This document shows, in pieces, positions 1 through 64,000 of a stretch of DNA of 64,000 nt (positions are counted from its first letter, which is position 1; the number at the start of each line of letters is the position of its first letter). A model generated the notes under the pieces. The model did not search any database. It was given only the letters and a program-made list of their open reading frames with translations, and had not been told where the DNA came from. The DNA is from Longimicrobiales bacterium (lineage in GTDB: Bacteria; Gemmatimonadota; Gemmatimonadetes; Longimicrobiales; Gaopeijiaceae), in assembly GCA_951813395.1 (NCBI GenBank), contig OX638356.1, positions 1,963,340 through 2,027,339 on the forward strand, in the 5' to 3' direction. Made by a program: the position numbers and the translations under genes.

Positions 1-2
1 GA

Positions 3-197
3 CTCGTGATGACCTCGATGGCGACGCTGCGACAAGCGGACCAGGAGATTCTGTCGCTCCGCTACGGCGCGGACCTGGGGAACCGCGAGATTGCGGAGAC
101 GCTGGGGATCACGGCGAACGCCGTAGCCGTTCGCATCCACAGGGCCCTGGAGACACTCAGGGCCGCTGTTGCCAAACAGTCGGACGAGGATGACTAG
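3..197 (+). CDS. ECF-type RNA polymerase sigma factor, C-terminal fragment
   Basis: The reading frame is open from the window edge, so only the last 64 codons are visible. They contain a sigma region 4 helix-turn-helix: 'ADQEILSLRYGADLGN' followed by 'REIAETLGITANAVAVRIHRALE', the typical pattern in which the last helix reads the -35 element. Region 2 lies outside the window. The stop (TAG 195-197) lies inside the first codons of the following TonB-domain gene, so the two are probably translationally coupled. In ECF systems the downstream overlapping gene is usually the regulator of the sigma factor. The ECF class cannot be assigned from this fragment. Confidence 0.8.
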   Translation, partial: LVMTSMATLRQADQEILSLRYGADLGNREIAETLGITANAVAVRIHRALETLRAAVAKQSDEDD

Positions 198-993
198 GAT
201 GACAAACGAGCATCGAACCGGAACCTGTACGTGGCCGGACGAGCTGGTGCGACTCGACCGTGAGCTGCGCGGGATCGTAATCGACGAAAGGGATTCGTTT
301 GGCGACGAACTCAGAGCCCGGCTCGTCGAAGAGCATCGTCGCGGCCGCCGGGACGCGGCCCGCGTCTGGCGTGGCGTTCCACGCCGGCGGCAACTGGCGG
401 CGGCCGCCGCGATCGTCGCGCTGTTTGCCGTCTCACTGGGCGTACCTCCCGTCCGTGCCTCGTGGGCCCGACTGCTCGGTTTCCCAGCCACCGGCGCCCC
501 CGAGCCTGCTCAAGTCGCGCCTGGGCAGACGACCCGGTCGTCATCCGCCATCAATGGTACCGGACAGTGGGAGGGGACAGCGAGCGTGACGGTTCCGAGG
601 CCCAGGCAGGGGGTCGGCGAGTCGCCGGACATTGCGCTGCCGCTGCCGGCGACGGTTCCACATCTCGTGGACCCCGACGAGGCGCAGCGAACCGTTGCAG
701 AGGAGTACCCGCCGCTCCTTCAGCGCGTCGGCATCGGCGGCACCGTGGGCGTCCGTGTCCGGGTAGACCCCGACGGCTCGACGGATTCGCCTGAGGTGGT
801 CGCGTCCTCGGGCGTGGCGCAGTTGGACGTCGCGGCGCTCCGCGCGACCAGGGGGCTCCGCTTTGCGCCGGCAACGCGGGGAGGCCAGCCCGTCGGAATC
901 TGGGTCGAGTTCTCGATCATCTTCCGGCCCGGTACGGATGAACTGCGGCGCGGTCCCCGATCACAGGAGACCCGCGTGCCGCCGAGCGGCTGA
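190..993 (+). CDS. TonB C-terminal domain membrane protein, possible anti-sigma partner
   Basis: Predicted 267 residues. ATG 190 overlaps the upstream sigma factor stop; ATG 199 is an equally possible start. The order is a charged N-terminal segment of about 60 residues, one hydrophobic segment at about residues 68-85, a Pro/Ala-rich linker, and a TonB-like C-terminal domain starting near 'PHLVDPDEAQRTVAEEYPP' with the family pattern 'GTVGVRVRVDPDG' and 'ALRATRGLRFAPA'. TonB C-domains act in the periplasm on outer-membrane transporters. A classical TonB has its anchor at the very N terminus and comes with ExbBD. Here the anchor follows a cytoplasmic-looking segment and the gene overlaps a sigma factor gene. 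That is the layout of a membrane anti-sigma factor, so a signalling role is an inference worth testing. Confidence 0.7.
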   Translation: MTRMTNEHRTGTCTWPDELVRLDRELRGIVIDERDSFGDELRARLVEEHRRGRRDAARVWRGVPRRRQLAAAAAIVALFAVSLGVPPVRASWARLLGFPATGAPEPAQVAPGQTTRSSSAINGTGQWEGTASVTVPRPRQGVGESPDIALPLPATVPHLVDPDEAQRTVAEEYPPLLQRVGIGGTVGVRVRVDPDGSTDSPEVVASSGVAQLDVAALRATRGLRFAPATRGGQPVGIWVEFSIIFRPGTDELRRGPRSQETRVPPSG

Positions 994-1025
994 CTCGGTC
1001 CGCCGGTGGCGAGCGAATCAGCTGG

Positions 1026-2252
1026 ATGACGACGTCGCTGCACGACCTTCTGAAGGGTGGCTTGCCGACGGGCGCCACGGTCGCATTCAGAGCCGACTTC
1101 AACGTTCCCCTGGCATCCGGCACGGTTGCCGATGGCGCGCGTATCGAGCGCACCCTGCCAAGCATCGTCCAACTCGTGGAAGCGGGCGCCAGGGTGGTGC
1201 TCCTGTCTCACCTGGGCCGCCCCGGGGGCACCATCGTCCCCGAACTCACGCTGAGACCCGTGTCGCGGTTTGTGGACGGCTGCCTTCCCGCGCCGGTCCG
1301 GTTCATACCGCACACGGCGGGGCCGGCTGTGCGGGAAGCGGTCGCGAAGATGCCGCGGGGATCGGTGTCGCTGGTCGAGAACACACGCTTCCTGCCCGGC
1401 GAGACGGACAACGATCCCGTCCTGGCTGCCGATTGGGCGACGTGGTCGGATCACTACGTGCTGGACGCATTCGGCACCGCGCACAGGGCCCACGCGTCGA
1501 CCGACGGCCTGCCTCGCGCCGTCAGGGCGAAGGGTGGCGAAGCGGTCGCGGGAGGACTGGTTGAACGGGAACTCGCAGTGCTCGGGCAGGTGCTTGAGAG
1601 TCCCGCCCGTCCCCACGTAGCCATCCTCGGAGGTGCGAAGATATCGGGGAAGATCCAGATCATCGAGGCACTGCTGCCGAGGGTGGACGTGCTGCTTGTC
1701 GGCGGGGCCATGGCCAACACCTTCTTCCTGGCAATGGGACTCGGGACGGGTGCATCGCTGGTGGAGGCGGACGCGACCGGGACCGCTTCGCGGCTTCTGG
1801 TGGAGGCCGGACCCCGTCTCGTGTTGCCGGTCGACTGCGTGGTCGCGCGGTCGACGGAACCGGGAGCGCAGACCCGGATCGTCGACCGCAGCGGCATCCT
1901 CCCGGGCGAGATTGTCGTGGACATCGGACCGGCGACGGTCGAGCTGTTCCGGGACTGCATCACTCGAGCGTCCACTGTAGTGTGGAACGGTCCCATGGGA
2001 CTGTTCGAGGTCGGCGGGTTCGAGGAAGGCACCTTCGGGGTGGCGCGGGCGGCTGCGCACGCGGCCGGCTCGGGGGCGACCGTTATCGTCGGGGGCGGAG
2101 ACTCGGCGGCGGCGGCTCGGGCGGCGGGCGTGGCCTCGCGCTTGAGTCACATCTCGACCGGTGGAGGCGCCTGCCTGGATCTTCTGGCCGGCAAGGCACT
2201 GCCCGGGGTGGAGGCTCTTTCCGGGTCGCGTGACCGCGGCGAGCGAACGTAA
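1026..2252 (+). CDS. pgk: Phosphoglycerate kinase
   Basis: Encodes 408 residues, the usual length. The enzyme transfers phosphate between 1,3-bisphosphoglycerate and ADP in glycolysis and gluconeogenesis. Substrate-site motifs are present: 'RADFNVPL' near the N terminus, 'SHLGRPGG', and 'DAFGTAHRAHAST'. In the nucleotide-binding half are 'GGAKISGKI' (more often GGAKVSDKI), 'VWNGPMGLFE' and the glycine-rich 'GGGDSAAAA' close to the C terminus. It is followed after 13 bases by tpiA, the next enzyme in the lower/upper glycolysis link, which supports an operon. gap is not adjacent in this window. Confidence 0.97.
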   Translation: MTTSLHDLLKGGLPTGATVAFRADFNVPLASGTVADGARIERTLPSIVQLVEAGARVVLLSHLGRPGGTIVPELTLRPVSRFVDGCLPAPVRFIPHTAGPAVREAVAKMPRGSVSLVENTRFLPGETDNDPVLAADWATWSDHYVLDAFGTAHRAHASTDGLPRAVRAKGGEAVAGGLVERELAVLGQVLESPARPHVAILGGAKISGKIQIIEALLPRVDVLLVGGAMANTFFLAMGLGTGASLVEADATGTASRLLVEAGPRLVLPVDCVVARSTEPGAQTRIVDRSGILPGEIVVDIGPATVELFRDCITRASTVVWNGPMGLFEVGGFEEGTFGVARAAAHAAGSGATVIVGGGDSAAAARAAGVASRLSHISTGGGACLDLLAGKALPGVEALSGSRDRGERT

Positions 2253-2265
2253 ACACGGAGGCACC

Positions 2266-3033
2266 ATGGGCAAGGTGATTGCGGGCAACTGGAAAATGCA
2301 CCACGGGCCGGCTGCGGCAGCGGCGTTCTTTTCGAGATTCCGACCGCGGGCCGCCCTCGATTCGGTGGAGATTCTGTTCTTCCCTCCCGATCTCTCCCTT
2401 GCCGTCTCGATGGAAACGGTCGGTGTTCCGGCCGGCTTCGGGGTCCAGAACATTCACCCGGAGAAAGCGGGCCCCTTTACCGGGGAGACATCGGGCGAGA
2501 TGGCCCGCGAGGCCGGCGCCCGGTTTGCTCTGATCGGACACTCGGAGCGCCGTCATATTTTCGGCGAGAGCGACGCGGAGGTGAGCGCCAAGGCAGGTGC
2601 CGCCGTGCGAGCGGGACTCGTTCCCGTGATATGCGTGGGAGAACTTCTCGAGGAACGGCGCGCGGGGCTCCTGGAGCCCGTTTTGCGGCGTCAAATCGGG
2701 GCGATTGTGGCGTCCGTGGCGACTGCCTCCAGGTTCATGGTGGCATACGAGCCCGTATGGGCGATCGGCACCGGCGAGACCGCGACCCCGGGTGATGCCG
2801 CCGAGGCGCATGCGATCGTGAGATCGGCCCTGGGCGAGCTGGGGGCGGCGCCAATCCTGTACGGTGGCAGCGTCAAGCCCGGCAACGCGGCCTCGCTCAT
2901 GACGGCCCCGGATGTGGACGGGGTGCTCGTCGGTGGCGCGAGCCTTGATCCCGATGTATTCGCGCGGATTGCCGAAGCGGGTGCCACGGCCGGTTCCGGC
3001 GATCCCGTTGGCGGGACATGGTCGGCGGGTTGA
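2266..3033 (+). CDS. tpiA: Triosephosphate isomerase
   Basis: Encodes 255 residues. It interconverts dihydroxyacetone phosphate and glyceraldehyde 3-phosphate. The start at ATG 2266 is fixed by the sequence 'MGKVIAGNWKMH' and by a purine-rich ribosome-binding site (CGGAGG) just upstream; the reading frame extends further upstream through pgk but that part is not TIM-like. Catalytic residues are visible: Lys in 'GNWKM', His in 'IGHSERR', and Glu in 'AYEPVWAIGTG'. The phosphate-binding loop 'YGGSVKPGN' is also present. Translation is probably linked to pgk. Confidence 0.97.
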   Translation: MGKVIAGNWKMHHGPAAAAAFFSRFRPRAALDSVEILFFPPDLSLAVSMETVGVPAGFGVQNIHPEKAGPFTGETSGEMAREAGARFALIGHSERRHIFGESDAEVSAKAGAAVRAGLVPVICVGELLEERRAGLLEPVLRRQIGAIVASVATASRFMVAYEPVWAIGTGETATPGDAAEAHAIVRSALGELGAAPILYGGSVKPGNAASLMTAPDVDGVLVGGASLDPDVFARIAEAGATAGSGDPVGGTWSAG

Positions 3034-3100
3034 CACTGGCCGCCCCCAAGGGCAGCTTCCGGTGCGCTGTACGCTGTATGGAAACGCAGATGGACGTGAT

Positions 3101-3556
3101 ATGTATACATTCTTGTTGACCCTCCTGGTGCTTGACGGTGTGTTTCTGGGCGTGGTGATCCTCATCCAGTCCGGGAAGGGCGGGGGTCTTGCGGCCATGG
3201 GCGGGGGAGCGGCGGCGACGGACGTTCTCGGTGGCCGCCAGGCAACGACGCTACTTACGCGCGCCAGTTGGATCGCGGGATCGGCCTTCATGGGTCTCGC
3301 TCTCGTTCTTGCCATCCTCTCTTCCCGGTCCGCGGCTCCGACTTCCATTCTCGAAGGAATCGCCACGCCGCCTGCGACGGCCCCGCAGCCACTGCTGCCC
3401 GAAGCTGGCGCGACACCCGTTCTCGTGCCGCCGGACGAGGGTGCCGGAGAAGACGAGGGTGCCGGAGAAGACGAGGTACCGCCCGCCGGAGGCGCGTCGC
3501 CGGACACGGAGGTGCCGCCCGGCCAGAGCGAGCCGCCGGCTGGTTCCGGCGCGTAG
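3101..3556 (+). CDS. secG: SecG subunit of the Sec translocon
   Basis: Encodes 151 residues. SecG is the small accessory membrane subunit of SecYEG protein export. Two membrane segments flank the conserved cytoplasmic loop: 'LLTLLVLDGVFLGVVILIQ', then 'SGKGGGLAAMGGGAAATDVLGGRQ' in parts, then a second hydrophobic stretch 'GSAFMGLALVLAILSS'. The start ATG 3101 places the first membrane segment at the N terminus. The C-terminal half (about residues 80-151) is an unusual Pro/Glu/Gly-rich tail containing an exact tandem 18-base repeat (3434-3451 and 3452-3469) that encodes two DEGAGE units. Linkage of secG to tpiA is common in bacteria. Confidence 0.92.
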   Translation: MYTFLLTLLVLDGVFLGVVILIQSGKGGGLAAMGGGAAATDVLGGRQATTLLTRASWIAGSAFMGLALVLAILSSRSAAPTSILEGIATPPATAPQPLLPEAGATPVLVPPDEGAGEDEGAGEDEVPPAGGASPDTEVPPGQSEPPAGSGA

Positions 3557-3600
3557 CCGCCGGTGACGGCGGCCTCAGCCGCGTAGCGCCCGGTTTTCAC

Positions 3601-4626
3601 GTGGTCCGCGAGCCGGCCTCGCCGTCCCGTCCTTCGAACACTGCCGGGTTTGGCAGGGAAGTTGCTGAGGACCTGGCCTTTCACGGCTTCCAGGCGCGCT
3701 TCCTGGAGGATCGGGTACGCGCGTTGGCCCATGCCGGAGAGATAGACCCGCGTCACGCGTCGTTCGCGATCGACGTGCGGTCGACGGTCATCGCGCGGGC
3801 GATGTACCGTGCTGCCGACGGATCGGGTGATCTGTGCTATCCGGGCGGGCACGCTCCGGGTCCTTCACTCGCGTTCGGTGCGACGCCGCTGGAATTCCTG
3901 CGCCACCTGGCGTGCAAGGCGACGAGCGCCGGCGGGGCGAGAGAGGGCGGGTCGAGCTGGGCCGACACGCGGCGCGGCCTGATTGGCTGGGCGGGACCGT
4001 GCGGCTTCATGACCCAGGTGCTTGCGGGCGCCGCGCTCGCGTTCAGGCGGCGCAGGCAGAACCGCGCGGCCCTGGCCTTCGAAGGGAGCCGAGCGCTGGA
4101 TGCCGGCGGGTGGCATGAGGGCATGAACCTCGCGGGCGCGCTCCGGGCACCCCTGATCGTGGTCCTCGACGCCGGGACGGCCGGAGGCGCCGATCGCGTC
4201 CCGAGCATCGGCGCAGTCGCCGAAGGATACGGCTTTGCCTTCGCGGAACTCGGACAGGACCCGTTTGAGGCGCTCGTGGACAGGGTGACGGCTGCGAGGC
4301 GCCGTGCGGTCGACGGTGCGGGTCCGACGCTGCTGCGACTCGGTCCTCGCTCCGATTCCGGCCCTTGGGCGCTCCACGAGAGTTTTCTGGCGAGCGTTGC
4401 CGATCAATGGGGACTCGCCGGGCCCGAACTCGATGCGATCGAGCGGGCGGCTCGCGCGGGTGTCGATCATGCCGTGGCGCGCCTGGGCAAGGAACCTTCG
4501 CCGGAACCGCGCGACGCTCTCGCGCCTGTGCGCACCGATCATGAACCCTCCCCGCCCTGGACGCGACGCGAATCCCCGTCGCCGGGACCTGTGGAGCCGC
4601 AAACCGGGAGTGGCCATGTCCACTGA
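3601..4626 (+). CDS. Divergent 2-oxoacid dehydrogenase E1 alpha-like subunit
   Basis: About 341 residues if GTG 3601 is the start; no good ribosome-binding site is seen and the start is uncertain. It aligns by pattern with the alpha subunit of pyruvate or branched-chain 2-oxoacid dehydrogenase: 'FLEDRVRALAHAGEI' near the N terminus, and 'GGWHEGMNLAGALRAPLIVV' (split here: GGWHEGMNLAG, ALRAPLIVV) at the thiamine diphosphate region. The usual cofactor signature, GDG followed about 30 residues later by NN, reads FEG and DAG here. The 'RGHS' segment of the phosphorylation loop is also absent. The gene overlaps the E1 beta start by 11 bases, so it is translated in this operon. It may be a non-catalytic or strongly altered partner of E1 beta. 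Confidence 0.6.
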   Translation: MVREPASPSRPSNTAGFGREVAEDLAFHGFQARFLEDRVRALAHAGEIDPRHASFAIDVRSTVIARAMYRAADGSGDLCYPGGHAPGPSLAFGATPLEFLRHLACKATSAGGAREGGSSWADTRRGLIGWAGPCGFMTQVLAGAALAFRRRRQNRAALAFEGSRALDAGGWHEGMNLAGALRAPLIVVLDAGTAGGADRVPSIGAVAEGYGFAFAELGQDPFEALVDRVTAARRRAVDGAGPTLLRLGPRSDSGPWALHESFLASVADQWGLAGPELDAIERAARAGVDHAVARLGKEPSPEPRDALAPVRTDHEPSPPWTRRESPSPGPVEPQTGSGHVH

Positions 4627-5638
4627 CGCTCCCGCACATGTTTCCCGGACCCGGGCGGGCGAACCCGTCACGCTCCTGGAGGCCATCGGCGAAGCACTGT
4701 GGGAGGAGATGGAACGCGACGAACGGGTCTTCCTCATGGGTGAGGACATCGGTGCCTACGGAGGTGCTTTCAAGGTGACCCGGGGGTTCCTGGACCACTT
4801 CGGACCCGAGAGGGTGATCGACACCCCGATCTCGGAAGGCGGCTTTACGGGTGCCGCGGCCGGAGCCGCCCACATGGGACTTCGGCCGGTCGTGGAGATG
4901 CAGTTCATGGACTTCATCTCCCCGGCCTACGATATCCTAACCAACTACATTGCCACGTCGCTGTACAGGGGCGCGGGACCAATGCCGCTGGTGGTTCGGG
5001 GACCGGTGGGCGGCGGGAACCGGGGCGGGCCCTTCCACTCGCAGAACGTGGAGATGGCATTCTTTCACACACCCGGTCTGAAGATCGTGTACCCCTCCAA
5101 CCCGCACGACGCCAAGGGGCTCCTCAAGGCCGCCATCCGAGACGACAATCCGGTCATCTTCGAGGAGCACAAGGGACTCTACCGTGCCCCGCATTGCCGT
5201 CAGGTGCTCGCCCGCGAAGACTATGTCGTTCCGCTCGGCAGGGCCCGGACGGCGCTGGAGGGCGACGACCTGACGGTCGCTACCTACGGTCTCATGGTGC
5301 ATCGCAGCCTTGACGCGGCGGCCGAGCTGGCAAAGGACGGGATCCGCGTCGAGGTGATCGACCTCAGAACGCTTCTGCCGCTGGACGACGAAGCGATCGC
5401 AGCCAGCGTGCAAAAGACGGGGAAACTGCTGATCGTACATGAGGATACCCGCACGGGCGGAATCGCGGGGGAGATCGCGATCCGCATGAACGAACGGGCG
5501 TTCGAGTGGTTGGACGGGCCGATTCTGCGCGTCACCGCCATCGACTCGCCCGTCCCCTTCAGTGGCGAGTTGGAGGACTACTTTCTTCCCTCGGTGGAGG
5601 ATATCGGGACCGCGGCACGTTATCTTGTGAATTACTGA
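4616..5638 (+). CDS. 2-oxoacid dehydrogenase E1 component, beta subunit
   Basis: Encodes 340 residues. With E1 alpha it decarboxylates a 2-oxoacid and passes the acyl group to lipoyl-E2. The family pattern is strong throughout: 'ALWEEMERDERVFLMGEDIG' in parts near residue 30, 'TPISEGGFTGAAAGAA', 'QFMDFISPAYDILTN', 'GPVGGGNRGGPFHSQ' and the C-terminal transketolase-like segment 'VEVIDLRTLLPLDDE'. The start ATG 4616 lies inside the end of the E1 alpha-like gene, indicating coupling. Substrate (pyruvate versus branched-chain 2-oxoacid) cannot be told from motifs. Unlike its alpha neighbour, this subunit looks fully conserved. Confidence 0.92.
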   Translation: MSTDAPAHVSRTRAGEPVTLLEAIGEALWEEMERDERVFLMGEDIGAYGGAFKVTRGFLDHFGPERVIDTPISEGGFTGAAAGAAHMGLRPVVEMQFMDFISPAYDILTNYIATSLYRGAGPMPLVVRGPVGGGNRGGPFHSQNVEMAFFHTPGLKIVYPSNPHDAKGLLKAAIRDDNPVIFEEHKGLYRAPHCRQVLAREDYVVPLGRARTALEGDDLTVATYGLMVHRSLDAAAELAKDGIRVEVIDLRTLLPLDDEAIAASVQKTGKLLIVHEDTRTGGIAGEIAIRMNERAFEWLDGPILRVTAIDSPVPFSGELEDYFLPSVEDIGTAARYLVNY

Positions 5639-5732
5639 TCTTGCGACGAGACTTGAACCCCGGGTGCCGGTCGGCTCGTTGCGCAAGACCGCCGGTTGCC
5701 GGTTTTCCGAACTAGCCCATGGAGTAGCGCCC

Positions 5733-7184
5733 GTGTCCCGAATCGAAGTTCCCATGCCCCAAATGGGGGAATCCATCGCCGAGGGCACCGTTTCCAGGTG
5801 GCTGAAGGAAGTCGGCGACCTGGTGGAGCGCGACGAGCCGATCCTGGAGATCTCCACCGACAAGGTGGACGCCGAGATCCCTGCACCGTCGGCGGGGTCA
5901 CTGGCCGAGATCGTGGTCGGCGAGGGCGAAACCGTGGAAGTGGGAACCGTCGTCGCGTACATCGATCCGGACGGGAGCGCCCCGGCCGCAACAGCCGCGC
6001 CCGCCAAAGCCGGACCGGTCGGGCCGCCCGCACCGCCGCCTCCCTCCCCACCACCGCCCACGCCGGTCGCAGCTCCGGAGGCTCCGCAGGAGCAGCCAGT
6101 GGCCGAAGAGGAAGAGGCGGAGTGCACGACCACCAGCGCCGAACGCCTGCGCACGCGCTCGACGCCGGTCGTCCGACGCATCGCGGCCGAGGCCGGCGTG
6201 GACATTTCGCGGGTCCCGGGCACGGGCCATCAGGGACGCGTCACCAAGCAGGATATCCTGGCGTTCATCGAGAGCGGAGGCGCCGAAGCGCCGGCTGCCG
6301 AAGAGGCAGGTGCCCAGCCGGCCGTCACCGAGCCGGCCCGGCCTGCCGAGCCGGCGGCCACATCGGCCGACCAACCCGAACCGGGGCCACCTCCCGCGGC
6401 TGTCCCGGCGGCGCGGACCGGCGACGATCTGTGGGCGCGGTACGCCCGCGAGGTCGAACATCCCGTGTTCCCCGTGCGTGACGGCGACCGCGTCGAAACG
6501 ATGGACAGGGTCCGCCGACTGACGGCGGACCACATGGTGCTCTCGAAGCGGATCCACACGCACGTCCACTCCATTGTCGAGATCGACTTCACGACCGTCG
6601 ACCGGATGCGAAGGCTGAACAAGACCCGCTGGGCAGAGCGCGGTGCCCGCGTCTCCTACACCGCGTTCGTCGCCTGGGCGTGCTCGCGGATCCTCCGCGA
6701 CTTCCCGTCGGTCAACGGAGTCATCTCGGGCAACAACGTCATCTACCGGGGCGCCGTGAACCTCGGCATGGCCGTGGACCTGAACCCCGGACTGATCGTG
6801 CCCGTGATCCACAATGCGGACGATCTCAGCCTGGTCGGCACGGCCAGGAAGATCATCGACCTGGCCACGCGGGCCAAATCACGGCAGTTGTCGCCGGGCG
6901 AGATTCAGGGGGCCACCTTCACGATCACCAACCCGGGGGTGCTCGGCACGATGGTCGGAATGCCGATCATCCCCAAGGGCACGTCGGCGATCCTGGGTAC
7001 CGGGTCGATCGACAAGCGGGTGGTGGTCGTGACCGACCCGGGCACCGGAGACGACTACATGGCGATCCGCAAGCGGTCGTTCTTCTCCATCGGCTACGAT
7101 CACAGGCTCGTTGACGGGGCCGACACCGCGCGGTTCCTCTCGCGCCTCAAGGAATTGCTGGAGGACTTCCCCGAGGACGCCTGA
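5733..7184 (+). CDS. Dihydrolipoamide acyltransferase (E2) of a 2-oxoacid dehydrogenase
   Basis: Encodes 483 residues from GTG 5733, chosen because the lipoyl domain begins directly with 'SRIEVPMPQMGESI'. Domain order: one lipoyl domain (modified Lys in 'EISTDKVDAEIP', about residue 44), an Ala/Pro-rich linker, a peripheral-subunit-binding domain 'VVRRIAAEAGVDISRVPGTG', a second Ala/Pro linker, then the acyltransferase core. The catalytic motif 'DHRLVDGADTARF' (His and Asp) is near the C terminus. It forms the core of the complex with E1 above. E3 is not in this window. The neighbouring lipB supplies the lipoyl group, which makes functional sense. Confidence 0.93.
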   Translation: MSRIEVPMPQMGESIAEGTVSRWLKEVGDLVERDEPILEISTDKVDAEIPAPSAGSLAEIVVGEGETVEVGTVVAYIDPDGSAPAATAAPAKAGPVGPPAPPPPSPPPPTPVAAPEAPQEQPVAEEEEAECTTTSAERLRTRSTPVVRRIAAEAGVDISRVPGTGHQGRVTKQDILAFIESGGAEAPAAEEAGAQPAVTEPARPAEPAATSADQPEPGPPPAAVPAARTGDDLWARYAREVEHPVFPVRDGDRVETMDRVRRLTADHMVLSKRIHTHVHSIVEIDFTTVDRMRRLNKTRWAERGARVSYTAFVAWACSRILRDFPSVNGVISGNNVIYRGAVNLGMAVDLNPGLIVPVIHNADDLSLVGTARKIIDLATRAKSRQLSPGEIQGATFTITNPGVLGTMVGMPIIPKGTSAILGTGSIDKRVVVVTDPGTGDDYMAIRKRSFFSIGYDHRLVDGADTARFLSRLKELLEDFPEDA

Positions 7185-7225
7185 GCGGCCCGCGAGCGGG
7201 TTGCCGGGCCGCCCGGCGTGGGTTG

Positions 7226-7987
7226 ATGATGGCAAATCGCCCCGTTGCCGAAAGGCCGCGCGAAATGACCCGTTGGCATGATCGCACCCTGTCGGTGCGG
7301 TATCCGGGCCGTGTCGGATACCCCGAGGCGCTCGCATTGCAGGCCGAACTCGTCGAGCGGCGCAGGTCCGGGGACATCCCCGACACGCTCCTCCTGCTGC
7401 AGCACCCCCATGTGATCACGCTCGGCTCGGGCAGCCGCGAGGAGCACTTGCTCCTGTCCTCCGACGAACTCGCGGCCAGACGGATCGGCGTGTACAGGGC
7501 GGGCCGGGGCGGCGACGTCACCTACCACGGGCCGGGGCAACTGGTGGGATACCCGATCCTGGATCTCAAACCGGATCGGCAGGACCTCCACGCGTACCTC
7601 CGGAGCCTTGAGCGCGCACTCGTGAGGGCGTTGCTGACCATCGGAGTCGAGGGACAGCGGGATCCGGCCGGCACCGGCGTCTGGGTGGGTGGGGCAAAGG
7701 TCGCGGCGATCGGAATCCGCGTCTCCTCGGGATGGATCACCTCGCACGGGTTTGCCCTCAACGCAGATCCCGACCTGTCCCTGTTCGACGTCATCGTCCC
7801 GTGCGGGCTTCACGATCGGGCGGTTACGAGCATCAGCCGGTTGCTGGGCCGGCGCGTCAGCGCGGAGGACTGCGCTCCCGCCGTCGTGGCCGCGATGGCG
7901 GGCGAATTCGGATACGGCGCCGTGGAGGACCCGGGGGCGGGGGCCTCGCGCGGCATTCCCCCGCCATCGAGTCGCACGGGGCCCTGA
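7226..7987 (+). CDS. lipB: Lipoyl(octanoyl) transferase
   Basis: About 253 residues; ATG 7226, 7229 and 7265 are all possible starts. LipB moves the octanoyl group from acyl carrier protein to the lipoyl domains of E2 and GcvH. The family signature 'RGGDVTYHGPGQLVGYPI' is present, as are the catalytic Lys in 'GGAKVAAIGI' and the catalytic Cys in 'IVPCGLHDR'. It lies directly downstream of the E2 gene, whose lipoyl domain is a substrate. lipA is not in the window. Confidence 0.95.
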   Translation: MMANRPVAERPREMTRWHDRTLSVRYPGRVGYPEALALQAELVERRRSGDIPDTLLLLQHPHVITLGSGSREEHLLLSSDELAARRIGVYRAGRGGDVTYHGPGQLVGYPILDLKPDRQDLHAYLRSLERALVRALLTIGVEGQRDPAGTGVWVGGAKVAAIGIRVSSGWITSHGFALNADPDLSLFDVIVPCGLHDRAVTSISRLLGRRVSAEDCAPAVVAAMAGEFGYGAVEDPGAGASRGIPPPSSRTGP

Positions 7988-8021
7988 TCGCACACCGCCG
8001 GCCAGGCTCGCGCCCAGCGGG

Positions 8022-8606
8022 CTACGGGCTCGAGGGCGGGGAATCCTCTGCGGGCGGTGCGAACTCGAAAAAGTCGAAGTACCGGTCCTTTTCTTCCCGC
8101 TCGTGCTGCAGCCAATCCTCAAACCCGGATGGCACGGGCTTCGAAACCGCGGACAGCTCCCGGGCCGCGCGCCGGGCCAACGCGTCGACGTATTCGTTCC
8201 TCGGATCACCGGCGTGTCCCCGGACCCACTTCCAACGGACGTCGTGCCTTGCGATCAGTCCGTCCAGGCGGCGCCAGAGCTCCAGGTTTTCGATCGGCCC
8301 ACCCTTGCGCTTCCAGCCGCGCCGCTTCCACGCGGGCATCCATTCCGAAGCACCCTTTACCAGGTATTGAGAGTCCGATGCAAAACGGACGACGCACCGC
8401 TCCTTCAGCGCCCCCAACGCCAGTATGGCGCTCACGACCGCCATTCGGTTGTTGGTGGTGGACGGGTCGGAGGTCCACAGGTCACGCCGCCTCCACGTGT
8501 TTCCATTCCAGTACTCCAGGAGGGCGGCGGCGCCACCCGGGCTCTCCCGGTCGGTGAACTGGTTGCCGAGGCACGACTCGTCGGCATGGATGAAGACTCG
8601 CGACAT
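8022..8606 (-). CDS. rnhA: RNase H type 1 family protein lacking the conserved glutamate
   Basis: Encodes 194 residues on the minus strand. RNase HI cuts RNA in RNA-DNA hybrids. The fold is easy to align with the E. coli enzyme: 'HADESCLGNQ' (first Asp), 'TTNNRMAVVSAI', 'FASDSQYLVKG' (third acidic position), 'RGHAGDPRNEYVDALA' (His and last Asp). The position that is Glu in the usual 'NNRMEL' motif is Ala here, so one of the four acidic metal ligands is missing. A 45-residue charged and aromatic C-terminal extension follows the domain. It is divergent from carA with a 57-base gap that must hold both promoters. Confidence 0.85.
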   Translation of the reverse strand: MSRVFIHADESCLGNQFTDRESPGGAAALLEYWNGNTWRRRDLWTSDPSTTNNRMAVVSAILALGALKERCVVRFASDSQYLVKGASEWMPAWKRRGWKRKGGPIENLELWRRLDGLIARHDVRWKWVRGHAGDPRNEYVDALARRAARELSAVSKPVPSGFEDWLQHEREEKDRYFDFFEFAPPAEDSPPSSP

Positions 8607-8663
8607 GTCATGGAAGATACCAGACGGCGTTGACGCCGGAAGGTGGCGGCCTAGATTCACGCA

Positions 8664-9845
8664 ATGTCTGCGTCTACAACGCCCTCCGGCGATCGCGTTT
8701 CGGTACAGCCCGCCTGCCTCCTGCTCGAGGACGGACGCCGATTCGACGGCATCTCGCTCGGCGCGCGGGGAAGCGCAATCGGCGAGGTCGTTTTCAACAC
8801 CGCGATGACGGGCTACCAGGAAGTGCTGACGGATCCGTCCTACGCGGGTCAGCTGGTTACCATGACCTACCCGCTGATCGGCAACTACGGGACCAACGAC
8901 GAGGACGTGGAGTCCTCCCGTCCCCAGGTTGCCGGCTTTATCGTCCGCGAAGCCGCGCGGACACCCAGTTCCTGGCGCAGCCGCGACACCCTCGAGGACT
9001 ACCTCTGCAGCCATGGCGTCGTGGGGATCCGCGACATCGACACGCGGGCGCTGACACGCCATATCCGCAGCCAGGGGGCGATGCGCGGAGGGATCGCCTG
9101 CGGCGAGGCCGATGCCGAAGAGCTCCTTGCGCGAATCCTCGCTCACCCCAGGATGGAGGGACTCGATCTGGCGTGCGGGGTTTCGACGGAAAGGTCGTAC
9201 GTCGTTCCGGCGACCGGGCGCGACACCTTCCACGTGGCCGCGTTCGATTTCGGGGTCAAGGCGAGTTCACCGCGCCTGCTCGCCGAGCGCGGGTGCCGGG
9301 TCACGGTGCTGCCCGCCGAGTCGGGGACCCGGGAGGTCCTTGCACTCGAACCGGACGGCCTCTTCATCTCGAACGGACCCGGCGACCCGGCCGCCGTGGA
9401 GCGCGCGGCCGAGACCATCCTCGAAGTGGCCCGGCGCGACATACCCGTCTTCGGGATCTGTCTCGGGCACCAGCTCATCGCCCGCGCGTTCGGCGGGGGC
9501 ACGTTCAAGTTGCCCTTCGGACACCACGGCGCGAACCATCCGGTCATGAACCGCGATCGGGGAACGGTCGAGATCACGTCGCAGAACCACGGCTTCGCGG
9601 TACGCGGCGGGGAGGGGGACGAGGTGCCGGGTGCGCCCCACCTCAGGGTTACGCACTGGAACCTCTACGACAACACGGTGGCGGGCATCGCGCATTCCAC
9701 CTTCCCGGTGATCGCGGTCCAGTACCATCCGGAGGCCGCTCCGGGTCCGCACGACAGCAGCTATCTCTTCGACGACTTCGTATCCATGATGAGTGCGCGC
9801 CGAAGCCAGGTTGCGAGACCCCCCAAGACAGGACAAAACTCTTGA
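8664..9845 (+). CDS. carA: Carbamoyl-phosphate synthase small (glutaminase) subunit
   Basis: Encodes 393 residues. CarA hydrolyses glutamine and feeds ammonia to CarB for carbamoyl phosphate, the precursor of pyrimidines and arginine. The N-terminal half shows the CarA-specific domain ('GEVVFNTAMTGYQEVLTDPSY' in parts, 'GIRDIDTRALTRHIR'). The C-terminal half is a class I glutaminase with the nucleophile Cys in 'GICLGHQL' and the His/Glu pair in 'QYHPEA'. carB is not adjacent and is presumably elsewhere. The next gene, HU, probably has its own promoter. Confidence 0.96.
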   Translation: MSASTTPSGDRVSVQPACLLLEDGRRFDGISLGARGSAIGEVVFNTAMTGYQEVLTDPSYAGQLVTMTYPLIGNYGTNDEDVESSRPQVAGFIVREAARTPSSWRSRDTLEDYLCSHGVVGIRDIDTRALTRHIRSQGAMRGGIACGEADAEELLARILAHPRMEGLDLACGVSTERSYVVPATGRDTFHVAAFDFGVKASSPRLLAERGCRVTVLPAESGTREVLALEPDGLFISNGPGDPAAVERAAETILEVARRDIPVFGICLGHQLIARAFGGGTFKLPFGHHGANHPVMNRDRGTVEITSQNHGFAVRGGEGDEVPGAPHLRVTHWNLYDNTVAGIAHSTFPVIAVQYHPEAAPGPHDSSYLFDDFVSMMSARRSQVARPPKTGQNS

Positions 9846-9870
9846 CGATGCGGCCTCCGGTCGGTTACTT
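9842..9870 (+). promoter_or_regulatory. Candidate sigma-70-type promoter for the HU gene
   Basis: TTGACG at 9842-9847 and TTACTT at 9865-9870 are separated by 17 bases. The -35 box overlaps the carA stop codon. The site lies 109 bases before the HU start. The -35 is close to consensus and the -10 is weak. Confidence 0.4.
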
Positions 9871-9978
9871 ACCAACCGTTTCATGTGGCAAGGACGAAGC
9901 GATTCCAGGTGAGTGTCCTCCAGTTCTGGCGGTGCAATCCGGCAAGCGTCTCGTTGAGCGGCTCCAGAGGAGAATCCA

Positions 9979-10284
9979 ATGACCAAAGCCGATCTCGTTG
10001 AGCAGGTTGCGGACGCGATAGGTCCCGGAATCACCAGGAAAGACTGCGCGTTGGTGGTCGACGGATTCCTTAACGCCGTGAAGCAGGCGCTCGCTCAGGG
10101 CCAGGGGATCGAAATCCGCGGGTTCGGCACGTTCAAGGTGCGCCAGCGCAAGGCCCGCATGGCCCGCAACCCGAGGACGGGTGAACCGGTCAAGGTGCCT
10201 GCGCGGACATCGCCGGTCTTCAAGCCCTCCAAGTACTTCCGTGCCCAGGTCGCCCGGTTGGACGCCGGCGATGGACCCGGATAG
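9979..10284 (+). CDS. HU/IHF-family DNA-binding protein
   Basis: Encodes 101 residues. It is a small dimeric DNA-bending nucleoid protein. It begins 'MTKADLVEQVADAI' and carries the conserved core 'GFGTFKVRQRKARMARNPRTG' (split: GFGTFKVRQRKA, RMARNPRTG), the arm with 'GEPVKVPA', and the C-terminal 'PVFKPSKYFR'. A good ribosome-binding site (GAGGAGA) precedes ATG 9979. Whether it behaves as HU or as an IHF subunit cannot be decided from sequence. Confidence 0.93.
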   Translation: MTKADLVEQVADAIGPGITRKDCALVVDGFLNAVKQALAQGQGIEIRGFGTFKVRQRKARMARNPRTGEPVKVPARTSPVFKPSKYFRAQVARLDAGDGPG

Positions 10285-10347
10285 CCGACGGGTGCCCTTC
10301 GGGTCCTCGATACGACGCCGGGACGCTTGAACCGCTGACGCACTACG

Positions 10348-10593
10348 ATGAAAGTGACGGTTCTGCTGTTCGCAGCTCACCGTGAGCTGGTCGGTCAGGC
10401 GAATACGGTTGCGGCGTTGCCGGAAGGAGCAACCGTCGAGACGCTGCTTTCGGAATTGAAGTCGCGCGGAGGCGGTTGGGCGCGGCTGCCCGCGCGAGCC
10501 GCGGTGGCCGTCAACCACAAGTACGCGGGTGGCGACACGATGCTGGCGGATGGGGACGAAGTCGCGCTGATTCCCCCGGTCGCGGGCGGGTAG
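10348..10593 (+). CDS. moaD: Molybdopterin synthase sulfur carrier subunit
   Basis: Encodes 81 residues with a ubiquitin-like fold. It begins 'MKVTVLLFAAHRELVG' and ends in the diagnostic Gly-Gly ('IPPVAGG'), the C terminus that is thiocarboxylated and donates sulfur to precursor Z. It is followed by moaE and moaA, making a compact molybdenum cofactor cluster. No molybdoenzyme structural gene is present in the window. Confidence 0.93.
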   Translation: MKVTVLLFAAHRELVGQANTVAALPEGATVETLLSELKSRGGGWARLPARAAVAVNHKYAGGDTMLADGDEVALIPPVAGG

Positions 10594-10710
10594 GCAGCCC
10601 GTGGACAAAATCCCCCCGGCATTCGAACGGCGATGCATCCGGGCCGGACCGCTGCGCTCTGCGTTGCTCCCCGGACCTGTAGCGCGGACTGCCAGCCCCG
10701 GAGTTCGGCG

Positions 10711-11157
10711 GTGACCTGGAGCGACGTGACGACCGGCCCCATCGATCCCGCGGCGGTGCTGAAGCGGGTGGGCGAGCCCCGGGACGGGGCCGCGGCACTT
10801 TTCGTGGGGATGGTTCGCAACTCCAACGAAGGCCGTCCGGTCGACGGAATGGAGTATGAAGGCTACCGGGACATGGCCCGGGACCAGTTGGCGGCCATCG
10901 CGGCGGAGGCCGCACAGCAGGCGGGCAGCGACCGCGTGGCGGTGGTCCACCGGCTGGGAGAGCTGGCGGTCGGGGAGGTCAGCGTGGCCATCGCGGTGTC
11001 CTCGCCTCACCGCGCGGAGGCCTTCCGCGCGGCGCGCTACGTGATCGAGGAAATCAAGAAGCGTCTTCCCATATGGAAGCGGGAACGCTATCTAGATGGG
11101 GAGCAGGCGTGGCTGGAGGGGCATCTTCCGGTGACGGGGGTCAAGGACAACCGGTGA
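10711..11157 (+). CDS. moaE: Molybdopterin synthase catalytic subunit
   Basis: Encodes 148 residues from GTG 10711, which fits the family length; the frame is open upstream but that part is not MoaE-like. MoaE converts cyclic pyranopterin monophosphate to molybdopterin using sulfur from MoaD. Conserved features are 'ALFVGMVRNSNEGRPV', 'MEYEGYRDMA', 'HRLGELAVGEVSV' and the Lys-rich active-site segment 'EEIKKRLPIWKRE'. Its stop overlaps the GTG proposed for moaA (GTGA). Confidence 0.93.
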   Translation: MTWSDVTTGPIDPAAVLKRVGEPRDGAAALFVGMVRNSNEGRPVDGMEYEGYRDMARDQLAAIAAEAAQQAGSDRVAVVHRLGELAVGEVSVAIAVSSPHRAEAFRAARYVIEEIKKRLPIWKRERYLDGEQAWLEGHLPVTGVKDNR

Positions 11158-12188
11158 ACTACAGCGTGCGGTCGTACAGGTCTGCCTCGGGCCAGGGGGC
11201 CGGGGCCATGGTGGACGGCTTCGGGCGCCGTATCGAATACCTGCGCATTTCCGTCACGGACAAATGCAACCTGCGGTGCGTCTACTGCATGCCGGAGGAG
11301 GGCCTTCCCTGGCTTCGCCGCGCCGAGATCCTGACCTACGAGGAGATCACCGAGGTGGTGCGCGTGATGGCGCGCAAGGGCCTCAGGAAACTCCGCCTGA
11401 CCGGTGGGGAGCCGCTGGTGCGGAAGGACCTGCCTCGCCTCGTCGACCAGCTGGCGGCGGTCCCCGGGATCGAGAACATCGCCCTTTCGACCAACGCCGT
11501 GCTCCTCGCCCCCGTCGCCCGGCGTCTCCGCGACGCGGGGGTGAGCCGTGTGAATATCTCGCTGGATTCGCTGCGCCCCGAGCGGGCGGACACCATCGCG
11601 CGCCGCCCCGGAACCCTGGCCAGGGTGTTGGAGGGACTCGACGCGGCGCACGCCGTGGGATTCGACCCGATCAAGATCAACGTCGTGCTCATGCGCGGCG
11701 AGAACGACGACGAGGTGGCCGACTTCGCCGAGCTGTCGCGCACGCGGCCGCTTCATGTCCGATTCATCGAGGTCATGCCGACGGAATCCAACCTGGAGCT
11801 GAGCGCATCCGGCTTCCTTTCCTGTGACGAAGCGCTGGCCCGGGTGCGCGAGGTGGACGCGCTCGAACCGGTACAGGGTCCCCCCGGCAACGGCCCCGCC
11901 ACGTACTTCAGCTTTCCCGGGGCGCAAGGGACCATCGGCGTCATTACGCCCATGAGCCACAACTTCTGCGACCGCTGCAACCGGATGCGCCTGACGGCCG
12001 ACGGCCAGCTTCGCCCCTGCCTGTTCGGCACCATCCAGACCCCGTTGCGCGACGCCCTCAGGCGGGGTGACGCGCTGGAGCCTCTCATCGACGAGACGCT
12101 GCGGATCAAGCCGGAGAAGCACCTGCTGGTGCAGGGGTCGTCGGAGGGGTCCGGAGGACTCATCGCGCTCTCACAAACGGGCGGATGA
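11154..12188 (+). CDS. moaA: GTP 3',8-cyclase, radical SAM enzyme
   Basis: Encodes 344 residues from GTG 11154, preceded by AAGGA and overlapping the moaE stop; ATG 11208 is the alternative start and begins right at the conserved sequence. MoaA with MoaC makes the pyranopterin precursor from GTP. The radical SAM cluster motif is 'CNLRCVYC'. The second iron-sulfur site is in '[21 protein letters not shown]' (split: [21 protein letters not shown]). The protein ends in the conserved Gly-Gly ('ALSQTGG'). moaC is not seen here. Confidence 0.95.
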
Positions 12189-12259
12189 AGCGGATCCGAC
12201 CTCGCTGCAACGCCGGTCGCGCCAGGGATCACCGACTCGCCACCCCGGTGGCCCCCGCG

Positions 12260-12275
12260 CCCGGAAGTCTCCGGG
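12260..12275 (+). terminator. Short hairpin between moaA and mdh
   Basis: CCCGGA (12260-12265) and TCCGGG (12270-12275) form a perfect 6-bp stem with an AGTC loop in the 130-base gap. There is no T-run, so termination is only a possibility. Confidence 0.3.
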
Positions 12276-12318
12276 ACGGACGCCGTTTCGCATTCAACAT
12301 CAATGGAGAAGCCACAAC

Positions 12319-13242
12319 ATGGCGGGAAAGATCACCGTCGTAGGTGCGGGGCACGTGGGCGAAGTGTGTGCCCAGCGTCTCGCCGAGAAGGAACTGTGCC
12401 GGGAAGTCGTCCTGATCGACATCATTGAAGGGATCCCGCAGGGCAAGGGGCTCGACCAATGGGAGAGCGCGCCCGTGGAGGGATTCGACACGCGCGTGAC
12501 CGGGGCGAACGACTACGGCCCCGCCGAGGGGTCGGACATGTTCATTGTCACCGCCGGAATCGCGCGCAAGCCGGGAATGAGCCGTGACGATCTGCTGCGC
12601 ACCAACGCGGGGATCGTGCGTTCGGTCGGTGAGCAGATCGCGCGGGTCGCGCCCGGGGCGGTCGTGATCGTCGTGTCCAACCCCCTCGACGTGATGGCCT
12701 ACGTGGCCAAGGAGGCGACAGGGTTCCCGCGCGAGCGCGTGATCGGCATGGCGGGGGTGCTGGACACTGCGCGCTTCCGCTCATTCATTGCGCTGGAACT
12801 CGACGTCAGCGTCGAGGACGTGCAGGCCATGGTGCTCGGTGGCCACGGCGACACTATGGTGCCGCTGGTGTCCTACACGAGCGTGAGCGGGATTCCCGTG
12901 TCGCACCTCATCCCCGGCGATCGTCTCGACGCGCTGATCGAGCGGACCCGCAACGGAGGCGCCGAGATCGTGGGCTACCTGAAGACCGGAAGCGCCTACT
13001 ATGCGCCCTCGGCGGCAGCGGTTCAGATGGCGGAGGCCATCGTCAGAGACAAGCGCCGGATCCTGCCGGCGGCGGCGTACCTGGAGGGCGAGTACGGACA
13101 CGACGGGATCTACCTGGGAGTGCCGTGCAAACTGGGAGATGGCGGACTCCAGGAGGTGATCGAAGTGCCGCTCACCGATGCCGAGGCGGCCGCGCTGGCG
13201 AAGAGTGCGGACCATGTGCGGGGGACGATGGCGCACCTGTAG
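12319..13242 (+). CDS. mdh: Malate dehydrogenase (lactate/malate dehydrogenase family)
   Basis: Encodes 307 residues. It oxidises malate to oxaloacetate with NAD in the citric acid cycle. The N-terminal nucleotide fold has '[15 protein letters not shown]' and an Asp at the end of the second strand ('LIDI'), fitting NAD. Malate specificity is indicated by the two arginines of '[14 protein letters not shown]'. The catalytic His is in '[10 protein letters not shown]'. The start ATG 12319 is supported by '[11 protein letters not shown]'. It is most like the lactate-dehydrogenase-like MDH group found in many bacteria. Confidence 0.95.
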
Positions 13243-13249
13243 CGCAGAG

Positions 13250-13279
13250 CCGCCCTGCCCGGGAATCCCGGTAGGGCGG
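13250..13279. terminator. Hairpin between convergent mdh and the exported-protein gene
   Basis: CCGCCCT (13250-13256) pairs with AGGGCGG (13273-13279), with further C/G pairing inside. It lies eight bases after mdh and eight bases after the stop of the convergent minus-strand gene, the right place for a bidirectional terminator. There is no T-tract. Confidence 0.5.
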
Positions 13280-13286
13280 GCCTGCG

Positions 13287-14099
13287 TCAGGGCCGGCTGA
13301 AGATCGCCGGATCCACTTCCGGGTTCAGCACGAAGTCGGACGTCACCAGCACCTTCCAGATCCTGCCATCCGCATCGATGTGCACGCGCCGGCCCGTGAA
13401 GACGTAGCCGTCGACTTCCCGGACGTCCTCCCAGTACGTGCGGCTGACGCTGGGGCGCCCCTCTTCGCGGTAGCCGATCGACACGGGCATCGCGCGGCCG
13501 TCCTCGAAGACATAGAACCACGTGTCGCTGTGGTCGCCCACGCCCTCCCCGAAGGTCACGCGCACCAGGTGCCGCCCGGCCTCGTCGGTGCCGTCGTAGT
13601 GCAGGAAGACTCCGGGGTCCTTCAGTTTGAAGGGCAGGCCGATCCAGTAGAAGACGTCGCCGGACACATAGCGCGCCTCGTCATAGTCCTTGTCGCCGGG
13701 CCCGAGGGTCTCGCCGTTCATGGCCGCCCACTGCTGCACGCCGTCGAAGCCGTGCTGGATGAAGTCGTTGCCCTCCCAGCGCTCAATCCGGGCGGCCTGG
13801 CCGGTCTCCAGGCGCGCGATCGTCACATAGCGCGGCCGGGTGCGCCGCAGCCGCCCGCTCTCGGGGTCCCAGATCTCGGTGGTGAGGGTGTAGGAGGCGC
13901 TGCGCAGCTTCCAGTACGTCTCCATGCCGCCGAGTGCGTCGATCCAGGCGTCGACGAGGGCCTCGGCGGTATCGTCGCCGGCCGTGGCGGGGGGAGCGGC
14001 CGGCGCCCGTCCCGCGTCCGGCGGTGACGCCGGTGCCGCCCACGCCGCCGCAACCAGTACGGTTGCCGCGACGGCAGAGATTCGTTGCAGCTTCGTCAT
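13287..14099 (-). CDS. Exported protein of unknown function, LolA-like pattern
   Basis: Encodes 270 residues on the minus strand. A signal peptide is evident ('MTKLQRISAVAATVLVAAAW', about residues 1-25), followed by an Ala/Pro-rich spacer and a soluble domain rich in alternating beta-strand patterns. The segment 'DALGGMETYWKLRSASYTL' and the later 'WIGLPFKLKDPGVFLHY' resemble the first strands of exported proteins with a LolA/LppX-like half-barrel. That assignment is by eye only. The likely location is periplasm. It converges on mdh and shares a gap of 140 bases with the divergent FKBP lipoprotein gene. Confidence 0.75.
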   Translation of the reverse strand: MTKLQRISAVAATVLVAAAWAAPASPPDAGRAPAAPPATAGDDTAEALVDAWIDALGGMETYWKLRSASYTLTTEIWDPESGRLRRTRPRYVTIARLETGQAARIERWEGNDFIQHGFDGVQQWAAMNGETLGPGDKDYDEARYVSGDVFYWIGLPFKLKDPGVFLHYDGTDEAGRHLVRVTFGEGVGDHSDTWFYVFEDGRAMPVSIGYREEGRPSVSRTYWEDVREVDGYVFTGRRVHIDADGRIWKVLVTSDFVLNPEVDPAIFSRP

Positions 14100-14239
14100 C
14101 GATCTGTCTCCTGCGCCACAGTGGCGCGGCTTGTCCGCCCGGGGCTTGCCCCCCGGATGGCCCCTGGGCAGTGTACGTCCGTGCTGGCCCCGCCGTGGCG
14201 AGGTGCACGATCCCTTCGGCCTTCTTCCGGGAACATGAT

Positions 14240-14797
14240 ATGCAATCGTGCGACTCCGCGCGCCTCCTGATCGGTGCCGTGGGGCGCGGTCTGCTCGCCC
14301 TGGCCGCTGTCGGGGGCGTCTTCGCCTGCGACGGCGAGCGTACCGTGGAACCCGAACCTCCGGACATCGAGTCGCTGGTTTTCGCACCCGAACTCGGTGT
14401 CGATCTGTCGCAGATGATGTTGCTCGGATCCGGGCTGTACATCCGTGATCTGGTTGCCGGCGACGGCGCGCTGGCCGACCAGCAGGTGGGCGTGCGCTTC
14501 AACTACCGCGGATGGCTGCATGACGGGACGCCGGTGGACCAGGGCACATACCCGGCAAACGAGCTGTCGCCCGGGGCATTCGTGAATCCCTTCAACGGAG
14601 AGGTGTACTACCTGATCGGCAGCGGCCAGACGATCGCCGCCTGGGATCTGGGTCTCGACGGGATGCGGGTGGGCGGCACGCGCCAACTGGTTGTCCCGCC
14701 CCGTCTCTCGTACGGCGCCCTCGGGTCGCCGGACGGACGCGTGCCGGGAAACGCGGTGCTGGTCTACGTCTTCGAACTGCTGGCGGTGGAACCGTAG
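14240..14797 (+). CDS. FKBP-type peptidyl-prolyl isomerase lipoprotein
   Basis: Encodes 185 residues from ATG 14240. The N terminus is a lipoprotein signal: hydrophobic 'GLLALAAVGGVFAC' with the lipid-modified Cys at residue 30. After a short acidic linker comes one FKBP domain: 'GVRFNYRGWLHDGTPVDQG' and 'LDGMRVGGTRQLVVPPRLS' followed by 'YGALGSPDGRVPGNAVLVY' and 'FELL'. These enzymes catalyse cis-trans isomerisation of proline bonds in exported proteins. An insertion of about 20 residues lies between the two halves of the domain. Confidence 0.9.
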   Translation: MQSCDSARLLIGAVGRGLLALAAVGGVFACDGERTVEPEPPDIESLVFAPELGVDLSQMMLLGSGLYIRDLVAGDGALADQQVGVRFNYRGWLHDGTPVDQGTYPANELSPGAFVNPFNGEVYYLIGSGQTIAAWDLGLDGMRVGGTRQLVVPPRLSYGALGSPDGRVPGNAVLVYVFELLAVEP

Positions 14798-14830
14798 CGG
14801 CGCCGGGGCGCTCGTCCGGCAGAGGGGGCG

Positions 14831-15385
14831 CTACAGCTTTGGCAGCGTCACGCCCACCTGGCCCTGGTACTTGCCGTGGCGGTCCGCGTAGGCGACCTCG
14901 GGAGGCTCGTCACCCTGGAAGAAAACGAGCTGGGCGATGCCCTCGCCCCCGTAGATCCTTGCCGGAAGCGGAGTCGTGTTCGATATCTCGAGGGTCAGGA
15001 ACCCCTCCCACGTGGGTTCCAGCGGCGTCACGTTGACGATGATCCCGCAGCGCGCGTAGGTGCTTTTTCCCACACACAGCACGAGCACATCCCGCGGGAT
15101 GCGGAAGTGCTCCACCGTGCGCGCCAGGGCGAAGGAGTTGGGGGGGATGATGCAATCACTGCCCTTCACGTCAACGAACGAGCGCTCGTCGAATTCCTTC
15201 GGGTCCACCACAAGGTTGTGGACGTTGGTGAAGACCTTGAACTCGGGGGCGACGCGGATGTCGTAGCCGAAGGACGAGAGTCCGTAGGAAATACTCCCGT
15301 TTCTGACCTGTTCGGACTCGAAGGGCTCGATCATGCGGTGTTCGAGGGCCATTCTGCGTATCCAGCGATCGCTTTTGACGGGCAT
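14831..15385 (-). CDS. dcd: dCTP deaminase
   Basis: Encodes 184 residues on the minus strand. Dcd converts dCTP to dUTP for thymidylate synthesis. The family motif is clear: '[19 protein letters not shown]' followed by '[12 protein letters not shown]' with the catalytic Glu, and the N-terminal '[14 protein letters not shown]'. The C-terminal '[14 protein letters not shown]' is also typical. The upstream side (15386-15547) ends at the first insertion sequence, whose transposase reads toward dcd, so dcd could be transcribed partly from the element. Confidence 0.96.
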
Positions 15386-15542
15386 GGGGTCTTCTGGTGG
15401 CCGATGGGGTGTTGGGATCCGGCGGGGCTGACGCCGGAGCCGCAGTGACAGGGCAAGGTGGCGAGTGACGGGAAGATAGAATGAGGGAAGCGGAGCGCCA
15501 AGCCGGGCGGGGCCGGCTCCGTCGGGTCACATGCGACCGGCG

Positions 15543-15547
15543 CCCGC
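15543..15547. repeat. Target site duplication, left copy (CCCGC)
   Basis: CCCGC lies immediately before the terminal AGTCTT of DDE element copy 1. The same five bases follow the element's far end at 18675-18679. Confidence 0.85.
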
Positions 15548-15637
15548 AGTCTTTTCCAATACGGAGATGAGCCTGAACCGGAGAAGGTGCGAGGGGTGAG
15601 GCCCGAGCCCGGGGCAGGTGGCAGTTGAGGGTGTATC

Positions 15638-15667
15638 ATTATCTCCTTGTACGGGGGAGAGAGGCAA
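15638..15667 (-). promoter_or_regulatory. Possible outward promoter of DDE element copy 1, toward dcd
   Basis: On the minus strand TTGCCT (15667-15662) and GATAAT (15643-15638) are 18 bases apart. They lie past the transposase stop and point out of the element toward dcd. The same arrangement in copy 2 points toward comM. Confidence 0.35.
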
Positions 15668-15735
15668 CCGGCGGGCCGTGGGACGCCGGAGAGGCAGGAG
15701 GGTCTCCGGCAAGCTTGCGGTTGGCGCGAGTCGGA

Positions 15736-16998
15736 TCACGCGGCGGAGTTGCTGGACTGGCCGATGGCGCGGAAGAGTTCGTCGCGGGAGCGCTGGACGG
15801 CTTGGGCGGCGTCGAGGTCGGTGGTTGCGGCGGCGAGTTGGTCGAGGGCACCGAGGGTGACACCGGGCCGGAGGAAGGCTTCGGCGCCGGGCAGGGCCTT
15901 GAAGCGCTCGTGGGGCGTGGTCACGTCCTGTTGCCGGTAGCGCCGCTTGACTCGGCCGGTGGGGCTGGTGATTTCGGTGGGGAAGAGGCAGGGCCGGTGG
16001 AAGTTGAGGAAGGGGCAGAGGTGGTCGTGGAGGAAGGCGTTGACCTGGGGGACGAGGGCGTGGGGGACGTGGATGTGGCCGAGCCACTTGCGGACGACGG
16101 CTCCGTTCTTGGTCTCGACCAGCGCGTTGTCGTTGGGATGGCGGGGCCGGGACTTGGTGAAGACGCCGACGTGGAGCTTGTTGAGCAGCGCGGCCACCCG
16201 GCCGTTGACGTATTCGCTGCCGTTGTCCGCATGGAAGGCGTGGACGGTGAAGGGGAAGGCGGCCAGCAGGGCTTCGAGGCGCGGGACGAGGAAGTGCTGG
16301 GTGATGCGCGGCACGGCTCCAAGGTGTTGGAACTGCGTGACTTCGTCGACGACGTTGATGAGATAGATGCCCTTCCGGTCGTCGCGGTCGCCGAGGTGGA
16401 CGGTGTCGACGCGGAGATGGCCGGGTTTGCCATCCGGCCGCGGCTTGCGGCGGATCCCGATGGCGATGGGAGTGGACCGGGTCTTACGGAAGGTGAGGCG
16501 GCCGGTCCGGTACGCGCGGGTCTTGCGGAGGTTGTAGATGTGGCCGTTGGAGATCGAGGCGAGGCGTGCGAAGCGTCCGTCGCCGTAGACCTCGTGCATG
16601 CGTTGCAGGACCACCTTGGTGGCGGGTCCGGAGGGCTGGCCGAAGGCTTCGTCGACCTCGGCGAGCAGAGCGGCGTCGTGGGGCGTGTAGCGCCGCCGGA
16701 AGGCGTTGGCCGGGGGCTTGTTGCGGTGGTCGCGGATGTGGCCCGTCCGGCGGTGCTGTCGGATCAGGCGGGTGACCTGGGCGCGGGAAATGCCCGTCGC
16801 CTTCTCAAGGAACCGCTTCACCAGCCCCTTGTCGGGCTTCCCGAGGCCGTGGTACTCGAAGCGGACCAGCGTGCGGCGGACGAAGACGTAGGCGGAAGTG
16901 CGGTCGGTGATCTGGAAGTCCGCAGATTCGTTGCCTTCCACGAAGGCGCGCATCTGGTCGAGCGTCCGGATTCGTTCGGTGCGAAGTGTCACGATCAT
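15736..16998 (-). CDS. DDE (rve-type) transposase, copy 1
   Basis: Encodes 420 residues and is identical in sequence to the protein of copy 2 at 54172-55434. The N-terminal third carries helix-turn-helix-like patterns ('GISRAQVTRLIRQHRRTG', about residues 69-86). The catalytic core has Asp198 in 'LRVDTVHLG', Asp258 in 'FHADNGSEYVN' and Glu295 in 'DNALVETKNG', the integrase-like D-D-E spacing. It catalyses cut-and-paste or copy movement of its own element. The family resembles IS481-type integrase-core transposases, but the exact family is not certain. The frame is intact, yet one end of this copy is split, so it may be immobile. Confidence 0.92.
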   Translation of the reverse strand: MIVTLRTERIRTLDQMRAFVEGNESADFQITDRTSAYVFVRRTLVRFEYHGLGKPDKGLVKRFLEKATGISRAQVTRLIRQHRRTGHIRDHRNKPPANAFRRRYTPHDAALLAEVDEAFGQPSGPATKVVLQRMHEVYGDGRFARLASISNGHIYNLRKTRAYRTGRLTFRKTRSTPIAIGIRRKPRPDGKPGHLRVDTVHLGDRDDRKGIYLINVVDEVTQFQHLGAVPRITQHFLVPRLEALLAAFPFTVHAFHADNGSEYVNGRVAALLNKLHVGVFTKSRPRHPNDNALVETKNGAVVRKWLGHIHVPHALVPQVNAFLHDHLCPFLNFHRPCLFPTEITSPTGRVKRRYRQQDVTTPHERFKALPGAEAFLRPGVTLGALDQLAAATTDLDAAQAVQRSRDELFRAIGQSSNSAA

Positions 16999-17132
16999 CC
17001 TCCAATGATCTCTTCGCCCCGGCCTTCAGGCTCACTTCCCGCTGGAAACCGGCCCCGCGTTCAGGCTCATTTGCCGTTGGACCGCTCATGGCCGCCCCTT
17101 GGGGCTGGCCACCCCGAGGCACTGAAACTATG

Positions 17133-17270
17133 CTGCGGCCCAGGGGCAGAGGTCGTCAGTCTTATTGGTGCTGGGGAGCCCGGGTTGGACCATGACCCAC
17201 GGCGCTTCGAGGGATCCCGCAGTGTTGACACGGCCCGGCAAGGCCGTGATCACGGACAGAACAATCACGT
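17133..17270 (+). ncRNA. Candidate bridge RNA of the IS110 element
   Basis: Three foldable parts occur in order. First, CTGC/GCAG (17133-17149). Second, a 6-bp stem GGTCGT (17151-17156) with ATGACC (17192-17197) closes an internal loop. Its 5' strand holds AGTCTT (17158-17163) and its 3' strand holds GTTGGAC (17184-17190), capped by a CTGGG/CCCGG hairpin (17171-17183). Third, a perfect 6-bp hairpin CGTGAT/ATCACG (17245-17269) has ACAGAAC in its loop. AGTCTT complements the right flank of the insertion and GTTGGAC equals the left flank. ACAGAAC equals the right end of the element. This is the expected layout of a target loop followed by a donor loop. The 5' and 3' limits are guesses. Confidence 0.65.
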
Positions 17271-17320
17271 TTTCACAAGCGCCCGCCCCCGTGCATGGAC
17301 CATCACACAAAGGAGCCGGA

Positions 17321-18556
17321 ATGGACTTGATGAACGAGCGGTGCGCGGGCCTCGACGTGCACAAGAAGAGCGTGGTGGCGTGCGTTCGCACCCCGGCGCG
17401 GAGCGGTGGGAGCCGCCGGAGGAAGGTGACGCGCACCTTCGCGACGACGATGGCCGGGCTGGTGGCCTTGCGGGACTGGCTCGGATCGGAGGCAGTCACG
17501 CATGCAGCCCTGGAGTCCACGGGCGTGTACTGGCGGCCGGTGTACGCGGTGCTGGAACCGCACTTCGAGCTGCTGTTGGTCAACGCCCGCCACGTGAAGC
17601 AGGTTCCGGGGCGCAAGACGGATGTCAAGGACTGCGAGTGGCTCGCCCAGCTGCTGGAGTGCGGGCTGCTCAGAGGGAGCTTCGTGCCGCCACCCGAGTT
17701 CCGCGATCTTCGGGATCTGACCCGGCTGCGCAAGGTGCTGGTCCGGGAGCGGAGCAGGCAGATCAACCGGGTGGCGAAGACCCTGGAACTGGCCAACGTC
17801 AAGCTGGGCTCGGTGGTATCCGACATCATGGGGAGGACGGGACGGGCGATCCTGGAGGCGATGATCGAGGGCGAGGAGGACCCGCACGCCTTGGCCGACT
17901 TGGCCCGCGGGTCGCTTCGCCGCAAGCGCAAGCAGCTCGCCGAGGTGGTGCCCGGCCTGATCCGGGATCATCATCGGTTCCTACTGCGCGACCTTCTGGG
18001 CACGATCGACCATCTGTCGCGGCGCATCGACACCCTCGAGGTCCGGATCGAGGAGGCGACGCGCCCTTTTTCGGCGGTCCTTGATCTCCTTCAGAGCGTG
18101 CCGGGAGTGCGGCGGCGGTCTGCGGAAGCGATCCTGGCGGAGATTGGCGATGACATGACGAGGTTCCCCACGGCCCGGCAGTTCGCCTCTTGGGCCCGCG
18201 TCTGCCCGGGCAACCACGAGAGCGCCGGAAAGCGAAAGCCAACATCGACCGGCAAGGGCAACACATGGCTGCGGGACGCGCTGTCGCAGGTGGCGTGGGG
18301 AGCAGCCCGGACGAAGAGCAGCTACTACCGGACGCTCTACTATCGTCACCGCAGCCGCGGCGGTCCGAAGAAGTCGATCGTTGTCGTCCAGCATGCGATC
18401 CTCACCGCGATCTGGCACATGCTCTCAACAGACTCCTTCCACCAGGACCTCGGACCAGACCACTTGAAGCGCGACAAGGCCCGCCAGACACGGCATCTTC
18501 TCGCCCGCCTCAAGAAGCTTGGCGTCGATGTGCACGTGCGAGAGAAGCCTGCCTGA
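17321..18556 (+). CDS. IS110-family transposase (DEDD recombinase)
   Basis: Encodes 411 residues from ATG 17321, with AGGAG seven bases upstream. The N-terminal RuvC-like domain has the DEDD set: Asp12 in 'AGLDVHK', Glu65 in 'ALESTGVYW', Asp101 and Asp104 in 'KTDVKD'. A charged coiled region follows. The C-terminal domain has 'LQSVPGVRRRSAEAILAEIG' (split: LQSVPGV, SAEAILAEIG) and 'SWARVCPGNHESAGKRK', with Ser301 as the expected nucleophile. In this family the protein works with a structured RNA that pairs with target and donor DNA. The reading frame is complete, so the element could be active. Confidence 0.95.
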   Translation: MDLMNERCAGLDVHKKSVVACVRTPARSGGSRRRKVTRTFATTMAGLVALRDWLGSEAVTHAALESTGVYWRPVYAVLEPHFELLLVNARHVKQVPGRKTDVKDCEWLAQLLECGLLRGSFVPPPEFRDLRDLTRLRKVLVRERSRQINRVAKTLELANVKLGSVVSDIMGRTGRAILEAMIEGEEDPHALADLARGSLRRKRKQLAEVVPGLIRDHHRFLLRDLLGTIDHLSRRIDTLEVRIEEATRPFSAVLDLLQSVPGVRRRSAEAILAEIGDDMTRFPTARQFASWARVCPGNHESAGKRKPTSTGKGNTWLRDALSQVAWGAARTKSSYYRTLYYRHRSRGGPKKSIVVVQHAILTAIWHMLSTDSFHQDLGPDHLKRDKARQTRHLLARLKKLGVDVHVREKPA

Positions 18557-18674
18557 TCCCGAGAATCGCCCCAACCATTACGACAGTCGCCACAAGGAGA
18601 TGCCCGCAACTTGAACGTGGATCTGGGAACCCATCCCCGTCGACCCCGCGTCCCGAGTTTCACAGAACAAGACT

Positions 18675-18679
18675 CCCGC
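18675..18679. repeat. Target site duplication, right copy (CCCGC)
   Basis: CCCGC follows the terminal AAGACT of DDE element copy 1 and matches 15543-15547. The -35 box proposed for nuo starts at the next base. Confidence 0.85.
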
Positions 18680-18708
18680 TTGAATCCCCGGGGCTTCGCC
18701 CGTATCTT
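18680..18708 (+). promoter_or_regulatory. Candidate promoter of the nuo operon
   Basis: TTGAAT (18680-18685) and TATCTT (18703-18708) are 17 bases apart. The site is 130 bases before nuoA and directly abuts the right target duplication of the nested insertion sequences. Confidence 0.5.
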
Positions 18709-18838
18709 TCAGCCTTGATCCGGGAGTTCGTGAAAAGTTTCACAAGCTCTCGGGGTGCGCGGCGCCCGCGGGAGACGGTCTGTCGAGGCCGGACGCCGTG
18801 GGGGCGGGTAACCAAGACGGGGGAGGCCTTCAGTCGGC

Positions 18839-19195
18839 ATGGCGAAGTCCTATATTCCGCTCCTGATCATCCTGGGCGTTACGGTTCTCAACGCCGTCGG
18901 GATGGCTGCCGCCTCCCATATCCTCAACCCCCGCCGCCCAACCCCCCAGAAGGCGATGCCGTACGAGTCGGGAATGATCCCGCTGGGCGATACGCGGACC
19001 CGCTTCTCGATCAAGTTCTACATGGTCGCGATCAGCTTCATCGTCTTCGACCTTGAGACCATCTTCCTCGTGCCCTGGGCCGTGCGGGTGCGTGAACTGG
19101 GCTGGGGGCCGTTCTTGGCTGTGTTCCTGTTCGTGGTCGTCCTCGCGGTCGGACTGGTCTACGAATGGAAGAAAGGCGGTTTGGAATGGGACTAG
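18839..19195 (+). CDS. nuoA: NADH-quinone oxidoreductase subunit A
   Basis: Encodes 118 residues with three membrane segments (about 7-27, 62-82, 90-110). It is a small membrane subunit at the junction of the peripheral and membrane arms of complex I. The conserved loop '[21 protein letters not shown]' (split: [18 protein letters not shown]) and '[16 protein letters not shown]' identify it. First gene of a complete nuoA-N operon; its stop overlaps the nuoB start. Confidence 0.96.
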
Positions 19196-19839
19196 ACAAA
19201 CCGGGCCTGCTGGGCTCGGGAACGCCCACCTTCCTTACGACGCGACTTGACTTCGTGGTTAACTGGGCACGCCGCAACTCGCTGTGGCCCATGCCTTTCG
19301 GCACCGCCTGCTGCGCCATCGAGATGATGGCGTCGGCAGCGAGCGACTACGATCTGGCGCGTTTCGGGATGGAACGCATGTCCTTCAGCCCGCGTCAGGC
19401 CGACGTGCTGATCTGTGCGGGGCGCGTTCCGTACAAGCTCGCCCCGGTGCTGCGCCGCATCTGGGACCAGATGATGCAGCCCAAATGGTGCATATCAATG
19501 GGTGCCTGCGCCTCGTCGGGGGGCGTCTTCGACGTCTATTCGATGGTCCAGGGGATCGACACGATCGTGCCGGTCGACGTCTACATTCCCGGATGCCCGC
19601 CACGGCCCGAGGGCCTGATCTACGGCCTGATGATGGTGCAGGAGAAGATCCGCGGAGAGAGTCTCGCCAATCACACGGCGCTGCGGGCCGAGGATCCCCT
19701 GGCCACGGGGCGGCCGCGGGCCGGCGACGAGGAAGTCTCCGACCTGACCGGGCCCTTCGGCAATTCGACCCACCAGAACCGGGTGAGCGGACTCGTGGAG
19801 ACGGACGCCATCGGTCGCGCCGAGGATCGACTCCCCTGA
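19186..19839 (+). CDS. nuoB: NADH-quinone oxidoreductase subunit B
   Basis: Encodes 217 residues; ATG 19186 overlaps nuoA by 10 bases. NuoB binds cluster N2, the last iron-sulfur centre before quinone. Its ligands are visible: the Cys-Cys pair in '[10 protein letters not shown]' (as TACCAIE), Cys in 'MGACASSGG' and Cys in 'IPGCPPRPE'. The C-terminal 40 residues after the conserved core form a variable charged tail. Confidence 0.97.
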
Positions 19840-19885
19840 AGACGCTCGTGCCGCACCCCGGTCGCTCCCGCCGGGAGGACACGCG

Positions 19886-20608
19886 ATGACGCGTGAACCG
19901 GCCCCGGCCCCCTCCATGTCCGGTTTCGATCTTGTCGCCGCCGGCCCCCGGGAGGCCAGTGACCCGAGCGGGACGGCTGCCGCGCGCGAGAGTGTCCCTC
20001 CCGGCAACCCGTCCGTAACGGCGCTGCGCGGGCACTTTGCCGAGGCGGTGTTCCGGAACCGGATCTGCGCCGGCGACGAGGACGTCGTCTACGTCGACCC
20101 GGAGCGGATCACCGACATTCTCGGCTGGCTCCACGACGACGCGGACCAGCACTACGACCACCTGGCCGACGTTACAGCCGTCGACTACGGCGGCGGCAGG
20201 CCGCTCGAAGTGGTCTACCAGCTATGGTCGATCCCGAACCGCGCCGCGTTGCGGGTCAAGTGCGAACTGCCCCTCGACGCACTGGCGATCGACAGCGTGA
20301 CCGGCATCTGGGCCGGCGCCAACTGGCTCGAGCGCGAGGTGTATGACCTCTTCGGCGTCCACTTCAACGGACATCCGGACCTGCGGCGCATCCTGATGCC
20401 CGACAACTACGCCGAGGGCCATCCCCTGCGCAAGGACTTTCCGCTGCGCGGCCGCTTCTCGCGCGCCGAGCAGACCCGCCGGGCGCTGACCCAGGACCCG
20501 GAAGACTACTATGTGCCCGGTGAGATCGGCGAGCGTACCCCGCAGGTCGTCGAGGGCGACGGCGGGGCCGGCGCCGATAGCGGAGCCGCGGGAGGCGACG
20601 ATGTCTAG
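19886..20608 (+). CDS. nuoC: NADH-quinone oxidoreductase subunit C
   Basis: Encodes 240 residues. The 30-kDa subunit signature is present: 'WLEREVYDLFGVHFNGHPDL' (as EREVYDLFGV, FNGHPDLRRIL) and 'GHPLRKDFPLRGRF'. It sits in the peripheral arm next to NuoB and NuoD. The first 40 residues and the Gly/Ala-rich last 20 are outside the conserved domain. It is separate from nuoD, not fused as in E. coli, and overlaps it by 8 bases. Confidence 0.96.
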   Translation: MTREPAPAPSMSGFDLVAAGPREASDPSGTAAARESVPPGNPSVTALRGHFAEAVFRNRICAGDEDVVYVDPERITDILGWLHDDADQHYDHLADVTAVDYGGGRPLEVVYQLWSIPNRAALRVKCELPLDALAIDSVTGIWAGANWLEREVYDLFGVHFNGHPDLRRILMPDNYAEGHPLRKDFPLRGRFSRAEQTRRALTQDPEDYYVPGEIGERTPQVVEGDGGAGADSGAAGGDDV

Positions 20609-21875
20609 CGCTGTCGATTACGTGGTGGGGCGCAATCCGGAAATGGGTCCGGACGGCACGCCGGTCCCCAGCCCGATCGATCCCTTCGATGTCCCCGAGC
20701 CCGAGCTCGGTTCGAGCACGATGCTGGTGAACATCGGGCCCCAGCACCCGGCAACGCACGGGGTCCTCCGCCTGGTGGTGGAACTCGACGGCGAGACGGT
20801 GGTCAGCGTGGTGCCGCGGCTGGGCTATCTGCACTCGTCCTTCGAAAAGCTCGGCGAGTACCGGACCTGGAACCAGATCGTTACCCTCACCGACCGCATG
20901 GACTACCTGGCGCCGTTGATCTACAACTGCGCGTACGTCATGGCGGTCGAGAAGCTGATGGGGATCGAGGTGACCGACCGCTGCCGGGTTGCCCGTGTCA
21001 TCTGCATGGAGATGGATCGCATATTTTCCCACCTCCTCTGGCTGGGGACGTGGTCGATCGACGTCGGGGCCTTCACACCGTTCCTGTACGCGTTCCAGCA
21101 GCGGGAGAAGGTGTACAGGCTGCACGAAGCGCTCACCGGCGCCCGGATCACGACATCGGCCACGCGGATCGGCGGCATGATGGCCGACCTCCCCGAAGGA
21201 TGGGCGCGAGGAGTGCGGGAGTTCGCGGACAATCTTCCCGCCACGCTGGACGAGGTCGACGCGCTCCTTACCTGCAACGCGATCCACGTGGGACGCACCC
21301 AGGGCATCGGCGCGATTTCGGCCGAGGAGGCGGTCAACTACGGCCTGACGGGGGCCAACCTGAGGGCCAGCGGGGTGCCGTACGATGTCCGCAAGGACCG
21401 CCCCTACTACGACTACGAGAGTTACGACTTCGAGGTCCCGATCGGGTGCCACGGGGACTGCTACGACCGCTACCTGGTACGAATGGAGGAGATGCGCCAG
21501 AGCATCCGCATTCTCCACCAGGCGCTGGACCGGCTGCCGGACGGTCCCATGGACGTGGAAGACCCGCGTATCAGCCTGCCGTCCAAGACCGACTGCATGT
21601 CCGACATGGAGTCGATGATTCACCACTTCAAGCTGATCACGGAAGGGATCCCCGCTCCCGCCGAGGACTGCTGGTTCTCGATTGAAGGCTCGAAGGGCGA
21701 GCTCGGGATGTATGTCGTGGGCGACGGTGGACCGAAGCCGGTGCGGTGGCGCATCCGACCACCTTCGTTCGTGAACCTGTCCGCGATTCCCAGGCTGGCC
21801 GAGGGGCACCTCATGGCCGACCTGATCATGATCAACGCGAGCCTGGACATCGTCCTGGGAGAGATTGACCGGTGA
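20601..21875 (+). CDS. nuoD: NADH-quinone oxidoreductase subunit D
   Basis: Encodes 424 residues from ATG 20601. The 49-kDa subunit forms the quinone-binding site with NuoB. The N-terminal 'NIGPQHPATHGVLRLV' carries the quinone-site His. 'MDRIFSHLLWLG' and 'SSKGELGMYVVGDG' style segments (here 'EGSKGELGMYVVGDGG') are conserved. The overlap with nuoC (ATGTCTAG) and the GTGA overlap with nuoE indicate tight coupling. Confidence 0.97.
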   Translation: MSSAVDYVVGRNPEMGPDGTPVPSPIDPFDVPEPELGSSTMLVNIGPQHPATHGVLRLVVELDGETVVSVVPRLGYLHSSFEKLGEYRTWNQIVTLTDRMDYLAPLIYNCAYVMAVEKLMGIEVTDRCRVARVICMEMDRIFSHLLWLGTWSIDVGAFTPFLYAFQQREKVYRLHEALTGARITTSATRIGGMMADLPEGWARGVREFADNLPATLDEVDALLTCNAIHVGRTQGIGAISAEEAVNYGLTGANLRASGVPYDVRKDRPYYDYESYDFEVPIGCHGDCYDRYLVRMEEMRQSIRILHQALDRLPDGPMDVEDPRISLPSKTDCMSDMESMIHHFKLITEGIPAPAEDCWFSIEGSKGELGMYVVGDGGPKPVRWRIRPPSFVNLSAIPRLAEGHLMADLIMINASLDIVLGEIDR

Positions 21876-22534
21876 GCGAAGTCCGCTTCCGCAACCCGGG
21901 CTGGGCGGGGAACACGGGCGAGTTCGACCTGAATGAGGCGGACGTGCGCGGTACCGGGTACGTGGGCGAGCGGGCGCTGGACGGGGGTCACCCGTCGGTT
22001 TCGCCGAGCCTGCCGTACATGTTCGTGAAGAAGGACCCCGACGCGCCGCTCTTCGAGGGACCCTACCGGGAGCGATTCGACAAGATTCGAAGCCGCTATC
22101 CGACGGCGCGGGCGGCGCTGCTTCCAGCCCTCAACCTCGCCCAGGAGTTGCGTGGCCATATTTCCCCGGAGACGATGGACGAAGTTGCCGGGCTGCTCGG
22201 CCTGAGCGACGCGTACGTGCGCGGGGTGGCGACCTTCTACACGATGTACAACAAGCGCCCGGTGGGGCGCTTTCTGATCCAGGTGTGCACCAACATTTCG
22301 TGCAACCTGTGCGGAGCCGACGAGGTTCTCGCGGCGTTTCTGGAGCACACGGGCACAGAGCTGGGGCAGACGTCGAGCGACGGGAACTTCACGGTCGTGG
22401 AAGCCGAGTGCCTGGCGGCGTGCGGCTTCCCCACCTGCGTGCAGATCAACTCGCGCTACTTCGAGGACGTGTCGGCGGACGACGTGCCCGCCGTGCTCGA
22501 CCGGTTGAAGCGCGAGCTCAACAGGAGCTTTTAG
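21872..22534 (+). CDS. nuoE: NADH-quinone oxidoreductase subunit E
   Basis: Encodes 220 residues from GTG 21872, overlapping the nuoD stop. It carries the 2Fe-2S cluster N1a: Cys ligands in 'VCTNISCNLCGA' and 'ECLAACGFPTCV'. About 55 N-terminal residues precede the usual start of the thioredoxin-like domain and have no recognised motif. The helical segment 'VAGLLGLSDAYVRGVATFYTM' (split: VAGLLGLSDAYV, GVATFYTM) is standard. Confidence 0.95.
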   Translation: MSEVRFRNPGWAGNTGEFDLNEADVRGTGYVGERALDGGHPSVSPSLPYMFVKKDPDAPLFEGPYRERFDKIRSRYPTARAALLPALNLAQELRGHISPETMDEVAGLLGLSDAYVRGVATFYTMYNKRPVGRFLIQVCTNISCNLCGADEVLAAFLEHTGTELGQTSSDGNFTVVEAECLAACGFPTCVQINSRYFEDVSADDVPAVLDRLKRELNRSF

Positions 22535-22560
22535 AGGCAAGTCACCCAGAGGAAACGGCC

Positions 22561-23853
<1,293 letters not shown>

Positions 23854-23871
23854 TGCACCCGAGGAAGCCCC

Positions 23872-25482
23872 ATGGCGGATAACGGTCGCAAAGCCGAGAC
23901 GGTCACCCTGACCATCGACGGACGGGAAGTCACCGTCCCCAAGGGAACGTCGCTGCTGCACGCCGCCGAGTCGGTGGGTACCGAGGTCCCTCACTACTGT
24001 TACCACCCCGGCCTGACGGCACCCGCGCAGTGCAGAATCTGCCTGGTTGAGGTGGAGGGAGCGCCGAAGCTGCAGCCTTCCTGCGTGACGATGGCCGCCG
24101 ACGGGCAGGTCGTGCACACGGACAGCCCCGCCGCGAAGCGGATGCGTCAGGGCGTGCTCGAGTTCTATCTGGTCAACCACCCGCTCGACTGTCCCATCTG
24201 CGACATGTCGGGGGAGTGCAAGCTCCAGGACTACGTCTTTGACGAGGGCCGGGAACGCGGACGCGGGCGCGAGCCCAAGCGCGTCTTCGGACGGGACGAT
24301 TTCGGCGGCGACGTGCTCTACTACGGCGACCGCTGCGTGATGTGCACGCGCTGTGTGCGCTTCATGGACGAGGTCGCGCGCGACTCCCGGCTGACGGTGG
24401 TGGAGCGCGGCAGCCGCGCCGTGATCGACACCTTCTTCGACCGCGGGCTGGAGGGGGCGTCATTCGCGGGCAACGTGGTGGACATATGTCCCGTCGGCGC
24501 ACTGGTCTCGAAGGACTTTCTGCACAAGGCCCGCGCCTGGGACCTTGACCATACTCCGTCCATCTGCCCGAACTGCAGTCACGGGTGCAATATCGAGCTG
24601 CACACCCGCGACAACCTGGTCCAGCGGCTGAAGCCGCGGGAAAACCAGGAGGTGAACGGCCACTGGATGTGCGACTACGGGCGCGCGAACTACGAGTGGC
24701 TGAACCGGCCCGGCCGCCTGGAGGCGCCGGCAACCGGCCGCGGATCGGACCGACGGACGGCGGACTGGAAGGAAGCGTTGGAGCTTCTCTTCGGACGCCT
24801 GGCGGCTGCCGAGGGCGATGTTGCGCTTGTGGGATCCGCACGATGTTCGAATGAGGCGCTGGCGGGCCTGGGAGCGCTGGGGGACGAGATGCGCGGCCGG
24901 ACGGCGCAACGGGTCTTCCGTGCGCCCCGGGCCGCCGACGAAGTGCCCCTGCCGGGCTTCCCGCTGCTGGTGCGCCGCCGGGATCTCGTCCCCAATGCGC
25001 ACGGCGCCGGACTGCTCGGCTTCCAGCGTTGCGGCGACGACGGCGGGGAGGGTGGTCTCGACGAGGTGGCGGCACACGGTGAAGTCATCATCGTGCTCGG
25101 CGATGACCTTGCGGACCAGGACGGGGATTTCGGAGCGAACGCCAGCCTGTTCGTCTATCTCGGCACCTTCGAATCGGCCGCGGCCGGCAACGCGGACTTC
25201 GTGCTTCCCATCACGACCTTTGCGGAAGAGGACGGGTCGTTCGTGAACGCTCAGGAGCGCGTCCAGCGGTTTCAGCAGGGCCTACGTCCGCCGGAATCGG
25301 CGCGCCCGGCCTGGCTGGTGCTGGGCGCCCTCGTGGCCGCGTTGCGGGGTGAAAAGACCCCCGACAGTGCGCCGGAGGCGTTCGCGCGCCTGGTGGCCGC
25401 CCATCCCGCTTTCGAGGGGCTGAGCTGGGAAGCGGTGGGAGACGCGGGCGTGGCCCTCGGAGCGGAGGCGGCGCATGGGTGA
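23872..25482 (+). CDS. nuoG: NADH-quinone oxidoreductase subunit G
   Basis: Encodes 536 residues, short for NuoG (often near 700-900). Iron-sulfur ligands in order: 2Fe-2S in 'CYHPGLTAPAQCRICLVE' with a later 'QPSC'; the His/Cys cluster 'NHPLDCPICDMSGEC'; 4Fe-4S in 'CVMCTRC' with 'CPVGAL'; and the extra cluster motif C-x2-C-x3-C-x27-C starting 'CPNCSHGC'. The last is the N7-type site found in only some bacteria. The molybdopterin-fold part that follows is reduced, keeping 'PNAHGAG' and a segment ending near residue 520. It scaffolds electron transfer in the peripheral arm. Confidence 0.94.
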   Translation: MADNGRKAETVTLTIDGREVTVPKGTSLLHAAESVGTEVPHYCYHPGLTAPAQCRICLVEVEGAPKLQPSCVTMAADGQVVHTDSPAAKRMRQGVLEFYLVNHPLDCPICDMSGECKLQDYVFDEGRERGRGREPKRVFGRDDFGGDVLYYGDRCVMCTRCVRFMDEVARDSRLTVVERGSRAVIDTFFDRGLEGASFAGNVVDICPVGALVSKDFLHKARAWDLDHTPSICPNCSHGCNIELHTRDNLVQRLKPRENQEVNGHWMCDYGRANYEWLNRPGRLEAPATGRGSDRRTADWKEALELLFGRLAAAEGDVALVGSARCSNEALAGLGALGDEMRGRTAQRVFRAPRAADEVPLPGFPLLVRRRDLVPNAHGAGLLGFQRCGDDGGEGGLDEVAAHGEVIIVLGDDLADQDGDFGANASLFVYLGTFESAAAGNADFVLPITTFAEEDGSFVNAQERVQRFQQGLRPPESARPAWLVLGALVAALRGEKTPDSAPEAFARLVAAHPAFEGLSWEAVGDAGVALGAEAAHG

Positions 25483-26773
25483 GATGCAGGAACTGTCGAC
25501 CTTCTGGTTCGTGACCTTCGGGGCCGTCAAGGTCGTCGCCGTCTTCACCGTGGTCATGGTGGTGGTCGCGTACATGACCCTTGCCGAACGCCGGGTGTCC
25601 GCCTTCATCCAGGACCGGCTCGGACCCAACCGGGTCGGCCCCTTCGGCCTCCTGCAGCCCATCGCCGACGGCCTCAAGAACATCATCAAGGAAGAGACGA
25701 TGCCGGGTACGGCGGCGAAGTTCTACTTCGTGCTGGGCCCGGCGCTTGCGATCATGCCGGCCGTGGTCACCTTCGCCGTGATCCCGTTCGCCGCCCCTCT
25801 GCCCACGCCGGTGGGAACGGTGGACATGATCGTCGCGGACGTCCCCATCGGCATCCTGTACATCCTGGCGCTATCGTCGCTCGCGGTGTACGGAATCGTG
25901 CTCTCCGGGTGGGCTTCGAACAACAAGTACGCGTTCCTTGGCGGGCTGCGCGCCTCGGCGCAGATGATCTCCTACGAGGTCGCGCTGGGCCTGAGCGTCA
26001 TCGCCGTGCTGCTGCTCGCGGGCAACGTTACGCTGACGGAGATGGTGTGGAAGCAGCAGCAGCTGGGGCTCTGGTTCGTGTTCCCGCTGTCGCTTGCGTT
26101 CATCTTCTTCCTCATTTCCGCGCTGGCCGAGACCAACAGGCTCCCCTTCGACATGCCCGAAGCGGAGTCGGAGCTGATCACGGGCTATCACACCGAGTAT
26201 TCCGCGATGAAATTCTCGATGTTCTTCATCGCCGAGTACGCGCACGTGGTTACCGCGTCCGCCCTCATGGCCACACTCTTCTTCGGCGGATGGGACATCC
26301 CGTTCTGGCCCGGGGACGACATGTTCCGCCACGAGGGTGCCTGGATTCGCGGCTTCGACGAGTCGGGCGCGCCGATTCCCACGACGCCGAGCGTGCTCAT
26401 TACGCTTCTCACGCTGGGGGCGTTTTCGGCGAAGACGGGCTTCTTCCTCCTTCTCTACATCTGGATCCGGTGGACGCTCCCGAGATTCCGCTACGACCAG
26501 GTCATGCACCTCGGCTGGAAGGTTCTGCTGCCGGCGGCCCTCGGGTACATCATGCTCATCGCGGGGACCATGCTCGTCCTGGACCAGTTGGGCGTGACCT
26601 ACGGCATGCTGTATGGACTGGTCCTGACCGCGGTCAGCGGTGTCACCACACTTGCGTTCCTCTTCTTCGTCGACCGCGACCGGGTGATCTCCGGCGCCCA
26701 CAGGAAACGGACCCCGCGCGCCGGGGTGACGCGACCCGTCGCCGGCACCGGCGGCCGACCCACCTCAAGCTGA
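25475..26773 (+). CDS. nuoH: NADH-quinone oxidoreductase subunit H
   Basis: Encodes 432 residues with about eight to nine membrane segments; it overlaps nuoG by 8 bases. NuoH joins the membrane arm to the peripheral arm and lines the quinone tunnel. Typical motifs: 'AERRVSAFIQDRLGPNRVGP' (as AERRVSAFIQ, RLGPNRVGP), 'QPIADGLKNIIKEE', 'ETNRLPFDMPEAESELITGY' (as NRLPFDMPEAE, ELITGYHTEYS). The C-terminal 30 residues are a basic Thr/Gly/Pro-rich tail. Confidence 0.97.
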   Translation: MGEMQELSTFWFVTFGAVKVVAVFTVVMVVVAYMTLAERRVSAFIQDRLGPNRVGPFGLLQPIADGLKNIIKEETMPGTAAKFYFVLGPALAIMPAVVTFAVIPFAAPLPTPVGTVDMIVADVPIGILYILALSSLAVYGIVLSGWASNNKYAFLGGLRASAQMISYEVALGLSVIAVLLLAGNVTLTEMVWKQQQLGLWFVFPLSLAFIFFLISALAETNRLPFDMPEAESELITGYHTEYSAMKFSMFFIAEYAHVVTASALMATLFFGGWDIPFWPGDDMFRHEGAWIRGFDESGAPIPTTPSVLITLLTLGAFSAKTGFFLLLYIWIRWTLPRFRYDQVMHLGWKVLLPAALGYIMLIAGTMLVLDQLGVTYGMLYGLVLTAVSGVTTLAFLFFVDRDRVISGAHRKRTPRAGVTRPVAGTGGRPTSS

Positions 26774-26788
26774 ACGGAGCGGCAACCA

Positions 26789-27289
26789 ATGGCGATATCG
26801 GTCAAGGTGATGAGACGCCCGGAGGCGGGCCGCACGTCGTACATGCGTGCTACGCTCAAGGGGATGAGCCTGACGTTCAGGCACATGGTCCGGCCCACCA
26901 AGGTGACGCTGGAGTACCCCGAGGAGCAGCCGGAGCTGAGTCCTCGCTGGCGCGGTACGCACCGCATGGAGGTGCACGCCGACGGTCGTCCCAAGTGCGT
27001 GGCGTGCGGACTGTGCCCGACGGTGTGTCCGGCCAATTGCATCAGGCTGGTGGGGGGCGAGGACGACCAGGGCAACCGATACCCGATCGTATACGAGATC
27101 GACGAGTTCCGCTGCATCTTCTGCGGCATGTGTCAGGAAGTCTGTCCGGTCGAGGCGATCCATGTCGGTCAGCACTTTGAAAACGCGGAATACGGCCGGG
27201 ACAGGTTCGTCTACGATCTGGACCGTCTGATGGAGCAGGACCATCCTACGACCCTCCTGTGGGATCCGTCGGATCCGCGCTCCGAATGA
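26789..27289 (+). CDS. nuoI: NADH-quinone oxidoreductase subunit I
   Basis: Encodes 166 residues. It carries two 4Fe-4S clusters (N6a, N6b): 'CVACGLCPTVCP' and 'CIFCGMCQEVCP'. The N-terminal 'RHMVRPTKVTLEYPEE' contacts the membrane arm. It ends with an acidic segment; the stop overlaps the nuoJ start (ATGA). Confidence 0.97.
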   Translation: MAISVKVMRRPEAGRTSYMRATLKGMSLTFRHMVRPTKVTLEYPEEQPELSPRWRGTHRMEVHADGRPKCVACGLCPTVCPANCIRLVGGEDDQGNRYPIVYEIDEFRCIFCGMCQEVCPVEAIHVGQHFENAEYGRDRFVYDLDRLMEQDHPTTLLWDPSDPRSE

Positions 27290-27825
27290 CCGACATCCTC
27301 TTCATTCTGTTCGCGGTTGTCGCCGTCGGCGGCGCCATCGGCGTCGTGATCGGACGCAGTCCGGTCGCCAGCCTGCTGTTCATGGTGGCCACGCTTGCGA
27401 GCGTCGCGGGGATCTACGTGCTCTTTGAGGCCCATTTCCTTGCGGCGATCCAGGTGCTCGTCTATGCGGGGGCCATCATGGTGCTCTTCCTGTTCGTGAT
27501 CATGCTCCTGAACCTGGGGCACGACTACCGGGCCGACCTCCGTTACGGCTCCTGGTCGCTGCTTTCGCTGGTCGTGGTGGGTCTTACGGCGGGAGTCCTC
27601 ATGCAGGGGTTCAGCGGCGATCTCGAGGCGGACCTGCTGGAGAACGGCGCGGCCGCGGCGGCGGCGATCGACGCGGCGGTGATCGAAAAGGGGGCCGTGG
27701 GCGTGATCGCGGATCCGCTCTTCACCGACTACGTCGTCGCCTTCGAGCTCATCGGCCTGCTGCTGCTCGTCGCGATCGTGGCGGCGGTGGTGCTCGCCAA
27801 GCCACGCGAGGCCGGGAAGGATTGA
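27286..27825 (+). CDS. nuoJ: NADH-quinone oxidoreductase subunit J
   Basis: Encodes 179 residues from ATG 27286. There are five hydrophobic segments. The conserved central part '[20 protein letters not shown]' (as [12 protein letters not shown]) and '[10 protein letters not shown]' mark the subunit. The loop between segments 3 and 5 is long and Ala-rich. It is part of the proton-translocating membrane arm, next to nuoK with a one-base gap. Confidence 0.95.
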
Positions 27826-27826
27826 G

Positions 27827-28120
27827 ATGCTGACACCGGCTCTGCTCCTGAGCGCGGCGCTCTTCGCGATCGGCACCCTGGGCGTCATCGTGCGCCGGAA
27901 CGCCATCATCATCTTTCTTTGCATTGAATTGCAGCTCAACGCCGTCAACCTGGCCTTCGTGGCGCTCTCCCGCTACACCGGGATCGAGGGCCAGCTCTAC
28001 GTGTTCTTCGTAATGACGGTTGCCGCGGCCGAGGCTGCGGTCGGACTGGCGATCATCATTTCGATCTTCCGGCACTACGAGACCGTCAACGTGAACAAGT
28101 TCAACGTGTTGAAATGGTGA
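27827..28120 (+). CDS. nuoK: NADH-quinone oxidoreductase subunit K
   Basis: Encodes 97 residues with three membrane segments. The two functionally important glutamates are in '[13 protein letters not shown]' and '[12 protein letters not shown]'. It is a small subunit related to MnhC-type antiporter proteins. Its stop overlaps the nuoL start by 7 bases. Confidence 0.97.
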
Positions 28121-30318
28121 TCGGCGTGACGACCGTCACATCGACCGCCGCTTCCCTGGCGGGCCCGCTGCCGCTGCCGGCTTTGCCGCCCACGGTGCAG
28201 GAGGCCGCGTCGTGGGAACCGGTGCTGCCCGGGCTGATCGTACTGCTCCCGCTGCTGGGTTTTGTGATCAACGGGTTCCTTGCCCTGCGCGCGGCGGCCC
28301 TGTCGTCCGCGGCAGTCCGGGGCGGGAACGACTGGAGCCCCTTTGCGGGCGGGACAACCCCCGCGACGCACAGGCTTCCGACCATCGTGGGGCCGGGGGT
28401 AATGCTGCTCGCCTTCGCCCTTGCGCTGTTGAACTTCATCGGGATGCCCGACGATCTGCACGAGCCCGTCGTCCGTTCCTACTGGAGCTGGATCGCGACC
28501 GGTGATCTGCGGATCGAGGCCGCCCTCCAGCTGGACCAGCTCTCCGCCGTCATGATGCTCGTGGTCACCGGAGTCGGCTTCCTGATCCACGTCTTCAGTG
28601 TCGGGTACATGAAGGACGATATCGGGTATCCGCGGTACTTCTCCTACCTCAACCTCTTCGTCTTCTTCATGCTGGTGCTGGTCATGGGCTCCGGATACGC
28701 CACCATGTTCGTGGGGTGGGAGGGCGTCGGACTCTGCAGTTATCTCCTGATCGGGTACTGGTTCAGCGACCGCGAGAAATCCGACGCGGGCAAGAAGGCG
28801 TTCATCGTGAACCGGATCGGGGACGTCGGTTTCCTGCTGGCCATGTTCCTGATCTACCAGGCCTTCGGAACCTTTGACTTCGGCCCGGTCTTCGCCGGGG
28901 CCGAGGGTCAGCTGGCCGCGGGCGGGACCACGGTTACCGCGATCACGCTGCTGCTCATGCTGGGAGCCGCGGGGAAGAGCGCGCAGGTGCCGCTGCATGT
29001 CTGGCTGCCCGACGCCATGGCGGGCCCCACGCCGGTGTCCGCCCTCATCCACGCCGCGACCATGGTCACCGCGGGCGTCTACATGGTCGCGCGGTCCTCG
29101 GTCCTGTACGCACTCGCCCCGGTAAGCCAGGCCGTCGTCGCGGGCGTTGGCGTGCTCACCGCGCTCATCGCGGCGACCATCGCCATGCAGCAGTACGACA
29201 TCAAGAAGGTGCTGGCCTACTCGACCGTCTCACAGCTCGGCTTCATGTTCCTCGCCGCCGGAATCGGCGCCTTTACCGCGGCGATCTTCCACCTGGTCAC
29301 GCACGCGTTCTTCAAGGCGCTTCTCTTCCTGGGGGCCGGCGCGGTCATCCACTCCATGCACCACGCCGTACATCACGCGGGCGAGCACCTCGACGAGCAG
29401 GACATGCGCAACATGGGGGGACTGCGGAAGTACATGCCCCTTACCTGTGCGCTCATGTGGATCGCCACCCTTGCCATTGCCGGGATCTGGCCGTTCGCCG
29501 GGTTCTTTTCCAAGGACGAGATCATCTGGTACACGGCGGCCTGGGCGGGTGCCGGGTCGAACCCGTTCGGCGGCCTCTACGCGGTCTACTGGGGAGTGGC
29601 TCTGCTCACCGCGCTGATGACCGCCTTCTACATGACCCGCCTGATGGTGATGACCTTCCATGGGTCCAATCGCACCGGCGCCGCGGGCGCGGCCCACCTT
29701 CGCGAGGCCCCTCCAGTGATGACCCTGCCGCTGATCGCGCTGGCCGCGCTTTCGATATTCGGCGGCTGGATCAACGTTCCCGAGGGCCTGCGGGAGTCCT
29801 TTGCGGGATTGTTCGGCGTGCTGCCGATGAGCGAATGGCTTCATCACTGGCTGGAGCCGGTGACGCACGCGGCGGCGGAGATCCAGGTCGCGGGGTTCGG
29901 CGAGGCGGCCCATAGCGCACCGCTCGGCGGCGGTGAGGTCCTGTGGGCGCTTGCGTCGACGCTGGCTGCCGCGCTCACGGTCGCGGTGGGCGCCCGTCTG
30001 CTGGGCTCCCGCGAATACGTGGCCGCGGCCGCCGACTCCGGCCCCCGCGCGGGGCTGGCGCGGGTCCTGCATGACAAGTGGTACTTCGACGAGGCCTACG
30101 AGGCCGTGATCGTGCAGCCGCTGCTCAGGCTGTCCAGGTGGTGCTGGAGGTTCATCGACACCGTGATCATCGATGGTTTCGTCAACGCCACCGCACAATT
30201 CACGCGTCTTGCCGGCTGGGTCATGAGCCTCTTCCAGACAGGCCAGGTGAACATGTATGCCTTCGTGCTGACCGTCGGCGTTCTCCTGATTCTGGGCACC
30301 ACGGTCTTCCTGCGGTAA
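28114..30318 (+). CDS. nuoL: NADH-quinone oxidoreductase subunit L
   Basis: Encodes 734 residues with about 16 membrane segments, the distal antiporter-like pump of complex I. Motifs include '[19 protein letters not shown]' (pump Glu), '[17 protein letters not shown]' (Lys) and '[19 protein letters not shown]' (His/Lys). The C terminus after residue 640 has '[18 protein letters not shown]', the start of the long lateral helix. Starts at ATG 28114 within the end of nuoK. Confidence 0.97.
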
Positions 30319-30323
30319 CGCCA

Positions 30324-32009
30324 ATGACGGATCTGCTTTCATCACTCCGGTACGAGGACTGGATCCTCCACGCGCTGATCTGGCTGCCGCTCGTCGGGAT
30401 GGCGCACGTCGTCGTCTCGTCATCAGAAAGGGCGAAGAAGCTCGCTTTCGTCTGGTCATTGCTCGTTTTCGTGCTCAGCCTGGGGCTCTGGTGGGGTTAC
30501 GAGCCGGGCGGCGGCGGGTTCATGCTCGAGTCTTCCACGCCCTGGATCGAGGCGTGGGGTGTAAGCTACGCGCTCGGCGTCGACGGCATCTCCGTCTTCA
30601 TGGTGATGCTGACGACCTTCACCAGCGCAATTGCCATTCTCGGGTCGTTCGAGTACGTAAAGACGCGCCGCAAGGCGTTCTACGCACTCATGCTGCTTCT
30701 GGAGACGGGCGTGTTGGGGGTGTTTCTCGCAACCGACATCTTCCTCTTCTACGTCTTCTTCGAGCTCACGCTGGTGCCCATGTACTTCATCGTGGGCATC
30801 TGGGGCGGCGAGCGACGCATCTACGCCGCCGTGAAGTTCTTCCTCTACACCGCCGTCGGCTCGCTCCTCATGCTGGTCGCGATTCTGTACATCTACTTCG
30901 GCGGCAGCGCGGGATCCTTCGCGTACGAGGCCTTCCTGAACGCGGATCTGTCCCTGCGCGAGCAGCTTTGGCTATTCGCGGCCTTTGCGCTTGCCTTCGG
31001 CATCAAGGTGCCCGTGTTCCCCCTGCACACCTGGTTGCCCGACGCCCACGTCGAAGCTCCAACGCCGGGCTCGGTCGTCTTGGCGGCAGTTCTGCTGAAG
31101 ATGGGCACCTACGGCTTCATGAGGTTCCTCCTGCCGTTCTTCCCGGGCGCCGCCCAGCACCCGACGGTCGTAGCCGTCATGCTGGTGCTCGGAGTGGTCG
31201 GCATCATCTATGCGGCGTGGGTCGCGGCCGTCCAGCCGGACGCCAAGAAGCTGGTCGCCTACACGTCCGTGGCGCACATGGGGTTCGTTGTGATCGGGAT
31301 CTTCGCGCTGACGCTCAACGGCCTTCAGGGCGGCATGGTGGTCATGATCAGCCACGGCATTTCGACGGGGGCCCTGTTCCTGCTCCTCGGAATGATGTAC
31401 GAGCGGCGGCACACGCGGCTGATCGAGGACTTCGGTGGATTGGGCCGCGCGGCCCCGCTTTTCGCGACGGCCTTCGTGATCACGGCGCTGGCCTCCATCG
31501 GGTTGCCGGGCACGAGTGGCTTCGTGGGTGAGTTCCTGGCACTGCTCGGCACCTTCGAGACCCATGCGCTGGCAGCGATCCTGGCCGCCACGGGCGTTGT
31601 GTTTGCGGCGTACTACATGTTGCCCATGGTGCAGCGCGTCCTCTTCAACAAGCTGGACAGGCCCGAGAACCGGAAGTTTCCCGATCTGTCCCGGAGGGAG
31701 ATCCTGATCCTGGCGCCCATGGTCGCGCTCATGATCGGGATCGGTGTCCATCCCACGCCCATCCTCGAGCGCATGGAACCGAGCGTACAGCTGGTGCTTG
31801 AGCGGGTCGAGGGAGCAGGCGCCACGCCGAGCACGGCTTCTGCGGGCTCACCGGATGTCGGGCCCGACGGGTACGCGGGGTCCGCGCGCCCCGGCGGCCA
31901 CGCCCTACTGCCGGGGACTGCTTCCGCTCCGTCTCGCCGGGTTGAGCCTCCGTTCGCCGGCCTCGGGTCGCAGGAACCGGTTCCAGCCACTCCGGTGCGG
32001 GAGGACTGA
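30324..32009 (+). CDS. nuoM: NADH-quinone oxidoreductase subunit M
   Basis: Encodes 561 residues from ATG 30324. It is the second antiporter-like pump: 'YVFFELTLVPMYFIVGIWGG' (as FFELTLVPMYF), 'GIKVPVFPLHTWLPDAHVEA' (as VPVFPLHTWLPDAH) and 'KKLVAYTSVAHMGFV'. After the last membrane segment (about residue 475) there is an 80-residue Ala/Gly/Pro/Ser-rich tail with no predicted fold, unusual for this subunit. Confidence 0.96.
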   Translation: MTDLLSSLRYEDWILHALIWLPLVGMAHVVVSSSERAKKLAFVWSLLVFVLSLGLWWGYEPGGGGFMLESSTPWIEAWGVSYALGVDGISVFMVMLTTFTSAIAILGSFEYVKTRRKAFYALMLLLETGVLGVFLATDIFLFYVFFELTLVPMYFIVGIWGGERRIYAAVKFFLYTAVGSLLMLVAILYIYFGGSAGSFAYEAFLNADLSLREQLWLFAAFALAFGIKVPVFPLHTWLPDAHVEAPTPGSVVLAAVLLKMGTYGFMRFLLPFFPGAAQHPTVVAVMLVLGVVGIIYAAWVAAVQPDAKKLVAYTSVAHMGFVVIGIFALTLNGLQGGMVVMISHGISTGALFLLLGMMYERRHTRLIEDFGGLGRAAPLFATAFVITALASIGLPGTSGFVGEFLALLGTFETHALAAILAATGVVFAAYYMLPMVQRVLFNKLDRPENRKFPDLSRREILILAPMVALMIGIGVHPTPILERMEPSVQLVLERVEGAGATPSTASAGSPDVGPDGYAGSARPGGHALLPGTASAPSRRVEPPFAGLGSQEPVPATPVRED

Positions 32010-32012
32010 CCG

Positions 32013-33524
32013 GTGCTGCTCGACTACACCTCCAGTTTCCACTACGTGCTCGCGCTTCTGCCGGAAGTGGTGCTCTCCGTTTGGGGGATGGGGATCCTGG
32101 TGGCCGGCGTTTCCAGGAAACAGCAGGGTGGATCGGGCCAGGAGCTCGGCTGGGTGGCGGTCGCCGGTCTGGCCTTCGCCGCGCTGGCAAACGGGTGGCT
32201 GTACTTCGGAGTTGCGGAGGAAGCCGCCACGGCAATGATCGCCCTCGATCGCTTCCGTTTCTTCGCGAACTGGACCTTTCTCCTTGGAGCCGGCTTTGCC
32301 ATCATCATCTCCTTGCCGTACGTCGCGCGGCAGAAGCTTCAGGCGGGCGAGTATTACTCCCTGATCCTGTTTGCCGTCGTCGGGATGATGTTCATGGCTT
32401 CGGCCCGGGATCTCATGGTGATCTTCCTGGGCCTGGAACTCATGTCCATCGGCGTCTACGCCCTGGCCGGCTTCAATCGCCGTGACCGGCGGTCGGCCGA
32501 GGCCGGGCTGAAGTACTTTCTCCTCGGCGCCTTCGCCAGCGGATTCCTGCTGTTCGGGATTGCGCTGGTGTACGGCGCGACCGGGAGCGCGAACATCGAA
32601 GTGGTGGCGGACGCGGTGCGAAACGGGACTGCTGTTGACGCCCTTATGGCCCCGGGGGTGGCGCTGCTCGCGATCGGATTCGCGTTCAAGGTGTCAGCGG
32701 TGCCGTTCCACATGTGGACGCCCGATGTCTACGAAGGCGCGCCGACGCCGGTCACCGCGTTCATGGCGGCGTCCGTCAAGGCGGCCGCGTTCATGGCCTT
32801 CCTCCGGGTATTCCTGGTCGGCCTGGACGGCGTGTACGACCAGTGGTGGACGATCCTCTGGTGGATTGCCGCGGTCACGATGGTCGTGGGCAACGTCGTC
32901 GCCGTGGTGCAGTCCGACGTCAAGCGCATGCTGGCCTATTCGTCGATCGCGCACGGTGGGTATCTGCTGGTGGCGCTGGTCGCCGGCAACGACGTGGCGG
33001 CGGCGGGAGTCCTCTTCTACCTCCTGGTCTACACGATCATGACCATTGGGGCGTTTGCGATCGTGGTCACCGTCGGCAACCAGAGCGAACGCCGCTCCAG
33101 GATCGAGGACTACACCGGATTCGGCTGGCAGCGGCCGCTGCTGGGGCTCCTGATGACCGTTTTCCTGCTGTCCCTGGCCGGCTTCCCCGGGACCGCGGGT
33201 TTCATCGCCAAGTACTACCTTCTGCTGGGCGCCGCCGAGGCGGGGCTTTGGGTGCTGGCAGTGATCCTGGTGCTTACGACGGTCGTCTCCTACTGGTACT
33301 ATCTGCGCGTGGCATGGTACATGTGGATGAAGGAGCCGACGGGGGCGGACGGGCCGGGTGCGGCGGCGGTAACCCCCCTGGCGACTCACATCGTTCTGGT
33401 CATCGGCGTGGCGCTGGTCATTCTGGGCGGACTGTTTCCGGGCGCGGCCCTGGACCTGGCGGCGGCTTCGGTCGACGGTCTCCGGCAGGCGGTGGGGGCG
33501 GCGGCGGCCCCGGCCGGCCCCTGA
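32013..33524 (+). CDS. nuoN: NADH-quinone oxidoreductase subunit N
   Basis: Encodes 503 residues from GTG 32013, with GGGAGGA upstream. Third antiporter-like pump: 'FLGLELMSIGVYALAGF' (Glu), 'GFAFKVSAVPFHMWTPDVY' (Lys) and 'DVKRMLAYSSIAHGGYLLV' (as KRMLAYSSIAHGGY). It completes the nuoA-N set. The following phosphohexomutase gene starts 25 bases later and may be on the same transcript. Confidence 0.97.
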   Translation: MLLDYTSSFHYVLALLPEVVLSVWGMGILVAGVSRKQQGGSGQELGWVAVAGLAFAALANGWLYFGVAEEAATAMIALDRFRFFANWTFLLGAGFAIIISLPYVARQKLQAGEYYSLILFAVVGMMFMASARDLMVIFLGLELMSIGVYALAGFNRRDRRSAEAGLKYFLLGAFASGFLLFGIALVYGATGSANIEVVADAVRNGTAVDALMAPGVALLAIGFAFKVSAVPFHMWTPDVYEGAPTPVTAFMAASVKAAAFMAFLRVFLVGLDGVYDQWWTILWWIAAVTMVVGNVVAVVQSDVKRMLAYSSIAHGGYLLVALVAGNDVAAAGVLFYLLVYTIMTIGAFAIVVTVGNQSERRSRIEDYTGFGWQRPLLGLLMTVFLLSLAGFPGTAGFIAKYYLLLGAAEAGLWVLAVILVLTTVVSYWYYLRVAWYMWMKEPTGADGPGAAAVTPLATHIVLVIGVALVILGGLFPGAALDLAAASVDGLRQAVGAAAAPAGP

Positions 33525-33549
33525 ATCCCGTCTGCGGAAGCGGGTTCGG

Positions 33550-34920
33550 ATGCAGCTTGCGGAGCATATCTTCCGGCAGTACGACATTCGGGGCATCGTA
33601 GACGAGGATCTGACTCCCGCGGTCGCGGAGGCCGTGGGCAGGGCCTACGCCTCCGAACTGCGCGCGCGCCTTCCCGGTGTGGCGCCGCGCGTCGCCGTCG
33701 GCGAGGACAACCGACCCTCGTCCCCCGGGTTGCGGGCCGGCCTGGAGCGGGGCCTGAGATCGGCGGGATGTGGTGTCGTCCGGCTGGGCACCGTCCCGAC
33801 CCCCGTCACCTATTTCAGCGAGTACGAATTCGCTGCGGACGGAGCCGTGCAGATCACCGGTTCCCACAATCCGCCGGAGTACAACGGCATCAAGATGACC
33901 ATGGGCAAGGCGTCCATCCACGGCGATGACATCCAGCGCCTGCAGCGTCGCATTCTGGAACGGGATCTGGCCGTCGGGACGGGATCCCTCGAGGATGTGG
34001 ATCCGCTCCCCGCCTACGTGGCCGACGTGTCCGCCCGCTTCCGGCTGTCGCGTCCCCTGAAGGTTGTCGTCGACTGTGGGAACGGCACGGGCTCGGTCGT
34101 CGCTCAACAGCTTCTGGAGTCCATCGGCCTCGAAGTGATCCCCCTCTACTGCGAATCGGATGGGACCTTCCCCAATCATCACCCGGACCCGACGGTGGAC
34201 CGGCATGTTCAGGATCTGATCGGCGAAGTGCGAAGACACGGAGCCGATGCGGGCATCGGGTTCGACGGCGACGCGGACCGTATCGGCGTGGTGGACGACC
34301 GGGGGCACATCGTGCGGGGCGACATCCTTCTCCTTCTCTTCGGTCTGGACGTCCTGAAGCGCCACGGGCCCGGACAGCGCCTGGTGTTCGACGTGAAGTG
34401 CTCGCAGGTCCTTCCCGAGGAGTTCGCGCGTGCCGGGGGCGAGCCGCTGATGTGGAAGACCGGACATTCGCTCATCAAGGAAAAGATGAAGGAGACGGGC
34501 GCGCTGGTCGCCGGAGAGCTTTCCGGGCACGTGTGCTTTGCCGACGACTACTACGGCTTCGACGATGCTCTCTATGCCGCCTGCCGGCTCGCGACGCTGA
34601 TCGCCGACGGCGACCGTCCGCTGTCGCGGATCTTCGGCGCGCTGCCCGCCTGTGTCGCAACCCCGGAACTGCGGATCGAGGTCGCCGAGGAAGACAAGTT
34701 CCCGCTGGTGGAGCGTGCGGTGGAGCACTTCAGCGCCCGCTACGACGTGATCGCCGTGGACGGGGTGCGGGTGCAGTTCGGTGACGGATGGGGTCTCATC
34801 CGTGCCTCGAACACGCAGCCCGTTATCGTGGCGCGCTTCGAGGCCGCGAGCGCGGAGCGCCTCCGGCAAATCCGGGCCACGATGGAGGACTGGCTGCGCC
34901 AGGAGGGGGTGCACATCTGA
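33550..34920 (+). CDS. Phosphomannomutase/phosphoglucomutase
   Basis: Encodes 456 residues. The enzyme interconverts hexose 1- and 6-phosphates, supplying precursors for cell-surface sugars. The order of motifs fits the alpha-D-phosphohexomutase superfamily: 'FRQYDIRGIV', the phosphoserine loop 'TGSHNPPEYNGIKM', the Mg-binding 'GFDGDADRIGVVD', 'GELSGHVCFAD' and the phosphate-binding 'RASNTQPVIVARFEA'. Length and motifs resemble the dual-specificity AlgC/ManB group. Its position after nuoN is probably not functional. Confidence 0.93.
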   Translation: MQLAEHIFRQYDIRGIVDEDLTPAVAEAVGRAYASELRARLPGVAPRVAVGEDNRPSSPGLRAGLERGLRSAGCGVVRLGTVPTPVTYFSEYEFAADGAVQITGSHNPPEYNGIKMTMGKASIHGDDIQRLQRRILERDLAVGTGSLEDVDPLPAYVADVSARFRLSRPLKVVVDCGNGTGSVVAQQLLESIGLEVIPLYCESDGTFPNHHPDPTVDRHVQDLIGEVRRHGADAGIGFDGDADRIGVVDDRGHIVRGDILLLLFGLDVLKRHGPGQRLVFDVKCSQVLPEEFARAGGEPLMWKTGHSLIKEKMKETGALVAGELSGHVCFADDYYGFDDALYAACRLATLIADGDRPLSRIFGALPACVATPELRIEVAEEDKFPLVERAVEHFSARYDVIAVDGVRVQFGDGWGLIRASNTQPVIVARFEAASAERLRQIRATMEDWLRQEGVHI

Positions 34921-34957
34921 AGGGAAGGGGCGCAAGCGTCCCATTGGCACCCCTCTT

Positions 34958-34979
34958 CAACCGGTTGCGCGACCGGTTG
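34958..34979. promoter_or_regulatory. Inverted repeat with a third copy downstream (ACCGGTTG)
   Basis: CAACCGGT (34958-34965) and ACCGGTTG (34972-34979) are perfect 8-base arms with a 6-base spacer. ACCGGTTG occurs again at 35010-35017. The site lies in the 213-base gap after the phosphomutase and before the beta-propeller gene. It may be a terminator hairpin or an operator for the downstream locus. Nothing else is recognised in this gap. Confidence 0.4.
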
Positions 34980-35133
34980 TCCCATCCAGCTATCCCTCTG
35001 GCCCGTTCACCGGTTGATCTTGGGTCACGCTGACGTGCATCCGCCGATTCCCGAGCGGTCCCCCCACGGGCCGCCGAGGTGCTGACGGTTGCCGACCCGA
35101 CACCCGCCACCCCGAAACGGAAGGAGCGGTGCC

Positions 35134-36285
35134 ATGCTGACCCCGGAGAACCGCCGGAACCGCCAGAAAACCCGATCCGGTTGTGCCGCCCGATACAGGG
35201 GCGAGCCCTACACTGTCCCTGGCCAGGTCCTCGGTCTCCTCGTAGCGGTAGCCGCGTCGGCTTGCGACGCGCCCGAAACGGGTCCGCCGCCGGCAACATC
35301 CGATCCTCCTGCGGCTGTGGAGTTGGTGGACATGGCCGCGTTCAACGACGCATTCGAAGTGGTCCTCGAGCTCGAGCTGGAGGAAACCGACGAGGCCATG
35401 ACGGTGCAGCCCATGGTCAGTCTCGGCGGAGACGGCTCTTTGCTGCTCGCCGAGCCATTGGAGGGCCAAGTGAATGTCTATGGCACCGACGGCCGGCTGC
35501 GGCGCATCGTGGGTGGCCGAGGAGAGGGCCCGGGAGAGTTTCTGTTCCCTCTACGGGCTCACCGAACCCTCGATGGCGGCGTCGTGGTGGCGGACCTCCA
35601 GCTCGCCCGGATCACGTTCTTCCCGGCCGCCGGCGGGGACCCTGAGATCGTCATGTCCCCGATCCCCACCGTGCAGGGAGCACAGGATCTGGGCGAAGAT
35701 CGGTATCTGCTCACCGGGACGTTGCAGCCCGGGGATGCACCCGATCTTCTACACATCTGGAGCCGCCGCTCCGGCGACATCGAACGCAGTTTTCTGCCCA
35801 TGGGTGTGCCCGAGGAATCCCTCGGCCATGCACTCTCGTTTCAGGGTGCCTCCGCGACGTTGGAGGCGGACACGATCTGGGCCGTCTGGGCTCTGTCGGA
35901 CACCCTCTACAAGTTCAACCGCCGAGGGGACCGACTGGGACAGATCCCTCTGCCGATGGTGAGGCCCATGGGCACCCTGCCCGGGGCGGGTGAGAGCGTA
36001 CCCGATGCGAACGCCGACGCTGGCGCGCTCGACCGGTTCACCCAGTTGTTCGGTGTGTCGGTGCTCCACGACGGCAACCTGGTGGTAACGTCCATGCAGT
36101 CGCGGGGCACGGATGCGGTCTGGGATGTCCTGATCCTCGACCGCGATGGGCGGCAGTTGCTGGGCGCGCCCAATATGCCGCAGCTGTTGGCGGTGGAGCA
36201 GGATCTGTTCTACTTCGATGATCCCGCATCGGTCCTGCCGAACCGGTGGCTTGTCGCGCGTTGGAAGGGTGATCCGCAGCCATGA
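35134..36285 (+). CDS. Beta-propeller lipoprotein (6-bladed/NHL-like)
   Basis: Encodes 383 residues from ATG 35134, with a strong ribosome-binding site (GGAAGGAG). After a basic N terminus of about 28 residues comes a short hydrophobic run and a lipobox 'VAVAASAC' with Cys44, so it is probably a lipoprotein. The mature part shows propeller-blade repeats: 'GGRGEGPGEFLFPLRAHR' followed by 'DGGVVVADLQLARITFF', then 'GTLQPGD', 'ALSDTLYKFNRRGDRLG' and 'VWDVLILDRDGRQLLG'. Such propellers in Bacteroidota and Gemmatimonadota-like genomes often accompany small secreted peptides. The next gene overlaps by 4 bases (ATGA). Confidence 0.8.
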   Translation: MLTPENRRNRQKTRSGCAARYRGEPYTVPGQVLGLLVAVAASACDAPETGPPPATSDPPAAVELVDMAAFNDAFEVVLELELEETDEAMTVQPMVSLGGDGSLLLAEPLEGQVNVYGTDGRLRRIVGGRGEGPGEFLFPLRAHRTLDGGVVVADLQLARITFFPAAGGDPEIVMSPIPTVQGAQDLGEDRYLLTGTLQPGDAPDLLHIWSRRSGDIERSFLPMGVPEESLGHALSFQGASATLEADTIWAVWALSDTLYKFNRRGDRLGQIPLPMVRPMGTLPGAGESVPDANADAGALDRFTQLFGVSVLHDGNLVVTSMQSRGTDAVWDVLILDRDGRQLLGAPNMPQLLAVEQDLFYFDDPASVLPNRWLVARWKGDPQP

Positions 36286-36848
36286 CGCGGGTTCTCGGAC
36301 GTGCCCGGCGCTCCTGCCCGCCCGTCCCCGTCCGGCACCGGGCTGCAGCCATGCTTGCTCTGGTCTGGATGGCTGCCGGGTGTTTGTCGCAGGACCGCCC
36401 GGAGGGCATCCCTGGCGTCGGCGACGCTCTGCTTGGTCTTCAGCTCTCCGGGCGCGTTGCGGCGCTGGTGTGGGTCTTCGACGCCAGGGAGTGCCTGGGG
36501 TGCACGCTCACGGATCCTGCGAGAGCGGTGCGAGCCCTCCAGCATCGTCTGGGGGAGAGGTTCGAGGTAGTCGCGGTGGCGGTGGGCGACAACGGGGACG
36601 CGGACCGCCCGATGGTTGCGGACTTCCTCGTTTCCCAGCGGATCTCGGCAAGCATCGAGATGCTTGATCGATCCGACTACGTGCGAGCGTTCGGAAGAGC
36701 GGAAACGGCCCGGTTCTACGTCACGAACACAGCCGGCGTAATCGAGGCGGTGTTGCCGTCAAGCGATGCCGACAGCTGGCGTTCGGGAGGAGATTCGCTC
36801 GATCTGGCGGGGTTTGTCCGGAGCCGGGCGATGGGTGCAGTACGGTGA
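36282..36848 (+). CDS. Thioredoxin-like lipoprotein with CLGC motif
   Basis: Encodes 188 residues, overlapping the propeller gene stop. A basic N terminus is followed by 'MLALVWMAAGC' with the likely lipid-modified Cys34. The mature domain has a strand 'VAALVWVFDARECLGC' ending in a C-x2-C pair (Cys71, Cys74), in the position of a thioredoxin-like active site, and later 'YVTNTAGVIEAVLP', which fits the cis-Pro-side strand region of redoxins. No cis-Pro was confirmed. It would act on thiols outside the cytoplasm. Its neighbours are three small Cys-rich secreted peptides, possible substrates by position (inference). Confidence 0.65.
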   Translation: MTRVLGRARRSCPPVPVRHRAAAMLALVWMAAGCLSQDRPEGIPGVGDALLGLQLSGRVAALVWVFDARECLGCTLTDPARAVRALQHRLGERFEVVAVAVGDNGDADRPMVADFLVSQRISASIEMLDRSDYVRAFGRAETARFYVTNTAGVIEAVLPSSDADSWRSGGDSLDLAGFVRSRAMGAVR

Positions 36849-36886
36849 GTATTCGACTTTGACACTTGAAATGAAGGAGTTGGACG

Positions 36887-37132
36887 ATGAAGAGAAGCAG
36901 GAAGCATTTTGGGCGGCGCGCCTGGTTGATGCGCGCCGCGGTATTGAGCGCGGCGGTCGCGTTTTCCGCGGGCGCACCGGTGACGGGAGTGCCGGCAACG
37001 CCCGTGGGGGCCGGGGTAGAGGCAAGCGGCGAGGAGATACGCGAACGCGTACTCAGATTCGGGAGGTTTCGCCTCTGCTGGACATCCTGCCCGGGGTATG
37101 GCTGGTGTTGCTACGACAACCCTCACGTCTAG
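36887..37132 (+). CDS. Small secreted Cys-rich peptide 1
   Basis: Encodes 81 residues. AAGGAG lies seven bases before ATG 36887. A basic start 'MKRSRKHFGRRAW' is followed by a hydrophobic segment (about residues 13-30), consistent with a signal peptide. A Pro/Val/Gly/Ala linker and an acidic patch follow. The last 20 residues contain four Cys: 64, 68, 74 and 75, pattern C-x3-C-x5-CC, preceded by an aromatic/Arg run 'RFGRFRL'. It matches the organisation of peptides 2 and 3 although overall identity is low. Function unknown. Confidence 0.75.
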   Translation: MKRSRKHFGRRAWLMRAAVLSAAVAFSAGAPVTGVPATPVGAGVEASGEEIRERVLRFGRFRLCWTSCPGYGWCCYDNPHV

Positions 37133-37247
37133 TGAGCGGTCCGCTGATCCGATGCGTTCCCGGGAGTGTTGAGATGCGCGCGATTCCGACGGTCTCGAAA
37201 CCCCGGGGCCTGCATCCATAGGCATTCAGATCCTAAGGAGAGAAGAA

Positions 37248-37499
37248 ATGAAACGAGTATTCCGCAGAGTTGCGGCTCGTGCGTGGAGCGTGCGCACGGG
37301 TGTGAAGGTGTTGAGTCTGGCGGTAGCGCTCACCGCATTCTGGCCGGTGCTTCCGGACGGCGATGTCCCGGTCGGTACGGCAGTAAGCGCTCAGTCGCGG
37401 GGGCACAAGCTGGTCATCCGGTTTTGGTTGTGGAAGATATGCACCTCCTACGCATGTCATTCCGATGCCCCGGACTGTTGCGGTCCCGTCAAGTTCTGA
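37248..37499 (+). CDS. Small secreted Cys-rich peptide 2
   Basis: Encodes 83 residues. AAGGAG is seven bases before ATG 37248, as in peptide 1. It starts 'MKRVFRRVAARAW', has a hydrophobic segment (about residues 19-34) and a likely signal peptidase site after 'TAVSA'. The tail begins with an aromatic run 'VIRFWLWKI' and has Cys65, 70, 77 and 78, pattern C-x4-C-x6-CC. The start and tail resemble peptide 1, so the two are probably diverged paralogues. Function unknown. Confidence 0.75.
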   Translation: MKRVFRRVAARAWSVRTGVKVLSLAVALTAFWPVLPDGDVPVGTAVSAQSRGHKLVIRFWLWKICTSYACHSDAPDCCGPVKF

Positions 37500-37540
37500 G
37501 CACGACACAAACCGCGGGGTTTCCCGCAGAGAGGTTGAAA

Positions 37541-37789
37541 ATGCAAGGCAAGAAGATGAAGCGCCTGGGGACCACTGCGGCCAGGAGCGCGAAGATCCTC
37601 GCGGTCGCGGCGGCACTGCTGTTGGCGGCTCCCGGCACGGGAGAATCCGCCGCGGCTACTGCGGCGTCAGTCGATGGCGATCGTTGGGAGGTGCGGATGT
37701 GGACCTGGGTGCTGTGTCTGCCGATGCCCTGTCCGGTCGGCTTGTCCAACTGTTGCGACCTGTTCGCGCCGCCTGGTCCGGTGATGTGA
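37541..37789 (+). CDS. Small secreted Cys-rich peptide 3
   Basis: Encodes 82 residues from ATG 37541 (AGAGAGG upstream); ATG 37556 would give the 'MKR' start seen in the other two. A basic N terminus and an Ala/Leu-rich segment (about residues 17-31) indicate a signal peptide, with a likely cut near 'AATAAS'. The tail has the aromatic run 'EVRMWTWVL' and Cys59, 64, 71 and 72, pattern C-x4-C-x6-CC, the same spacing as peptide 2. It is the last gene before a strong hairpin. Function unknown. Confidence 0.75.
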   Translation: MQGKKMKRLGTTAARSAKILAVAAALLLAAPGTGESAAATAASVDGDRWEVRMWTWVLCLPMPCPVGLSNCCDLFAPPGPVM

Positions 37790-37832
37790 TCCGCGGGACC
37801 GGGGGGAAGACGTCGCCTCGGTAACCGCAGTC

Positions 37833-37873
37833 GGCAGCGGCGGGCTCCTCACCGCGAGTAGCCCGCCGCTGCC
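37833..37873 (+). terminator. Strong hairpin ending the Cys-rich peptide locus
   Basis: GGCAGCGGCGGGCT (37833-37846) and AGCCCGCCGCTGCC (37860-37873) form a perfect 14-bp stem with a 13-base loop. It stands between the last peptide gene and the convergent bshB1. No T-run follows. It probably ends transcription from the peptide side and perhaps from both sides. Confidence 0.7.
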
Positions 37874-37955
37874 ATGGGGTGCCTGTTGTCCCGCCATTGC
37901 AGGGTCCGGTGCGTCGGCACTCCTGGCAGCGCGGGGCCCCGGGAACGGATGGGAA

Positions 37956-38681
37956 TCAGAAGGTGCCGACCCCGAGGTCTCCCAGCGTCTCCGCCTCCAC
38001 GGTCTCCTCGGTCCAGAAGATTTCGGCGTAGCCGCGACGGATCAGCGACCCGTAAGCGGCGTGCACGCTTCGAATCTGGGCGAACAGGGGACGGCCGCCG
38101 GCCGGGAACACCTCGCCAATCCCGCTCTTGCCTTCAAACTGCGTGTTGTAGGCCGACAGCGCCTCGATCTTGCGGTCCATCTGATCCGTAATGTCCACGG
38201 CGAACGTCGGCTTGACCGGGTCCTCGCGGAACGACAGGGCCTGGACGACCTTTTCCGGACGGTGCGGCTTGCCCTTGACAGGCAGGTTTCGCAACCCTGA
38301 CAGGAAGGAGGCATCTCGGGCGAGTTCCGCCGCAGCACGATGATCGGGGTGACGGCCCCGGGTCCAGTGAGTCACGATGACCCGAGGCCGCAGGGCACGG
38401 ATCAATGCTGCGACCACGTGCCTGGAGTGCAGGTCGTTGCATAGCGCGGCGTCTGGCAGGCCTGCGCAGCGGCGCACCGCAAGACCCATGATCCCGGCGG
38501 CCGCAGCTGCCTCGGCGGCACGGGATTCCCGGGTGCCGCTCGAGCCCATTTCACCGGCGGTCAGGTCGAGGACGCCCGTCCGTTGTCCGGCGTCCGCGGA
38601 CTTGATCAGCGATCCCCCGCAGAAGATCTCGGCGTCATCCGGATGCGCCATGACCGCGAGGAGGTCAAGCGGCGCGCTCAC
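37956..38681 (-). CDS. bshB1: Bacillithiol biosynthesis deacetylase BshB1-like (PIG-L family)
   Basis: Encodes 241 residues from GTG 38681 on the minus strand; the GTGA overlaps the stop of the upstream permease gene. The zinc-binding motif 'AHPDDAEIFCGG' is near the N terminus and 'RGRHPDHRAA' further on. The length and the C-terminal 'AEIFWTEETVEAETLGDL' fit BshB1, which removes acetyl from GlcNAc-malate to make the bacillithiol precursor. A role on another acetylated sugar is possible. bshA and bshC are not in the window. Confidence 0.85.
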   Translation of the reverse strand: MSAPLDLLAVMAHPDDAEIFCGGSLIKSADAGQRTGVLDLTAGEMGSSGTRESRAAEAAAAAGIMGLAVRRCAGLPDAALCNDLHSRHVVAALIRALRPRVIVTHWTRGRHPDHRAAAELARDASFLSGLRNLPVKGKPHRPEKVVQALSFREDPVKPTFAVDITDQMDRKIEALSAYNTQFEGKSGIGEVFPAGGRPLFAQIRSVHAAYGSLIRRGYAEIFWTEETVEAETLGDLGVGTF

Positions 38682-39994
38682 TCGTACCTGAGTGCGTCGA
38701 CGGGGTCCAGCTTGGAGGCCCGCAGAGCCGGGAGCAATCCGAAGAGAATCCCGGTGAGGGCGGCCACGGAGAGCGCGGCGAATACGGACCAGATCGGGAT
38801 GCGGGCGGGCAGGGGTGTCAATGCGGCGAGCAGCTCGGACGCTCCCCATCCCACCAGGAGCCCGGCGGCACCGCCGGAAGCGGTGAGCAGCGACGCTTCG
38901 ATCAGGAATTGCGACTTGATCTCGCGGCGCGTAGCCCCGATGGCCTTGCGGATGCCGATCTCGCGTGTGCGCTCCGTGACGGAAATCAGCATGATTCCGA
39001 CCACCCCGATCCCCCCCACGAGCATGCCGATCGACGAAAGCCCCACCATCACAATGAAGAACACCGCCGTGAACTGGTTGAACAGGTCGACGAGCTGCTC
39101 GCTGCGGATGACGGCGAAGTTGTTGTCGTCGGCGGGTCCGAGGCCGCGCATCGAGCGGAGCGCCGAGACGACCTGGTCTTCGACATCGCTCGATTCGACC
39201 CCGTTCCTGGGAGCGACCTGGACCATCATGAAGTTCCACCGCGTACGGGCCTTCAGCCGCTTGTCCGCCGCGGTGAACGGCACAACTGCGTAGTGGTCCG
39301 CGGCTTCCCCGAACAGGTTGTCGATGGGCTTGAAGACCCCGATGACGGTGAACTGCTCGTTTGCGGCCCTGCGGCCTGCATTCACGCGCACGCGCTTCCC
39401 GATGGGATCCAGTTCTCCAAAGACCGTCTCCGCCAGCCGCTCCGACACCACGACTACGCCTCTTGCCTGCGCGACCTCGGCCGGCGTGAAGTCTCGACCC
39501 GCGACGAAGTCTCCTCCGGTGAACGTGGCCCATCCACTCGACTGGCCGACCCACTGGATGTTCCTGATCCAGTCCGACTCATAGCGCATCGCCGCACTGA
39601 ATTCGTAGCGGGCGGTTGCCTCTGCGACTCCGGGCAGTGTCTGAACCCTGCGTATCTCCCGGTTGTTGATCTCGGGCCGATCCCACCATGGCGGTCTCCC
39701 CGAGCCGTCGGCGGAGATCCGAACCTCGGTGAAATCGAAGGGCATGAGCGTAAAGCTCCCCGGCTCGGATGCCTCGAAAACCTCCATGACTTCGCTGCGG
39801 ATTCCGCTCACCATCGCGGCCACCGTGACGACGACACCGACCCCGATTCCCACGCCCAACACTGCCAGTGTGGTGCGCATCCAGTTTGCCCGCAGCGCGT
39901 CGAAGGCCACGCGGACGCTCTCGCTCAGGACGTGACTGGGCGCCGCCGACCCTCCCTTCGTTCCACCCGCTCCGTACCCGCCTCTCTGTGTCAT
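38678..39994 (-). CDS. MacB/FtsX-type ABC transporter permease A
   Basis: Encodes 438 residues from ATG 39994; the frame is open upstream but the ATG overlaps the preceding gene stop (ATGA), which fixes it. One N-terminal membrane segment ('TTLAVLGVGIGVGVVVTVA', about 45-65), a large periplasmic domain, then three C-terminal membrane segments with the coupling motif 'ERTREIGIRKAIGATRREI'. It ends 'LDPVDALRYE', the same as its neighbour. Such permeases work as dimers with an ATPase, together with a MacA adaptor and TolC. No ATPase domain is fused or adjacent. Confidence 0.88.
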   Translation of the reverse strand: MTQRGGYGAGGTKGGSAAPSHVLSESVRVAFDALRANWMRTTLAVLGVGIGVGVVVTVAAMVSGIRSEVMEVFEASEPGSFTLMPFDFTEVRISADGSGRPPWWDRPEINNREIRRVQTLPGVAEATARYEFSAAMRYESDWIRNIQWVGQSSGWATFTGGDFVAGRDFTPAEVAQARGVVVVSERLAETVFGELDPIGKRVRVNAGRRAANEQFTVIGVFKPIDNLFGEAADHYAVVPFTAADKRLKARTRWNFMMVQVAPRNGVESSDVEDQVVSALRSMRGLGPADDNNFAVIRSEQLVDLFNQFTAVFFIVMVGLSSIGMLVGGIGVVGIMLISVTERTREIGIRKAIGATRREIKSQFLIEASLLTASGGAAGLLVGWGASELLAALTPLPARIPIWSVFAALSVAALTGILFGLLPALRASKLDPVDALRYE

Positions 39995-41232
39995 TCGTAC
40001 CTCAGCGCGTCGACGGGGTCGAGTCTGGCCGCACGAGAGGCCGGGTAGACACCCGAGGCCACACCCACGCCGACACCGAGCGCGACGCCGAGCGCCATCC
40101 ACTTCGGGGCTACGGCCGCGGGCAACGGCGTCATCGCGCCCAGCAGGATGGTCAGGGCGATTCCGATGCCGACCCCCATCGCGGCACCGACGGCCGAGAG
40201 TGTGGCGCTCTCAATGAGGACCTGGACCAGGACATCGCCGCGACGGGCGCCAATGGCCTTGCGAATACCGATCTCCCTCGTCCTCTCCATCACGGATACC
40301 AGCATGATGTTCATGATCACAATGCCGCCCACAACAAGGGAAATGCCGACCAGGCCGGGCAGGGCCAGGAACAGGACCTGACTGATGTTGTCCCAGAAGG
40401 CCAGGGAGGACTCCGTCGTCTCGGCAGCGAAGTTGTCCAGGTCCGCAGGTCTGAGCCGGCGTCTCAGGCGCATGGCCTCGACCGCCTCCTGATGGATGGG
40501 CAGGACCAGTTCGGGGACATCGGTCTTGATGATGATCTCGTCCACGATGCCGTGCGGGTTGACGAACCTCTGCACCGGCGAGCGTGCCGGAGCGACGGCC
40601 AGGTTGTCGAGGGACACGATCAGAAACGATCCCTGCTCCTCCAGAACTCCCACGACCCGGAAAGGAAATCCGCGAAGCCGCACCGTCCTGCCGATCGGAT
40701 CGAGACCCTCGAAGAGGACCTCGGCGGTTGATTTGCCCAGAACGACTACGGGCGCTCCCTGCTCGGCCTCATGCCTGGTGTACGCGCGGCCGCGTTCCAC
40801 ATTCCAGTTGCGGATCTCGAAGATCTCGGCCGAAGCACCGACGATGCGTACATTCTCGACCTTGAGCCCGGTGTCGGATTCGAGTTCCCCACCGGTGTCC
40901 GACTGTGCCCCGATCGTCGCGGACAGCGTGATCCTGTCGCGAAGGTACTCCAGGTCGTCAAAGGTCAATCTCGGTGCACGGGCCCACGCCCTCCACTGCT
41001 CGGGCGAGGGATCGACCGCCTCCCTGGGCATCCTGCCCACCCGAACCGTGTTCACTCCCATCACCCTCTCGGTGAGCGTGCCGCGGATGTAGCGGTCCGT
41101 TCCTTCCACGATGCTCACCACGAGGATGAGGAACATCACCCCTACGATCACACCCAGCAGGGTGAAGAAGCTCTTGAGCTTCTGGGTGCGGATTTGCTCC
41201 CACGCCAGGCGGATGCCCTCGAGGAACTGCAT
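39991..41232 (-). CDS. MacB/FtsX-type ABC transporter permease B
   Basis: Encodes 413 residues on the minus strand. Same architecture as permease A: N-terminal segment ('FFTLLGVIVGVMFLILVVS', about 21-40), periplasmic domain with 'VVVLGKSTAEVLFEGLDPIG' (as LGKSTAEVLFEG), and a C-terminal FtsX part with 'ERTREIGIRKAIGARRGDV' and 'ARLDPVDALRYE'. The pair probably forms a heterodimer, or each a homodimer. It stands between the adaptor gene and permease A in one operon with the TolC gene. Confidence 0.88.
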   Translation of the reverse strand: MQFLEGIRLAWEQIRTQKLKSFFTLLGVIVGVMFLILVVSIVEGTDRYIRGTLTERVMGVNTVRVGRMPREAVDPSPEQWRAWARAPRLTFDDLEYLRDRITLSATIGAQSDTGGELESDTGLKVENVRIVGASAEIFEIRNWNVERGRAYTRHEAEQGAPVVVLGKSTAEVLFEGLDPIGRTVRLRGFPFRVVGVLEEQGSFLIVSLDNLAVAPARSPVQRFVNPHGIVDEIIIKTDVPELVLPIHQEAVEAMRLRRRLRPADLDNFAAETTESSLAFWDNISQVLFLALPGLVGISLVVGGIVIMNIMLVSVMERTREIGIRKAIGARRGDVLVQVLIESATLSAVGAAMGVGIGIALTILLGAMTPLPAAVAPKWMALGVALGVGVGVASGVYPASRAARLDPVDALRYE

Positions 41233-41264
41233 TCAGACTACCCGGACGCCGTGAAGTGTCACGG

Positions 41265-42539
41265 TCAGCCCTGCCCGTCCTGCGCGTCGTCCGAGACATC
41301 GCTCTCGTCCGCCCGGACCTGGTCTCCGTTCTCCAGCGTTCGGACCACCTGATACGGCCCGCTGACGACCGTGTCTCCAAGCGACAGTCCGGAGAGCACC
41401 TCAAAATATTCCTGGCCCGCGATGCCGACCGTGACCGGGGTGAACTCGACCAGGCCACCGCGAACCACAAACACTCCTTCAATCGGATCGGGCACCTCGG
41501 CGGCTGAACGGTTGTCCCCATTCGCGTCGTCGTCTTCGGATTCCGGTTCGCGCAAGGTGAGCGCAATGATCGGAATGCTCAGTTGATCTGCACGCGTCTC
41601 GGTGATCAGTTCGGCGGTGGCCGACAGATCGGGGCGAAGCTCGACCTCGGGATTGTCGAGCGTCACGACCACCTCGAAGTCGATTGTCGGGGTCTGCCCT
41701 GTACCCGCAGCCTGTGACGGTGGACGAATCGCGCTGTTCCCGATCTCGGTGACAACCCCCGGGAAATCCATCTCCGGAAAGGCGTCCAGTTCGACCGTCG
41801 CGTTATCGCCCAACGCGATTTCCGGCACGTCGGTCTCGTCCACTTCGAGCACGACCTCCATGACCGACAGGTCCGACACCGTCAGCACCAGGCTGCCCGG
41901 GTTGTTCATGGTGCCCACGATTACAGTCTCGCCCTCTTCGACGTTCAGACGGGTAACCCGGCCCGCCATGGGTGCCGAGATGATGGTCTTGGCCAACTGG
42001 TCGCGCGCTTCCTCGAGGGCGGCCCCGGCCTGGTTGACTCCGAATTCCGAAGACTCGAGCAGGGATCGCTGAACTTCCAGGTCGGTCTGCGCGTTGTCGA
42101 CCTCCTGGCGGCTCACCAGCAGCGGTTCGCGAGCGTGCAGTGAATCCAGCCGCTCCGCTTCCCTCTGTGCCCGCAGGTAGTTGGCGCGGGCTTGCGCCAC
42201 CTGCGCTTCCGACTGACTGAGATTCGCCCGGCTCCGGTTGACCGCCGCCTGGTAGCGGGTGCGGTCCAGACGCAGCAGTACCTGCCCCTGCTCCACGTCC
42301 TCGCCCTCGTCGACCAGCAGCTCCGCCACCCGGGCGGAGATGTCCGAGCTGATATCCACCTTTCGGCGCGCGCGGACGTTGCCGCTCGCCGTGACCGTCG
42401 CGACCAGATCGCGCTTGTCGACGGCTTCGATCCGGACCTCGATTCCCTGTTGGCGCCGGCCGTTCATGCTCAGGCCCGCGGCCGAGACGAGCAGGATCAC
42501 GATGCCGATCCCGATGATCACCCTGGTTCTGGTTCGCAT
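41265..42539 (-). CDS. Periplasmic adaptor subunit (MacA/HlyD-like)
   Basis: Encodes 424 residues. An N-terminal membrane anchor ('VIIGIGIVILLVSAAGL') is followed by the split biotinyl-lipoyl-like domain ('SDISARVAELLVDEGEDVEQ' in part, and 'APMAGRVTRLNVEEGETV'), a coiled-coil hairpin (about residues 95-180, with heptad patterns), then beta-barrel and membrane-proximal domains. An acidic linker 'EPESEDDDANGDN' is unusual. It links the inner-membrane permeases to TolC in the same operon. The substrate is unknown. Confidence 0.9.
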   Translation of the reverse strand: MRTRTRVIIGIGIVILLVSAAGLSMNGRRQQGIEVRIEAVDKRDLVATVTASGNVRARRKVDISSDISARVAELLVDEGEDVEQGQVLLRLDRTRYQAAVNRSRANLSQSEAQVAQARANYLRAQREAERLDSLHAREPLLVSRQEVDNAQTDLEVQRSLLESSEFGVNQAGAALEEARDQLAKTIISAPMAGRVTRLNVEEGETVIVGTMNNPGSLVLTVSDLSVMEVVLEVDETDVPEIALGDNATVELDAFPEMDFPGVVTEIGNSAIRPPSQAAGTGQTPTIDFEVVVTLDNPEVELRPDLSATAELITETRADQLSIPIIALTLREPESEDDDANGDNRSAAEVPDPIEGVFVVRGGLVEFTPVTVGIAGQEYFEVLSGLSLGDTVVSGPYQVVRTLENGDQVRADESDVSDDAQDGQG

Positions 42540-42546
42540 AACGTCC

Positions 42547-44091
42547 CTATGGATTCCTCAGAGGCATGCCGACGACCGCTTCGAGGTCGGCGACTGCGTC
42601 ATGATACGTGAATATTGCCACGATACGCTCCCGGTCGGCTCGCGCCTTTACCGTCTCCGCTTCCACCAGGTCGATGAAATTGGAGAACCCCAGGCGGTAC
42701 CGTTCCTGCGCCAGGCGCAGTTGCTCGTCGGCGAGCGCCTGGTTGCGCTCCTCGATCAGGGCACTCTCGTATGCGGCGCGGACCAGTGCGATGCTCGACT
42801 GGATATCCGCGCGCAGCGCCAACTCCTGTTCGCGGATACGGAACCTGTTGTCGTTCAACTGGGCGCGGGCGGTTTCCAGGTCCCGCTGGCGGCCAAGCCC
42901 CTGGAACACCGGGATCGAGACCGTCATACCGACCGAGGGCGGCTGGCGGGTGAAGTTGAACGGGAACGTCTGGTTCTCGGTCCGGATGGCCTCGAGTGCG
43001 GACTCGGGAGTCGCCAACAGGCTGCAGTTCTGGAGCGGCGGGGGGTTCGGCAGGCGTGAAACGAGATCGTTCAGCGTCATGCATTGCTGTATCCTGGCCG
43101 CCCCGGCAGCGATCGCCTGCGCCTCCTGGCCGGCGGTGCTGCTCGCCTGCCGGGTGAAGCCGCTCCAGCCTGCCGACAGGGACACGCTGGGAAAGTAGGA
43201 CGACCGGGCCATGCTCACCCCGTAACGGGCAGCTTCCTCCTGGGCACGCATCGCCTGAAGATCCGGATTGTTGCCGACCGCCGCCTGATAGAGCTGCCCT
43301 GACGTCCACTCGGGTTCAGTCACCGCAAAGGTCGTTGCCAGCGTCGGCTGGGCGTCGAGGTCCACGCCGATCTGTTGAAGCAGCCGTATCCGGGAGGTCT
43401 CGACGCCGGTGCGCGCCTGAAGCAGGGTGATCTCCGCGCGCCCCACGTTCACTTCCGCCTGTCTGACATCGATGGCGTTGCCTGATCCCACCTCCTGGCG
43501 TCCCTGGGCCAGCCGCAGATTGATTCGAGCCCGTTCGAGTTCCTGTTCCGCAAGCGTCAGCGCCTCACCCTGGCGCAGCACTTCGAGGTAGGCCCTCGTA
43601 ACGTTGAGGCGCAGGGCCGCTTCGGTGCTATGAATCTGCGCGCGCGTGGCGTCTCGGGACCGGCGGGCCTGGCCCGGGGCCATCAGCGTGCGGCCGTTCA
43701 TCGAGAAACTCAGTCCGGCACTGTAGGAACTGAGCAGGAACGACGGCTGGTCCTGAAAACCCAGCTGTTCGGCGGTGATGCTCCCGAACCGCTGTTCCCC
43801 CGCACCCTGCCACTGCACGGAGGAATTGATCGAGGCCGAGGGCAGCCAGGATCCATACGCCGAATTCAGATTCCAGTCGGCGACCTGCAGGTCGTTCCTC
43901 GCCGCCTGCACACCCGGGTTGTTGCGGAGCGCCGCGCGGAGCGCTTCCTCCAGGGTCAGCGACGCGGGAAGCCGCTCCTGCGCGTCCGACTGCGGGGCGG
44001 CCACGACACCGATCACGAGAGCAACGAGAACCCACGCCACCCGTCCGGGCCGGAACACTCTTCGCTTGTCCACCACGATCTCCTTCCTCAT
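42547..44091 (-). CDS. TolC-family outer membrane efflux protein
   Basis: Encodes 514 residues from ATG 44091; a GTG at 44076 preceded by AGGAAGGAG is an alternative start. A signal peptide (ending near 'SDAQE') is followed by two repeated outer membrane factor halves rich in long helices, starting 'LTLEEALRAALRNNPGVQAA' (as LEEALRAALRNNP) and later 'LRLAQERYRLGFSNFIDLVE' (as YRLGFSNFIDL). An insertion of about 50 residues between the halves contains two Cys, possibly a disulfide. It forms the exit duct for the MacA-like system downstream. Confidence 0.9.
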   Translation of the reverse strand: MRKEIVVDKRRVFRPGRVAWVLVALVIGVVAAPQSDAQERLPASLTLEEALRAALRNNPGVQAARNDLQVADWNLNSAYGSWLPSASINSSVQWQGAGEQRFGSITAEQLGFQDQPSFLLSSYSAGLSFSMNGRTLMAPGQARRSRDATRAQIHSTEAALRLNVTRAYLEVLRQGEALTLAEQELERARINLRLAQGRQEVGSGNAIDVRQAEVNVGRAEITLLQARTGVETSRIRLLQQIGVDLDAQPTLATTFAVTEPEWTSGQLYQAAVGNNPDLQAMRAQEEAARYGVSMARSSYFPSVSLSAGWSGFTRQASSTAGQEAQAIAAGAARIQQCMTLNDLVSRLPNPPPLQNCSLLATPESALEAIRTENQTFPFNFTRQPPSVGMTVSIPVFQGLGRQRDLETARAQLNDNRFRIREQELALRADIQSSIALVRAAYESALIEERNQALADEQLRLAQERYRLGFSNFIDLVEAETVKARADRERIVAIFTYHDAVADLEAVVGMPLRNP

Positions 44092-44185
44092 CTCTTCGGG
44101 ATCCCGGGGGATCCTGCACGTGCCGACCCCAATACGCGGTCCACGCGGTTCCAGTTTCGGTCTACGGCTCTGGCGCCGGTTTGGT

Positions 44186-44917
44186 TCAACCCCCGTATTC
44201 CCGTTGCGCAACGAAGCCGTCCGTTGGCACCTCCACCCGCACGAGCCTGCCGCTCCCGTCGAACCAGACCGTCCGGACCCGGTCGCCGGACACGATCCGG
44301 ACCCGGGTCGCTTCCACCTGCTCACCCTGCAGCGTGATCGTCTCCGCCCCGATATCCAGATCCGCGGCCCAGTCCGCCCTCTCGGATCGCGGTTCGAAAG
44401 CGTGCAGGGTCATGTCGGCGATTCCGGGCGCCAGGAATCCGCCCAGGACGAAATAATGGTGGGCGACCCCGGTGTCGAAGATCATCGTTTGCGGGCTCGC
44501 CCTGAACTCCTGCTCCTCCTCGCCCCACGGTGCGACCGTTACGCGCCGCAATCGGTTGCCCGCATGAAGGACGCGAACTTCGAGCGTGTCGGCGCCCCTG
44601 TCGATGGCCGCGTACTCGGAGAACGCCATGGACGGGCCGACGGTCCTCAGGATCGTCGTGACGACGCGTCCGTCATTCATTCTGACGGCGCCGCGAGCGA
44701 GTGTCTCCTGGGCCTCGCCCGAACCGATCCGCTGGATTGTGAAGTCCTCCGTCCCGATCTCCGAGCCGTCCAGAAACAGGCGAAAGCGCCCCCGGTCCAG
44801 TTGCTGGCCCAGGAGCCGTGCACCGGGCACCGAAGATGCCAGGACGGATACGGCGACGATGGCCAGAAGACCGCCGGGAAGCCCGAGCGGGCGGCGCGAG
44901 GAAACGAGACGATCCAT
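44186..44917 (-). CDS. Exported protein of unknown function
   Basis: Encodes 243 residues on the minus strand. A signal peptide ends near 'ARLLGQQ'. The rest is a beta-rich domain with 'GRFRLFLDGSEIGTEDF' at the start and 'VWFDGSGRLVRVEVPTDGF' at the end, a pattern seen in periplasmic proteins of the DUF3108/DUF6134 type (by eye, not checked). It lies upstream of the TolC gene with a 94-base gap and may belong to the export operon. It diverges from the large kinase gene across a 47-base A/T-rich gap. Confidence 0.7.
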   Translation of the reverse strand: MDRLVSSRRPLGLPGGLLAIVAVSVLASSVPGARLLGQQLDRGRFRLFLDGSEIGTEDFTIQRIGSGEAQETLARGAVRMNDGRVVTTILRTVGPSMAFSEYAAIDRGADTLEVRVLHAGNRLRRVTVAPWGEEEQEFRASPQTMIFDTGVAHHYFVLGGFLAPGIADMTLHAFEPRSERADWAADLDIGAETITLQGEQVEATRVRIVSGDRVRTVWFDGSGRLVRVEVPTDGFVAQREYGG

Positions 44918-44964
44918 TAGATTAACAATAACGGTAAAAAGAAGGGGGCTAGGCCAATGTCTAT

Positions 44965-47900
44965 GTGGGACTCGTGGGAGCCCCGCAGCCCGTGACGGGC
45001 CGGGACACCTCCGCGAATCGATCGGAGTCCGCGGGCCATCTTCTTTGGGCGGGGCTCTTCTGCCTTGTCGTGTGGACGCGCGTCGACACGACGTGGTTGC
45101 TTGTGGCCGCAGCTCTCCTCGTATCCTGGGCGGCCGTCGGCAAGCAGAGGGGTTGGCGCCACGGCATCGCCATCGTGTTGCTGGCGGCAGGGGTTGTCGC
45201 CGGCTTTTTCGGCGATGCGGCCGACCGCCGCTTTGCGGAGGGCTGGGACCAGTACTGGGAAGAGCGGCGCGAAACGGTTGCCGGGCGGCTGGGTGCCGAG
45301 TTCGACGCCCTCGTGGTGCAGGGTGATGCGACGGTGGAGAGGCTGGCCCACGCCGCCTCCGCGGGCGCCGGACGCGGGGTCCTGCAGGACTCGCTTCGGA
45401 CGCTGCTGGAGGACACGGGGTTGACCGCGGCGGCCGTCATCGGCCCCGATGGCGGGTTGGTCGCCTGGGAAGGAAGTCATCAGGGCCGGCTCCCGAAGGA
45501 CATGCTCGCCGAGATGGGGCGGTACACGTATGCGGGCACGCCGCTCTTCTCATATCTGTACTTTGCCAGAGTGCTGCCGGAGGGCCGGGGAGCAGCGGTG
45601 GTGGCGGCGCTGGTCCGTTCCGACCTGCCCGAGTTCTTCGCCTCGGGCCTGGGTGATTTTGCGTCCCGCTTCCGCGAAGAGACGGGGGAGCGCATAAGGA
45701 TCTCGCGCTCGGACCGGGCGTCGGGATCGGGCGTCTTCGATTTCGGATGGCCGGACGAAACCCTCCTGAGCATTACGATCGACGAGCCCGCACAGAGCGT
45801 ACGGCGCGAGGAGGAGCGGGGTCGCTGGGCCAGAATCGTCGCCGCGGCCGCTGCGCTGGTGTGGCTTGCCCTGTCCTTCGGCGTCCCGAGAGCCAACCTC
45901 GTGTACTCGGTCGCGCTGCTGGGAATCGGCGCGGCCGTACTGCCTCTGGATGGCCTGTTCAGGAGACCGGAGCTGGTGGATCCGGCCACGTTCGCGCTGC
46001 TCGGTCCGGTACCGCTGACGCTGGGCCGCGTCGTTCTGCTATGCACGGCGATCATGCCGGCGGCCGTGCTGACGCTGCCGCGATGGCGTCCGGGAATCGG
46101 AGGATGGGCCGCGCCCATGGTGGTCGCGGTGTCGTTCCCGCTGGTCCTCGCGTGGATGGAGGGAAGCGCCTCGCCGGAACTGATGGGGACCACGGACGGC
46201 CGCTGGATCGTATTTCAGACCACCGTCGCGATGATCCTGGCCGTTGTATCGTCGGTTGCGCTCGCCTGGCGCCCCGGGGGCGGCGTGAGGGGTGGGCCGG
46301 GGCTTGTGGCGCTTGGCCTTGCGGCAGCGGGCGCCCTGGGGATCCTGGTGGCGATCGGCGTGCGGACCGGACCCGCGGTCGCTCCGCTGCTGGCGGTGCT
46401 CTGGGGTGTACCAACGGCGGCGGTCGCTCGTGGACTCGGGGGTTCCCGTCCCCAGTCCTATCTCCACTGGTTCTGCTCCTTCTGGCTGTCGGCGACCGCC
46501 GTTCTGCCGTTCATGTGGTCGATGCGCACCGAGGCGCGCATGACGATCGCCGAAGAGCAGATGGCACGTCTCGGCGTCACCTCGGAACCCGGCCTCGAAC
46601 TCCCCCTTGAGCGCTTTGCGGAGCAGATCGACTCCCTGGACCAGGCCGGCGCCGGGGACGTGGAGATGATGTACCAGGCCTGGGTCGGCAGCGACCTTGC
46701 CGGCAGGGGAACCGCCATGTTCCTGACGTTGTGGTCGGCGGACGACCTCCCCGTGCAGGAACTCCGGCTGGGCGTAAAGGGCGACCGCCCGGACATCGTT
46801 GCCGAACTCCTTCCCCAACTCCGGTCGGCGGGCACGGGCGCCTACCACGATCAGGACGACATCGACGTCCACCACCTCATCGCCGTGGCGCTGGCCGACG
46901 GCCGGCTCGTGACGGGCACCATTCCCCCGAGGCGTACCATCGACGCCCCTTCACCGCTCGGTCCGCTGTTTGCCTCGGTCGAGGAGGAGGGCGACCAGGA
47001 GTTCCTCACGCTGGTCCAGACGCCGCCGGGTGGGGATGTGGAGCGGGCGCGGGCGGTGGAGTGGAGCCGGAACCAGGAGGGCTGGAGAGCCGAGGGCCTG
47101 GCCCGGTATCCCGACGGTCCGTATTCGGTCTTCCATACGATCAGCATTCCCAACGTCTCCGTCATGCTGGCGCGGGCGACACTGGTGATGGCCCTCGGTC
47201 TTGCCGTGTTCTCGGTCCTGTGGCTGCTCAGCGTCACCATCCTTGGTTTTCGGCTGCCGGCGCGCGTCGACTGGCGGGGACTGCTCACGTCTTTCCGCGC
47301 ACGGGTCACCCTCACGCTCTTCGGATTCTTCATCCTGTCCAATGTGCTCTTTGGAACGCTCGCCTATCGCACGCTGGCCGGGGCTTCCGAGCGCACCGCC
47401 ACGGCTCTGGCCGAACGGGTGGTTGCGCAGATCGCCGAGGCATACCTGGAGGAGGGCGGGTCGATGGAGCTGCTGGCGCGGCGTGTCGGCGCGGACCTGC
47501 TGGAGTACCGCGAGGGCGAACTCGTGGGCGGCTCGGTCGACGAACTGATCGAACTGGGGCTCTACGAGGGCTGGGTGGACCCCGAAATCTACGATGCACT
47601 GGAAACACGGCAGCGACTCAGGGCGTCCCAGGTGGAGAACCTCGGCGACTGGCGCTACGTGGTGGCGCACCGGCGCCTCCCGGACGGCGACATTGTTGCA
47701 TCTCCGGTCCCGCTGCGGGCGGGCGCGGCCGCACTGCGCCGGCGGGACGTGGCCGATCTGCTCGGATTCGCCATTGTGCTCGGCCCGATTCTGTCGCTGG
47801 GCCTCGCGCTCTTCGTGGGCAGGGCGCTGACCCGGCCGATCCAGACGCTGCAGGTGGCGTCGGAGCGGGTCGGGAGCGGCAATCTGGCCGTGCATCTGCC

Positions 47901-49026
47901 GGAGGACCGCGTGGACGAGTTCGGATCCGTCTTTGCGGCGTTCAATCGCATGGTGCTGCGTCTGGACGACGCTCGACAGGAGCTGTTGCGGACGACTCGG
48001 CGCACGGAGGCCATAGTGGAGGAGGCGGCCACGGGCGTGATCGCGGTGGATCCGACGGGGCGCGTCACCGTGGCCAACCCCCGTGCCGAGTCGCTGCTCG
48101 CATCGTCCCTGGTCACCGGCGACCCCATTCCGAGGGCGGGCGCAAACGCCGCCGTACTGGCGGCATGGCTCGACGAGAACATGCAGAGCGGCTCCGTGGA
48201 GGCGGACGGAGATTTCCGATGGGGAGGGAAGCGGATCCGGGTGCGGGCCAGGCGCATCGTGCAGGAGGGCCGCGGGGGGGGTGTCGTCGTCAATCTCGAG
48301 GACGTCACCGACGAACTCCGCAGCGAGAGGATTCTGGCCTGGGGTGAAATGGCCAAGCAGGTCGCCCACGAGGTAAAGAACCCGCTGACGCCGATCAAGC
48401 TTTCGGTGCAGCACCTGCGTCGCGCGTGGGAGGACCGGAGAAGCGATTTCGGCAGAATACTGGACAGGAACGTCGGCGCGATACTCGGTGAGATCGACCG
48501 GCTCGCCTCGATCGCCCGCGGCTTCTCCCGGTTGGCATCCCCCGGTGCCGCCGACGCGGGCCCGCTGGTCGCGGTCGACCCGGGCGAGGTGATCAGGGAG
48601 CTCCTGAACCTGTACCAGGGCGGTGGCGAGACCACGATTCGTTTCGAGAGCGATTTGCCGGCCGCGCTGCCGCGGGTAGTCGCGCGCCCCGACGAGCTCA
48701 AGGAGGTGTTGCTCAACCTGCTCGAGAACGCCCGGGCCGCGATGCCGGGCGGCGGCGTGGTGCGCATCGGCGCCATCGAGCCTTCGGACGGGTCGCCGAG
48801 GGTGGAGGTCGTGGTGGAGGACGAGGGGTCCGGCATACCCGACGATCTGCTCCCGCGCATTTTCGAGCCGCAGTTCTCGACGAGGTCCACGGGGACCGGT
48901 CTCGGCCTTGCGATCGCCAAGCGGCTGGTCGATTCGTGGGGTGGTACGGTGGACGTTCGGAGCAGTGTCGGCCGGGGCACTCGTGTCAGAATCGGCCTGC
49001 AGGTGCATGACCCGCCAGCGCAGTAG
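44965..49026 (+). CDS. Large NtrY-like sensor histidine kinase
   Basis: Encodes 1,353 residues from GTG 44965 (GTG 44992 is possible). Order: N-terminal membrane pair and an extracytoplasmic domain (about 90-290), a block of about eight membrane segments (290-520), a second extracytoplasmic region (520-730), a membrane segment, a third sensor region (about 780-920), a membrane segment with HAMP ('GRALTRPIQTLQVASERVG'), a PAS-like domain ('EEAATGVIAVDPTGRVTVAN'), then HisKA with His1135 in 'QVAHEVKNPLTPIKLS' and HATPase ('DEGSGIPDDLLPRIFEPQFS', 'GTGLGLAIAKRL'). Such kinases pair with NtrX-like regulators; the one in this window lies 10 kb downstream. Confidence 0.88.
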   Translation: MGLVGAPQPVTGRDTSANRSESAGHLLWAGLFCLVVWTRVDTTWLLVAAALLVSWAAVGKQRGWRHGIAIVLLAAGVVAGFFGDAADRRFAEGWDQYWEERRETVAGRLGAEFDALVVQGDATVERLAHAASAGAGRGVLQDSLRTLLEDTGLTAAAVIGPDGGLVAWEGSHQGRLPKDMLAEMGRYTYAGTPLFSYLYFARVLPEGRGAAVVAALVRSDLPEFFASGLGDFASRFREETGERIRISRSDRASGSGVFDFGWPDETLLSITIDEPAQSVRREEERGRWARIVAAAAALVWLALSFGVPRANLVYSVALLGIGAAVLPLDGLFRRPELVDPATFALLGPVPLTLGRVVLLCTAIMPAAVLTLPRWRPGIGGWAAPMVVAVSFPLVLAWMEGSASPELMGTTDGRWIVFQTTVAMILAVVSSVALAWRPGGGVRGGPGLVALGLAAAGALGILVAIGVRTGPAVAPLLAVLWGVPTAAVARGLGGSRPQSYLHWFCSFWLSATAVLPFMWSMRTEARMTIAEEQMARLGVTSEPGLELPLERFAEQIDSLDQAGAGDVEMMYQAWVGSDLAGRGTAMFLTLWSADDLPVQELRLGVKGDRPDIVAELLPQLRSAGTGAYHDQDDIDVHHLIAVALADGRLVTGTIPPRRTIDAPSPLGPLFASVEEEGDQEFLTLVQTPPGGDVERARAVEWSRNQEGWRAEGLARYPDGPYSVFHTISIPNVSVMLARATLVMALGLAVFSVLWLLSVTILGFRLPARVDWRGLLTSFRARVTLTLFGFFILSNVLFGTLAYRTLAGASERTATALAERVVAQIAEAYLEEGGSMELLARRVGADLLEYREGELVGGSVDELIELGLYEGWVDPEIYDALETRQRLRASQVENLGDWRYVVAHRRLPDGDIVASPVPLRAGAAALRRRDVADLLGFAIVLGPILSLGLALFVGRALTRPIQTLQVASERVGSGNLAVHLPEDRVDEFGSVFAAFNRMVLRLDDARQELLRTTRRTEAIVEEAATGVIAVDPTGRVTVANPRAESLLASSLVTGDPIPRAGANAAVLAAWLDENMQSGSVEADGDFRWGGKRIRVRARRIVQEGRGGGVVVNLEDVTDELRSERILAWGEMAKQVAHEVKNPLTPIKLSVQHLRRAWEDRRSDFGRILDRNVGAILGEIDRLASIARGFSRLASPGAADAGPLVAVDPGEVIRELLNLYQGGGETTIRFESDLPAALPRVVARPDELKEVLLNLLENARAAMPGGGVVRIGAIEPSDGSPRVEVVVEDEGSGIPDDLLPRIFEPQFSTRSTGTGLGLAIAKRLVDSWGGTVDVRSSVGRGTRVRIGLQVHDPPAQ

Positions 49027-49074
49027 GGTCAGGAGAACCTTGGCGGTCCCGTCGTCGGCGAGTAGAATGGTCCT

Positions 49075-49692
49075 GTGCTCCATATGACTCCAGCCCGGCG
49101 CGGCGCTTCGGATTCGCGCACAAGCGGACGGTCTCCTGCCGTTCCCGTCGGTTTTACAGGCTGGATCGACGAGCGTTCTCCCGGGATCGCCGAGCGCTGG
49201 GCGTCGGGACTGTTGACGGACGGGGATTCGTGGGTGGGGGACACCCGGCCGGTCGCGAGGCCGTTCTGCCGTGGGCTGGTCTCCTTTCTGCCCGGCATGC
49301 TCGGTCCCTTCCGGGCCCAGATCCTGCCCCTCTGGTCGGAGGGCGCCGAACTTTTCGGTTCGGTGGCTGCCCGGCGCGGGCTTTCCGCCGGCGAAGTGAT
49401 CGAGGAGTTCCAGCTTCTGCGTGAGGTCATTCTGCGGATGATGTTCGAGCGTCCTCCCACGAGGGCCGAAGGCGGGTTGCCGCTGCGCGAGATTCTGCAG
49501 CTCAACCGGGCCGTCGACATCGGAGTGACGCAGGCGAGCGTCGGCCACACGGACCTGCTGTTCTTCAGCCTGATCCATGACTCGGGTGTTCCCGCGCCCC
49601 TCGGTGCAGACGACCTGATCGAGGTCTGCGATCAGATCCGTGCGCTCCAGGCCGAGGGCCAACGGATCATGGGGCACACGCGGCGAGGGTAG
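49075..49692 (+). CDS. RsbRD N-terminal-like helical sensor protein
   Basis: About 205 residues (GTG 49075 or ATG 49084). The all-helical sequence with 'GEVIEEFQLLREVILRMM' and 'LNRAVDIGVTQASVGHTDL' resembles the N-terminal domain of RsbRD/RsbT co-antagonist proteins, also found as an N-terminal module in some kinases. There is no STAS or kinase domain attached. It lies between the large kinase and a decarboxylase gene, and the next ATG follows its stop without a gap. The role is unknown. Confidence 0.6.
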   Translation: MLHMTPARRGASDSRTSGRSPAVPVGFTGWIDERSPGIAERWASGLLTDGDSWVGDTRPVARPFCRGLVSFLPGMLGPFRAQILPLWSEGAELFGSVAARRGLSAGEVIEEFQLLREVILRMMFERPPTRAEGGLPLREILQLNRAVDIGVTQASVGHTDLLFFSLIHDSGVPAPLGADDLIEVCDQIRALQAEGQRIMGHTRRG

Positions 49693-51129
49693 ATGATGCC
49701 CGCATCGGGTGGGATGCCTCCCGGCGAGTTCCGCGAGTCGGGCCACCGCTTCATCGATTGGGTCGCCGACTACCTGGCGGGGATCGACGATTACCCTGTC
49801 CTGTCCCGGGTCCAGCCGGGCGAGGTGCGCGACGCGCTCGGACGCGAGGCGCCTCAGGGCGGCGAAACGATGGAGGCCCTGCTCCGCGACTTCGAGGCGG
49901 TGGTCGTGCCCGGGATCACGCATTGGAATCACCCGGCGTTCTTCGCCTATTTCGCGATTTCCGGATCGGGCCCGGGGATTCTGGGAGAACTGCTGGCTGC
50001 GGCGCTGAATGTCAACGCGATGGTGTGGAAGAGCTCACCGGCGGCGACGGAGCTGGAAGAGGTCACCCTGGATTGGCTGCGCAGCTTCCTCGGCCTGCCG
50101 CCGGATTTCGTCGGAACGATCAACGATACCGCGTCGACGTCCACCTTCTCCGCCCTGGCGGCGGCACGGGAGAGGGCGCTGCCCGAGGCCCGGGAGCGGG
50201 GGTTGGCCCGAGCTCCACCGGGGCGTGTGTACACCACGGCCGAAGCCCACTCGTCGGTGTTGAAGGCGGCGCATGCGCTGGGTCTGGGCCGCGAGGGAGC
50301 CCGCGTCGTCCCCACGGGTCCACTGCGGGGGATGGACCCGGCAGCCCTGGCCGACGCGATCGACCGCGACGTGACGTCAGGGGTCCGCCCGCTTGCCGTG
50401 GTGACCACGATCGGGAGCACGTCGATCAATGCGGTCGATCCGGTTGGCGCCATCGCCGAGGTTGCGGACGAGCGCGGCATCTGGCTGCACGTGGACGCAG
50501 CCTACGCCGGCGTCGCTGCCGCCCTGTCGGCCATGGCGCCCCACTTCGCGGGCTGGGAGCGGGCGGATTCGATCGTGATCAACCCGCACAAGTGGCTCTT
50601 CACGCCGGTGGACTGCTCGGTCCTGTATGTTCGCGATCCGGCCGCGCTGCGTGCCGCTTTCTCGCTGACGCCGGCGTACCTGGAAACCGGCGAGCAGGGG
50701 GTCACGCACCTGATGGATCACGGTCTGGCGCTTGGCCGCCGTTTCCGCGCGCTCAAGCTATGGTTCGTGATGCGCTATTTCGGCCAGCGTGGTCTGCGCG
50801 CGCATCTGGCGCGCCACGTTGCCCTGGCGAGGCGGCTTGCCGAGAGGATCGACGGCGAGGAGGAGTGGGAGCGCTGGCGTCCGACACCGTTTTCCCTCGT
50901 GGTCCTGCGCCACGCGCCGCCCGGCGTCCGCGGCGCCCGGCGTGACGCCCTCAATCTCGCGCTCATGGATCAGGTCAACCGTAGCGGGACCGCCTTTCTG
51001 GCACAGACCGTGATCGACGGGGAAACATGGCTGCGCTTCGCGATCGGCAACATCCACACGCGTGCGGAGCACGTCGACGCGACCTGGAAGGCGCTTCGCG
51101 ATGCCGTCCGGGCGGTGGCGGCGGACTGA
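49693..51129 (+). CDS. Group II PLP-dependent decarboxylase (aromatic amino acid type)
   Basis: Encodes 478 residues. Family motifs: 'GITHWNHPAFFAYF' at the substrate side, 'TSTFSALAAARERAL', the PLP-stacking His in 'AEAHSSVLKAAHAL', 'HVDAAYAG' (Asp to the pyridine nitrogen) and the PLP Lys in 'INPHKWLFTPVDCS'. These enzymes decarboxylate tyrosine, tryptophan, DOPA or related amino acids. The exact substrate cannot be read. The start is ATG 49693 or 49696, immediately after the previous stop. Confidence 0.9.
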   Translation: MMPASGGMPPGEFRESGHRFIDWVADYLAGIDDYPVLSRVQPGEVRDALGREAPQGGETMEALLRDFEAVVVPGITHWNHPAFFAYFAISGSGPGILGELLAAALNVNAMVWKSSPAATELEEVTLDWLRSFLGLPPDFVGTINDTASTSTFSALAAARERALPEARERGLARAPPGRVYTTAEAHSSVLKAAHALGLGREGARVVPTGPLRGMDPAALADAIDRDVTSGVRPLAVVTTIGSTSINAVDPVGAIAEVADERGIWLHVDAAYAGVAAALSAMAPHFAGWERADSIVINPHKWLFTPVDCSVLYVRDPAALRAAFSLTPAYLETGEQGVTHLMDHGLALGRRFRALKLWFVMRYFGQRGLRAHLARHVALARRLAERIDGEEEWERWRPTPFSLVVLRHAPPGVRGARRDALNLALMDQVNRSGTAFLAQTVIDGETWLRFAIGNIHTRAEHVDATWKALRDAVRAVAAD

Positions 51130-51156
51130 GGGGCTGAAGCCGGCGGCAACAGCCTG

Positions 51157-52587
51157 CTAGGCCTCGCGCACCTCTTTCACCAGCTCCGACATCTGATCCT
51201 TGGCGTCCCCGAAAAACATGAGCGTGTTGTCCATGTAGAAGAGGTCGTTGTCGATGCCGGCGAAGCCCGGGCTCAGCGAGCGCTTCATCACGATCACGGT
51301 GCGGGCCTTGTCCACGTCCAGGATGGGCATCCCCGCGATGACCGAGTCCGGATCGCGGGCCGCCGGGTTCACAACGTCGTTGGCGCCGACGATCAGCACC
51401 ACGTCCGTCGAGTCGAACTCGGCGTTGATGTCGTCGAGGTCGAGAAGCTTGTCGTACGAGACGTCCGCCTCGGCCAGCAGGACGTTCATGTGGCCTGGCA
51501 TCCGACCCGCGACCGGATGCACGCCGAAACGCACCGTGACCCCACGGTCCTCGAGCAGGTCGCAGACCCTCTTGAGTTCGTGCTGGGCCTGCGCGACGGC
51601 CAGCCCGTATCCGGGCACTACCGCGACCGAGTTTGCGTAGGCCAGCACCATCGCTGCCTGCTCCGCGTCGACGTCCCGCACCGGACGCTGTCCGGTCTTT
51701 ACCCTGGCCGTCTGCCCCTCCGTGCCGAACGCCCCGAAGGCCACGTTGCCCAGGGAGCGGTTCATGGCCTTGCACATGAGCTGCGTCAGGATCAGGCCCG
51801 CCGCGCCGACCAGCGATCCGGCGATGATCAGGATGTAGTTGTTCAGCACGAAGCCGGTGGTGGCTGCCGCGATGCCGGAGTATGAGTTGAGCAGCGACAC
51901 CACGACCGGCATGTCCGCGCCGCCGATGGGAATGACCAGAAGGACGCCGAGGATCAGGGCTCCGGCCACGAGCGCCGCGAAGAACGGGCCGCTGATCTCC
52001 AGCGCCCCCATGCCGAACACCGGCGCGACGCCGTTTGCGACGCCGACGTGCGCGAGACTGGCACCGACAAGCAGGACGCCGAGGAAGAGAAGGGCGTTGA
52101 GGGTCTTCTGGAGAGGGAAGGTCACGGGACTTCCGGTGACTACGCCCTGTAGCTTGCCGAAGGCGATCAGGCTGCCCGAGAAGGTGACGGCGCCGATCAG
52201 CGTACCGAGCACGATCGTGATGCCGACACCGAGTTCGAGCGACGGTCCGCTTCCCCCGGCGCGCAGAAACTCGGCAGCCGCGACCGCCGCCGACGCACCG
52301 CCGCCGAAGCCATTGAAGACCGCGACCAGCTGCGGCATGGCGGTCATCTGTATGTACCGGGCCAGGATCCCGCCGATCGCGGCGCCGGCCACAACTGCGG
52401 CCAGCACCGCCGTCCAGTCGAGAATCTCGTGATCCAGAAGCGTGACGACGATGGCCAGCAACATTGCCACGGACGCGCGGGCATTGCCGGCGCGTGCCGT
52501 TGCCGGAGAAGAGAGTTGCTTGATCCCGGATACGAATAGAACCGCCGAGATCAGGTAGGCGATTTGGGTGATGATGTTTGATTCCAC
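51157..52587 (-). CDS. pntB: NAD(P) transhydrogenase subunit beta
   Basis: Encodes 476 residues on the minus strand. The N-terminal half has about eight to nine membrane helices that form the proton channel ('ARYIQMTAMPQLVAVFNGFG' in part). The C-terminal domain binds NADP(H): 'VVPGYGLAVAQAQHELK', 'VRFGVHPVAGRMPGHMNVLL' (as GVHPVAGRMPGHMN), 'VGANDVVNPAA' and 'KRSLSPGFAGIDNDLFY'. The complex uses the proton gradient to reduce NADP with NADH. It is the last gene of a three-gene pnt operon. Confidence 0.96.
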   Translation of the reverse strand: MESNIITQIAYLISAVLFVSGIKQLSSPATARAGNARASVAMLLAIVVTLLDHEILDWTAVLAAVVAGAAIGGILARYIQMTAMPQLVAVFNGFGGGASAAVAAAEFLRAGGSGPSLELGVGITIVLGTLIGAVTFSGSLIAFGKLQGVVTGSPVTFPLQKTLNALLFLGVLLVGASLAHVGVANGVAPVFGMGALEISGPFFAALVAGALILGVLLVIPIGGADMPVVVSLLNSYSGIAAATTGFVLNNYILIIAGSLVGAAGLILTQLMCKAMNRSLGNVAFGAFGTEGQTARVKTGQRPVRDVDAEQAAMVLAYANSVAVVPGYGLAVAQAQHELKRVCDLLEDRGVTVRFGVHPVAGRMPGHMNVLLAEADVSYDKLLDLDDINAEFDSTDVVLIVGANDVVNPAARDPDSVIAGMPILDVDKARTVIVMKRSLSPGFAGIDNDLFYMDNTLMFFGDAKDQMSELVKEVREA

Positions 52588-52594
52588 GTTGGCC

Positions 52595-52873
52595 TCAGCG
52601 TTTTCGGAACATCTGCAACATGCGGTCGGTCACCATGAAGCCGCCGACCACGTTGATCGTCGCCATCACGATTCCCGCGGCTCCGAGGACCTTCACCCAC
52701 AGCTCGTCGGCGGCGCCGGTGACGATCAGGGCGCCGATGATGGCGATGCCCGAGATCGCGTTCGCGCCGGACATCAGCGGTGTGTGCAGGGTTGGGGGGA
52801 CCTTGGAGATCACCTCCTTCCCGGCGAGGGTGGCGAGTACGAAGATGTACAGCAGGATCAGCAATTCACCCAT
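52595..52873 (-). CDS. pntAB: NAD(P) transhydrogenase subunit alpha, membrane part
   Basis: Encodes 92 residues from the ATG at 52873. Three hydrophobic segments with 'KVPPTLHTPLMSGANAISG' typical of the alpha-2 membrane part. In this organism the alpha subunit is split into a soluble and a membrane gene, as in Rhodospirillum. It is eight bases from the upstream pntAA stop and eight bases from pntB. Confidence 0.93.
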   Translation of the reverse strand: MGELLILLYIFVLATLAGKEVISKVPPTLHTPLMSGANAISGIAIIGALIVTGAADELWVKVLGAAGIVMATINVVGGFMVTDRMLQMFRKR

Positions 52874-52880
52874 GGGTTCG

Positions 52881-54017
52881 TCACTCCGTAGCGGACGCCA
52901 GCTTCGCTCTGACGCGTTCGTTCCTGATTTCGCCGCCGTGGGTGACGCAGGTGGCAGCGGTGATTTCGTTGTCGAAGTCGATCTCCCCTTCGTCATCGAA
53001 GAGGTCGTCCACGAAGCTGGCCAGGTTGCGCGAGTACATCTGGCTGGCGTGGAAGGGCAGTTCGGCAGGCAGGTTGGTCGGCCCCATCACCGTCACGCCC
53101 CCGTGGTCGACCGACTCGCCGGCCACCGTGACCTCGCAGTTGCCGCCGGACTCGGAGGCGAGGTCGACGATCGCGCTGCCGGGGCGCATGGTCGCGACCA
53201 TCTCCTCCGTTATCAGGACGGGGGCGGGCCTTCCCGGAATCTGCGCGGTCGTGATGACCAGATCCTGGTCCCTGACGTTGGCCGCGATCAGTTCCAGCTC
53301 GCGCTGGTGCTGTTCCTCCGAGAGCGCCCTGGCGTAGCCCCCCTCGTCCTCCGCGGCCTCGTCCAGTGTGGCCTCCAGGAACTTCGCGCCGAGGCTCTGC
53401 ACCTGCTCCTTTACGGCGGGCCGGATGTCGAAGGCGGACACCACCGCTCCCAGCCGGCGCGCCGTCGCGATGGCCTGGAGTCCGGCAACGCCGGCGCCGA
53501 GGATCAGGGCCTTTGCCGGACGGACCGTGCCCGCCGCGGTCGTCAGCATGGGAAGGAACCGCGTCATGGCGTCGGCACCCATCAGGACCGCCTTGTAGCC
53601 CGCGACCGTCGCCTGCGAGGAGAGAACGTCCATCTTCTGCGCCCGCGTGATCCTCGGGATCAGCTCGACCGCAAACGAGGTGACCCCCCGGTCCGCAAGG
53701 GCTTCCATGACGTCGGTCGGACCCAGCGGGTTCAGGTGACACACCAGCACGGCCCCGGAGGGCAGCGCGCCGACCTCCTCCCGCGAAGGAGGCTGCACCT
53801 TCAGGATTACGCCGGCGCCGTCGAGCAGGGCGTCGCGGTCCGGCACCACCGCGGTCTCGGCCTCCGCGTAGTCCGCGTCCGGGAAGGAGGCGCCGACTCC
53901 GGCCCCAGCCTGGATGCGGAGGTTCCAGCCTCGCTTCCGGTACTGTCGCGAGACATCGGGCACAAGGGCGACCCGGCGTTCACCGGGTCGGCTCTCAGCC
54001 AGGATTGCGATTGTCAT
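52881..54017 (-). CDS. pntAA: NAD(P) transhydrogenase subunit alpha, NAD-binding part
   Basis: Encodes 378 residues from ATG 54017. It resembles alanine dehydrogenase: N-terminal 'ESRPGERRVALVPDVS', the mobile-loop segment 'DVLSSQATVAGYKAVLMGA', and the NAD fold 'ILGAGVAGLQAIATARRLGA' (as GAGVAGLQAIATA) ending in 'AFDIRP'. It binds NAD(H) in the cytoplasm and passes hydride to NADP on PntB. The copy 2 insertion sequence ends 64 bases upstream of this start, so promoter elements of the pnt operon must lie within those bases or in the element. Confidence 0.95.
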   Translation of the reverse strand: MTIAILAESRPGERRVALVPDVSRQYRKRGWNLRIQAGAGVGASFPDADYAEAETAVVPDRDALLDGAGVILKVQPPSREEVGALPSGAVLVCHLNPLGPTDVMEALADRGVTSFAVELIPRITRAQKMDVLSSQATVAGYKAVLMGADAMTRFLPMLTTAAGTVRPAKALILGAGVAGLQAIATARRLGAVVSAFDIRPAVKEQVQSLGAKFLEATLDEAAEDEGGYARALSEEQHQRELELIAANVRDQDLVITTAQIPGRPAPVLITEEMVATMRPGSAIVDLASESGGNCEVTVAGESVDHGGVTVMGPTNLPAELPFHASQMYSRNLASFVDDLFDDEGEIDFDNEITAATCVTHGGEIRNERVRAKLASATE

Positions 54018-54076
54018 CAGTGTATTCTCCCGGTCAAAAACCCGACCAACTTGCACTCTTGGAAGGCGTTTCGCCA

Positions 54077-54081
54077 GCCCC
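54077..54081. repeat. Target site duplication, left copy (GCCCC)
   Basis: GCCCC precedes AGTCTT of DDE element copy 2. The same five bases follow the other end at 55623-55627. Confidence 0.8.
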
Positions 54082-54171
54082 AGTCTTGTCCAACGGCAAA
54101 TGAGCCTGAACGCGGGGCCGGTTTCCAGCGGGAAGTGAGCCTGAAGGCCGGGGCGAAGAGATCATTGGAGA

Positions 54172-55434
54172 ATGATCGTGACACTTCGCACCGAACGAAT
54201 CCGGACGCTCGACCAGATGCGCGCCTTCGTGGAAGGCAACGAATCTGCGGACTTCCAGATCACCGACCGCACTTCCGCCTACGTCTTCGTCCGCCGCACG
54301 CTGGTCCGCTTCGAGTACCACGGCCTCGGGAAGCCCGACAAGGGGCTGGTGAAGCGGTTCCTTGAGAAGGCGACGGGCATTTCCCGCGCCCAGGTCACCC
54401 GCCTGATCCGACAGCACCGCCGGACGGGCCACATCCGCGACCACCGCAACAAGCCCCCGGCCAACGCCTTCCGGCGGCGCTACACGCCCCACGACGCCGC
54501 TCTGCTCGCCGAGGTCGACGAAGCCTTCGGCCAGCCCTCCGGACCCGCCACCAAGGTGGTCCTGCAACGCATGCACGAGGTCTACGGCGACGGACGCTTC
54601 GCACGCCTCGCCTCGATCTCCAACGGCCACATCTACAACCTCCGCAAGACCCGCGCGTACCGGACCGGCCGCCTCACCTTCCGTAAGACCCGGTCCACTC
54701 CCATCGCCATCGGGATCCGCCGCAAGCCGCGGCCGGATGGCAAACCCGGCCATCTCCGCGTCGACACCGTCCACCTCGGCGACCGCGACGACCGGAAGGG
54801 CATCTATCTCATCAACGTCGTCGACGAAGTCACGCAGTTCCAACACCTTGGAGCCGTGCCGCGCATCACCCAGCACTTCCTCGTCCCGCGCCTCGAAGCC
54901 CTGCTGGCCGCCTTCCCCTTCACCGTCCACGCCTTCCATGCGGACAACGGCAGCGAATACGTCAACGGCCGGGTGGCCGCGCTGCTCAACAAGCTCCACG
55001 TCGGCGTCTTCACCAAGTCCCGGCCCCGCCATCCCAACGACAACGCGCTGGTCGAGACCAAGAACGGAGCCGTCGTCCGCAAGTGGCTCGGCCACATCCA
55101 CGTCCCCCACGCCCTCGTCCCCCAGGTCAACGCCTTCCTCCACGACCACCTCTGCCCCTTCCTCAACTTCCACCGGCCCTGCCTCTTCCCCACCGAAATC
55201 ACCAGCCCCACCGGCCGAGTCAAGCGGCGCTACCGGCAACAGGACGTGACCACGCCCCACGAGCGCTTCAAGGCCCTGCCCGGCGCCGAAGCCTTCCTCC
55301 GGCCCGGTGTCACCCTCGGTGCCCTCGACCAACTCGCCGCCGCAACCACCGACCTCGACGCCGCCCAAGCCGTCCAGCGCTCCCGCGACGAACTCTTCCG
55401 CGCCATCGGCCAGTCCAGCAACTCCGCCGCGTGA
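54172..55434 (+). CDS. DDE (rve-type) transposase, copy 2
   Basis: Encodes 420 residues, the same protein as at 15736-16998. D-D-E residues are Asp198, Asp258 and Glu295. The start ATG 54172 is followed by 'IVTLRTERIRTL'; the base just before the start codon differs between copies. Both ends of this element are intact, so it is the better candidate for an active copy. IS481-like by general appearance; family not confirmed. Confidence 0.93.
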   Translation: MIVTLRTERIRTLDQMRAFVEGNESADFQITDRTSAYVFVRRTLVRFEYHGLGKPDKGLVKRFLEKATGISRAQVTRLIRQHRRTGHIRDHRNKPPANAFRRRYTPHDAALLAEVDEAFGQPSGPATKVVLQRMHEVYGDGRFARLASISNGHIYNLRKTRAYRTGRLTFRKTRSTPIAIGIRRKPRPDGKPGHLRVDTVHLGDRDDRKGIYLINVVDEVTQFQHLGAVPRITQHFLVPRLEALLAAFPFTVHAFHADNGSEYVNGRVAALLNKLHVGVFTKSRPRHPNDNALVETKNGAVVRKWLGHIHVPHALVPQVNAFLHDHLCPFLNFHRPCLFPTEITSPTGRVKRRYRQQDVTTPHERFKALPGAEAFLRPGVTLGALDQLAAATTDLDAAQAVQRSRDELFRAIGQSSNSAA

Positions 55435-55502
55435 TCCGACTCGCGCCAACCGCAAGCTTGCCGGAGACCCTCCTGCCTCTCCGGCGTCCCACGGCCCGCC
55501 GG

Positions 55503-55532
55503 TTGCCTCTCTCCCCCGTACAAGGAGATAAT
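55503..55532 (+). promoter_or_regulatory. Possible outward promoter of DDE element copy 2, toward comM
   Basis: TTGCCT (55503-55508) and GATAAT (55527-55532) are 18 bases apart and point out of the element. comM starts 165 bases beyond the element end on the same strand. Confidence 0.35.
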
Positions 55533-55622
55533 GATACACCCTCAACTGCCACCTGCCCCGGGCTCGGGCCTCACCCCTCGCACCTTCTCCGGTTCAGGCT
55601 CATCTCCGTATTGGAAAAGACT

Positions 55623-55627
55623 GCCCC
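55623..55627. repeat. Target site duplication, right copy (GCCCC)
   Basis: GCCCC follows the terminal AAGACT of DDE element copy 2 and matches 54077-54081. Confidence 0.8.
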
Positions 55628-55786
55628 ACGCCCACGGTTGGCACCGGGTATCGCCCGCGTTGACGCCGGATAGCCTCTCCAGCTGGCCGTTTCAGCCATG
55701 CCAGCGCCCCCCTCGCGGGAATACCCTACGTGCGCCCTGGCCACGGTGGGCCCTGGGCGGATCCGGTCAACCGCACGGAGGATTTC

Positions 55787-57313
55787 ATGCTGGCAGTCGT
55801 TCGTTCCTGTTGGGTCCACGGCGTCGAGGGGCAGCCGGTCAGAGTGGAGGTGGAGGTTCGGAAGGGACTGCCCATCTTCACCGTCGTCGGCCTGCCGGCG
55901 GGGGCGGTGCGCGAAGGCAAGGAGCGCGTATTCGCCGCGTTCGCGCAGACCGGAATCTCGTTCTCACCCCGCCGCGTGACGGTGAATCTCGCGCCGGCGG
56001 ATCTTCCGAAATCCGGTTCCGGCTTCGACCTGCCGATCGCCGTCGCGCTGCTGGCGGCCAGGGAGCACATCCCGACGGAGGCGCTTGCCGGCCGCGCCTT
56101 CGTGGGTGAACTGGGACTCGACGGTGCGGTACGGCCCGTGCGCGGCGCGATTGCACTGGCCATGAGCTGCCGGTCCAATGGGCCGCGCAGCCTCTTCGTG
56201 CCGGCGGGCAACGCCCGTGAGGCATCGGCCGTACCGGGAGTGGAGGTGGTGCCGGTGCGGTCGCTGGAGGAGACCGTGGGGATTCTTCGCGGAGAACGTG
56301 ATCCGCTCCCGATCCCGTCGGCGCGGGCGGTCCTACCCCCTCCGCTCCCAGACCTCGAGGACGTCCGCGGCCAACATCTGGCGAAGCGGGCACTGGTGGT
56401 GGCGGCCGCGGGCGGGCACAGCCTTCTCAAGACGGGTCCGCCCGGTGCCGGGAAGACGATGCTGGCCAGGCGGCTGCCCGGACTGCTCCCGCCGTTGCGG
56501 GAGTCCGAGTCGCTCGAGGTGACCCGGGTCCATTCGGTTGCCGGGCTCCTGGACACGGATCGACCCTTGAAGACGCGGCGTCCCTTTCGGGCTCCGCATC
56601 ACACGATATCGGCGGGGGGACTCATCGGTGGCGGCAATCCGCCGCGGCCAGGCGAGGTCAGCCTGGCGCACCTGGGGGTGCTGTTCCTCGATGAACTGCC
56701 GGAATTCAACCGGCGAGTCCTCGAAACGTTGCGACAGCCGATCGAGTCCGGCCGCGTCCGCATTGCGCGCGTCCGTAACACCGTCGCCTTTCCGGCGCGT
56801 TTCCAGTTTATCGCGGCCATGAATCCGTGTCCGTGCGGCCTGGACGGAGAGGGCTGCATCTGCGCGGACCGGGACGTCGCCCGCTACAGGTCGCGCCTTT
56901 CCGGTCCCCTCCTGGACAGGATCGATCTGCAGGTCCGGATGCGCCCGGTCACCTGGCGGGACCTCACGTCGGGGGACGGCGTCCCGGCCCTGGGCACGGC
57001 GGCGGCCAGGGAGCACGTCCGGGAGGCCAGAGAACGCCAGGCCGCCCGCCTCGGCGACGGCCTCGCGTGCAACGCCATGATGCGCTCGCGCGACGTCATG
57101 AGATTCTGCTCACTGTCGGACGCCGGGGCCGAATTGCTGGAAGAGGGGGTCGGTGCCTATCAGCTGTCCGCGCGTGCCGTGCACCGAACACTGCGGGTTG
57201 CGCGCACCATCGCGGATCTCGCTGGCAACGACAGCATCGATGCGGCTCAAGTGGCGGAGGCGCTGCGCTTGCGTTCGGGGCTTCACGGGACGTTCGCTGG
57301 ATCCGGCGTGTGA
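55787..57313 (+). CDS. comM: ComM/YifB-family AAA+ ATPase
   Basis: Encodes 508 residues from ATG 55787, with CGGAGG upstream. The N-terminal lon-like part ('VNLAPADLPKSGSGFDLPIA' in part) is followed by the Mg-chelatase-like ATPase: Walker A 'GPPGAGKTML', Walker B 'LFLDELPEF', 'RPFRAPHHTISAGGLIGGG' (as RPFRAPHHTIS) and 'NPCPCG'. The C-terminal domain has 'YQLSARAVHRTLRVARTIAD'. In naturally competent bacteria ComM is a helicase that drives branch migration during recombination of incoming DNA. Other competence genes are not seen here. Confidence 0.93.
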   Translation: MLAVVRSCWVHGVEGQPVRVEVEVRKGLPIFTVVGLPAGAVREGKERVFAAFAQTGISFSPRRVTVNLAPADLPKSGSGFDLPIAVALLAAREHIPTEALAGRAFVGELGLDGAVRPVRGAIALAMSCRSNGPRSLFVPAGNAREASAVPGVEVVPVRSLEETVGILRGERDPLPIPSARAVLPPPLPDLEDVRGQHLAKRALVVAAAGGHSLLKTGPPGAGKTMLARRLPGLLPPLRESESLEVTRVHSVAGLLDTDRPLKTRRPFRAPHHTISAGGLIGGGNPPRPGEVSLAHLGVLFLDELPEFNRRVLETLRQPIESGRVRIARVRNTVAFPARFQFIAAMNPCPCGLDGEGCICADRDVARYRSRLSGPLLDRIDLQVRMRPVTWRDLTSGDGVPALGTAAAREHVREARERQAARLGDGLACNAMMRSRDVMRFCSLSDAGAELLEEGVGAYQLSARAVHRTLRVARTIADLAGNDSIDAAQVAEALRLRSGLHGTFAGSGV

Positions 57314-57447
57314 CGCGTACCTTGTTTGGGTGGCCGTCGAGGCATTAGCCTGCCATCGTAGCCGGGTACGTCAAGCGAGCTCCCGAGCCCACGAACAACC
57401 GGTGGGCGCCGGCGGAGGCCAGTCTCACGCGGATGCAGTAGCCAGGA

Positions 57448-58614
57448 ATGGACGTCACCAATCACTACATGGACTATGCCGCCACCTCGGCGGTGCGCCC
57501 GCCCGAGGTTACGGCGGCGGTGTCGGACTTCCTGCGCGGGAACGGCTGCACGCCCGGGAGAGGGGGGCATTCGGGAGCCACGGAGGCGGCGCGGATCGCG
57601 TTTCGCTGCCGCCGCGCCATCGCACGGATGCTGGGACTGCCGGGCGATCCCGGGCGCATCGCCTTCATGCACAACGCAACGCATGCCCTGAACACGGCGC
57701 TTTGGGGCGTGCTGGGCGAAGGCGACGTCCTGGTCGTCTCCCAGTACGACCACAACGCCGTGTTCAGGCCTGCGCACCACCTCGCGACCTCGATGGGCGT
57801 CGAAGTTCGAATGCTGTCGGGCGATCCCGACGGGGGCGTCGACATGGACGAAGCCGTCAGGCTCCTGGACGGAGCGCGGGTACTGGTGGTCAATGTCGCG
57901 TCGAACGTGCTCGGCACGCGCATGCCGGTCGAGGCCCTCGCGGCGGCGGCTCGAGGCGCCGGCGCGGTCGTTGTCGCCGATGCCGCGCAGTCGGCCGGCC
58001 ACCTGCCGCCACCCTCCTCTCCAGCCGCGGACGTGATCGCGTTCACGGGTCACAAGGGGCTCCTGGGTCCACAGGGAACGGGCGGGTTGTGGGTGAGGGA
58101 AGGCCTGGAATGCCGGTCGCTGCTTTGCGGGGGTACCGGTGGTGACTCGCGTCGCCGCCGCATGCCCAGCGCGATGCCGGATCGGCTGGAGGCAGGGACC
58201 GGAAACTCGCCCGGTATCGCCGGACTCCTTGCGGGTTGCCAGTTCCTCGCCGAGATGGGGACAGAGGCAATCCACGCCCGCGAAATGACCCTGAAGGCGA
58301 AGTTGTTCGACGGGCTGTCCCGGATTCCGGGCGTAACGGTGCTGTCGCCCCCGGCACCGAGCGGGGTGCCGGTCGTGACGGTCAAGGCGGATTCCATGGA
58401 CGCCGCGACGCTTGCCGGACGCCTGGACCGCGAACACGGGGTACAGACGAGGGCCGGACTGCACTGCGCGCCGGAGGTTCACAGGATCCTCGGCACATCC
58501 GGCGACGGGGCCGTACGGTTCTCGCTCGGGTGGGCGTCCACCGATGGGGACGTCGACGCCGCGGTGACCGCGGTGGACGCGATCGTCAAGCCGGTGGCCG
58601 TGCCGGTGTCTTGA
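57448..58614 (+). CDS. Class V aminotransferase, cysteine desulfurase-like
   Basis: Encodes 388 residues. PLP Lys in 'FTGHKGLLGPQGTGGLWV', pyridine-contacting Asp in 'VVADAAQSAGHLP', and 'HNATHALNTALWGVL' in the N-terminal half. A Cys in 'TRAGLHCAPEVHRILGT' is where cysteine desulfurases of this subgroup have the sulfur-accepting residue. This fits the NifS-like 'cysteine desulfurase family' found in many bacteria apart from isc/suf operons. The downstream gene overlaps (TTGA). Confidence 0.88.
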   Translation: MDVTNHYMDYAATSAVRPPEVTAAVSDFLRGNGCTPGRGGHSGATEAARIAFRCRRAIARMLGLPGDPGRIAFMHNATHALNTALWGVLGEGDVLVVSQYDHNAVFRPAHHLATSMGVEVRMLSGDPDGGVDMDEAVRLLDGARVLVVNVASNVLGTRMPVEALAAAARGAGAVVVADAAQSAGHLPPPSSPAADVIAFTGHKGLLGPQGTGGLWVREGLECRSLLCGGTGGDSRRRRMPSAMPDRLEAGTGNSPGIAGLLAGCQFLAEMGTEAIHAREMTLKAKLFDGLSRIPGVTVLSPPAPSGVPVVTVKADSMDAATLAGRLDREHGVQTRAGLHCAPEVHRILGTSGDGAVRFSLGWASTDGDVDAAVTAVDAIVKPVAVPVS

Positions 58615-59195
58615 CGGCCCGGAGGATCTTCTACGCCGTCTGGCCCCCGGAGGAGGTCAGGGAGCGGCTCTGGAACTCGCTGGCGCCACTGCGCGACGCG
58701 ACCACCGGGGTCCGCTGGATCCCGCCCGGCCGCTACCATGTCACGCTTCGCTTCATGGGCGAGGTCGATGCCGCGTTGCTGCCCCGGCTGCTGGGCGCCG
58801 TGGAGGCGCTGGCTCGCGAGCCCCCGTTTCGGGCCCGTCTGGCGGGCAGCGGCACCTACCCCCGGCGAGGCGTCCCGCGCGTCTACTGGGTGGGGTTGAA
58901 GGCGGATCCACTTTTACGCGTGCGTAATCTCCTGGACCGGGAGCTCGCCCGCCAGGGATTCGCGGCGGAGCGTCGGGCCTTCACGCCGCATCTCACAATC
59001 GGAAGGACGAAGCGCGGATGCACTCCCGCGGGGACCGGGCGGGGCAGACGCCGGGAACGTGAACTCTCCCCCGTATCCGAGTGGTTCAGGGTGGAGGCGG
59101 TCCACGTCGTTCAGAGCAGGCTGTTCCCCGACGGGCCTCGGTATGCGAACGTTCACGGGGTGGCTCTCAAGGGGGACGCAGACCCGGAGGACTGA
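58611..59195 (+). CDS. thpR: RNA 2',3'-cyclic phosphodiesterase (2H family)
   Basis: Encodes 194 residues from TTG 58611, which overlaps the stop of the desulfurase-like gene; no better start is available before 'ARRIFYAVWPPEEV'. The two H-x-T motifs that define the 2H phosphoesterases are 'YHVTLRFMGEV' and 'FTPHLTIGRTKR'. The enzyme opens 2',3'-cyclic phosphates on RNA. It ends 48 bases before the response regulator gene. Confidence 0.9.
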   Translation: MTARRIFYAVWPPEEVRERLWNSLAPLRDATTGVRWIPPGRYHVTLRFMGEVDAALLPRLLGAVEALAREPPFRARLAGSGTYPRRGVPRVYWVGLKADPLLRVRNLLDRELARQGFAAERRAFTPHLTIGRTKRGCTPAGTGRGRRRERELSPVSEWFRVEAVHVVQSRLFPDGPRYANVHGVALKGDADPED

Positions 59196-59243
59196 AGGTC
59201 AGGGCGCCCGGGAGCGGCCTGGGGACAACCTGGAGTCGGAGCC

Positions 59244-60602
59244 ATGGCAAGGATTCTCATCATCGACGACGAGGAGTCGATCGGCGTCGCGCTGAAGCAG
59301 CTGTTCGAGTACGAGGGACATCGGGTGCATCTGTCGCCCAACGGACCGAGCGGACTGATCGACTATCCGGACTTTCGACCCGATGTCGTTTTCCTGGACG
59401 TGAAGATGCCCAAGATGGACGGGCTGGAGGTCCTGGAACGGATTCGGGAGGCGGACTCCGCTGCCGTGGTGGTCATGGTGTCGGGTCACGGTACGATCGG
59501 CACCGCCGTCGAGGCGACGCGCAAGGGCGCCTTCGACTTCCTCGAGAAGCCCCTCGACACCGACCGGCTGCTCGTGACATTGCGCAACGCGCTCATGGTC
59601 AGAGGGCTGTCCGACAGCGTGGAACGCCTGACGAGCGAGATCGAGATCCACCACGGCATCGTCGGTGCGTCGCCGGCGATCCGGCAGATTCTGCGCGATA
59701 TCGAGAAGGTCGGCGCGACGGATGCACCCGTCCTGATCACCGGCGAGAACGGGACGGGCAAGGAACTGACCGCCAAGGCGCTGCACCGCCGCTCGGCCCG
59801 GGCCGAACAGCGATTCGTGGAAGTCAACTGCGCGGCCATCCCCTCGGAGCTGATCGAGTCGGAACTCTTCGGGCACGTCAAGGGGTCCTTCACCGGTGCG
59901 GTCGCCGACCGTGAGGGCAAGTTCGAGCAGGCCCACCGCGGAACGCTCTTCCTCGATGAGGTGGGGGACATGTCGCTCGCGGCCCAGGCCAAGGTACTCC
60001 GGGCCCTGCAGGGGGGCGACATCACTCCGGTCGGCGGAGCACGCCCCGTGTCCGTGGATGTCCGCGTGATCGCCGCGACCAACAAGGATCTCTACGGCCA
60101 GATCGAGAAGGGTGACTTCAGGGAGGACCTCCTGCACCGTCTCAACATGGTTACAATCCGGGTTCCGCCCCTGAGGGAGCGCCGCAACGACATCCCCATG
60201 CTTGTGGCGCACTTCGCGGATCTCGTTCCCGGAAGCTACGGCGTGCCCTACAAGCGGTTCACTGAAGATGCGCTTAGTGCTCTCGTCGATTCGGACTGGC
60301 CCGGCAACGTCCGCCAGCTCAAGAACGCGGTGGCGCGTCTCATGATCCTGAGCGGAGGTGATTCGGTCGAGCGTGGGGATGTGGACGCGTTGGTGCGGCC
60401 GGATGACTCGGAACCCGGAGTACCGGGCGACATGATGGCCCTGGAGAAGCTCAGCGAATTCAAGGATGCCGCCGAAAAGGCCTTTATCGCGGGGAAACTG
60501 AGGGATCACGACTGGAATGTCTCGGAAGCCGCGCGCCGCATGGGAATGCCGCGTTCGAACCTCTACAAGAAGATCGACAGGCATGGCCTGCAGCGCGGCT
60601 AG
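59244..60602 (+). CDS. Sigma-54-dependent response regulator, NtrX-like
   Basis: Encodes 452 residues. Receiver domain (1-120): acidic pair in 'ILIIDDEES', phosphoacceptor Asp52 in 'VVFLDVKMPKMDG', Lys in 'FDFLEKPLD'. AAA+ domain: Walker A 'GENGTGKELT', sigma-54 contact loop 'GSFTGA' (usually GAFTGA), Walker B 'GTLFLDEVGDMS', arginine-finger region 'REDLLHRLNMVTI'. The C-terminal Fis-type helix-turn-helix is 'DWNVSEAARRMGMPRSNLYK'. It activates sigma-54 promoters when phosphorylated. A likely partner is the NtrY-like kinase at 44965-49026 (inference). Confidence 0.93.
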   Translation: MARILIIDDEESIGVALKQLFEYEGHRVHLSPNGPSGLIDYPDFRPDVVFLDVKMPKMDGLEVLERIREADSAAVVVMVSGHGTIGTAVEATRKGAFDFLEKPLDTDRLLVTLRNALMVRGLSDSVERLTSEIEIHHGIVGASPAIRQILRDIEKVGATDAPVLITGENGTGKELTAKALHRRSARAEQRFVEVNCAAIPSELIESELFGHVKGSFTGAVADREGKFEQAHRGTLFLDEVGDMSLAAQAKVLRALQGGDITPVGGARPVSVDVRVIAATNKDLYGQIEKGDFREDLLHRLNMVTIRVPPLRERRNDIPMLVAHFADLVPGSYGVPYKRFTEDALSALVDSDWPGNVRQLKNAVARLMILSGGDSVERGDVDALVRPDDSEPGVPGDMMALEKLSEFKDAAEKAFIAGKLRDHDWNVSEAARRMGMPRSNLYKKIDRHGLQRG

Positions 60603-60760
60603 GCTCGCGTGCGCGATCCGGGCCTTTCGGACTCGTGGTCCGGGGCTCACATTCCGTGGCACCCTCGGGGGCTGCCCCGTCCCGGCGGCACCCCCACGCA
60701 CCTGGCCATGGCGACCGGTTCGCCACCGCAACCCCGTGGTCCCCGAGTGAGAGACGACTC

Positions 60761-61612
60761 ATGAGTCTTACCGGGCGTTCCCCGACATTGGACGACTCGC
60801 TGGACCAGTATCTCCAGGAGATCAGCCGGTATCCGCTGATCGATCAGGAGGAGGAAGCCCGGCTCGCCCAGGGGATCAGACGGGGCGAGGAGGAAGCCCT
60901 GATCAAGCTCGTGCGCGCGAACCTGCGGTTCGTCGTATCCGTTTCGAAGAAGTACCAGAACCAGGGTGTTCCGCTGCCCGACCTCATCAGCGAGGGCAAT
61001 CTGGGACTGATCCGGGCCGCGCACAAATTCGACGAGACCAGGGGCATCAAGTTCATCAGCTACGCCGTCTGGTGGATACGGCAGGCGATCCTGCAGGCCC
61101 TCGCCGAGCAGAGCCGCGTTGTCCGCGTGCCCATCAACAGGGTGGCGACGCTGCGCCGCATTGCGAAGTACCGGGCTGCGCGCCTCCAGGAGCTGGGCCG
61201 TGAGCCCACCGTGGACGAGATCGCGCGTGGGCTGGACCTGGGCCCGGCCGAGGTCGAACAGGCCCTCACGCTCACCCGCTCGCCCGTCTCTCTGGACTCG
61301 CCGATCGTACCCGGCGAGGATGGCCGCCTGATCGACTGCCTTCCCGACCGGGAGTCGCAAGCGCCCGACGAAGAGACGTACGAGAGATTGCTCACCGAGT
61401 CCCTGACGAACGCGCTCGCCACACTGGCCGAGCGCGAAGCGAGGATTCTGAGGCTCTATTTCGGCATCGGCGGCGAGGAGCCCAGATCTCTGGAAGAGAT
61501 CGGAAGGCTGCTTGGCGTCACGCGGGAGCGCGTGCGTCAGATCAAGGAGAAAGCCCTGGGCCACCTCCGCCACGCTTCCAGAAGGCGGGCGCTCGAGTCG
61601 TTTTCCGACTAG
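60761..61612 (+). CDS. rpoD: RNA polymerase sigma factor, primary type, short
   Basis: Encodes 283 residues from ATG 60761. Region 1.2 starts at '[16 protein letters not shown]'; regions 2.1-2.4 include '[20 protein letters not shown]' and '[14 protein letters not shown]' (seen as [13 protein letters not shown]); region 3 and region 4 with '[20 protein letters not shown]' complete it. Region 1.1 and the long non-conserved insertion of proteobacterial RpoD are absent. This short form is the housekeeping factor in Bacteroidota-like and several other phyla. It could be an alternative group 2 factor, but the full region 1.2-4 set favours the primary one. Confidence 0.88.
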
Positions 61613-61636
61613 CCGGCTCGGTGGCCGAAACGTTCG

Positions 61637-61665
61637 TTGACACGTCGGGCGGGCACGGATACCTT
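61637..61665 (+). promoter_or_regulatory. Promoter of the ribosomal protein operon
   Basis: TTGACA (61637-61642) and TACCTT (61660-61665) are exactly 17 bases apart, the best promoter match in the window. It gives a leader of about 70 bases before the rplM GTG start. Confidence 0.7.
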
Positions 61666-61686
61666 TCCATGCTGTGGTTTTTTCGG

Positions 61687-61716
61687 GCCGGATCCGCTCC
61701 GAGCGTGGAGGCCGGC
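61687..61716 (+). promoter_or_regulatory. Leader hairpin before rplM
   Basis: GCCGG (61687-61691) pairs with CCGGC (61712-61716). Inside, TCC/GGA and GCT/AGC pairs close a CCG loop. It lies in the 5' leader of the L13-S9 mRNA, where autoregulatory structures are known in other bacteria. A regulatory role here is only possible. Confidence 0.35.
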
Positions 61717-61740
61717 TTCCGTATCGCGGGAACGGGAACT

Positions 61741-62172
61741 GTGACGAAAACCATCACCCCAAAGAGTGAAGACATCCACCGGACGTGGTGGGTGGTCGAC
61801 GCGGAGGGCAAACCCCTCGGGCGCCTCGCCACCGAAGTGGCGCGGATCCTGCGGGGCAAGCACAAGCCCATTTACACCCCCCATCTGGACACGGGCGACC
61901 ACGTCATCGTCATCAACGCCGCGAGGGTGGCGCTTACCGGGCGCAAGGCGGAACAGAAGACCTATTTCCGCCACTCGGGCTACATGGGCGGGGACAAGCA
62001 CATACCGTTCTCCACGATGATTGAGCGATTCCCCGACCGGGTCATCGAACTGGCAGTCCGCGGAATGCTCCCGAAGAACAAGCTGGGTCGGGTCATGCGC
62101 AGGAAACTCCGGGTCTACCCGGGCGCACGGCACCCACATCAGGGCCAGAGCCCGAAACCCCTGGAAATCTGA
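61741..62172 (+). CDS. rplM: Ribosomal protein L13 (uL13)
   Basis: Encodes 143 residues from GTG 61741, chosen because the L13 domain starts right there and a promoter lies upstream of it. Conserved '[20 protein letters not shown]' (as [13 protein letters not shown]), '[19 protein letters not shown]', 'HSGYMGG' and '[13 protein letters not shown]' are present. It is a component of the large ribosomal subunit and begins the L13-S9 operon. Confidence 0.96.
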
Positions 62173-62189
62173 TCCCCCACGGAGTCACA

Positions 62190-62585
62190 ATGGCCAGCAA
62201 CCAGCCGATACAAGCGGTGGGGCGCAGGAAGACCAGCGTTGCCCGCGTAGTCCTCCGTCCGGGGCATGGACTCTGGTCCATCAACGGACGCGAACTCGAC
62301 GACTACTTCCCGAGGCCCGCGCACCGGATGCGGATCGAGGACCCGCTGCGCGTGGCCGGCTCGGAGGGCAGCCTGGACGTGAATGTGCGAGTTCGCGGCG
62401 GCGGACTTACCGGCCAGGCCGACGCGATCCGTTTGGGCGTGGCGAGGGCTCTGGTTGCGCAGGATGAGGAAGTCCGGTCGATGATGCGCGAAAGCGGTCT
62501 GCTGACCCGGGACGCACGCAAGGTCGAGCGCAAGAAGCCGGGCCGTCCCAAGGCCCGCAAGCGCTTCCAGTTCAGCAAGCGATAG
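62190..62585 (+). CDS. rpsI: Ribosomal protein S9 (uS9)
   Basis: Encodes 131 residues. Conserved 'AVGRRKTSVARVVLRPG' near the start, 'GGGLTGQADAIRLGVARAL' in the middle, and the basic C-terminal tail 'KPGRPKARKRFQFSKR' that reaches the ribosomal P site. It follows rplM by 17 bases. Confidence 0.97.
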   Translation: MASNQPIQAVGRRKTSVARVVLRPGHGLWSINGRELDDYFPRPAHRMRIEDPLRVAGSEGSLDVNVRVRGGGLTGQADAIRLGVARALVAQDEEVRSMMRESGLLTRDARKVERKKPGRPKARKRFQFSKR

Positions 62586-62598
62586 GCGGCGCATTCGA

Positions 62599-63489
62599 AT
62601 GAATCCAGAGGCAAATGCGGTGGGACTGGCCGAGTTGCTCGACGCTGGTGTCCATTTCGGCCACCAGACCCGGCGTTGGAACCCCAAGATGCGTCCGTTC
62701 ATCTTCGGAGAGCGCAACGGGATCCACATCATCGACCTGCGCAAGACGCTGGATCGCCTCTCGGAGGCCAGGGACGCCGTGCGCAGGGTGGTGCTGAAGG
62801 GAGAGAAGGTCCTCTTTCTCTCGACCAAGCGGCAACTGCGGCAGATCATCGAGGAGGAAGCGACCCGATGCGGCGCGCTGTACGTGACCGAACGCTGGCT
62901 CGGGGGCATGCTGACCAACTTCCAGACGATACGCCGCCAGATTCGGCGAATGAAGGAGCTGGAGCGGGGCCAGGAAGAGAACGCGTTTGAATTCTATACC
63001 AAGAAGGAACGTCTTCTGCTCGAGCGGGAACGGTCCAAGCTCGAGAAGTACTTCATTGGCGTTCGCGACATGGTGCGGTTGCCCGGCGCCGTTTTCGTCG
63101 TCGACGCGAAGCGCGAGATCATCGGTGTGCGGGAGGCCCATCGGCTCGGGATTCCCGTGATCTCCATCGCGGACACGAACGTCGACCCCGAGTTCATCGA
63201 CTATCCCATCCCCGGAAACGACGACGCGATCCGCTCCGTGAGCCTGATCGCGGGTGAGATCGCGGATGCGATCGAGACGGCGCGGCGGGAGGTGCCCGAC
63301 GAACAGCTGCGGCGGCAGGCGGAACTCGAAGCCACCACCTACTCGACCGAGACCGGTGAGAAGTCCGCGGACGTCAGGGAAGTGAGGCGTCGGCCTCGCC
63401 GCCGCCGGCCGCGTCCCGAGGCCATCGCGCAGGTGCGAAAGTCCGGCGACGGCGAAGCGGGCTCCAAGCCCGGTGGCGCCGCGGAATAG
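62599..63489 (+). CDS. rpsB: Ribosomal protein S2 (uS2)
   Basis: Encodes 296 residues. Typical '[19 protein letters not shown]', '[16 protein letters not shown]', '[13 protein letters not shown]' and '[20 protein letters not shown]' (as [17 protein letters not shown]). The last 50 residues after the standard domain form a basic Arg/Pro-rich extension. It starts 13 bases after rpsI, so rplM-rpsI-rpsB-tsf may be one transcript. Confidence 0.97.
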
Positions 63490-63556
63490 AGCGGCTGAGG
63501 TCCTTGCGAGCGCTCCGCGCGGCATGGCCCGTGACGCGGCCCAGGGAAACCCGAAA

Positions 63557-64000
63557 ATGACGATTGGCGCGAAACTGGTAAAGGAACTCCGCGACCGGAC
63601 GGGAGCGGGGATGATGGATTGCAAGCGCGCGCTGCAGGAGACCGGCGCCGACATCGAGGCCGCCATCGACCTGCTGCGCAGCAAGGGGGAGGCGAAGGCC
63701 GCAAAGCGGGCGGATCGGGCTGTCAACGAAGGGGTCGTGGCCAGCTACATTCACCATGGCGGGCGCATCGGCGTCCTGGTGGAACTCAACTGCGAGACCG
63801 ACTTCGTGGCCAACACGGACGAATTCAGGACGGTCGCGCGGGACATCGCAATGCACGTGGCCGCATCCGATCCGCTGGCCGTCGCGATCGAGGACGTCGA
63901 CTCGGCTGTCGTGGAGCGGGAGCGCAGGATCTTTGCCGAACAGGTCGCCCGCGAGGGGAAGCCCGAACACATTCGGGATCGCATCGTGAACGGCAAGATG
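63557..64000 (+). CDS. tsf: Elongation factor Ts, N-terminal part
   Basis: The frame is open from ATG 63557 to the window end; 148 codons are visible. It begins '[20 protein letters not shown]' with '[17 protein letters not shown]' (UBA-like domain) and '[14 protein letters not shown]' (the EF-Tu-contacting core signature). EF-Ts exchanges GDP for GTP on EF-Tu. The C-terminal part lies outside the window. Confidence 0.96.

What the first reader, a model, noticed from the sequence alone, without database searches (positions are those of the whole stretch)
17133..17270. Candidate bridge RNA whose target loop matches the actual insertion site
In the noncoding left end of the IS110 element a 6-bp stem (17151-17156 with 17192-17197) and an apical hairpin (17171-17183) enclose an internal loop. 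One loop strand holds AGTCTT and the other holds GTTGGAC. The element sits exactly between GTTGGAC (17076-17082) and ACAAGACT (18667-18674). So one guide equals the left flank and the other is the complement of the right flank, as in the IS621 bridge RNA model. Predicting both target halves from the element's own RNA is unlikely by chance. The order of the guides implies that the target is read on the minus strand.
Basis: partly seen in the sequence, partly recalled or inferred. Interest (0 to 1): 0.88.

Follow-up and report, generated by a model that had tools for sequence, protein, structure and literature searches.

The report
Bridge RNA with mirrored target guides
A small jumping gene carries an RNA whose two short guide stretches spell out the exact place where it inserted (the tip of another jumping gene), and across about 70 relatives in many bacterial phyla the guides change together with the insertion site, but their order is the reverse of the best-known system (IS621).

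Summary
The element (17083-18668, core AC counted once) is an IS110-family IS, one of two identical copies. Seven empty copies of its target in the same genome read GTTGGAC-AAGACT, the terminal 13 bp of an IS481-like element. The left-end RNA has AGTCTT (17158-17163) and GTTGGAC (17184-17190) on opposite strands of one internal loop. A 69%-identical family in this genome has different guides and sits in a different repeat, whose 15 empty copies match those guides. Across 80 relatives from many phyla the RNA is conserved in sequence and fold. The 3' guide equals the left flank (z=22), the 5' guide is complementary to the right flank (z=8), and a donor-loop strand equals the element's own right end (z=16). 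IS621-order controls are null. The two junctions share a core that reads CT, TT or GT on the minus strand in 51 of 52 loci. So it is a bridge RNA (seekRNA) encoded in the left end, like IS621, but with target and donor guides mirrored, the order published for IS1111. The function is known; this pairing of location and polarity is not described in the text of the papers held here. No transcript was tested.

The parts
17083..18668 (+). IS110-family insertion sequence, about 1586 bp, counting the AC core once
   Evidence: Two identical copies share these borders; empty target sites
17076..17082 (+). Left half of the target plus core (GTTGG-AC), inside the end of an IS481-like element
   Evidence: Empty IS481-like ends read GTTGGACAAGACT
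18667..18674 (+). Core AC plus right half of the target (AAGACT), the tip of the interrupted IS481-like element
17143..17303 (+). Bridge RNA (seekRNA) as matched by covariance model R1; sense with the transposase gene
   Evidence: cmsearch 91.9 bits, though the window is among the model's 30 sequences; structural covariation; GU 107 versus AC 26 gives the strand
17151..17156 (+). Target-loop closing stem, 5' arm (GGTCGT)
17158..17163 (+). [quoted passage not shown]
   Evidence: covariation with right flanks
17166..17182 (+). Apical hairpin between the two target guides
   Evidence: Helix 2
17184..17190 (+). 3' target guide GTTGGAC, identical to the left flank, so it pairs with the bottom strand
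   Evidence: covariation with left flanks
17192..17197 (+). Target-loop closing stem, 3' arm (ATGACC)
17201..17207 (+). Donor-domain closing stem, 5' arm (GGCGCTT)
   Evidence: Helix 3
17277..17283 (+). Donor-domain closing stem, 3' arm (AAGCGCC)
   Evidence: Helix 3
17256..17262 (+). Donor guide on the 3' strand (ACAGAAC), identical to the element's own right end plus core (18662-18668)
   Evidence: z=16 across 64 loci
17321..18556 (+). Transposase/recombinase, 411 aa, DEDD_Tnp_IS110 plus Transposase_20
   Evidence: Pfam, NCBIfam NF033542 'IS110 family RNA-guided transposase', IS621 structure 8wt6
17123..17129 (+). Left subterminal inverted repeat TGAAACT
   Evidence: Inverted copy in the right end; GAAAAT/ATTTTC counterpart in many relatives
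18656..18662 (+). Right subterminal inverted repeat AGTTTCA
15736..16998 (-). Transposase ORF of the interrupted IS481-like element
   Evidence: rve domain below Pfam's cut-off; best NCBIfam match transpos_IS481, also below cut-off; six identical ORFs in the genome

Best explanation
The left end of this IS110-family element encodes a bridge RNA (seekRNA), sense with the transposase gene, that carries the address of the insertion site. [quoted passage not shown] a second domain reads the element's own ends. The 411-aa DEDD recombinase, loaded with this RNA, would join the circular form of the element to the target at a shared dinucleotide (AC here; AG in most relatives, which is CT on the minus strand). 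Relative to IS621 the whole DNA-reading arrangement is mirrored against the RNA/transposase strand although the RNA stays in the left end. Shown here: anatomy, empty sites, conserved RNA fold, guide-flank and donor-end covariation, core agreement. Inferred: transcription, binding to the recombinase, and chemistry like that of IS621.
For: Empty and filled sites for two guide sets in the same genome. Left flank equals 3' guide: 72 loci, z=22; 42 loci with dissimilar guides, z=16.5. Right flank complements 5' guide: 56 loci, z=8.3; strict set of 33, z=7.1. Donor strand equals right end: 64 loci, z=16. The IS621-order controls give z=0.6, 0.6 and -0.3. RNA structure: 94.8-95.7% of cells paired, 18-22 pairs with compensatory changes, 0/500 shuffles as good. 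Strand: 107 GU versus 26 AC. Core agreement 51/52, second base T on the minus strand in all. IS621 copies analysed the same way show the opposite order. ISArsp3, a named relative, shows the mirrored order on its left flank.
Against: No transcript or activity data. The 5' strand of the donor domain could not be paired with the left end of the element. In L090 the right flank does not fit its 5' guide although the left does. Per-locus right-flank fits are weaker than left ones. Relatedness among loci inflates the permutation z-scores, although the strict set keeps the signal.
Confidence: 0.93

Rival explanations
1. The RNA copies of the flanks are a by-product of transposition (captured flank DNA, or an element end duplicated inside the element), not guides.
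For: The left matches are direct copies of flank sequence inside the element.
Against: The two half-sites lie on opposite strands of one conserved internal loop, one direct and one complementary. Empty sites exist without the element. The same positions co-vary in about 70 insertions, also when similar guides are thinned out.
Confidence: 0.03
2. The conserved structure is an mRNA-leader or DNA hairpin that regulates the transposase, and the matches are chance.
For: It lies directly upstream of the transposase gene; the single-sequence fold energy is not unusual (z=+1.0).
Against: Chance is excluded (0 of 62,231 positions; permutation tests). A regulatory role besides guiding is not excluded.
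Confidence: 0.02
3. A bridge RNA of the ordinary IS621 polarity, with the reader and this analysis mislabelling the strands.
For: The function is the same, and the core reads CT on one strand.
Against: IS621 run through the same reading gives the opposite order. GU/AC asymmetry puts the RNA on the transposase strand. The mirrored order holds in the target loop and in the resolved donor strand.
Confidence: 0.02

Closest known systems
IS621 bridge RNA (IS110 group; Durrant 2024, PMC11208160; structure PMC11208158, PDB 8wt6)
   Same: RNA in the left end upstream of a DEDD recombinase; two guides per target loop around an apical hairpin; donor guide for the element's own end; CT-type core; insertion in repeats.
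   Different: IS621's 5' guide equals the left flank and its 3' guide complements the right flank; here the target guides and the resolved donor strand are the other way round, and the core reads CT/TT/GT on the minus strand. Transposase 411 versus 326 aa.
ISEc21 seekRNA (IS110 family; Siddiquee 2024, PMC11187229)
   Same: Upstream noncoding region; seekRNA shown to co-purify and to be programmable; target lies inside another IS.
   Different: Bottom-strand match precedes the top-strand match in ISEc21; here the top-strand match comes first.
IS1111-family seekRNAs (ISEc11, ISPa11, ISKpn4; PMC11187229; IS4321/IS5075 cited there)
   Same: Top-strand match precedes the bottom-strand match; some members insert in transposon terminal repeats.
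   Different: IS1111 RNAs lie downstream of a 330-350 aa transposase with long subterminal inverted repeats; here the RNA is upstream and the transposase 411 aa.
ISArsp3 (Arthrobacter, named in RefSeq annotation, 44% identity)
   Same: Same RNA model hit (33.4 bits); left flank AAGTGAGTTT equals its 3' guide.
   Different: Different guides and target; host is actinobacterial.

Membership tests
IS110 family (DEDD recombinase with bridge RNA/seekRNA) | DEDD N-terminal domain plus Transposase_20 C-terminal domain | tested here: met
   PF01548 and PF02371 above cut-off; NF033542 267.9 bits against cut-off 140
IS110 family (DEDD recombinase with bridge RNA/seekRNA) | Noncoding RNA whose loops match both halves of the target | tested here: met
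IS110 family (DEDD recombinase with bridge RNA/seekRNA) | RNA transcribed and bound by the recombinase | not testable with these tools
   Needs small-RNA sequencing of the purified protein
IS110 family (DEDD recombinase with bridge RNA/seekRNA) | Insertion at one site in one orientation without long duplication, dinucleotide core at both junctions | tested here: met
IS110 group (IS621/ISEc21 type) | RNA encoded upstream of the transposase gene | tested here: met
   Model match upstream of the gene in the window and in nearly all relatives with upstream sequence
IS110 group (IS621/ISEc21 type) | 5' guide pairs with the bottom strand (equals the left half), 3' guide with the top strand | tested here: not met
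   Opposite order; IS621-order controls z=0.6, 0.6, -0.3; IS621 control
IS1111 group | RNA encoded downstream of the transposase gene | tested here: not met
   RNA is upstream
IS1111 group | Top-strand match precedes bottom-strand match | tested here: met
IS1111 group | Long subterminal inverted repeats (7-17 bp) near both ends | tested here: inconclusive
   7-bp TGAAACT/AGTTTCA, but the left copy lies 40 bp in

The most novel reading that the evidence does not exclude
A large clade of IS110-family elements (transposase about 400 aa, in many phyla) forms a third architecture: bridge RNA in the left end, as in IS621, but guides in mirrored polarity, as in IS1111, with the CT-type core read on the strand opposite the RNA gene. 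Guide polarity is then not tied to where the RNA gene sits, and the donor junction has been inverted relative to the RNA/transposase unit at least once.
Probability: 0.6. Interest if true: 0.6.

Novelty: new variant of a known kind. Interest (0 to 1): 0.5.

Why it matters
It gives a structure-conserved set of natural bridge RNAs with readable target guides outside the IS621 and ISEc21 branches, so new programmable recombinases can be picked and addressed directly from sequence. The mirrored polarity with a left-end RNA separates two features that were thought to go together, which bears on how IS110 and IS1111 elements diverged. It also explains why the two families in this genome sit in the ends of other repeats: the guides match end sequences that are present in many copies.

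Tried and rejected
Rfam scan found no family. Single-sequence folding was uninformative (z=+1.0), so covariation was used instead. Unanchored matching of right flanks over 400 nt was weak (z=5.0); anchoring on the donor-guide match fixed this. The other donor guide (5' strand of the donor domain against the element's left end) could not be resolved. IS621-order pairing and the other strand combinations were tested: the two IS621-order pairings and two others were null (|z| 1.1 or less), and two gave a weak z=2.6. Structure prediction was not run because the family assignment by sequence was already clear. ISSso6 was fetched as a second control but not resolved.

Full report
OBSERVATION. The element is a 411-aa DEDD transposase gene (17321-18556; PF01548, PF02371; NF033542 'IS110 family RNA-guided transposase'; best solved relative IS621, 8wt6) with a 238-nt left noncoding end. 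A second, identical copy lies elsewhere in the same 4.09-Mb genome. Aligning the two shows the same left border, next to diverged copies of the same IS481-like end, and divergence directly after ACAAGACT on the right.

EMPTY SITE. The left flank is the end of an IS481-like element. Six identical copies of that element's transposase ORF are present in the genome, and uninterrupted ends read ...GTTGGACAAGACT followed by unrelated DNA. So the target is GTTGG-AC-AAGACT, the terminal 13 bp of that element, and the dinucleotide AC is present at both junctions of the insertion. A related site, ATTGGAAAAGACT, occurs at the opposite side of the IS481-like ORFs, two mismatches away, and is not the site used in the two insertions seen.

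CHANCE. Over 62,231 other positions in the window, both half-sites occur somewhere in the 138-nt stretch for 62 positions, and in the two loop strands for none.

SECOND GUIDE SET IN THE SAME GENOME. A 69%-identical family (L003-L007) has 5' loop strand AAGCGTTTC and 3' strand GACGCGGAACC. Its flanks are GCGGAA on the left and AAACG(C/T) on the right. The predicted empty site TTTGCCGCGGAAACG occurs 15 times exactly, while seven near matches read TTTGCCGCGGAACCT, the sequence of the occupied left junction. The site lies at the ends of a DUF222/HNH repeat. So the guides change and the target changes with them.

FAMILY-WIDE TEST. A scan of one genome for each of 84,980 species gave 80 relatives at 43-74% identity, from Gemmatimonadota, Chloroflexota, Cyanobacteria, Bacillota, Acidobacteriota, Actinomycetota and others. 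An alignment of 30 left ends gave a conserved fold, which became covariance model R1. R1 found the RNA upstream of the gene in nearly all relatives searched that have upstream sequence, and ten times in the window's own genome. The structure has 95.7% standard pairs on the alignment not fitted to it, 18 of 26 pairs with changes on both sides, and 0/500 shuffles as good (81 sequences). GU pairs (107) far exceed AC (26), so the RNA is on the transposase strand.

GUIDES AGAINST FLANKS. The 3' target guide equals the sequence next to the conserved left terminus: 72 loci, mean 85% match against 64% for other loci's guides, z=22. With guides that differ by at least three bases, 42 loci, z=16.5. The donor strand equals the right end of the element: 64 loci, z=16. 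With the right end located that way, without using the 5' guide, the right flank complements the 5' guide: 56 loci, z=8.3; strict set of 33, z=7.1. The same tests in IS621 order give z=0.6, 0.6 and -0.3. These z-scores do not correct for relatedness.

CORE AND POLARITY. The dinucleotide at the right end is AG (41), AA (10) or AC (1, the window), and the left junction carries the same one in 51 of 52 loci (33.5 expected). On the minus strand these are CT, TT and GT, with T in second position throughout. IS621 has a CT core with a nearly invariant second T (PMC11208158). Three IS621 insertions read in the same way show 5' guide = left flank and 3' guide = complement of the right flank, the published order (PMC11208160). 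The window element and its relatives show the reverse in the target loop and in the resolved donor strand. Siddiquee et al. (PMC11187229) report that order for IS1111-family RNAs, which lie downstream of the gene, and the IS621-like order for the one IS110-type element they tested. The element here combines the upstream position with the reversed order. ISArsp3 agrees on its left flank. The papers' text does not describe this combination in the passages read; their figures could not be seen.

MECHANISM. The most likely working model is that of IS621: recombinase plus bridge RNA joins the circular element to a target with a matching core, the two target guides choosing the site. Steps shown here are the anatomy, the conserved RNA, the guide-flank, donor and core covariation and the empty sites. 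Expression, binding and catalysis are inferred from the family. One donor guide was not resolved, and one locus (L090) fits only on its left side.

VERDICT. The kind of system is known since 2024; the mirrored polarity with a left-end RNA, conserved across phyla, is the new part.

Noticed in passing
L208 (G000:C1:3145000-3147000), L210: A DUF222/HNH repeat, about 1.7 kb with shorter derivatives, carries TTTGCCGCGGAAACG near its ends and is the target of the second IS110 family in this genome.
   Followed up: partly
L021 / G000:C1:180945-181103: A bridge-RNA match (87.9 bits) with no transposase hit beside it in the protein search: an orphan left end.
   Followed up: no
window 17123-17129 and 18656-18662: Subterminal inverted repeat TGAAACT/AGTTTCA, with a GAAAAT/ATTTTC counterpart in many relatives; the left copy is 40 bp from the end.
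   Followed up: partly
L109, upstream of the RNA: The left flank lies just after what looks like a tRNA 3' end (GGTTCGAATCCCGTCGGGAGCACG); its 3' guide matches the flank CAGGTCAGT exactly. The tRNA was read by eye, not scanned.
   Followed up: no
window 18839-19195: The insertion sits about 165 bp upstream of an ORF that looks like nuoA, followed by nuoB- and nuoC-like ORFs; names are from reading the sequence, not from a family search.
   Followed up: no

What the first reader, a model, noticed from the sequence alone, without database searches (positions are those of the whole stretch)
35134..37873. Propeller lipoprotein + CxxC lipoprotein + Cys-rich peptides: a possible undescribed system
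Five co-directional genes end at a strong hairpin. The first two overlap and encode lipoproteins: a beta-propeller (binding platform) and a thioredoxin-like protein with CLGC. The three following peptides have pairs of Cys that such a protein could oxidise or isomerise. From memory, Bacteroidota carry loci with 6-bladed propellers, redoxin lipoproteins and small signal-peptide proteins (NVEALA-type), also poorly understood. These peptides lack that motif but may be a counterpart. No modification enzyme, exporter or immunity gene of known type is inside the locus.
Basis: partly seen in the sequence, partly recalled or inferred. Interest (0 to 1): 0.8.

Follow-up and report, generated by a model that had tools for sequence, protein, structure and literature searches.

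The report
Propeller, redoxin and four-cysteine peptide module
Bacteria of the phylum Gemmatimonadota, many of them apparently sponge symbionts, carry a conserved and apparently undescribed gene set in which a propeller-shaped lipoprotein and a thioredoxin-like lipoprotein travel with small secreted peptides holding four cysteines, probably as a dedicated kit that folds or handles these mini-proteins.

Summary
Window 35134-37873 encodes an NHL-type 6-bladed propeller lipoprotein, a thioredoxin-fold lipoprotein (CLGC) overlapping it by 4 bp, and three signal-peptide peptides with C-x3/4-C-x4-6-CC, ending at a 14-bp hairpin. Of 40 propeller loci in Gemmatimonadota, 28 have redoxin and peptide, none has peptide without redoxin, 7 have neither. 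Five have redoxin only by script; four of these show a truncated, variant or possible peptide by eye and one sits at a contig end. The parts stay together in four gene orders, several sites and four families; once propeller and redoxin are fused. At the home site (manB/PIG-L) the cassette is present or absent as a unit, with a propeller scar in two genomes. The peptides are under purifying selection and match no Pfam or NCBIfam model. Most likely the two lipoproteins fold, hold or display the disulfide-bonded mini-proteins (inferred, about 0.45). Against simple catalysis, five distant redoxins keep only the second Cys of CxxC. The biological role is open; ABC pairs of the self-protection type adjoin two distant cassettes. 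The peptides are not NVEALA members.

The parts
35134..36285 (+). NHL-type 6-bladed beta-propeller lipoprotein (383 aa), lipobox ASAC-D at Cys44
   Evidence: DUF5128 hit in 11 of 17 orthologues; profile matches TRIM/Brat NHL domains in PDB to 9e-30; AF2 pLDDT above 90 over most of the propeller, Foldseek to Brat NHL 4e-13 and Bacteroides 4raa 6e-12; dN/dS 0.20
36282..36848 (+). TlpA/ResA-like thioredoxin-fold lipoprotein (188 aa), start overlaps propeller stop by 4 bp
   Evidence: no Pfam family for this protein; AF2 Trx topology with block-mean pLDDT 90-97 over residues 41-180; Foldseek to YkuV/ResA/DsbE-type proteins 1.5e-5, prob 1.00; dN/dS 0.40
36492..36503 (+). CLGC motif (Cys71, Cys74) at the start of helix alpha1 of the Trx fold
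   Evidence: both Cys invariant in the 16-sequence alignment A3; only Cys74 invariant when distant relatives are added
36887..37132 (+). secreted tetracysteine peptide A (81 aa; C-x3-C-x5-CC)
   Evidence: peptide profile E 1.2e-24; dN/dS 0.38
37248..37499 (+). secreted tetracysteine peptide B (83 aa; C-x4-C-x6-CC)
   Evidence: E 3.9e-20; dN/dS 0.62
37541..37789 (+). secreted tetracysteine peptide C (82 aa; C-x4-C-x6-CC)
   Evidence: E 2.2e-18; dN/dS 0.44
37833..37873 (+). 14-bp perfect hairpin closing the operon, no T-run
   Evidence: 37790-37900 folds at z -4.8, 0 of 200 shuffles as stable; not called by the terminator scan
33550..34920 (+). phosphomannomutase-like gene (manB), left border of the site, not part of the module
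   Evidence: in genomes without the cassette it lies next to PIG-L; function by sequence resemblance, my reading
37957..38678 (-). PIG-L deacetylase-like gene, right border of the site, not part of the module
   Evidence: function by sequence resemblance, my reading

Best explanation
The locus is one functional module for secreted four-cysteine mini-proteins. Precursors of about 75-85 aa leave through Sec, are cut near an AxA site and give mature peptides of roughly 30-42 aa: an aromatic/hydrophobic strand followed by C-x3/4-C-x4-6-CC. The four Cys most likely form two disulfides in the envelope, with oxidising power from the cell's general system (VKOR is encoded). The TlpA/ResA-like lipoprotein and the propeller lipoprotein act as a membrane-anchored pair, fused into one protein in one genome: the propeller binds the peptides and the Trx-fold partner makes, proofreads or holds their disulfides, before display or release. 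Shown: the gene set, the predicted folds, signal and lipobox features, linkage, presence/absence as a unit, purifying selection. Inferred: processing site, disulfides, physical interaction, the redox step.
For: Redoxin and peptide co-occur: 28 loci with both, 0 peptide-only, 7 neither, 5 redoxin-only by script, of which 4 show a truncated, variant or possible peptide by eye and 1 lies at a contig end. All 39 strong peptide hits (E < 1e-6, many of them rows of the profile) in 395 genomes lie at a cassette and none elsewhere. Four gene orders and several genomic sites. Natural propeller-redoxin fusion of 548 aa in L049. Absence of the whole unit at manB/PIG-L in five same-genus genomes, with a propeller scar in G015 and G001. 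Trx fold with CxxC in place. Four Cys invariant in 35 peptides. VKOR present. Precedents: co-production with PedC improves pediocin potency (PMC4919988, title and abstract); NHLRC2 pairs a Trx-like and an NHL domain around a shared cleft (PMC6107167).
Against: Five distant redoxins (L054, L056, L057, L064, L066) lack the first, normally nucleophilic, Cys of CxxC while propeller and peptide persist, so a dithiol is not obligatory. The usual cis-Pro position is not Pro in the window's own protein ('ETARFYV'). NHLRC2's Trx domain showed no oxidoreductase activity in the insulin assay. No binding, expression or disulfide data exist.
Confidence: 0.45

Rival explanations
1. The peptides are antagonists (bacteriocin-like). 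The lipoproteins mature them and/or protect the producer by binding them at its own envelope.
For: Small, faster-evolving secreted Cys peptides in 1-3 copies, patchily present. In L216 a DrrA/BcrA-type ABC ATPase (best NCBIfam model: lantibiotic protection ABC, E 5.6e-49, below its cut-off) and an ABC-2 permease follow the peptide; in L215 a homologous ATPase and a likely permease lie just upstream.
Against: Only two of about 33 cassettes have that pair; no immunity gene or exporter in the window; net charge ranges from +4 to -6, so no common cationic character; fixed position over a whole genus.
Confidence: 0.2
2. The peptides are secreted signals or host-directed effectors, and the propeller is their receptor or carrier.
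For: Many carriers appear to be sponge-associated MAGs by bin name; propellers commonly bind ligands (established knowledge); two peptide types (A, B) persist across species.
Against: No adjacent regulator in the fixed-site loci; carriers also occur in other families; a receptor role does not explain the constant redoxin.
Confidence: 0.15
3. The four Cys bind a metal, and the redoxin keeps them reduced for loading, as TlpA/Sco-type proteins do for CuA.
For: Closest folds are ResA/TlpA-type proteins; tetrathiolate spacing is possible.
Against: Spacing varies (x3/4, x4-6) and some relatives have six Cys; no metal transporter linked.
Confidence: 0.12
4. Neighbours by chance or plain vertical inheritance of an operon, with no functional link.
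For: The home site is inherited vertically in one genus and a related genus.
Against: Reordered genes, independent sites, fusion, absence as a unit, and about 50 other propeller hits of the same genome without such peptides.
Confidence: 0.03

Closest known systems
NVEALA peptides (PF14055) of Bacteroidota with neighbouring 6-bladed propeller and redoxin lipoproteins
   Same: Small signal-peptide proteins with a Cys-rich C-terminal part (from memory); propeller is DUF5128-like, and the Bacteroides propellers 4raa and 3s9j are among its nearest solved structures
   Different: No NVEALA motif; no PF14055 match in the peptides or above cut-off in the genome; fixed tetracysteine motif instead
NHLRC2 (Trx-like + NHL propeller protein)
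   Same: Trx-like domain paired with a six-bladed NHL propeller; Foldseek match to 6gc1
   Different: Order Trx then propeller, CCINC motif, no conserved gene neighbours reported (PMC6107167); here the fusion is propeller then Trx, CLGC, lipoprotein, with peptides
Pediocin PA-1 with accessory thiol-disulfide protein PedC
   Same: Small secreted Cys peptide with a dedicated Trx-like partner (PMC4919988)
   Different: By established knowledge: double-glycine leader, dedicated ABC exporter and immunity gene; none in this locus; no propeller there
TlpA/ResA/DsbE thiol-disulfide proteins
   Same: Fold and CxxC position
   Different: Sequence too distant for Pfam Trx models; fixed partner of a propeller; CxxC degenerate in some relatives

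Membership tests
NVEALA peptide family (PF14055) | Match to the Pfam NVEALA profile / NVEALA motif after the hydrophobic segment | tested here: not met
   No match for 35 peptides at E <= 0.01; nothing for P0003-P0005 at E <= 1; genome has no PF14055 hit above cut-off, while the control search rings over the cut-off in one control genome
NVEALA-type loci of Bacteroidota | Neighbourhood of propeller, redoxin lipoprotein and small secreted peptide | not testable with these tools
   No Bacteroidota genome reachable as a search centre; no paper in the library mentions NVEALA
6-bladed NHL / DUF5128 propellers | Six-bladed NHL-type propeller fold | tested here: met
   DUF5128 in 11 of 17 orthologues, window protein itself 17.4 bits against a cut-off of 22.9; PDB NHL profile hits; AF2 + Foldseek
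TlpA/ResA-like thioredoxin fold | Trx topology with CxxC at the start of helix alpha1 | tested here: met
   CLxC invariant in alignment A3
TlpA/ResA-like thiol-disulfide oxidoreductases | Both active-site Cys and cis-Pro conserved | tested here: inconclusive
   Both Cys invariant in A3; first Cys lost in 5 distant relatives; cis-Pro position not Pro in P0002
Class II bacteriocin with disulfide accessory protein (pediocin/PedC) | Double-glycine leader, dedicated ABC exporter and immunity gene | tested here: not met
   Signal-peptide-like precursors with AxA sites; no such genes next to the peptides in the window
RiPP cluster | Modification enzyme next to the precursor | tested here: not met
   No known modification enzyme in the locus and no further gene conserved across cassettes outside the home site
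NHLRC2 | Trx-propeller order with CCINC motif | tested here: not met
   The L049 fusion has the order propeller-Trx with CLGC; NHLRC2 features
Anti-phage defence systems | Match to a PADLOC model | tested here: not met

The most novel reading that the evidence does not exclude
A new class of envelope system: a two-lipoprotein propeller-thioredoxin machine dedicated to folding and deploying a new family of secreted tetracysteine mini-proteins, used by Gemmatimonadota (including sponge symbionts) towards competitors or the host.
Probability: 0.35. Interest if true: 0.85.

Novelty: new variant of a known kind. Interest (0 to 1): 0.72.

Why it matters
It turns an odd cluster in one genome into a defined, testable module present in at least four families of a hardly cultured phylum, with a peptide family absent from Pfam and NCBIfam. 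If the lipoprotein pair really folds the peptides, it would be a dedicated disulfide machinery outside the Dsb pathway. It would also give a handle on secreted peptides of sponge symbionts and on the large propeller expansion of these genomes (52 DUF5128 hits in one genome).

Tried and rejected
Chance neighbours: rejected by reordering, fusion, absence as a unit, and propellers without redoxin that lack peptides. NVEALA membership: no match. Known families for the peptides in Pfam, NCBIfam, PADLOC: none. Literature on NVEALA or DUF5128/DUF4221: no paper in the library. Redoxin on plasmids: none. A joint alignment of the fusion with single proteins misaligned (A5) and was not used. A first tally script had a column error and was replaced. 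Weaker redoxin hits (E above about 1e-9) that I fetched are ordinary WCxxC-type thioredoxins without propeller or peptide. Terminator and sigma-70 scans found nothing useful.

Full report
What is there. The window lies in a 4.09-Mb single-contig genome (G000). All 16 named records that encode close relatives of the propeller are Gemmatimonadota or Longimicrobiales MAGs, several with bin names that suggest sponge origin (the reading of the bin names is mine). A perfect 14-bp hairpin follows at 37833-37873; the surrounding RNA folds at z -4.8, but there is no T-run and the terminator scan does not call it.

Folds. The propeller hits DUF5128 only weakly on its own (17.4 bits, cut-off 22.9), but 11 of 17 orthologues match. 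The profile reaches TRIM71 and TRIM2 NHL domains. The AF2 model is nearly all-beta with pLDDT above 90 over most of the propeller and matches Brat NHL and the Bacteroides proteins 4raa and 3s9j. The second protein matches no Pfam family, yet AF2 gives a confident thioredoxin fold with CLGC at the start of helix 1. Foldseek ranks YkuV, ResA and DsbE-type proteins first and also finds NHLRC2.

The peptides are genes and a family. Among four close relatives dN/dS is 0.38, 0.62 and 0.44, against 0.20 for the propeller and 0.40 for the redoxin. Thirty-five peptides from related cassettes align with an invariant Pro after the hydrophobic segment and four invariant Cys. Mature parts are about 26-44 aa by a simple AxA rule, with net charge from +4 to -6. 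No member matches Pfam or NCBIfam.

Linkage. Orthologous propellers in the genus are followed by the redoxin and 1-3 peptides. A peptide-profile search of 395 Gemmatimonadota genomes gave 39 hits with E < 1e-6; many are rows of the profile itself, all lie at a cassette, and there is no strong hit elsewhere. The eight same-genus genomes without a strong peptide hit (G001, G004, G007, G009, G011, G015, G020, G022) have no redoxin hit better than 6e-5. The tally over 40 propeller loci is 28 with both, 7 with neither, 0 with peptide only and 5 with redoxin only. Of those five, L140 holds a 5'-truncated peptide ORF (same contig as L053), L057 a six-Cys variant, L215 a variant with wider spacing, L217 a possible 30-residue peptide just upstream of the propeller, and L061 ends at a contig edge on the side where its paralogue in L039 has the peptide. 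Loci are related by descent, so the Fisher value of 4e-5 is only indicative.

Independence. Four gene orders occur: propeller-redoxin-peptide(s); peptide(s)-propeller-redoxin (L039, L062, L138, L139, L215); peptides on both sides (L059); redoxin-peptide-propeller-peptide (L137). In L049 propeller and redoxin are one 548-aa ORF. The second cassette of the window's own genome (L039) has its peptide upstream of the propeller. Carriers fall in families f1, f3, f5 and f7 of the class.

Presence or absence as a unit. In the window and 14 further genomes of this genus, and in G196 of another genus, the cassette lies beside PIG-L, with macB beyond it wherever the contig reaches; nuoN and manB lie on the other side wherever the contig reaches that far, except in G010 (L052). 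In G022, G004, G009, G015 and G001 manB and PIG-L are 154-709 bp apart with no cassette between. In G015 and G001 the gap still holds the start and a late fragment of the propeller, which reads as a deletion scar. The other propellers of this genome that I looked at have, with one possible exception (L072:11517-11744), no such peptide nearby.

Mechanism. The parts are secreted Cys peptides, a membrane-anchored Trx-fold protein and a membrane-anchored binding platform. They are constant partners, and two are once fused. The simplest reading is a kit that binds and folds (or guards) the peptides in the envelope. The genome encodes VKOR, so an oxidising source exists. The strongest objection is that in five distant cassettes the redoxin keeps only the second Cys of CxxC, so a catalytic dithiol cannot be the whole story; holding or presenting the peptide is as compatible. 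Whether the peptides serve antagonism, signalling, metal handling or surface structure is not decided. The ABC genes beside L215 and L216 are suggestive for antagonism but concern 2 of about 33 cassettes.

Comparison. NVEALA peptides are the nearest recalled analogy; membership was tested and not met, and the Bacteroidota neighbourhood could not be surveyed here. NHLRC2 shows that a Trx-like domain and an NHL propeller can build a shared cleft (PMC6107167). PedC is a precedent for a dedicated thiol-disulfide partner of a small secreted peptide (PMC4919988, abstract only). I file the find as a new variant of a known kind (a small secreted Cys peptide with a dedicated Trx-like partner, here with a propeller), because the kind of chemistry has precedents, while the gene set and the peptide family appear undescribed in the sources I could search.

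Noticed in passing
L054, L056, L057, L064, L066 (distant cassettes): Redoxin keeps only the second Cys of CxxC (GLAC, YLKC, VGSC, YLTC, LASC) while propeller and Cys peptide persist.
   Followed up: partly
L216:2325-4015 (-) and L215:1485-3334 (+): DrrA/lantibiotic-protection-like ABC ATPase plus a (likely) ABC-2 permease right beside two distant cassettes.
   Followed up: partly
L049:5521-7164 (-): Natural fusion of propeller and redoxin in one ORF with a single lipobox.
   Followed up: yes
L179 and L231 (G015, G001), gap between manB and PIG-L: Deletion scar holding the start and a late fragment of the propeller gene.
   Followed up: yes
G000, whole genome: 52 DUF5128 propeller hits in one 4.1-Mb genome, many in tandem; purpose unknown.
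   Followed up: no
L072:11517-11744 (-): Another signal-peptide Cys-rich small ORF near a propeller cluster without redoxin.
   Followed up: no
L059:4990-5628 (+): M50-like membrane protein with HELGH directly upstream of a peptide-propeller-redoxin-peptide cassette.
   Followed up: partly
L039:5382-5936 (-): A further Trx-like small protein with a single active-site Cys (CVHT) upstream of the second cassette; an IS-type transposase lies downstream.
   Followed up: no
L216, about 4312-4487 (-): A second tetracysteine core (WCGFDCDAGESCC) overlaps the 3' end of the redoxin gene in another frame and lacks its own signal peptide; possible frameshifted fusion.
   Followed up: no

Follow-up and report, generated by a model that had tools for sequence, protein, structure and literature searches.

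A cassette of five genes, encoding a propeller lipoprotein, a thioredoxin-like lipoprotein and three small exported peptides (alpha, beta and gamma), was found in the window, i.e., the whole 64,000-nucleotide stretch of DNA that was analysed (Table 1). The original prediction had concerned the peptide genes alone. These are real, but they make up only half of the object, the rest of which consists of the two lipoprotein genes upstream. Three tandem peptide genes of the lengths given in Table 1, each with a good ribosome-binding site, had been described, and this description holds: GGAG, AAGGAG and GAGAGG are located 5' of the alpha, beta and gamma starts, respectively. The propeller and thioredoxin-like genes share 4 nt (ATGA), the gaps that follow are 38 nt (thioredoxin-like gene to alpha), 115 nt (alpha to beta) and 41 nt (beta to gamma), and the five genes look like a single predicted operon. 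The hairpin 3' of gamma is likely the transcript end; it has no T-run and was not called a terminator by the consensus scan. A consensus scan for sigma-70 promoters returned none, and no RNA element was matched in Rfam.

Table 1. Position of the cassette genes and adjacent features in the window.
Feature	Coordinates	Strand	Basis
Six-bladed beta-propeller lipoprotein, 383 aa, lipobox AASA↓C	35134..36285	+	
Thioredoxin-like lipoprotein, 188 aa, lipobox MAAG↓C, CxxC = C71-L-G-C74	36282..36848	+	
Peptide alpha, exported, 81 aa, C-x3-C-x5-CC	36887..37132	+	
Peptide beta, exported, 83 aa, C-x4-C-x6-CC	37248..37499	+	
Peptide gamma, exported, 82 aa, C-x4-C-x6-CC	37541..37789	+	
GC-rich hairpin, strong, 14 bp + 3 bp stem, 3' of gamma	37833..37873	+	Computed fold
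Two MacB-type permeases, HlyD-type adaptor, TolC-type outer-membrane protein	38678..44076	-	Pfam MacB_PCD/FtsX, HlyD, OEP

The four-cysteine tail that had been noted (C-x3/4-C-x5/6-CC) is present in all three peptides, with the sequences CWTSCPGYGWCC (alpha), CTSYACHSDAPDCC (beta) and CLPMPCPVGLSNCC (gamma). When open reading frames of 60–130 residues carrying C-x3/4-C-x4-6-CC near their end were counted, exactly three, i.e., alpha, beta and gamma, were found in the window, and none was found in 60 Markov-resampled shuffles of the window or in a further 362 kb of this genome. All three peptides begin with a basic N terminus and contain a hydrophobic stretch. The signal-like MKR start that had been proposed is thus right as to the basic charge of all three, but gamma begins MQGKKMKR. 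In beta, an AxA motif precedes the tail (AVSA↓Q). The three peptides are diverged paralogues, as had been supposed, sharing 24–29% identity with one another, and each has orthologues in three other species at an identity above that between the paralogues.

Cassettes were searched for by the thioredoxin-like protein alone, so an association with peptides was not built into the search. About 30 cassettes with a propeller and a thioredoxin-like gene were found in Gemmatimonadota, each with one to three CC-tail peptide ORFs adjoining the gene pair, downstream in most cassettes and upstream in some. Of the 23 genomes of the genus, 15 carry a cassette; outside the genus, cassettes occur in a few more lineages of Longimicrobiales and in one additional order within the class (21/154 genomes in the order search; 21/395 in the phylum sample). 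No relatives were found on plasmids by tblastn with both lipoproteins. Three loci with weak thioredoxin matches and no propeller (L057, L058 and L059) have no CC-tail peptide. In the cassette's own genome (4.09 Mb, single contig), where PF17170 has 52 matches, 71 other propeller ORFs in 32 regions yielded, under the same filters, one plausible Cys-rich secreted neighbour. The peptide is thus tied to the propeller-thioredoxin subfamily and not to PF17170 generally; the idea that PF17170 propellers generally accompany Cys-rich peptides was rejected for this genome. The cassette seems to be undescribed, as a literature search of incomplete coverage returned nothing on it.

Homologues of the peptides, whose existence the original prediction had left to a search, occur in other species and in other Gemmatimonadota cassettes. 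Consistent with the earlier statement that no named family was known for them, the peptides have no match in Pfam, NCBIfam, PDB sequences, PHROGs or PADLOC. A defence or phage origin was rejected, given that neither PADLOC nor PHROGs was matched. Among 45 peptides, the tail contains four cysteines in 40, six in three and five in two. The first spacing is 3–4 residues and the second mostly 4–6 (range x4-9), and the tail of four-Cys peptides always ends in CC. In an alignment of 34 peptides, only three cysteines (Cys64, Cys74 and Cys75 of alpha) are invariant besides the start Met. Most peptides start with a positive charge, followed by a hydrophobic segment and, ahead of the tail, a site of AxA type (e.g., ATAQ, VSAQ, AEAQ, AYAD), which points to export by Sec and signal-peptide cleavage. 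The peptide structure was also predicted, as had been suggested, but the AlphaFold model reached a pLDDT of only 56.5, with a signal helix and a weak hairpin, and therefore the disulphide pairing cannot be read from it. The six-Cys peptides, at L054, L055 and L137 (C-x2-CC...CC...C), have a cysteine count suggesting three disulphides.

The propeller is a weak match to PF17170 (E = 0.0027; 17.4 bits, under the 22.9-bit cut-off). Fifteen of the 21 members of its family match PF17170 (best E = 5e-7), and the family profile retrieves NHL propellers from PDB. The thioredoxin-like protein has no Pfam match. In its AlphaFold model, most of residues 50–180 have a pLDDT above 90, and structure comparison of this model identified a thioredoxin fold (best match 3gl3, Z = 13.6, rmsd 2.7, 129 residues aligned). 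The closest folds are thiol-disulphide proteins of the TlpA/ResA/CcmG/Sco type, and SOQ1 (7djk) and NHLRC2 (6gc1) are also among the matches. All aligned proteins from the genus retain the CxxC; its first Cys was lost in three relatives outside the genus, whose peptides still have four cysteines. Thioredoxins have a conserved cis-proline before the fourth strand. At the corresponding position, as placed by alignment and model, the window protein has Ala143, and Pro is found in 8 of 19 relatives. Ordinary oxidoreductase activity is therefore not to be assumed for this protein.

The propeller and thioredoxin-like genes overlap or abut in almost every cassette, mostly at distances of -34 to +2 nt. 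At locus L044 (7615-9264), the two form one uninterrupted ORF of 549 aa, with the propeller first, a single N-terminal lipobox and loss of the signal of the thioredoxin part. This natural fusion is the best single piece of evidence that both lipoproteins work jointly. The gene overlap and the fusion together indicate that the two proteins act together, and their co-function is well supported.

Taken with the peptides, these findings lead us to a propeller-thioredoxin lipoprotein unit in the envelope, with the co-encoded four-Cys peptides as its clients or ligands, an explanation to which we would give an even chance. The two lipoproteins would form one unit, like a split NHLRC2 or SOQ1. The peptides would be exported by Sec and lose their signal peptide near the AxA site, leaving a mature tail of roughly 30–40 residues whose four cysteines may form two disulphides. 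The thioredoxin-like partner would act on these bonds by making, shuffling or reducing them, and the peptides are its putative clients; that this lipoprotein handles the disulphides is probable. The tail may dock on the propeller, and the finished peptide would either stay on the envelope or be released from the cell, possibly via the adjacent tripartite pump. Our guess is that the system serves signalling or competition at the cell surface. The explanation is favoured by the presence of peptides in all of the roughly 30 cassettes and their rarity beside other propellers of the genome, the overlapping or abutting lipoprotein genes, the L044 fusion, the four tail cysteines in 40/45 peptides, the CxxC retained within the genus, the fold similarity to thiol-disulphide proteins, SOQ1 and NHLRC2, the gain or loss of the cassette as a unit, and, for release, the cassettes embedded among RND permease genes and the STII precedent (both below). 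Ala143, the CxxC loss in three relatives, the two five-Cys peptides and the poor peptide model count against it, as do the pump genes that stay in cassette-less species and the cassettes distant from any pump.

The cysteines could instead serve a metal or redox relay, in which the peptides bind metal and the thioredoxin-like protein keeps them reduced. A comparable reducing role in copper delivery is played by TlpA and Sco, near which the fold of the window protein lies, and the vicinal CC motif of the peptides would be in keeping with metal binding. However, spacing within the tail is not constant (x3-4, x4-9), the peptide alignment has no conserved His or Met, the six-Cys versions suggest disulphides, and no metal gene recurs near the cassettes. 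We thus regard a relay as very improbable.

A further possibility is that the propeller is the large subunit of an envelope enzyme comparable to methylamine dehydrogenase, and that the peptides are its small subunits, with a structural or cofactor role. In methylamine dehydrogenase, the thioredoxin-like MauD helps the Cys-rich small subunit to fold, and the same three types of parts, i.e., a propeller, a thioredoxin-like protein and a small Cys-rich exported protein, recur in the cassette. The small subunit of methylamine dehydrogenase has invariant Trp residues for its quinone cofactor; with only cysteines and the start Met invariant, no such Trp is present among the 34 peptides. The one to three divergent peptide copies per cassette also count against this explanation, which we consider unlikely.

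The evolution of the cassette bears on a third alternative, namely that the peptides are secreted to act outside the cell, as bacteriocins, toxins or signals between cells, and that the lipoproteins are their maturation and immunity or receptor factors. The cassette lies between phosphomannomutase and PIG-L genes, and the arrangement nuoM-nuoN-phosphomannomutase-cassette-PIG-L-MacB-MacB holds throughout the genus. In sister species without the cassette, the distance from phosphomannomutase to PIG-L is 155–710 nt, with nothing recognisable between. On a PIG-L tree, two cassette-less groups are nested beside carriers, and presence or absence of the cassette needs at least three changes. The clean absence at the junction and these repeated gains or losses show that the cassette is accessory, gained and lost whole. 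Such repeated loss of an accessory module would suit a secreted effector, as would the faster evolution of the thioredoxin-like protein (66–70% identity) and of alpha (62–70% among orthologues in the three other species), against 86–97% for flanking genes, and the pump adjoining the cassette.

The substitution pattern is less favourable to that alternative. Among orthologues of four closely related species, dN/dS is 0.30–0.71 for the peptides, 0.26–0.48 for the thioredoxin-like protein and 0.18–0.29 for the propeller, and the mature tail of beta is close to neutral (pN/pS = 0.95). The peptides are thus real, coding genes under purifying but loose constraint. Diversifying selection, which had been proposed for them, is unsupported: no gene, in any pair, reaches a dN/dS of 1. 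Furthermore, orthologues of alpha, beta and gamma are kept in the same order in the three other species, which indicates an old origin of the paralogues rather than an array with fast turnover. No dedicated exporter, immunity or peptidase-exporter gene recurs near the cassettes, so the toxin or bacteriocin role in the original prediction was not established, and Sec alone would take a peptide only to the periplasm of a diderm. A secreted effector of this kind therefore appears rather improbable to us.

The MacAB-TolC-type genes adjoin the cassette in the window genus and persist where the cassette is missing; neighbourhood alone thus proves nothing on export. In the Longimicrobiales relatives L053, L056 and L137, the cassette is on the same strand as, and next to or between, RND permease genes. 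No pump was recognised near eight cassettes (L046, L049, L050, L052, L055, L138, L139 and L140), which makes a pump-free neighbourhood the usual case outside the window genus and the three RND loci, and an obligate link between cassette and tripartite pump was rejected. A precedent is STII, which is exported by Sec, acquires two periplasmic disulphides and leaves through MacAB-TolC; the review that describes it also notes that small disulphide-bonded peptides are common among the peptide substrates of MacB homologues (PMC5985334). By analogy, export of the peptides by the pump is plausible as a last step. The cassette peptides resemble STII in a Sec-type signal, four cysteines, putative periplasmic disulphide chemistry and MacB-type genes nearby; unlike STII, they have a dedicated thioredoxin-like partner and a pump that is not tied to the cassette. 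A fuller version of the favoured explanation, in which the lipoprotein pair matures and presents its own rapidly evolving four-Cys peptides and tripartite pumps release them for cell-cell communication or competition, is put forward tentatively, as a possibility on the doubtful side. Within the pump region, the MacB_PCD/FtsX permeases (38678-41232) lack a nucleotide-binding domain in the same gene.

In NHLRC2, thioredoxin-like and six-bladed NHL propeller domains form a conserved cleft (PMC6107167), and plant SOQ1 has been suggested to regulate the redox state of a distinct target in the lumen (PMC10173003). The cassette is like both in that a thioredoxin-like domain works with a six-bladed NHL-type propeller. 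It differs in that NHLRC2 and SOQ1 are single polypeptides, whereas the cassette encodes two lipoproteins, fused in one relative (L044) in reverse order; in its motif, ECLGC in place of CC(I/V)NC; and in its co-encoded four-Cys peptides. The window thioredoxin-like protein shares the fold and CxxC of TlpA/ResA-like thioredoxins but not the cis-proline. The cassette propeller is probably a distant member of the DUF5128/PF17170 group and constitutes a separate subfamily linked to the thioredoxin-like gene and peptides, both of which the genome's remaining PF17170 propellers lack. Among known peptides, those of the NVEALA family in Bacteroidota (PF14055) are short and exported, with Cys-rich tails, and are said to lie near six-bladed propellers. 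The cassette peptides have no NVEALA motif; membership was rejected, with 0/34 peptides matching PF14055 at E ≤ 1 and no match above the cut-off in the genome itself.

Gemmatimonadota are common yet hardly studied, and these exported peptides match no annotated family. The clients of human NHLRC2 and plant SOQ1 are unknown or debated, and the cassette encodes a candidate client in the same cluster. A three-part cassette with an apparently obligate peptide thus offers a testable entry to the function of NHL-type propellers with thioredoxins.

Several further observations were made. The window also contains a 420-aa ORF resembling a transposase or integrase catalytic protein (54172-55434). A second, diverged cassette is present in the same genome (L050 8346-10194; about 157.3–159.2 kb), with its peptide gene upstream of the propeller and the tail CENACTPGWCC. 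The uncharacterised PF17170 propellers of this genome (52 matches), many in tandem groups, represent a striking expansion. The cassette at L048/L074 (genome G012), with a large internal deletion in the propeller and a peptide without signal region, looks decayed, although an assembly fault could be the cause. A lone propeller of the cassette subfamily (L073 5944-7023), without lipobox, thioredoxin-like gene or peptide, sits beside two ORFs, one helix-turn-helix/peptidase-like and the other carrying a P-loop motif. Unrelated small Cys-rich secreted ORFs were observed upstream of other propellers (L177 12767-12994 and L146 9840-10070, the latter adjoining a PF15869 TolB_like propeller) and are possible further propeller-peptide pairs.
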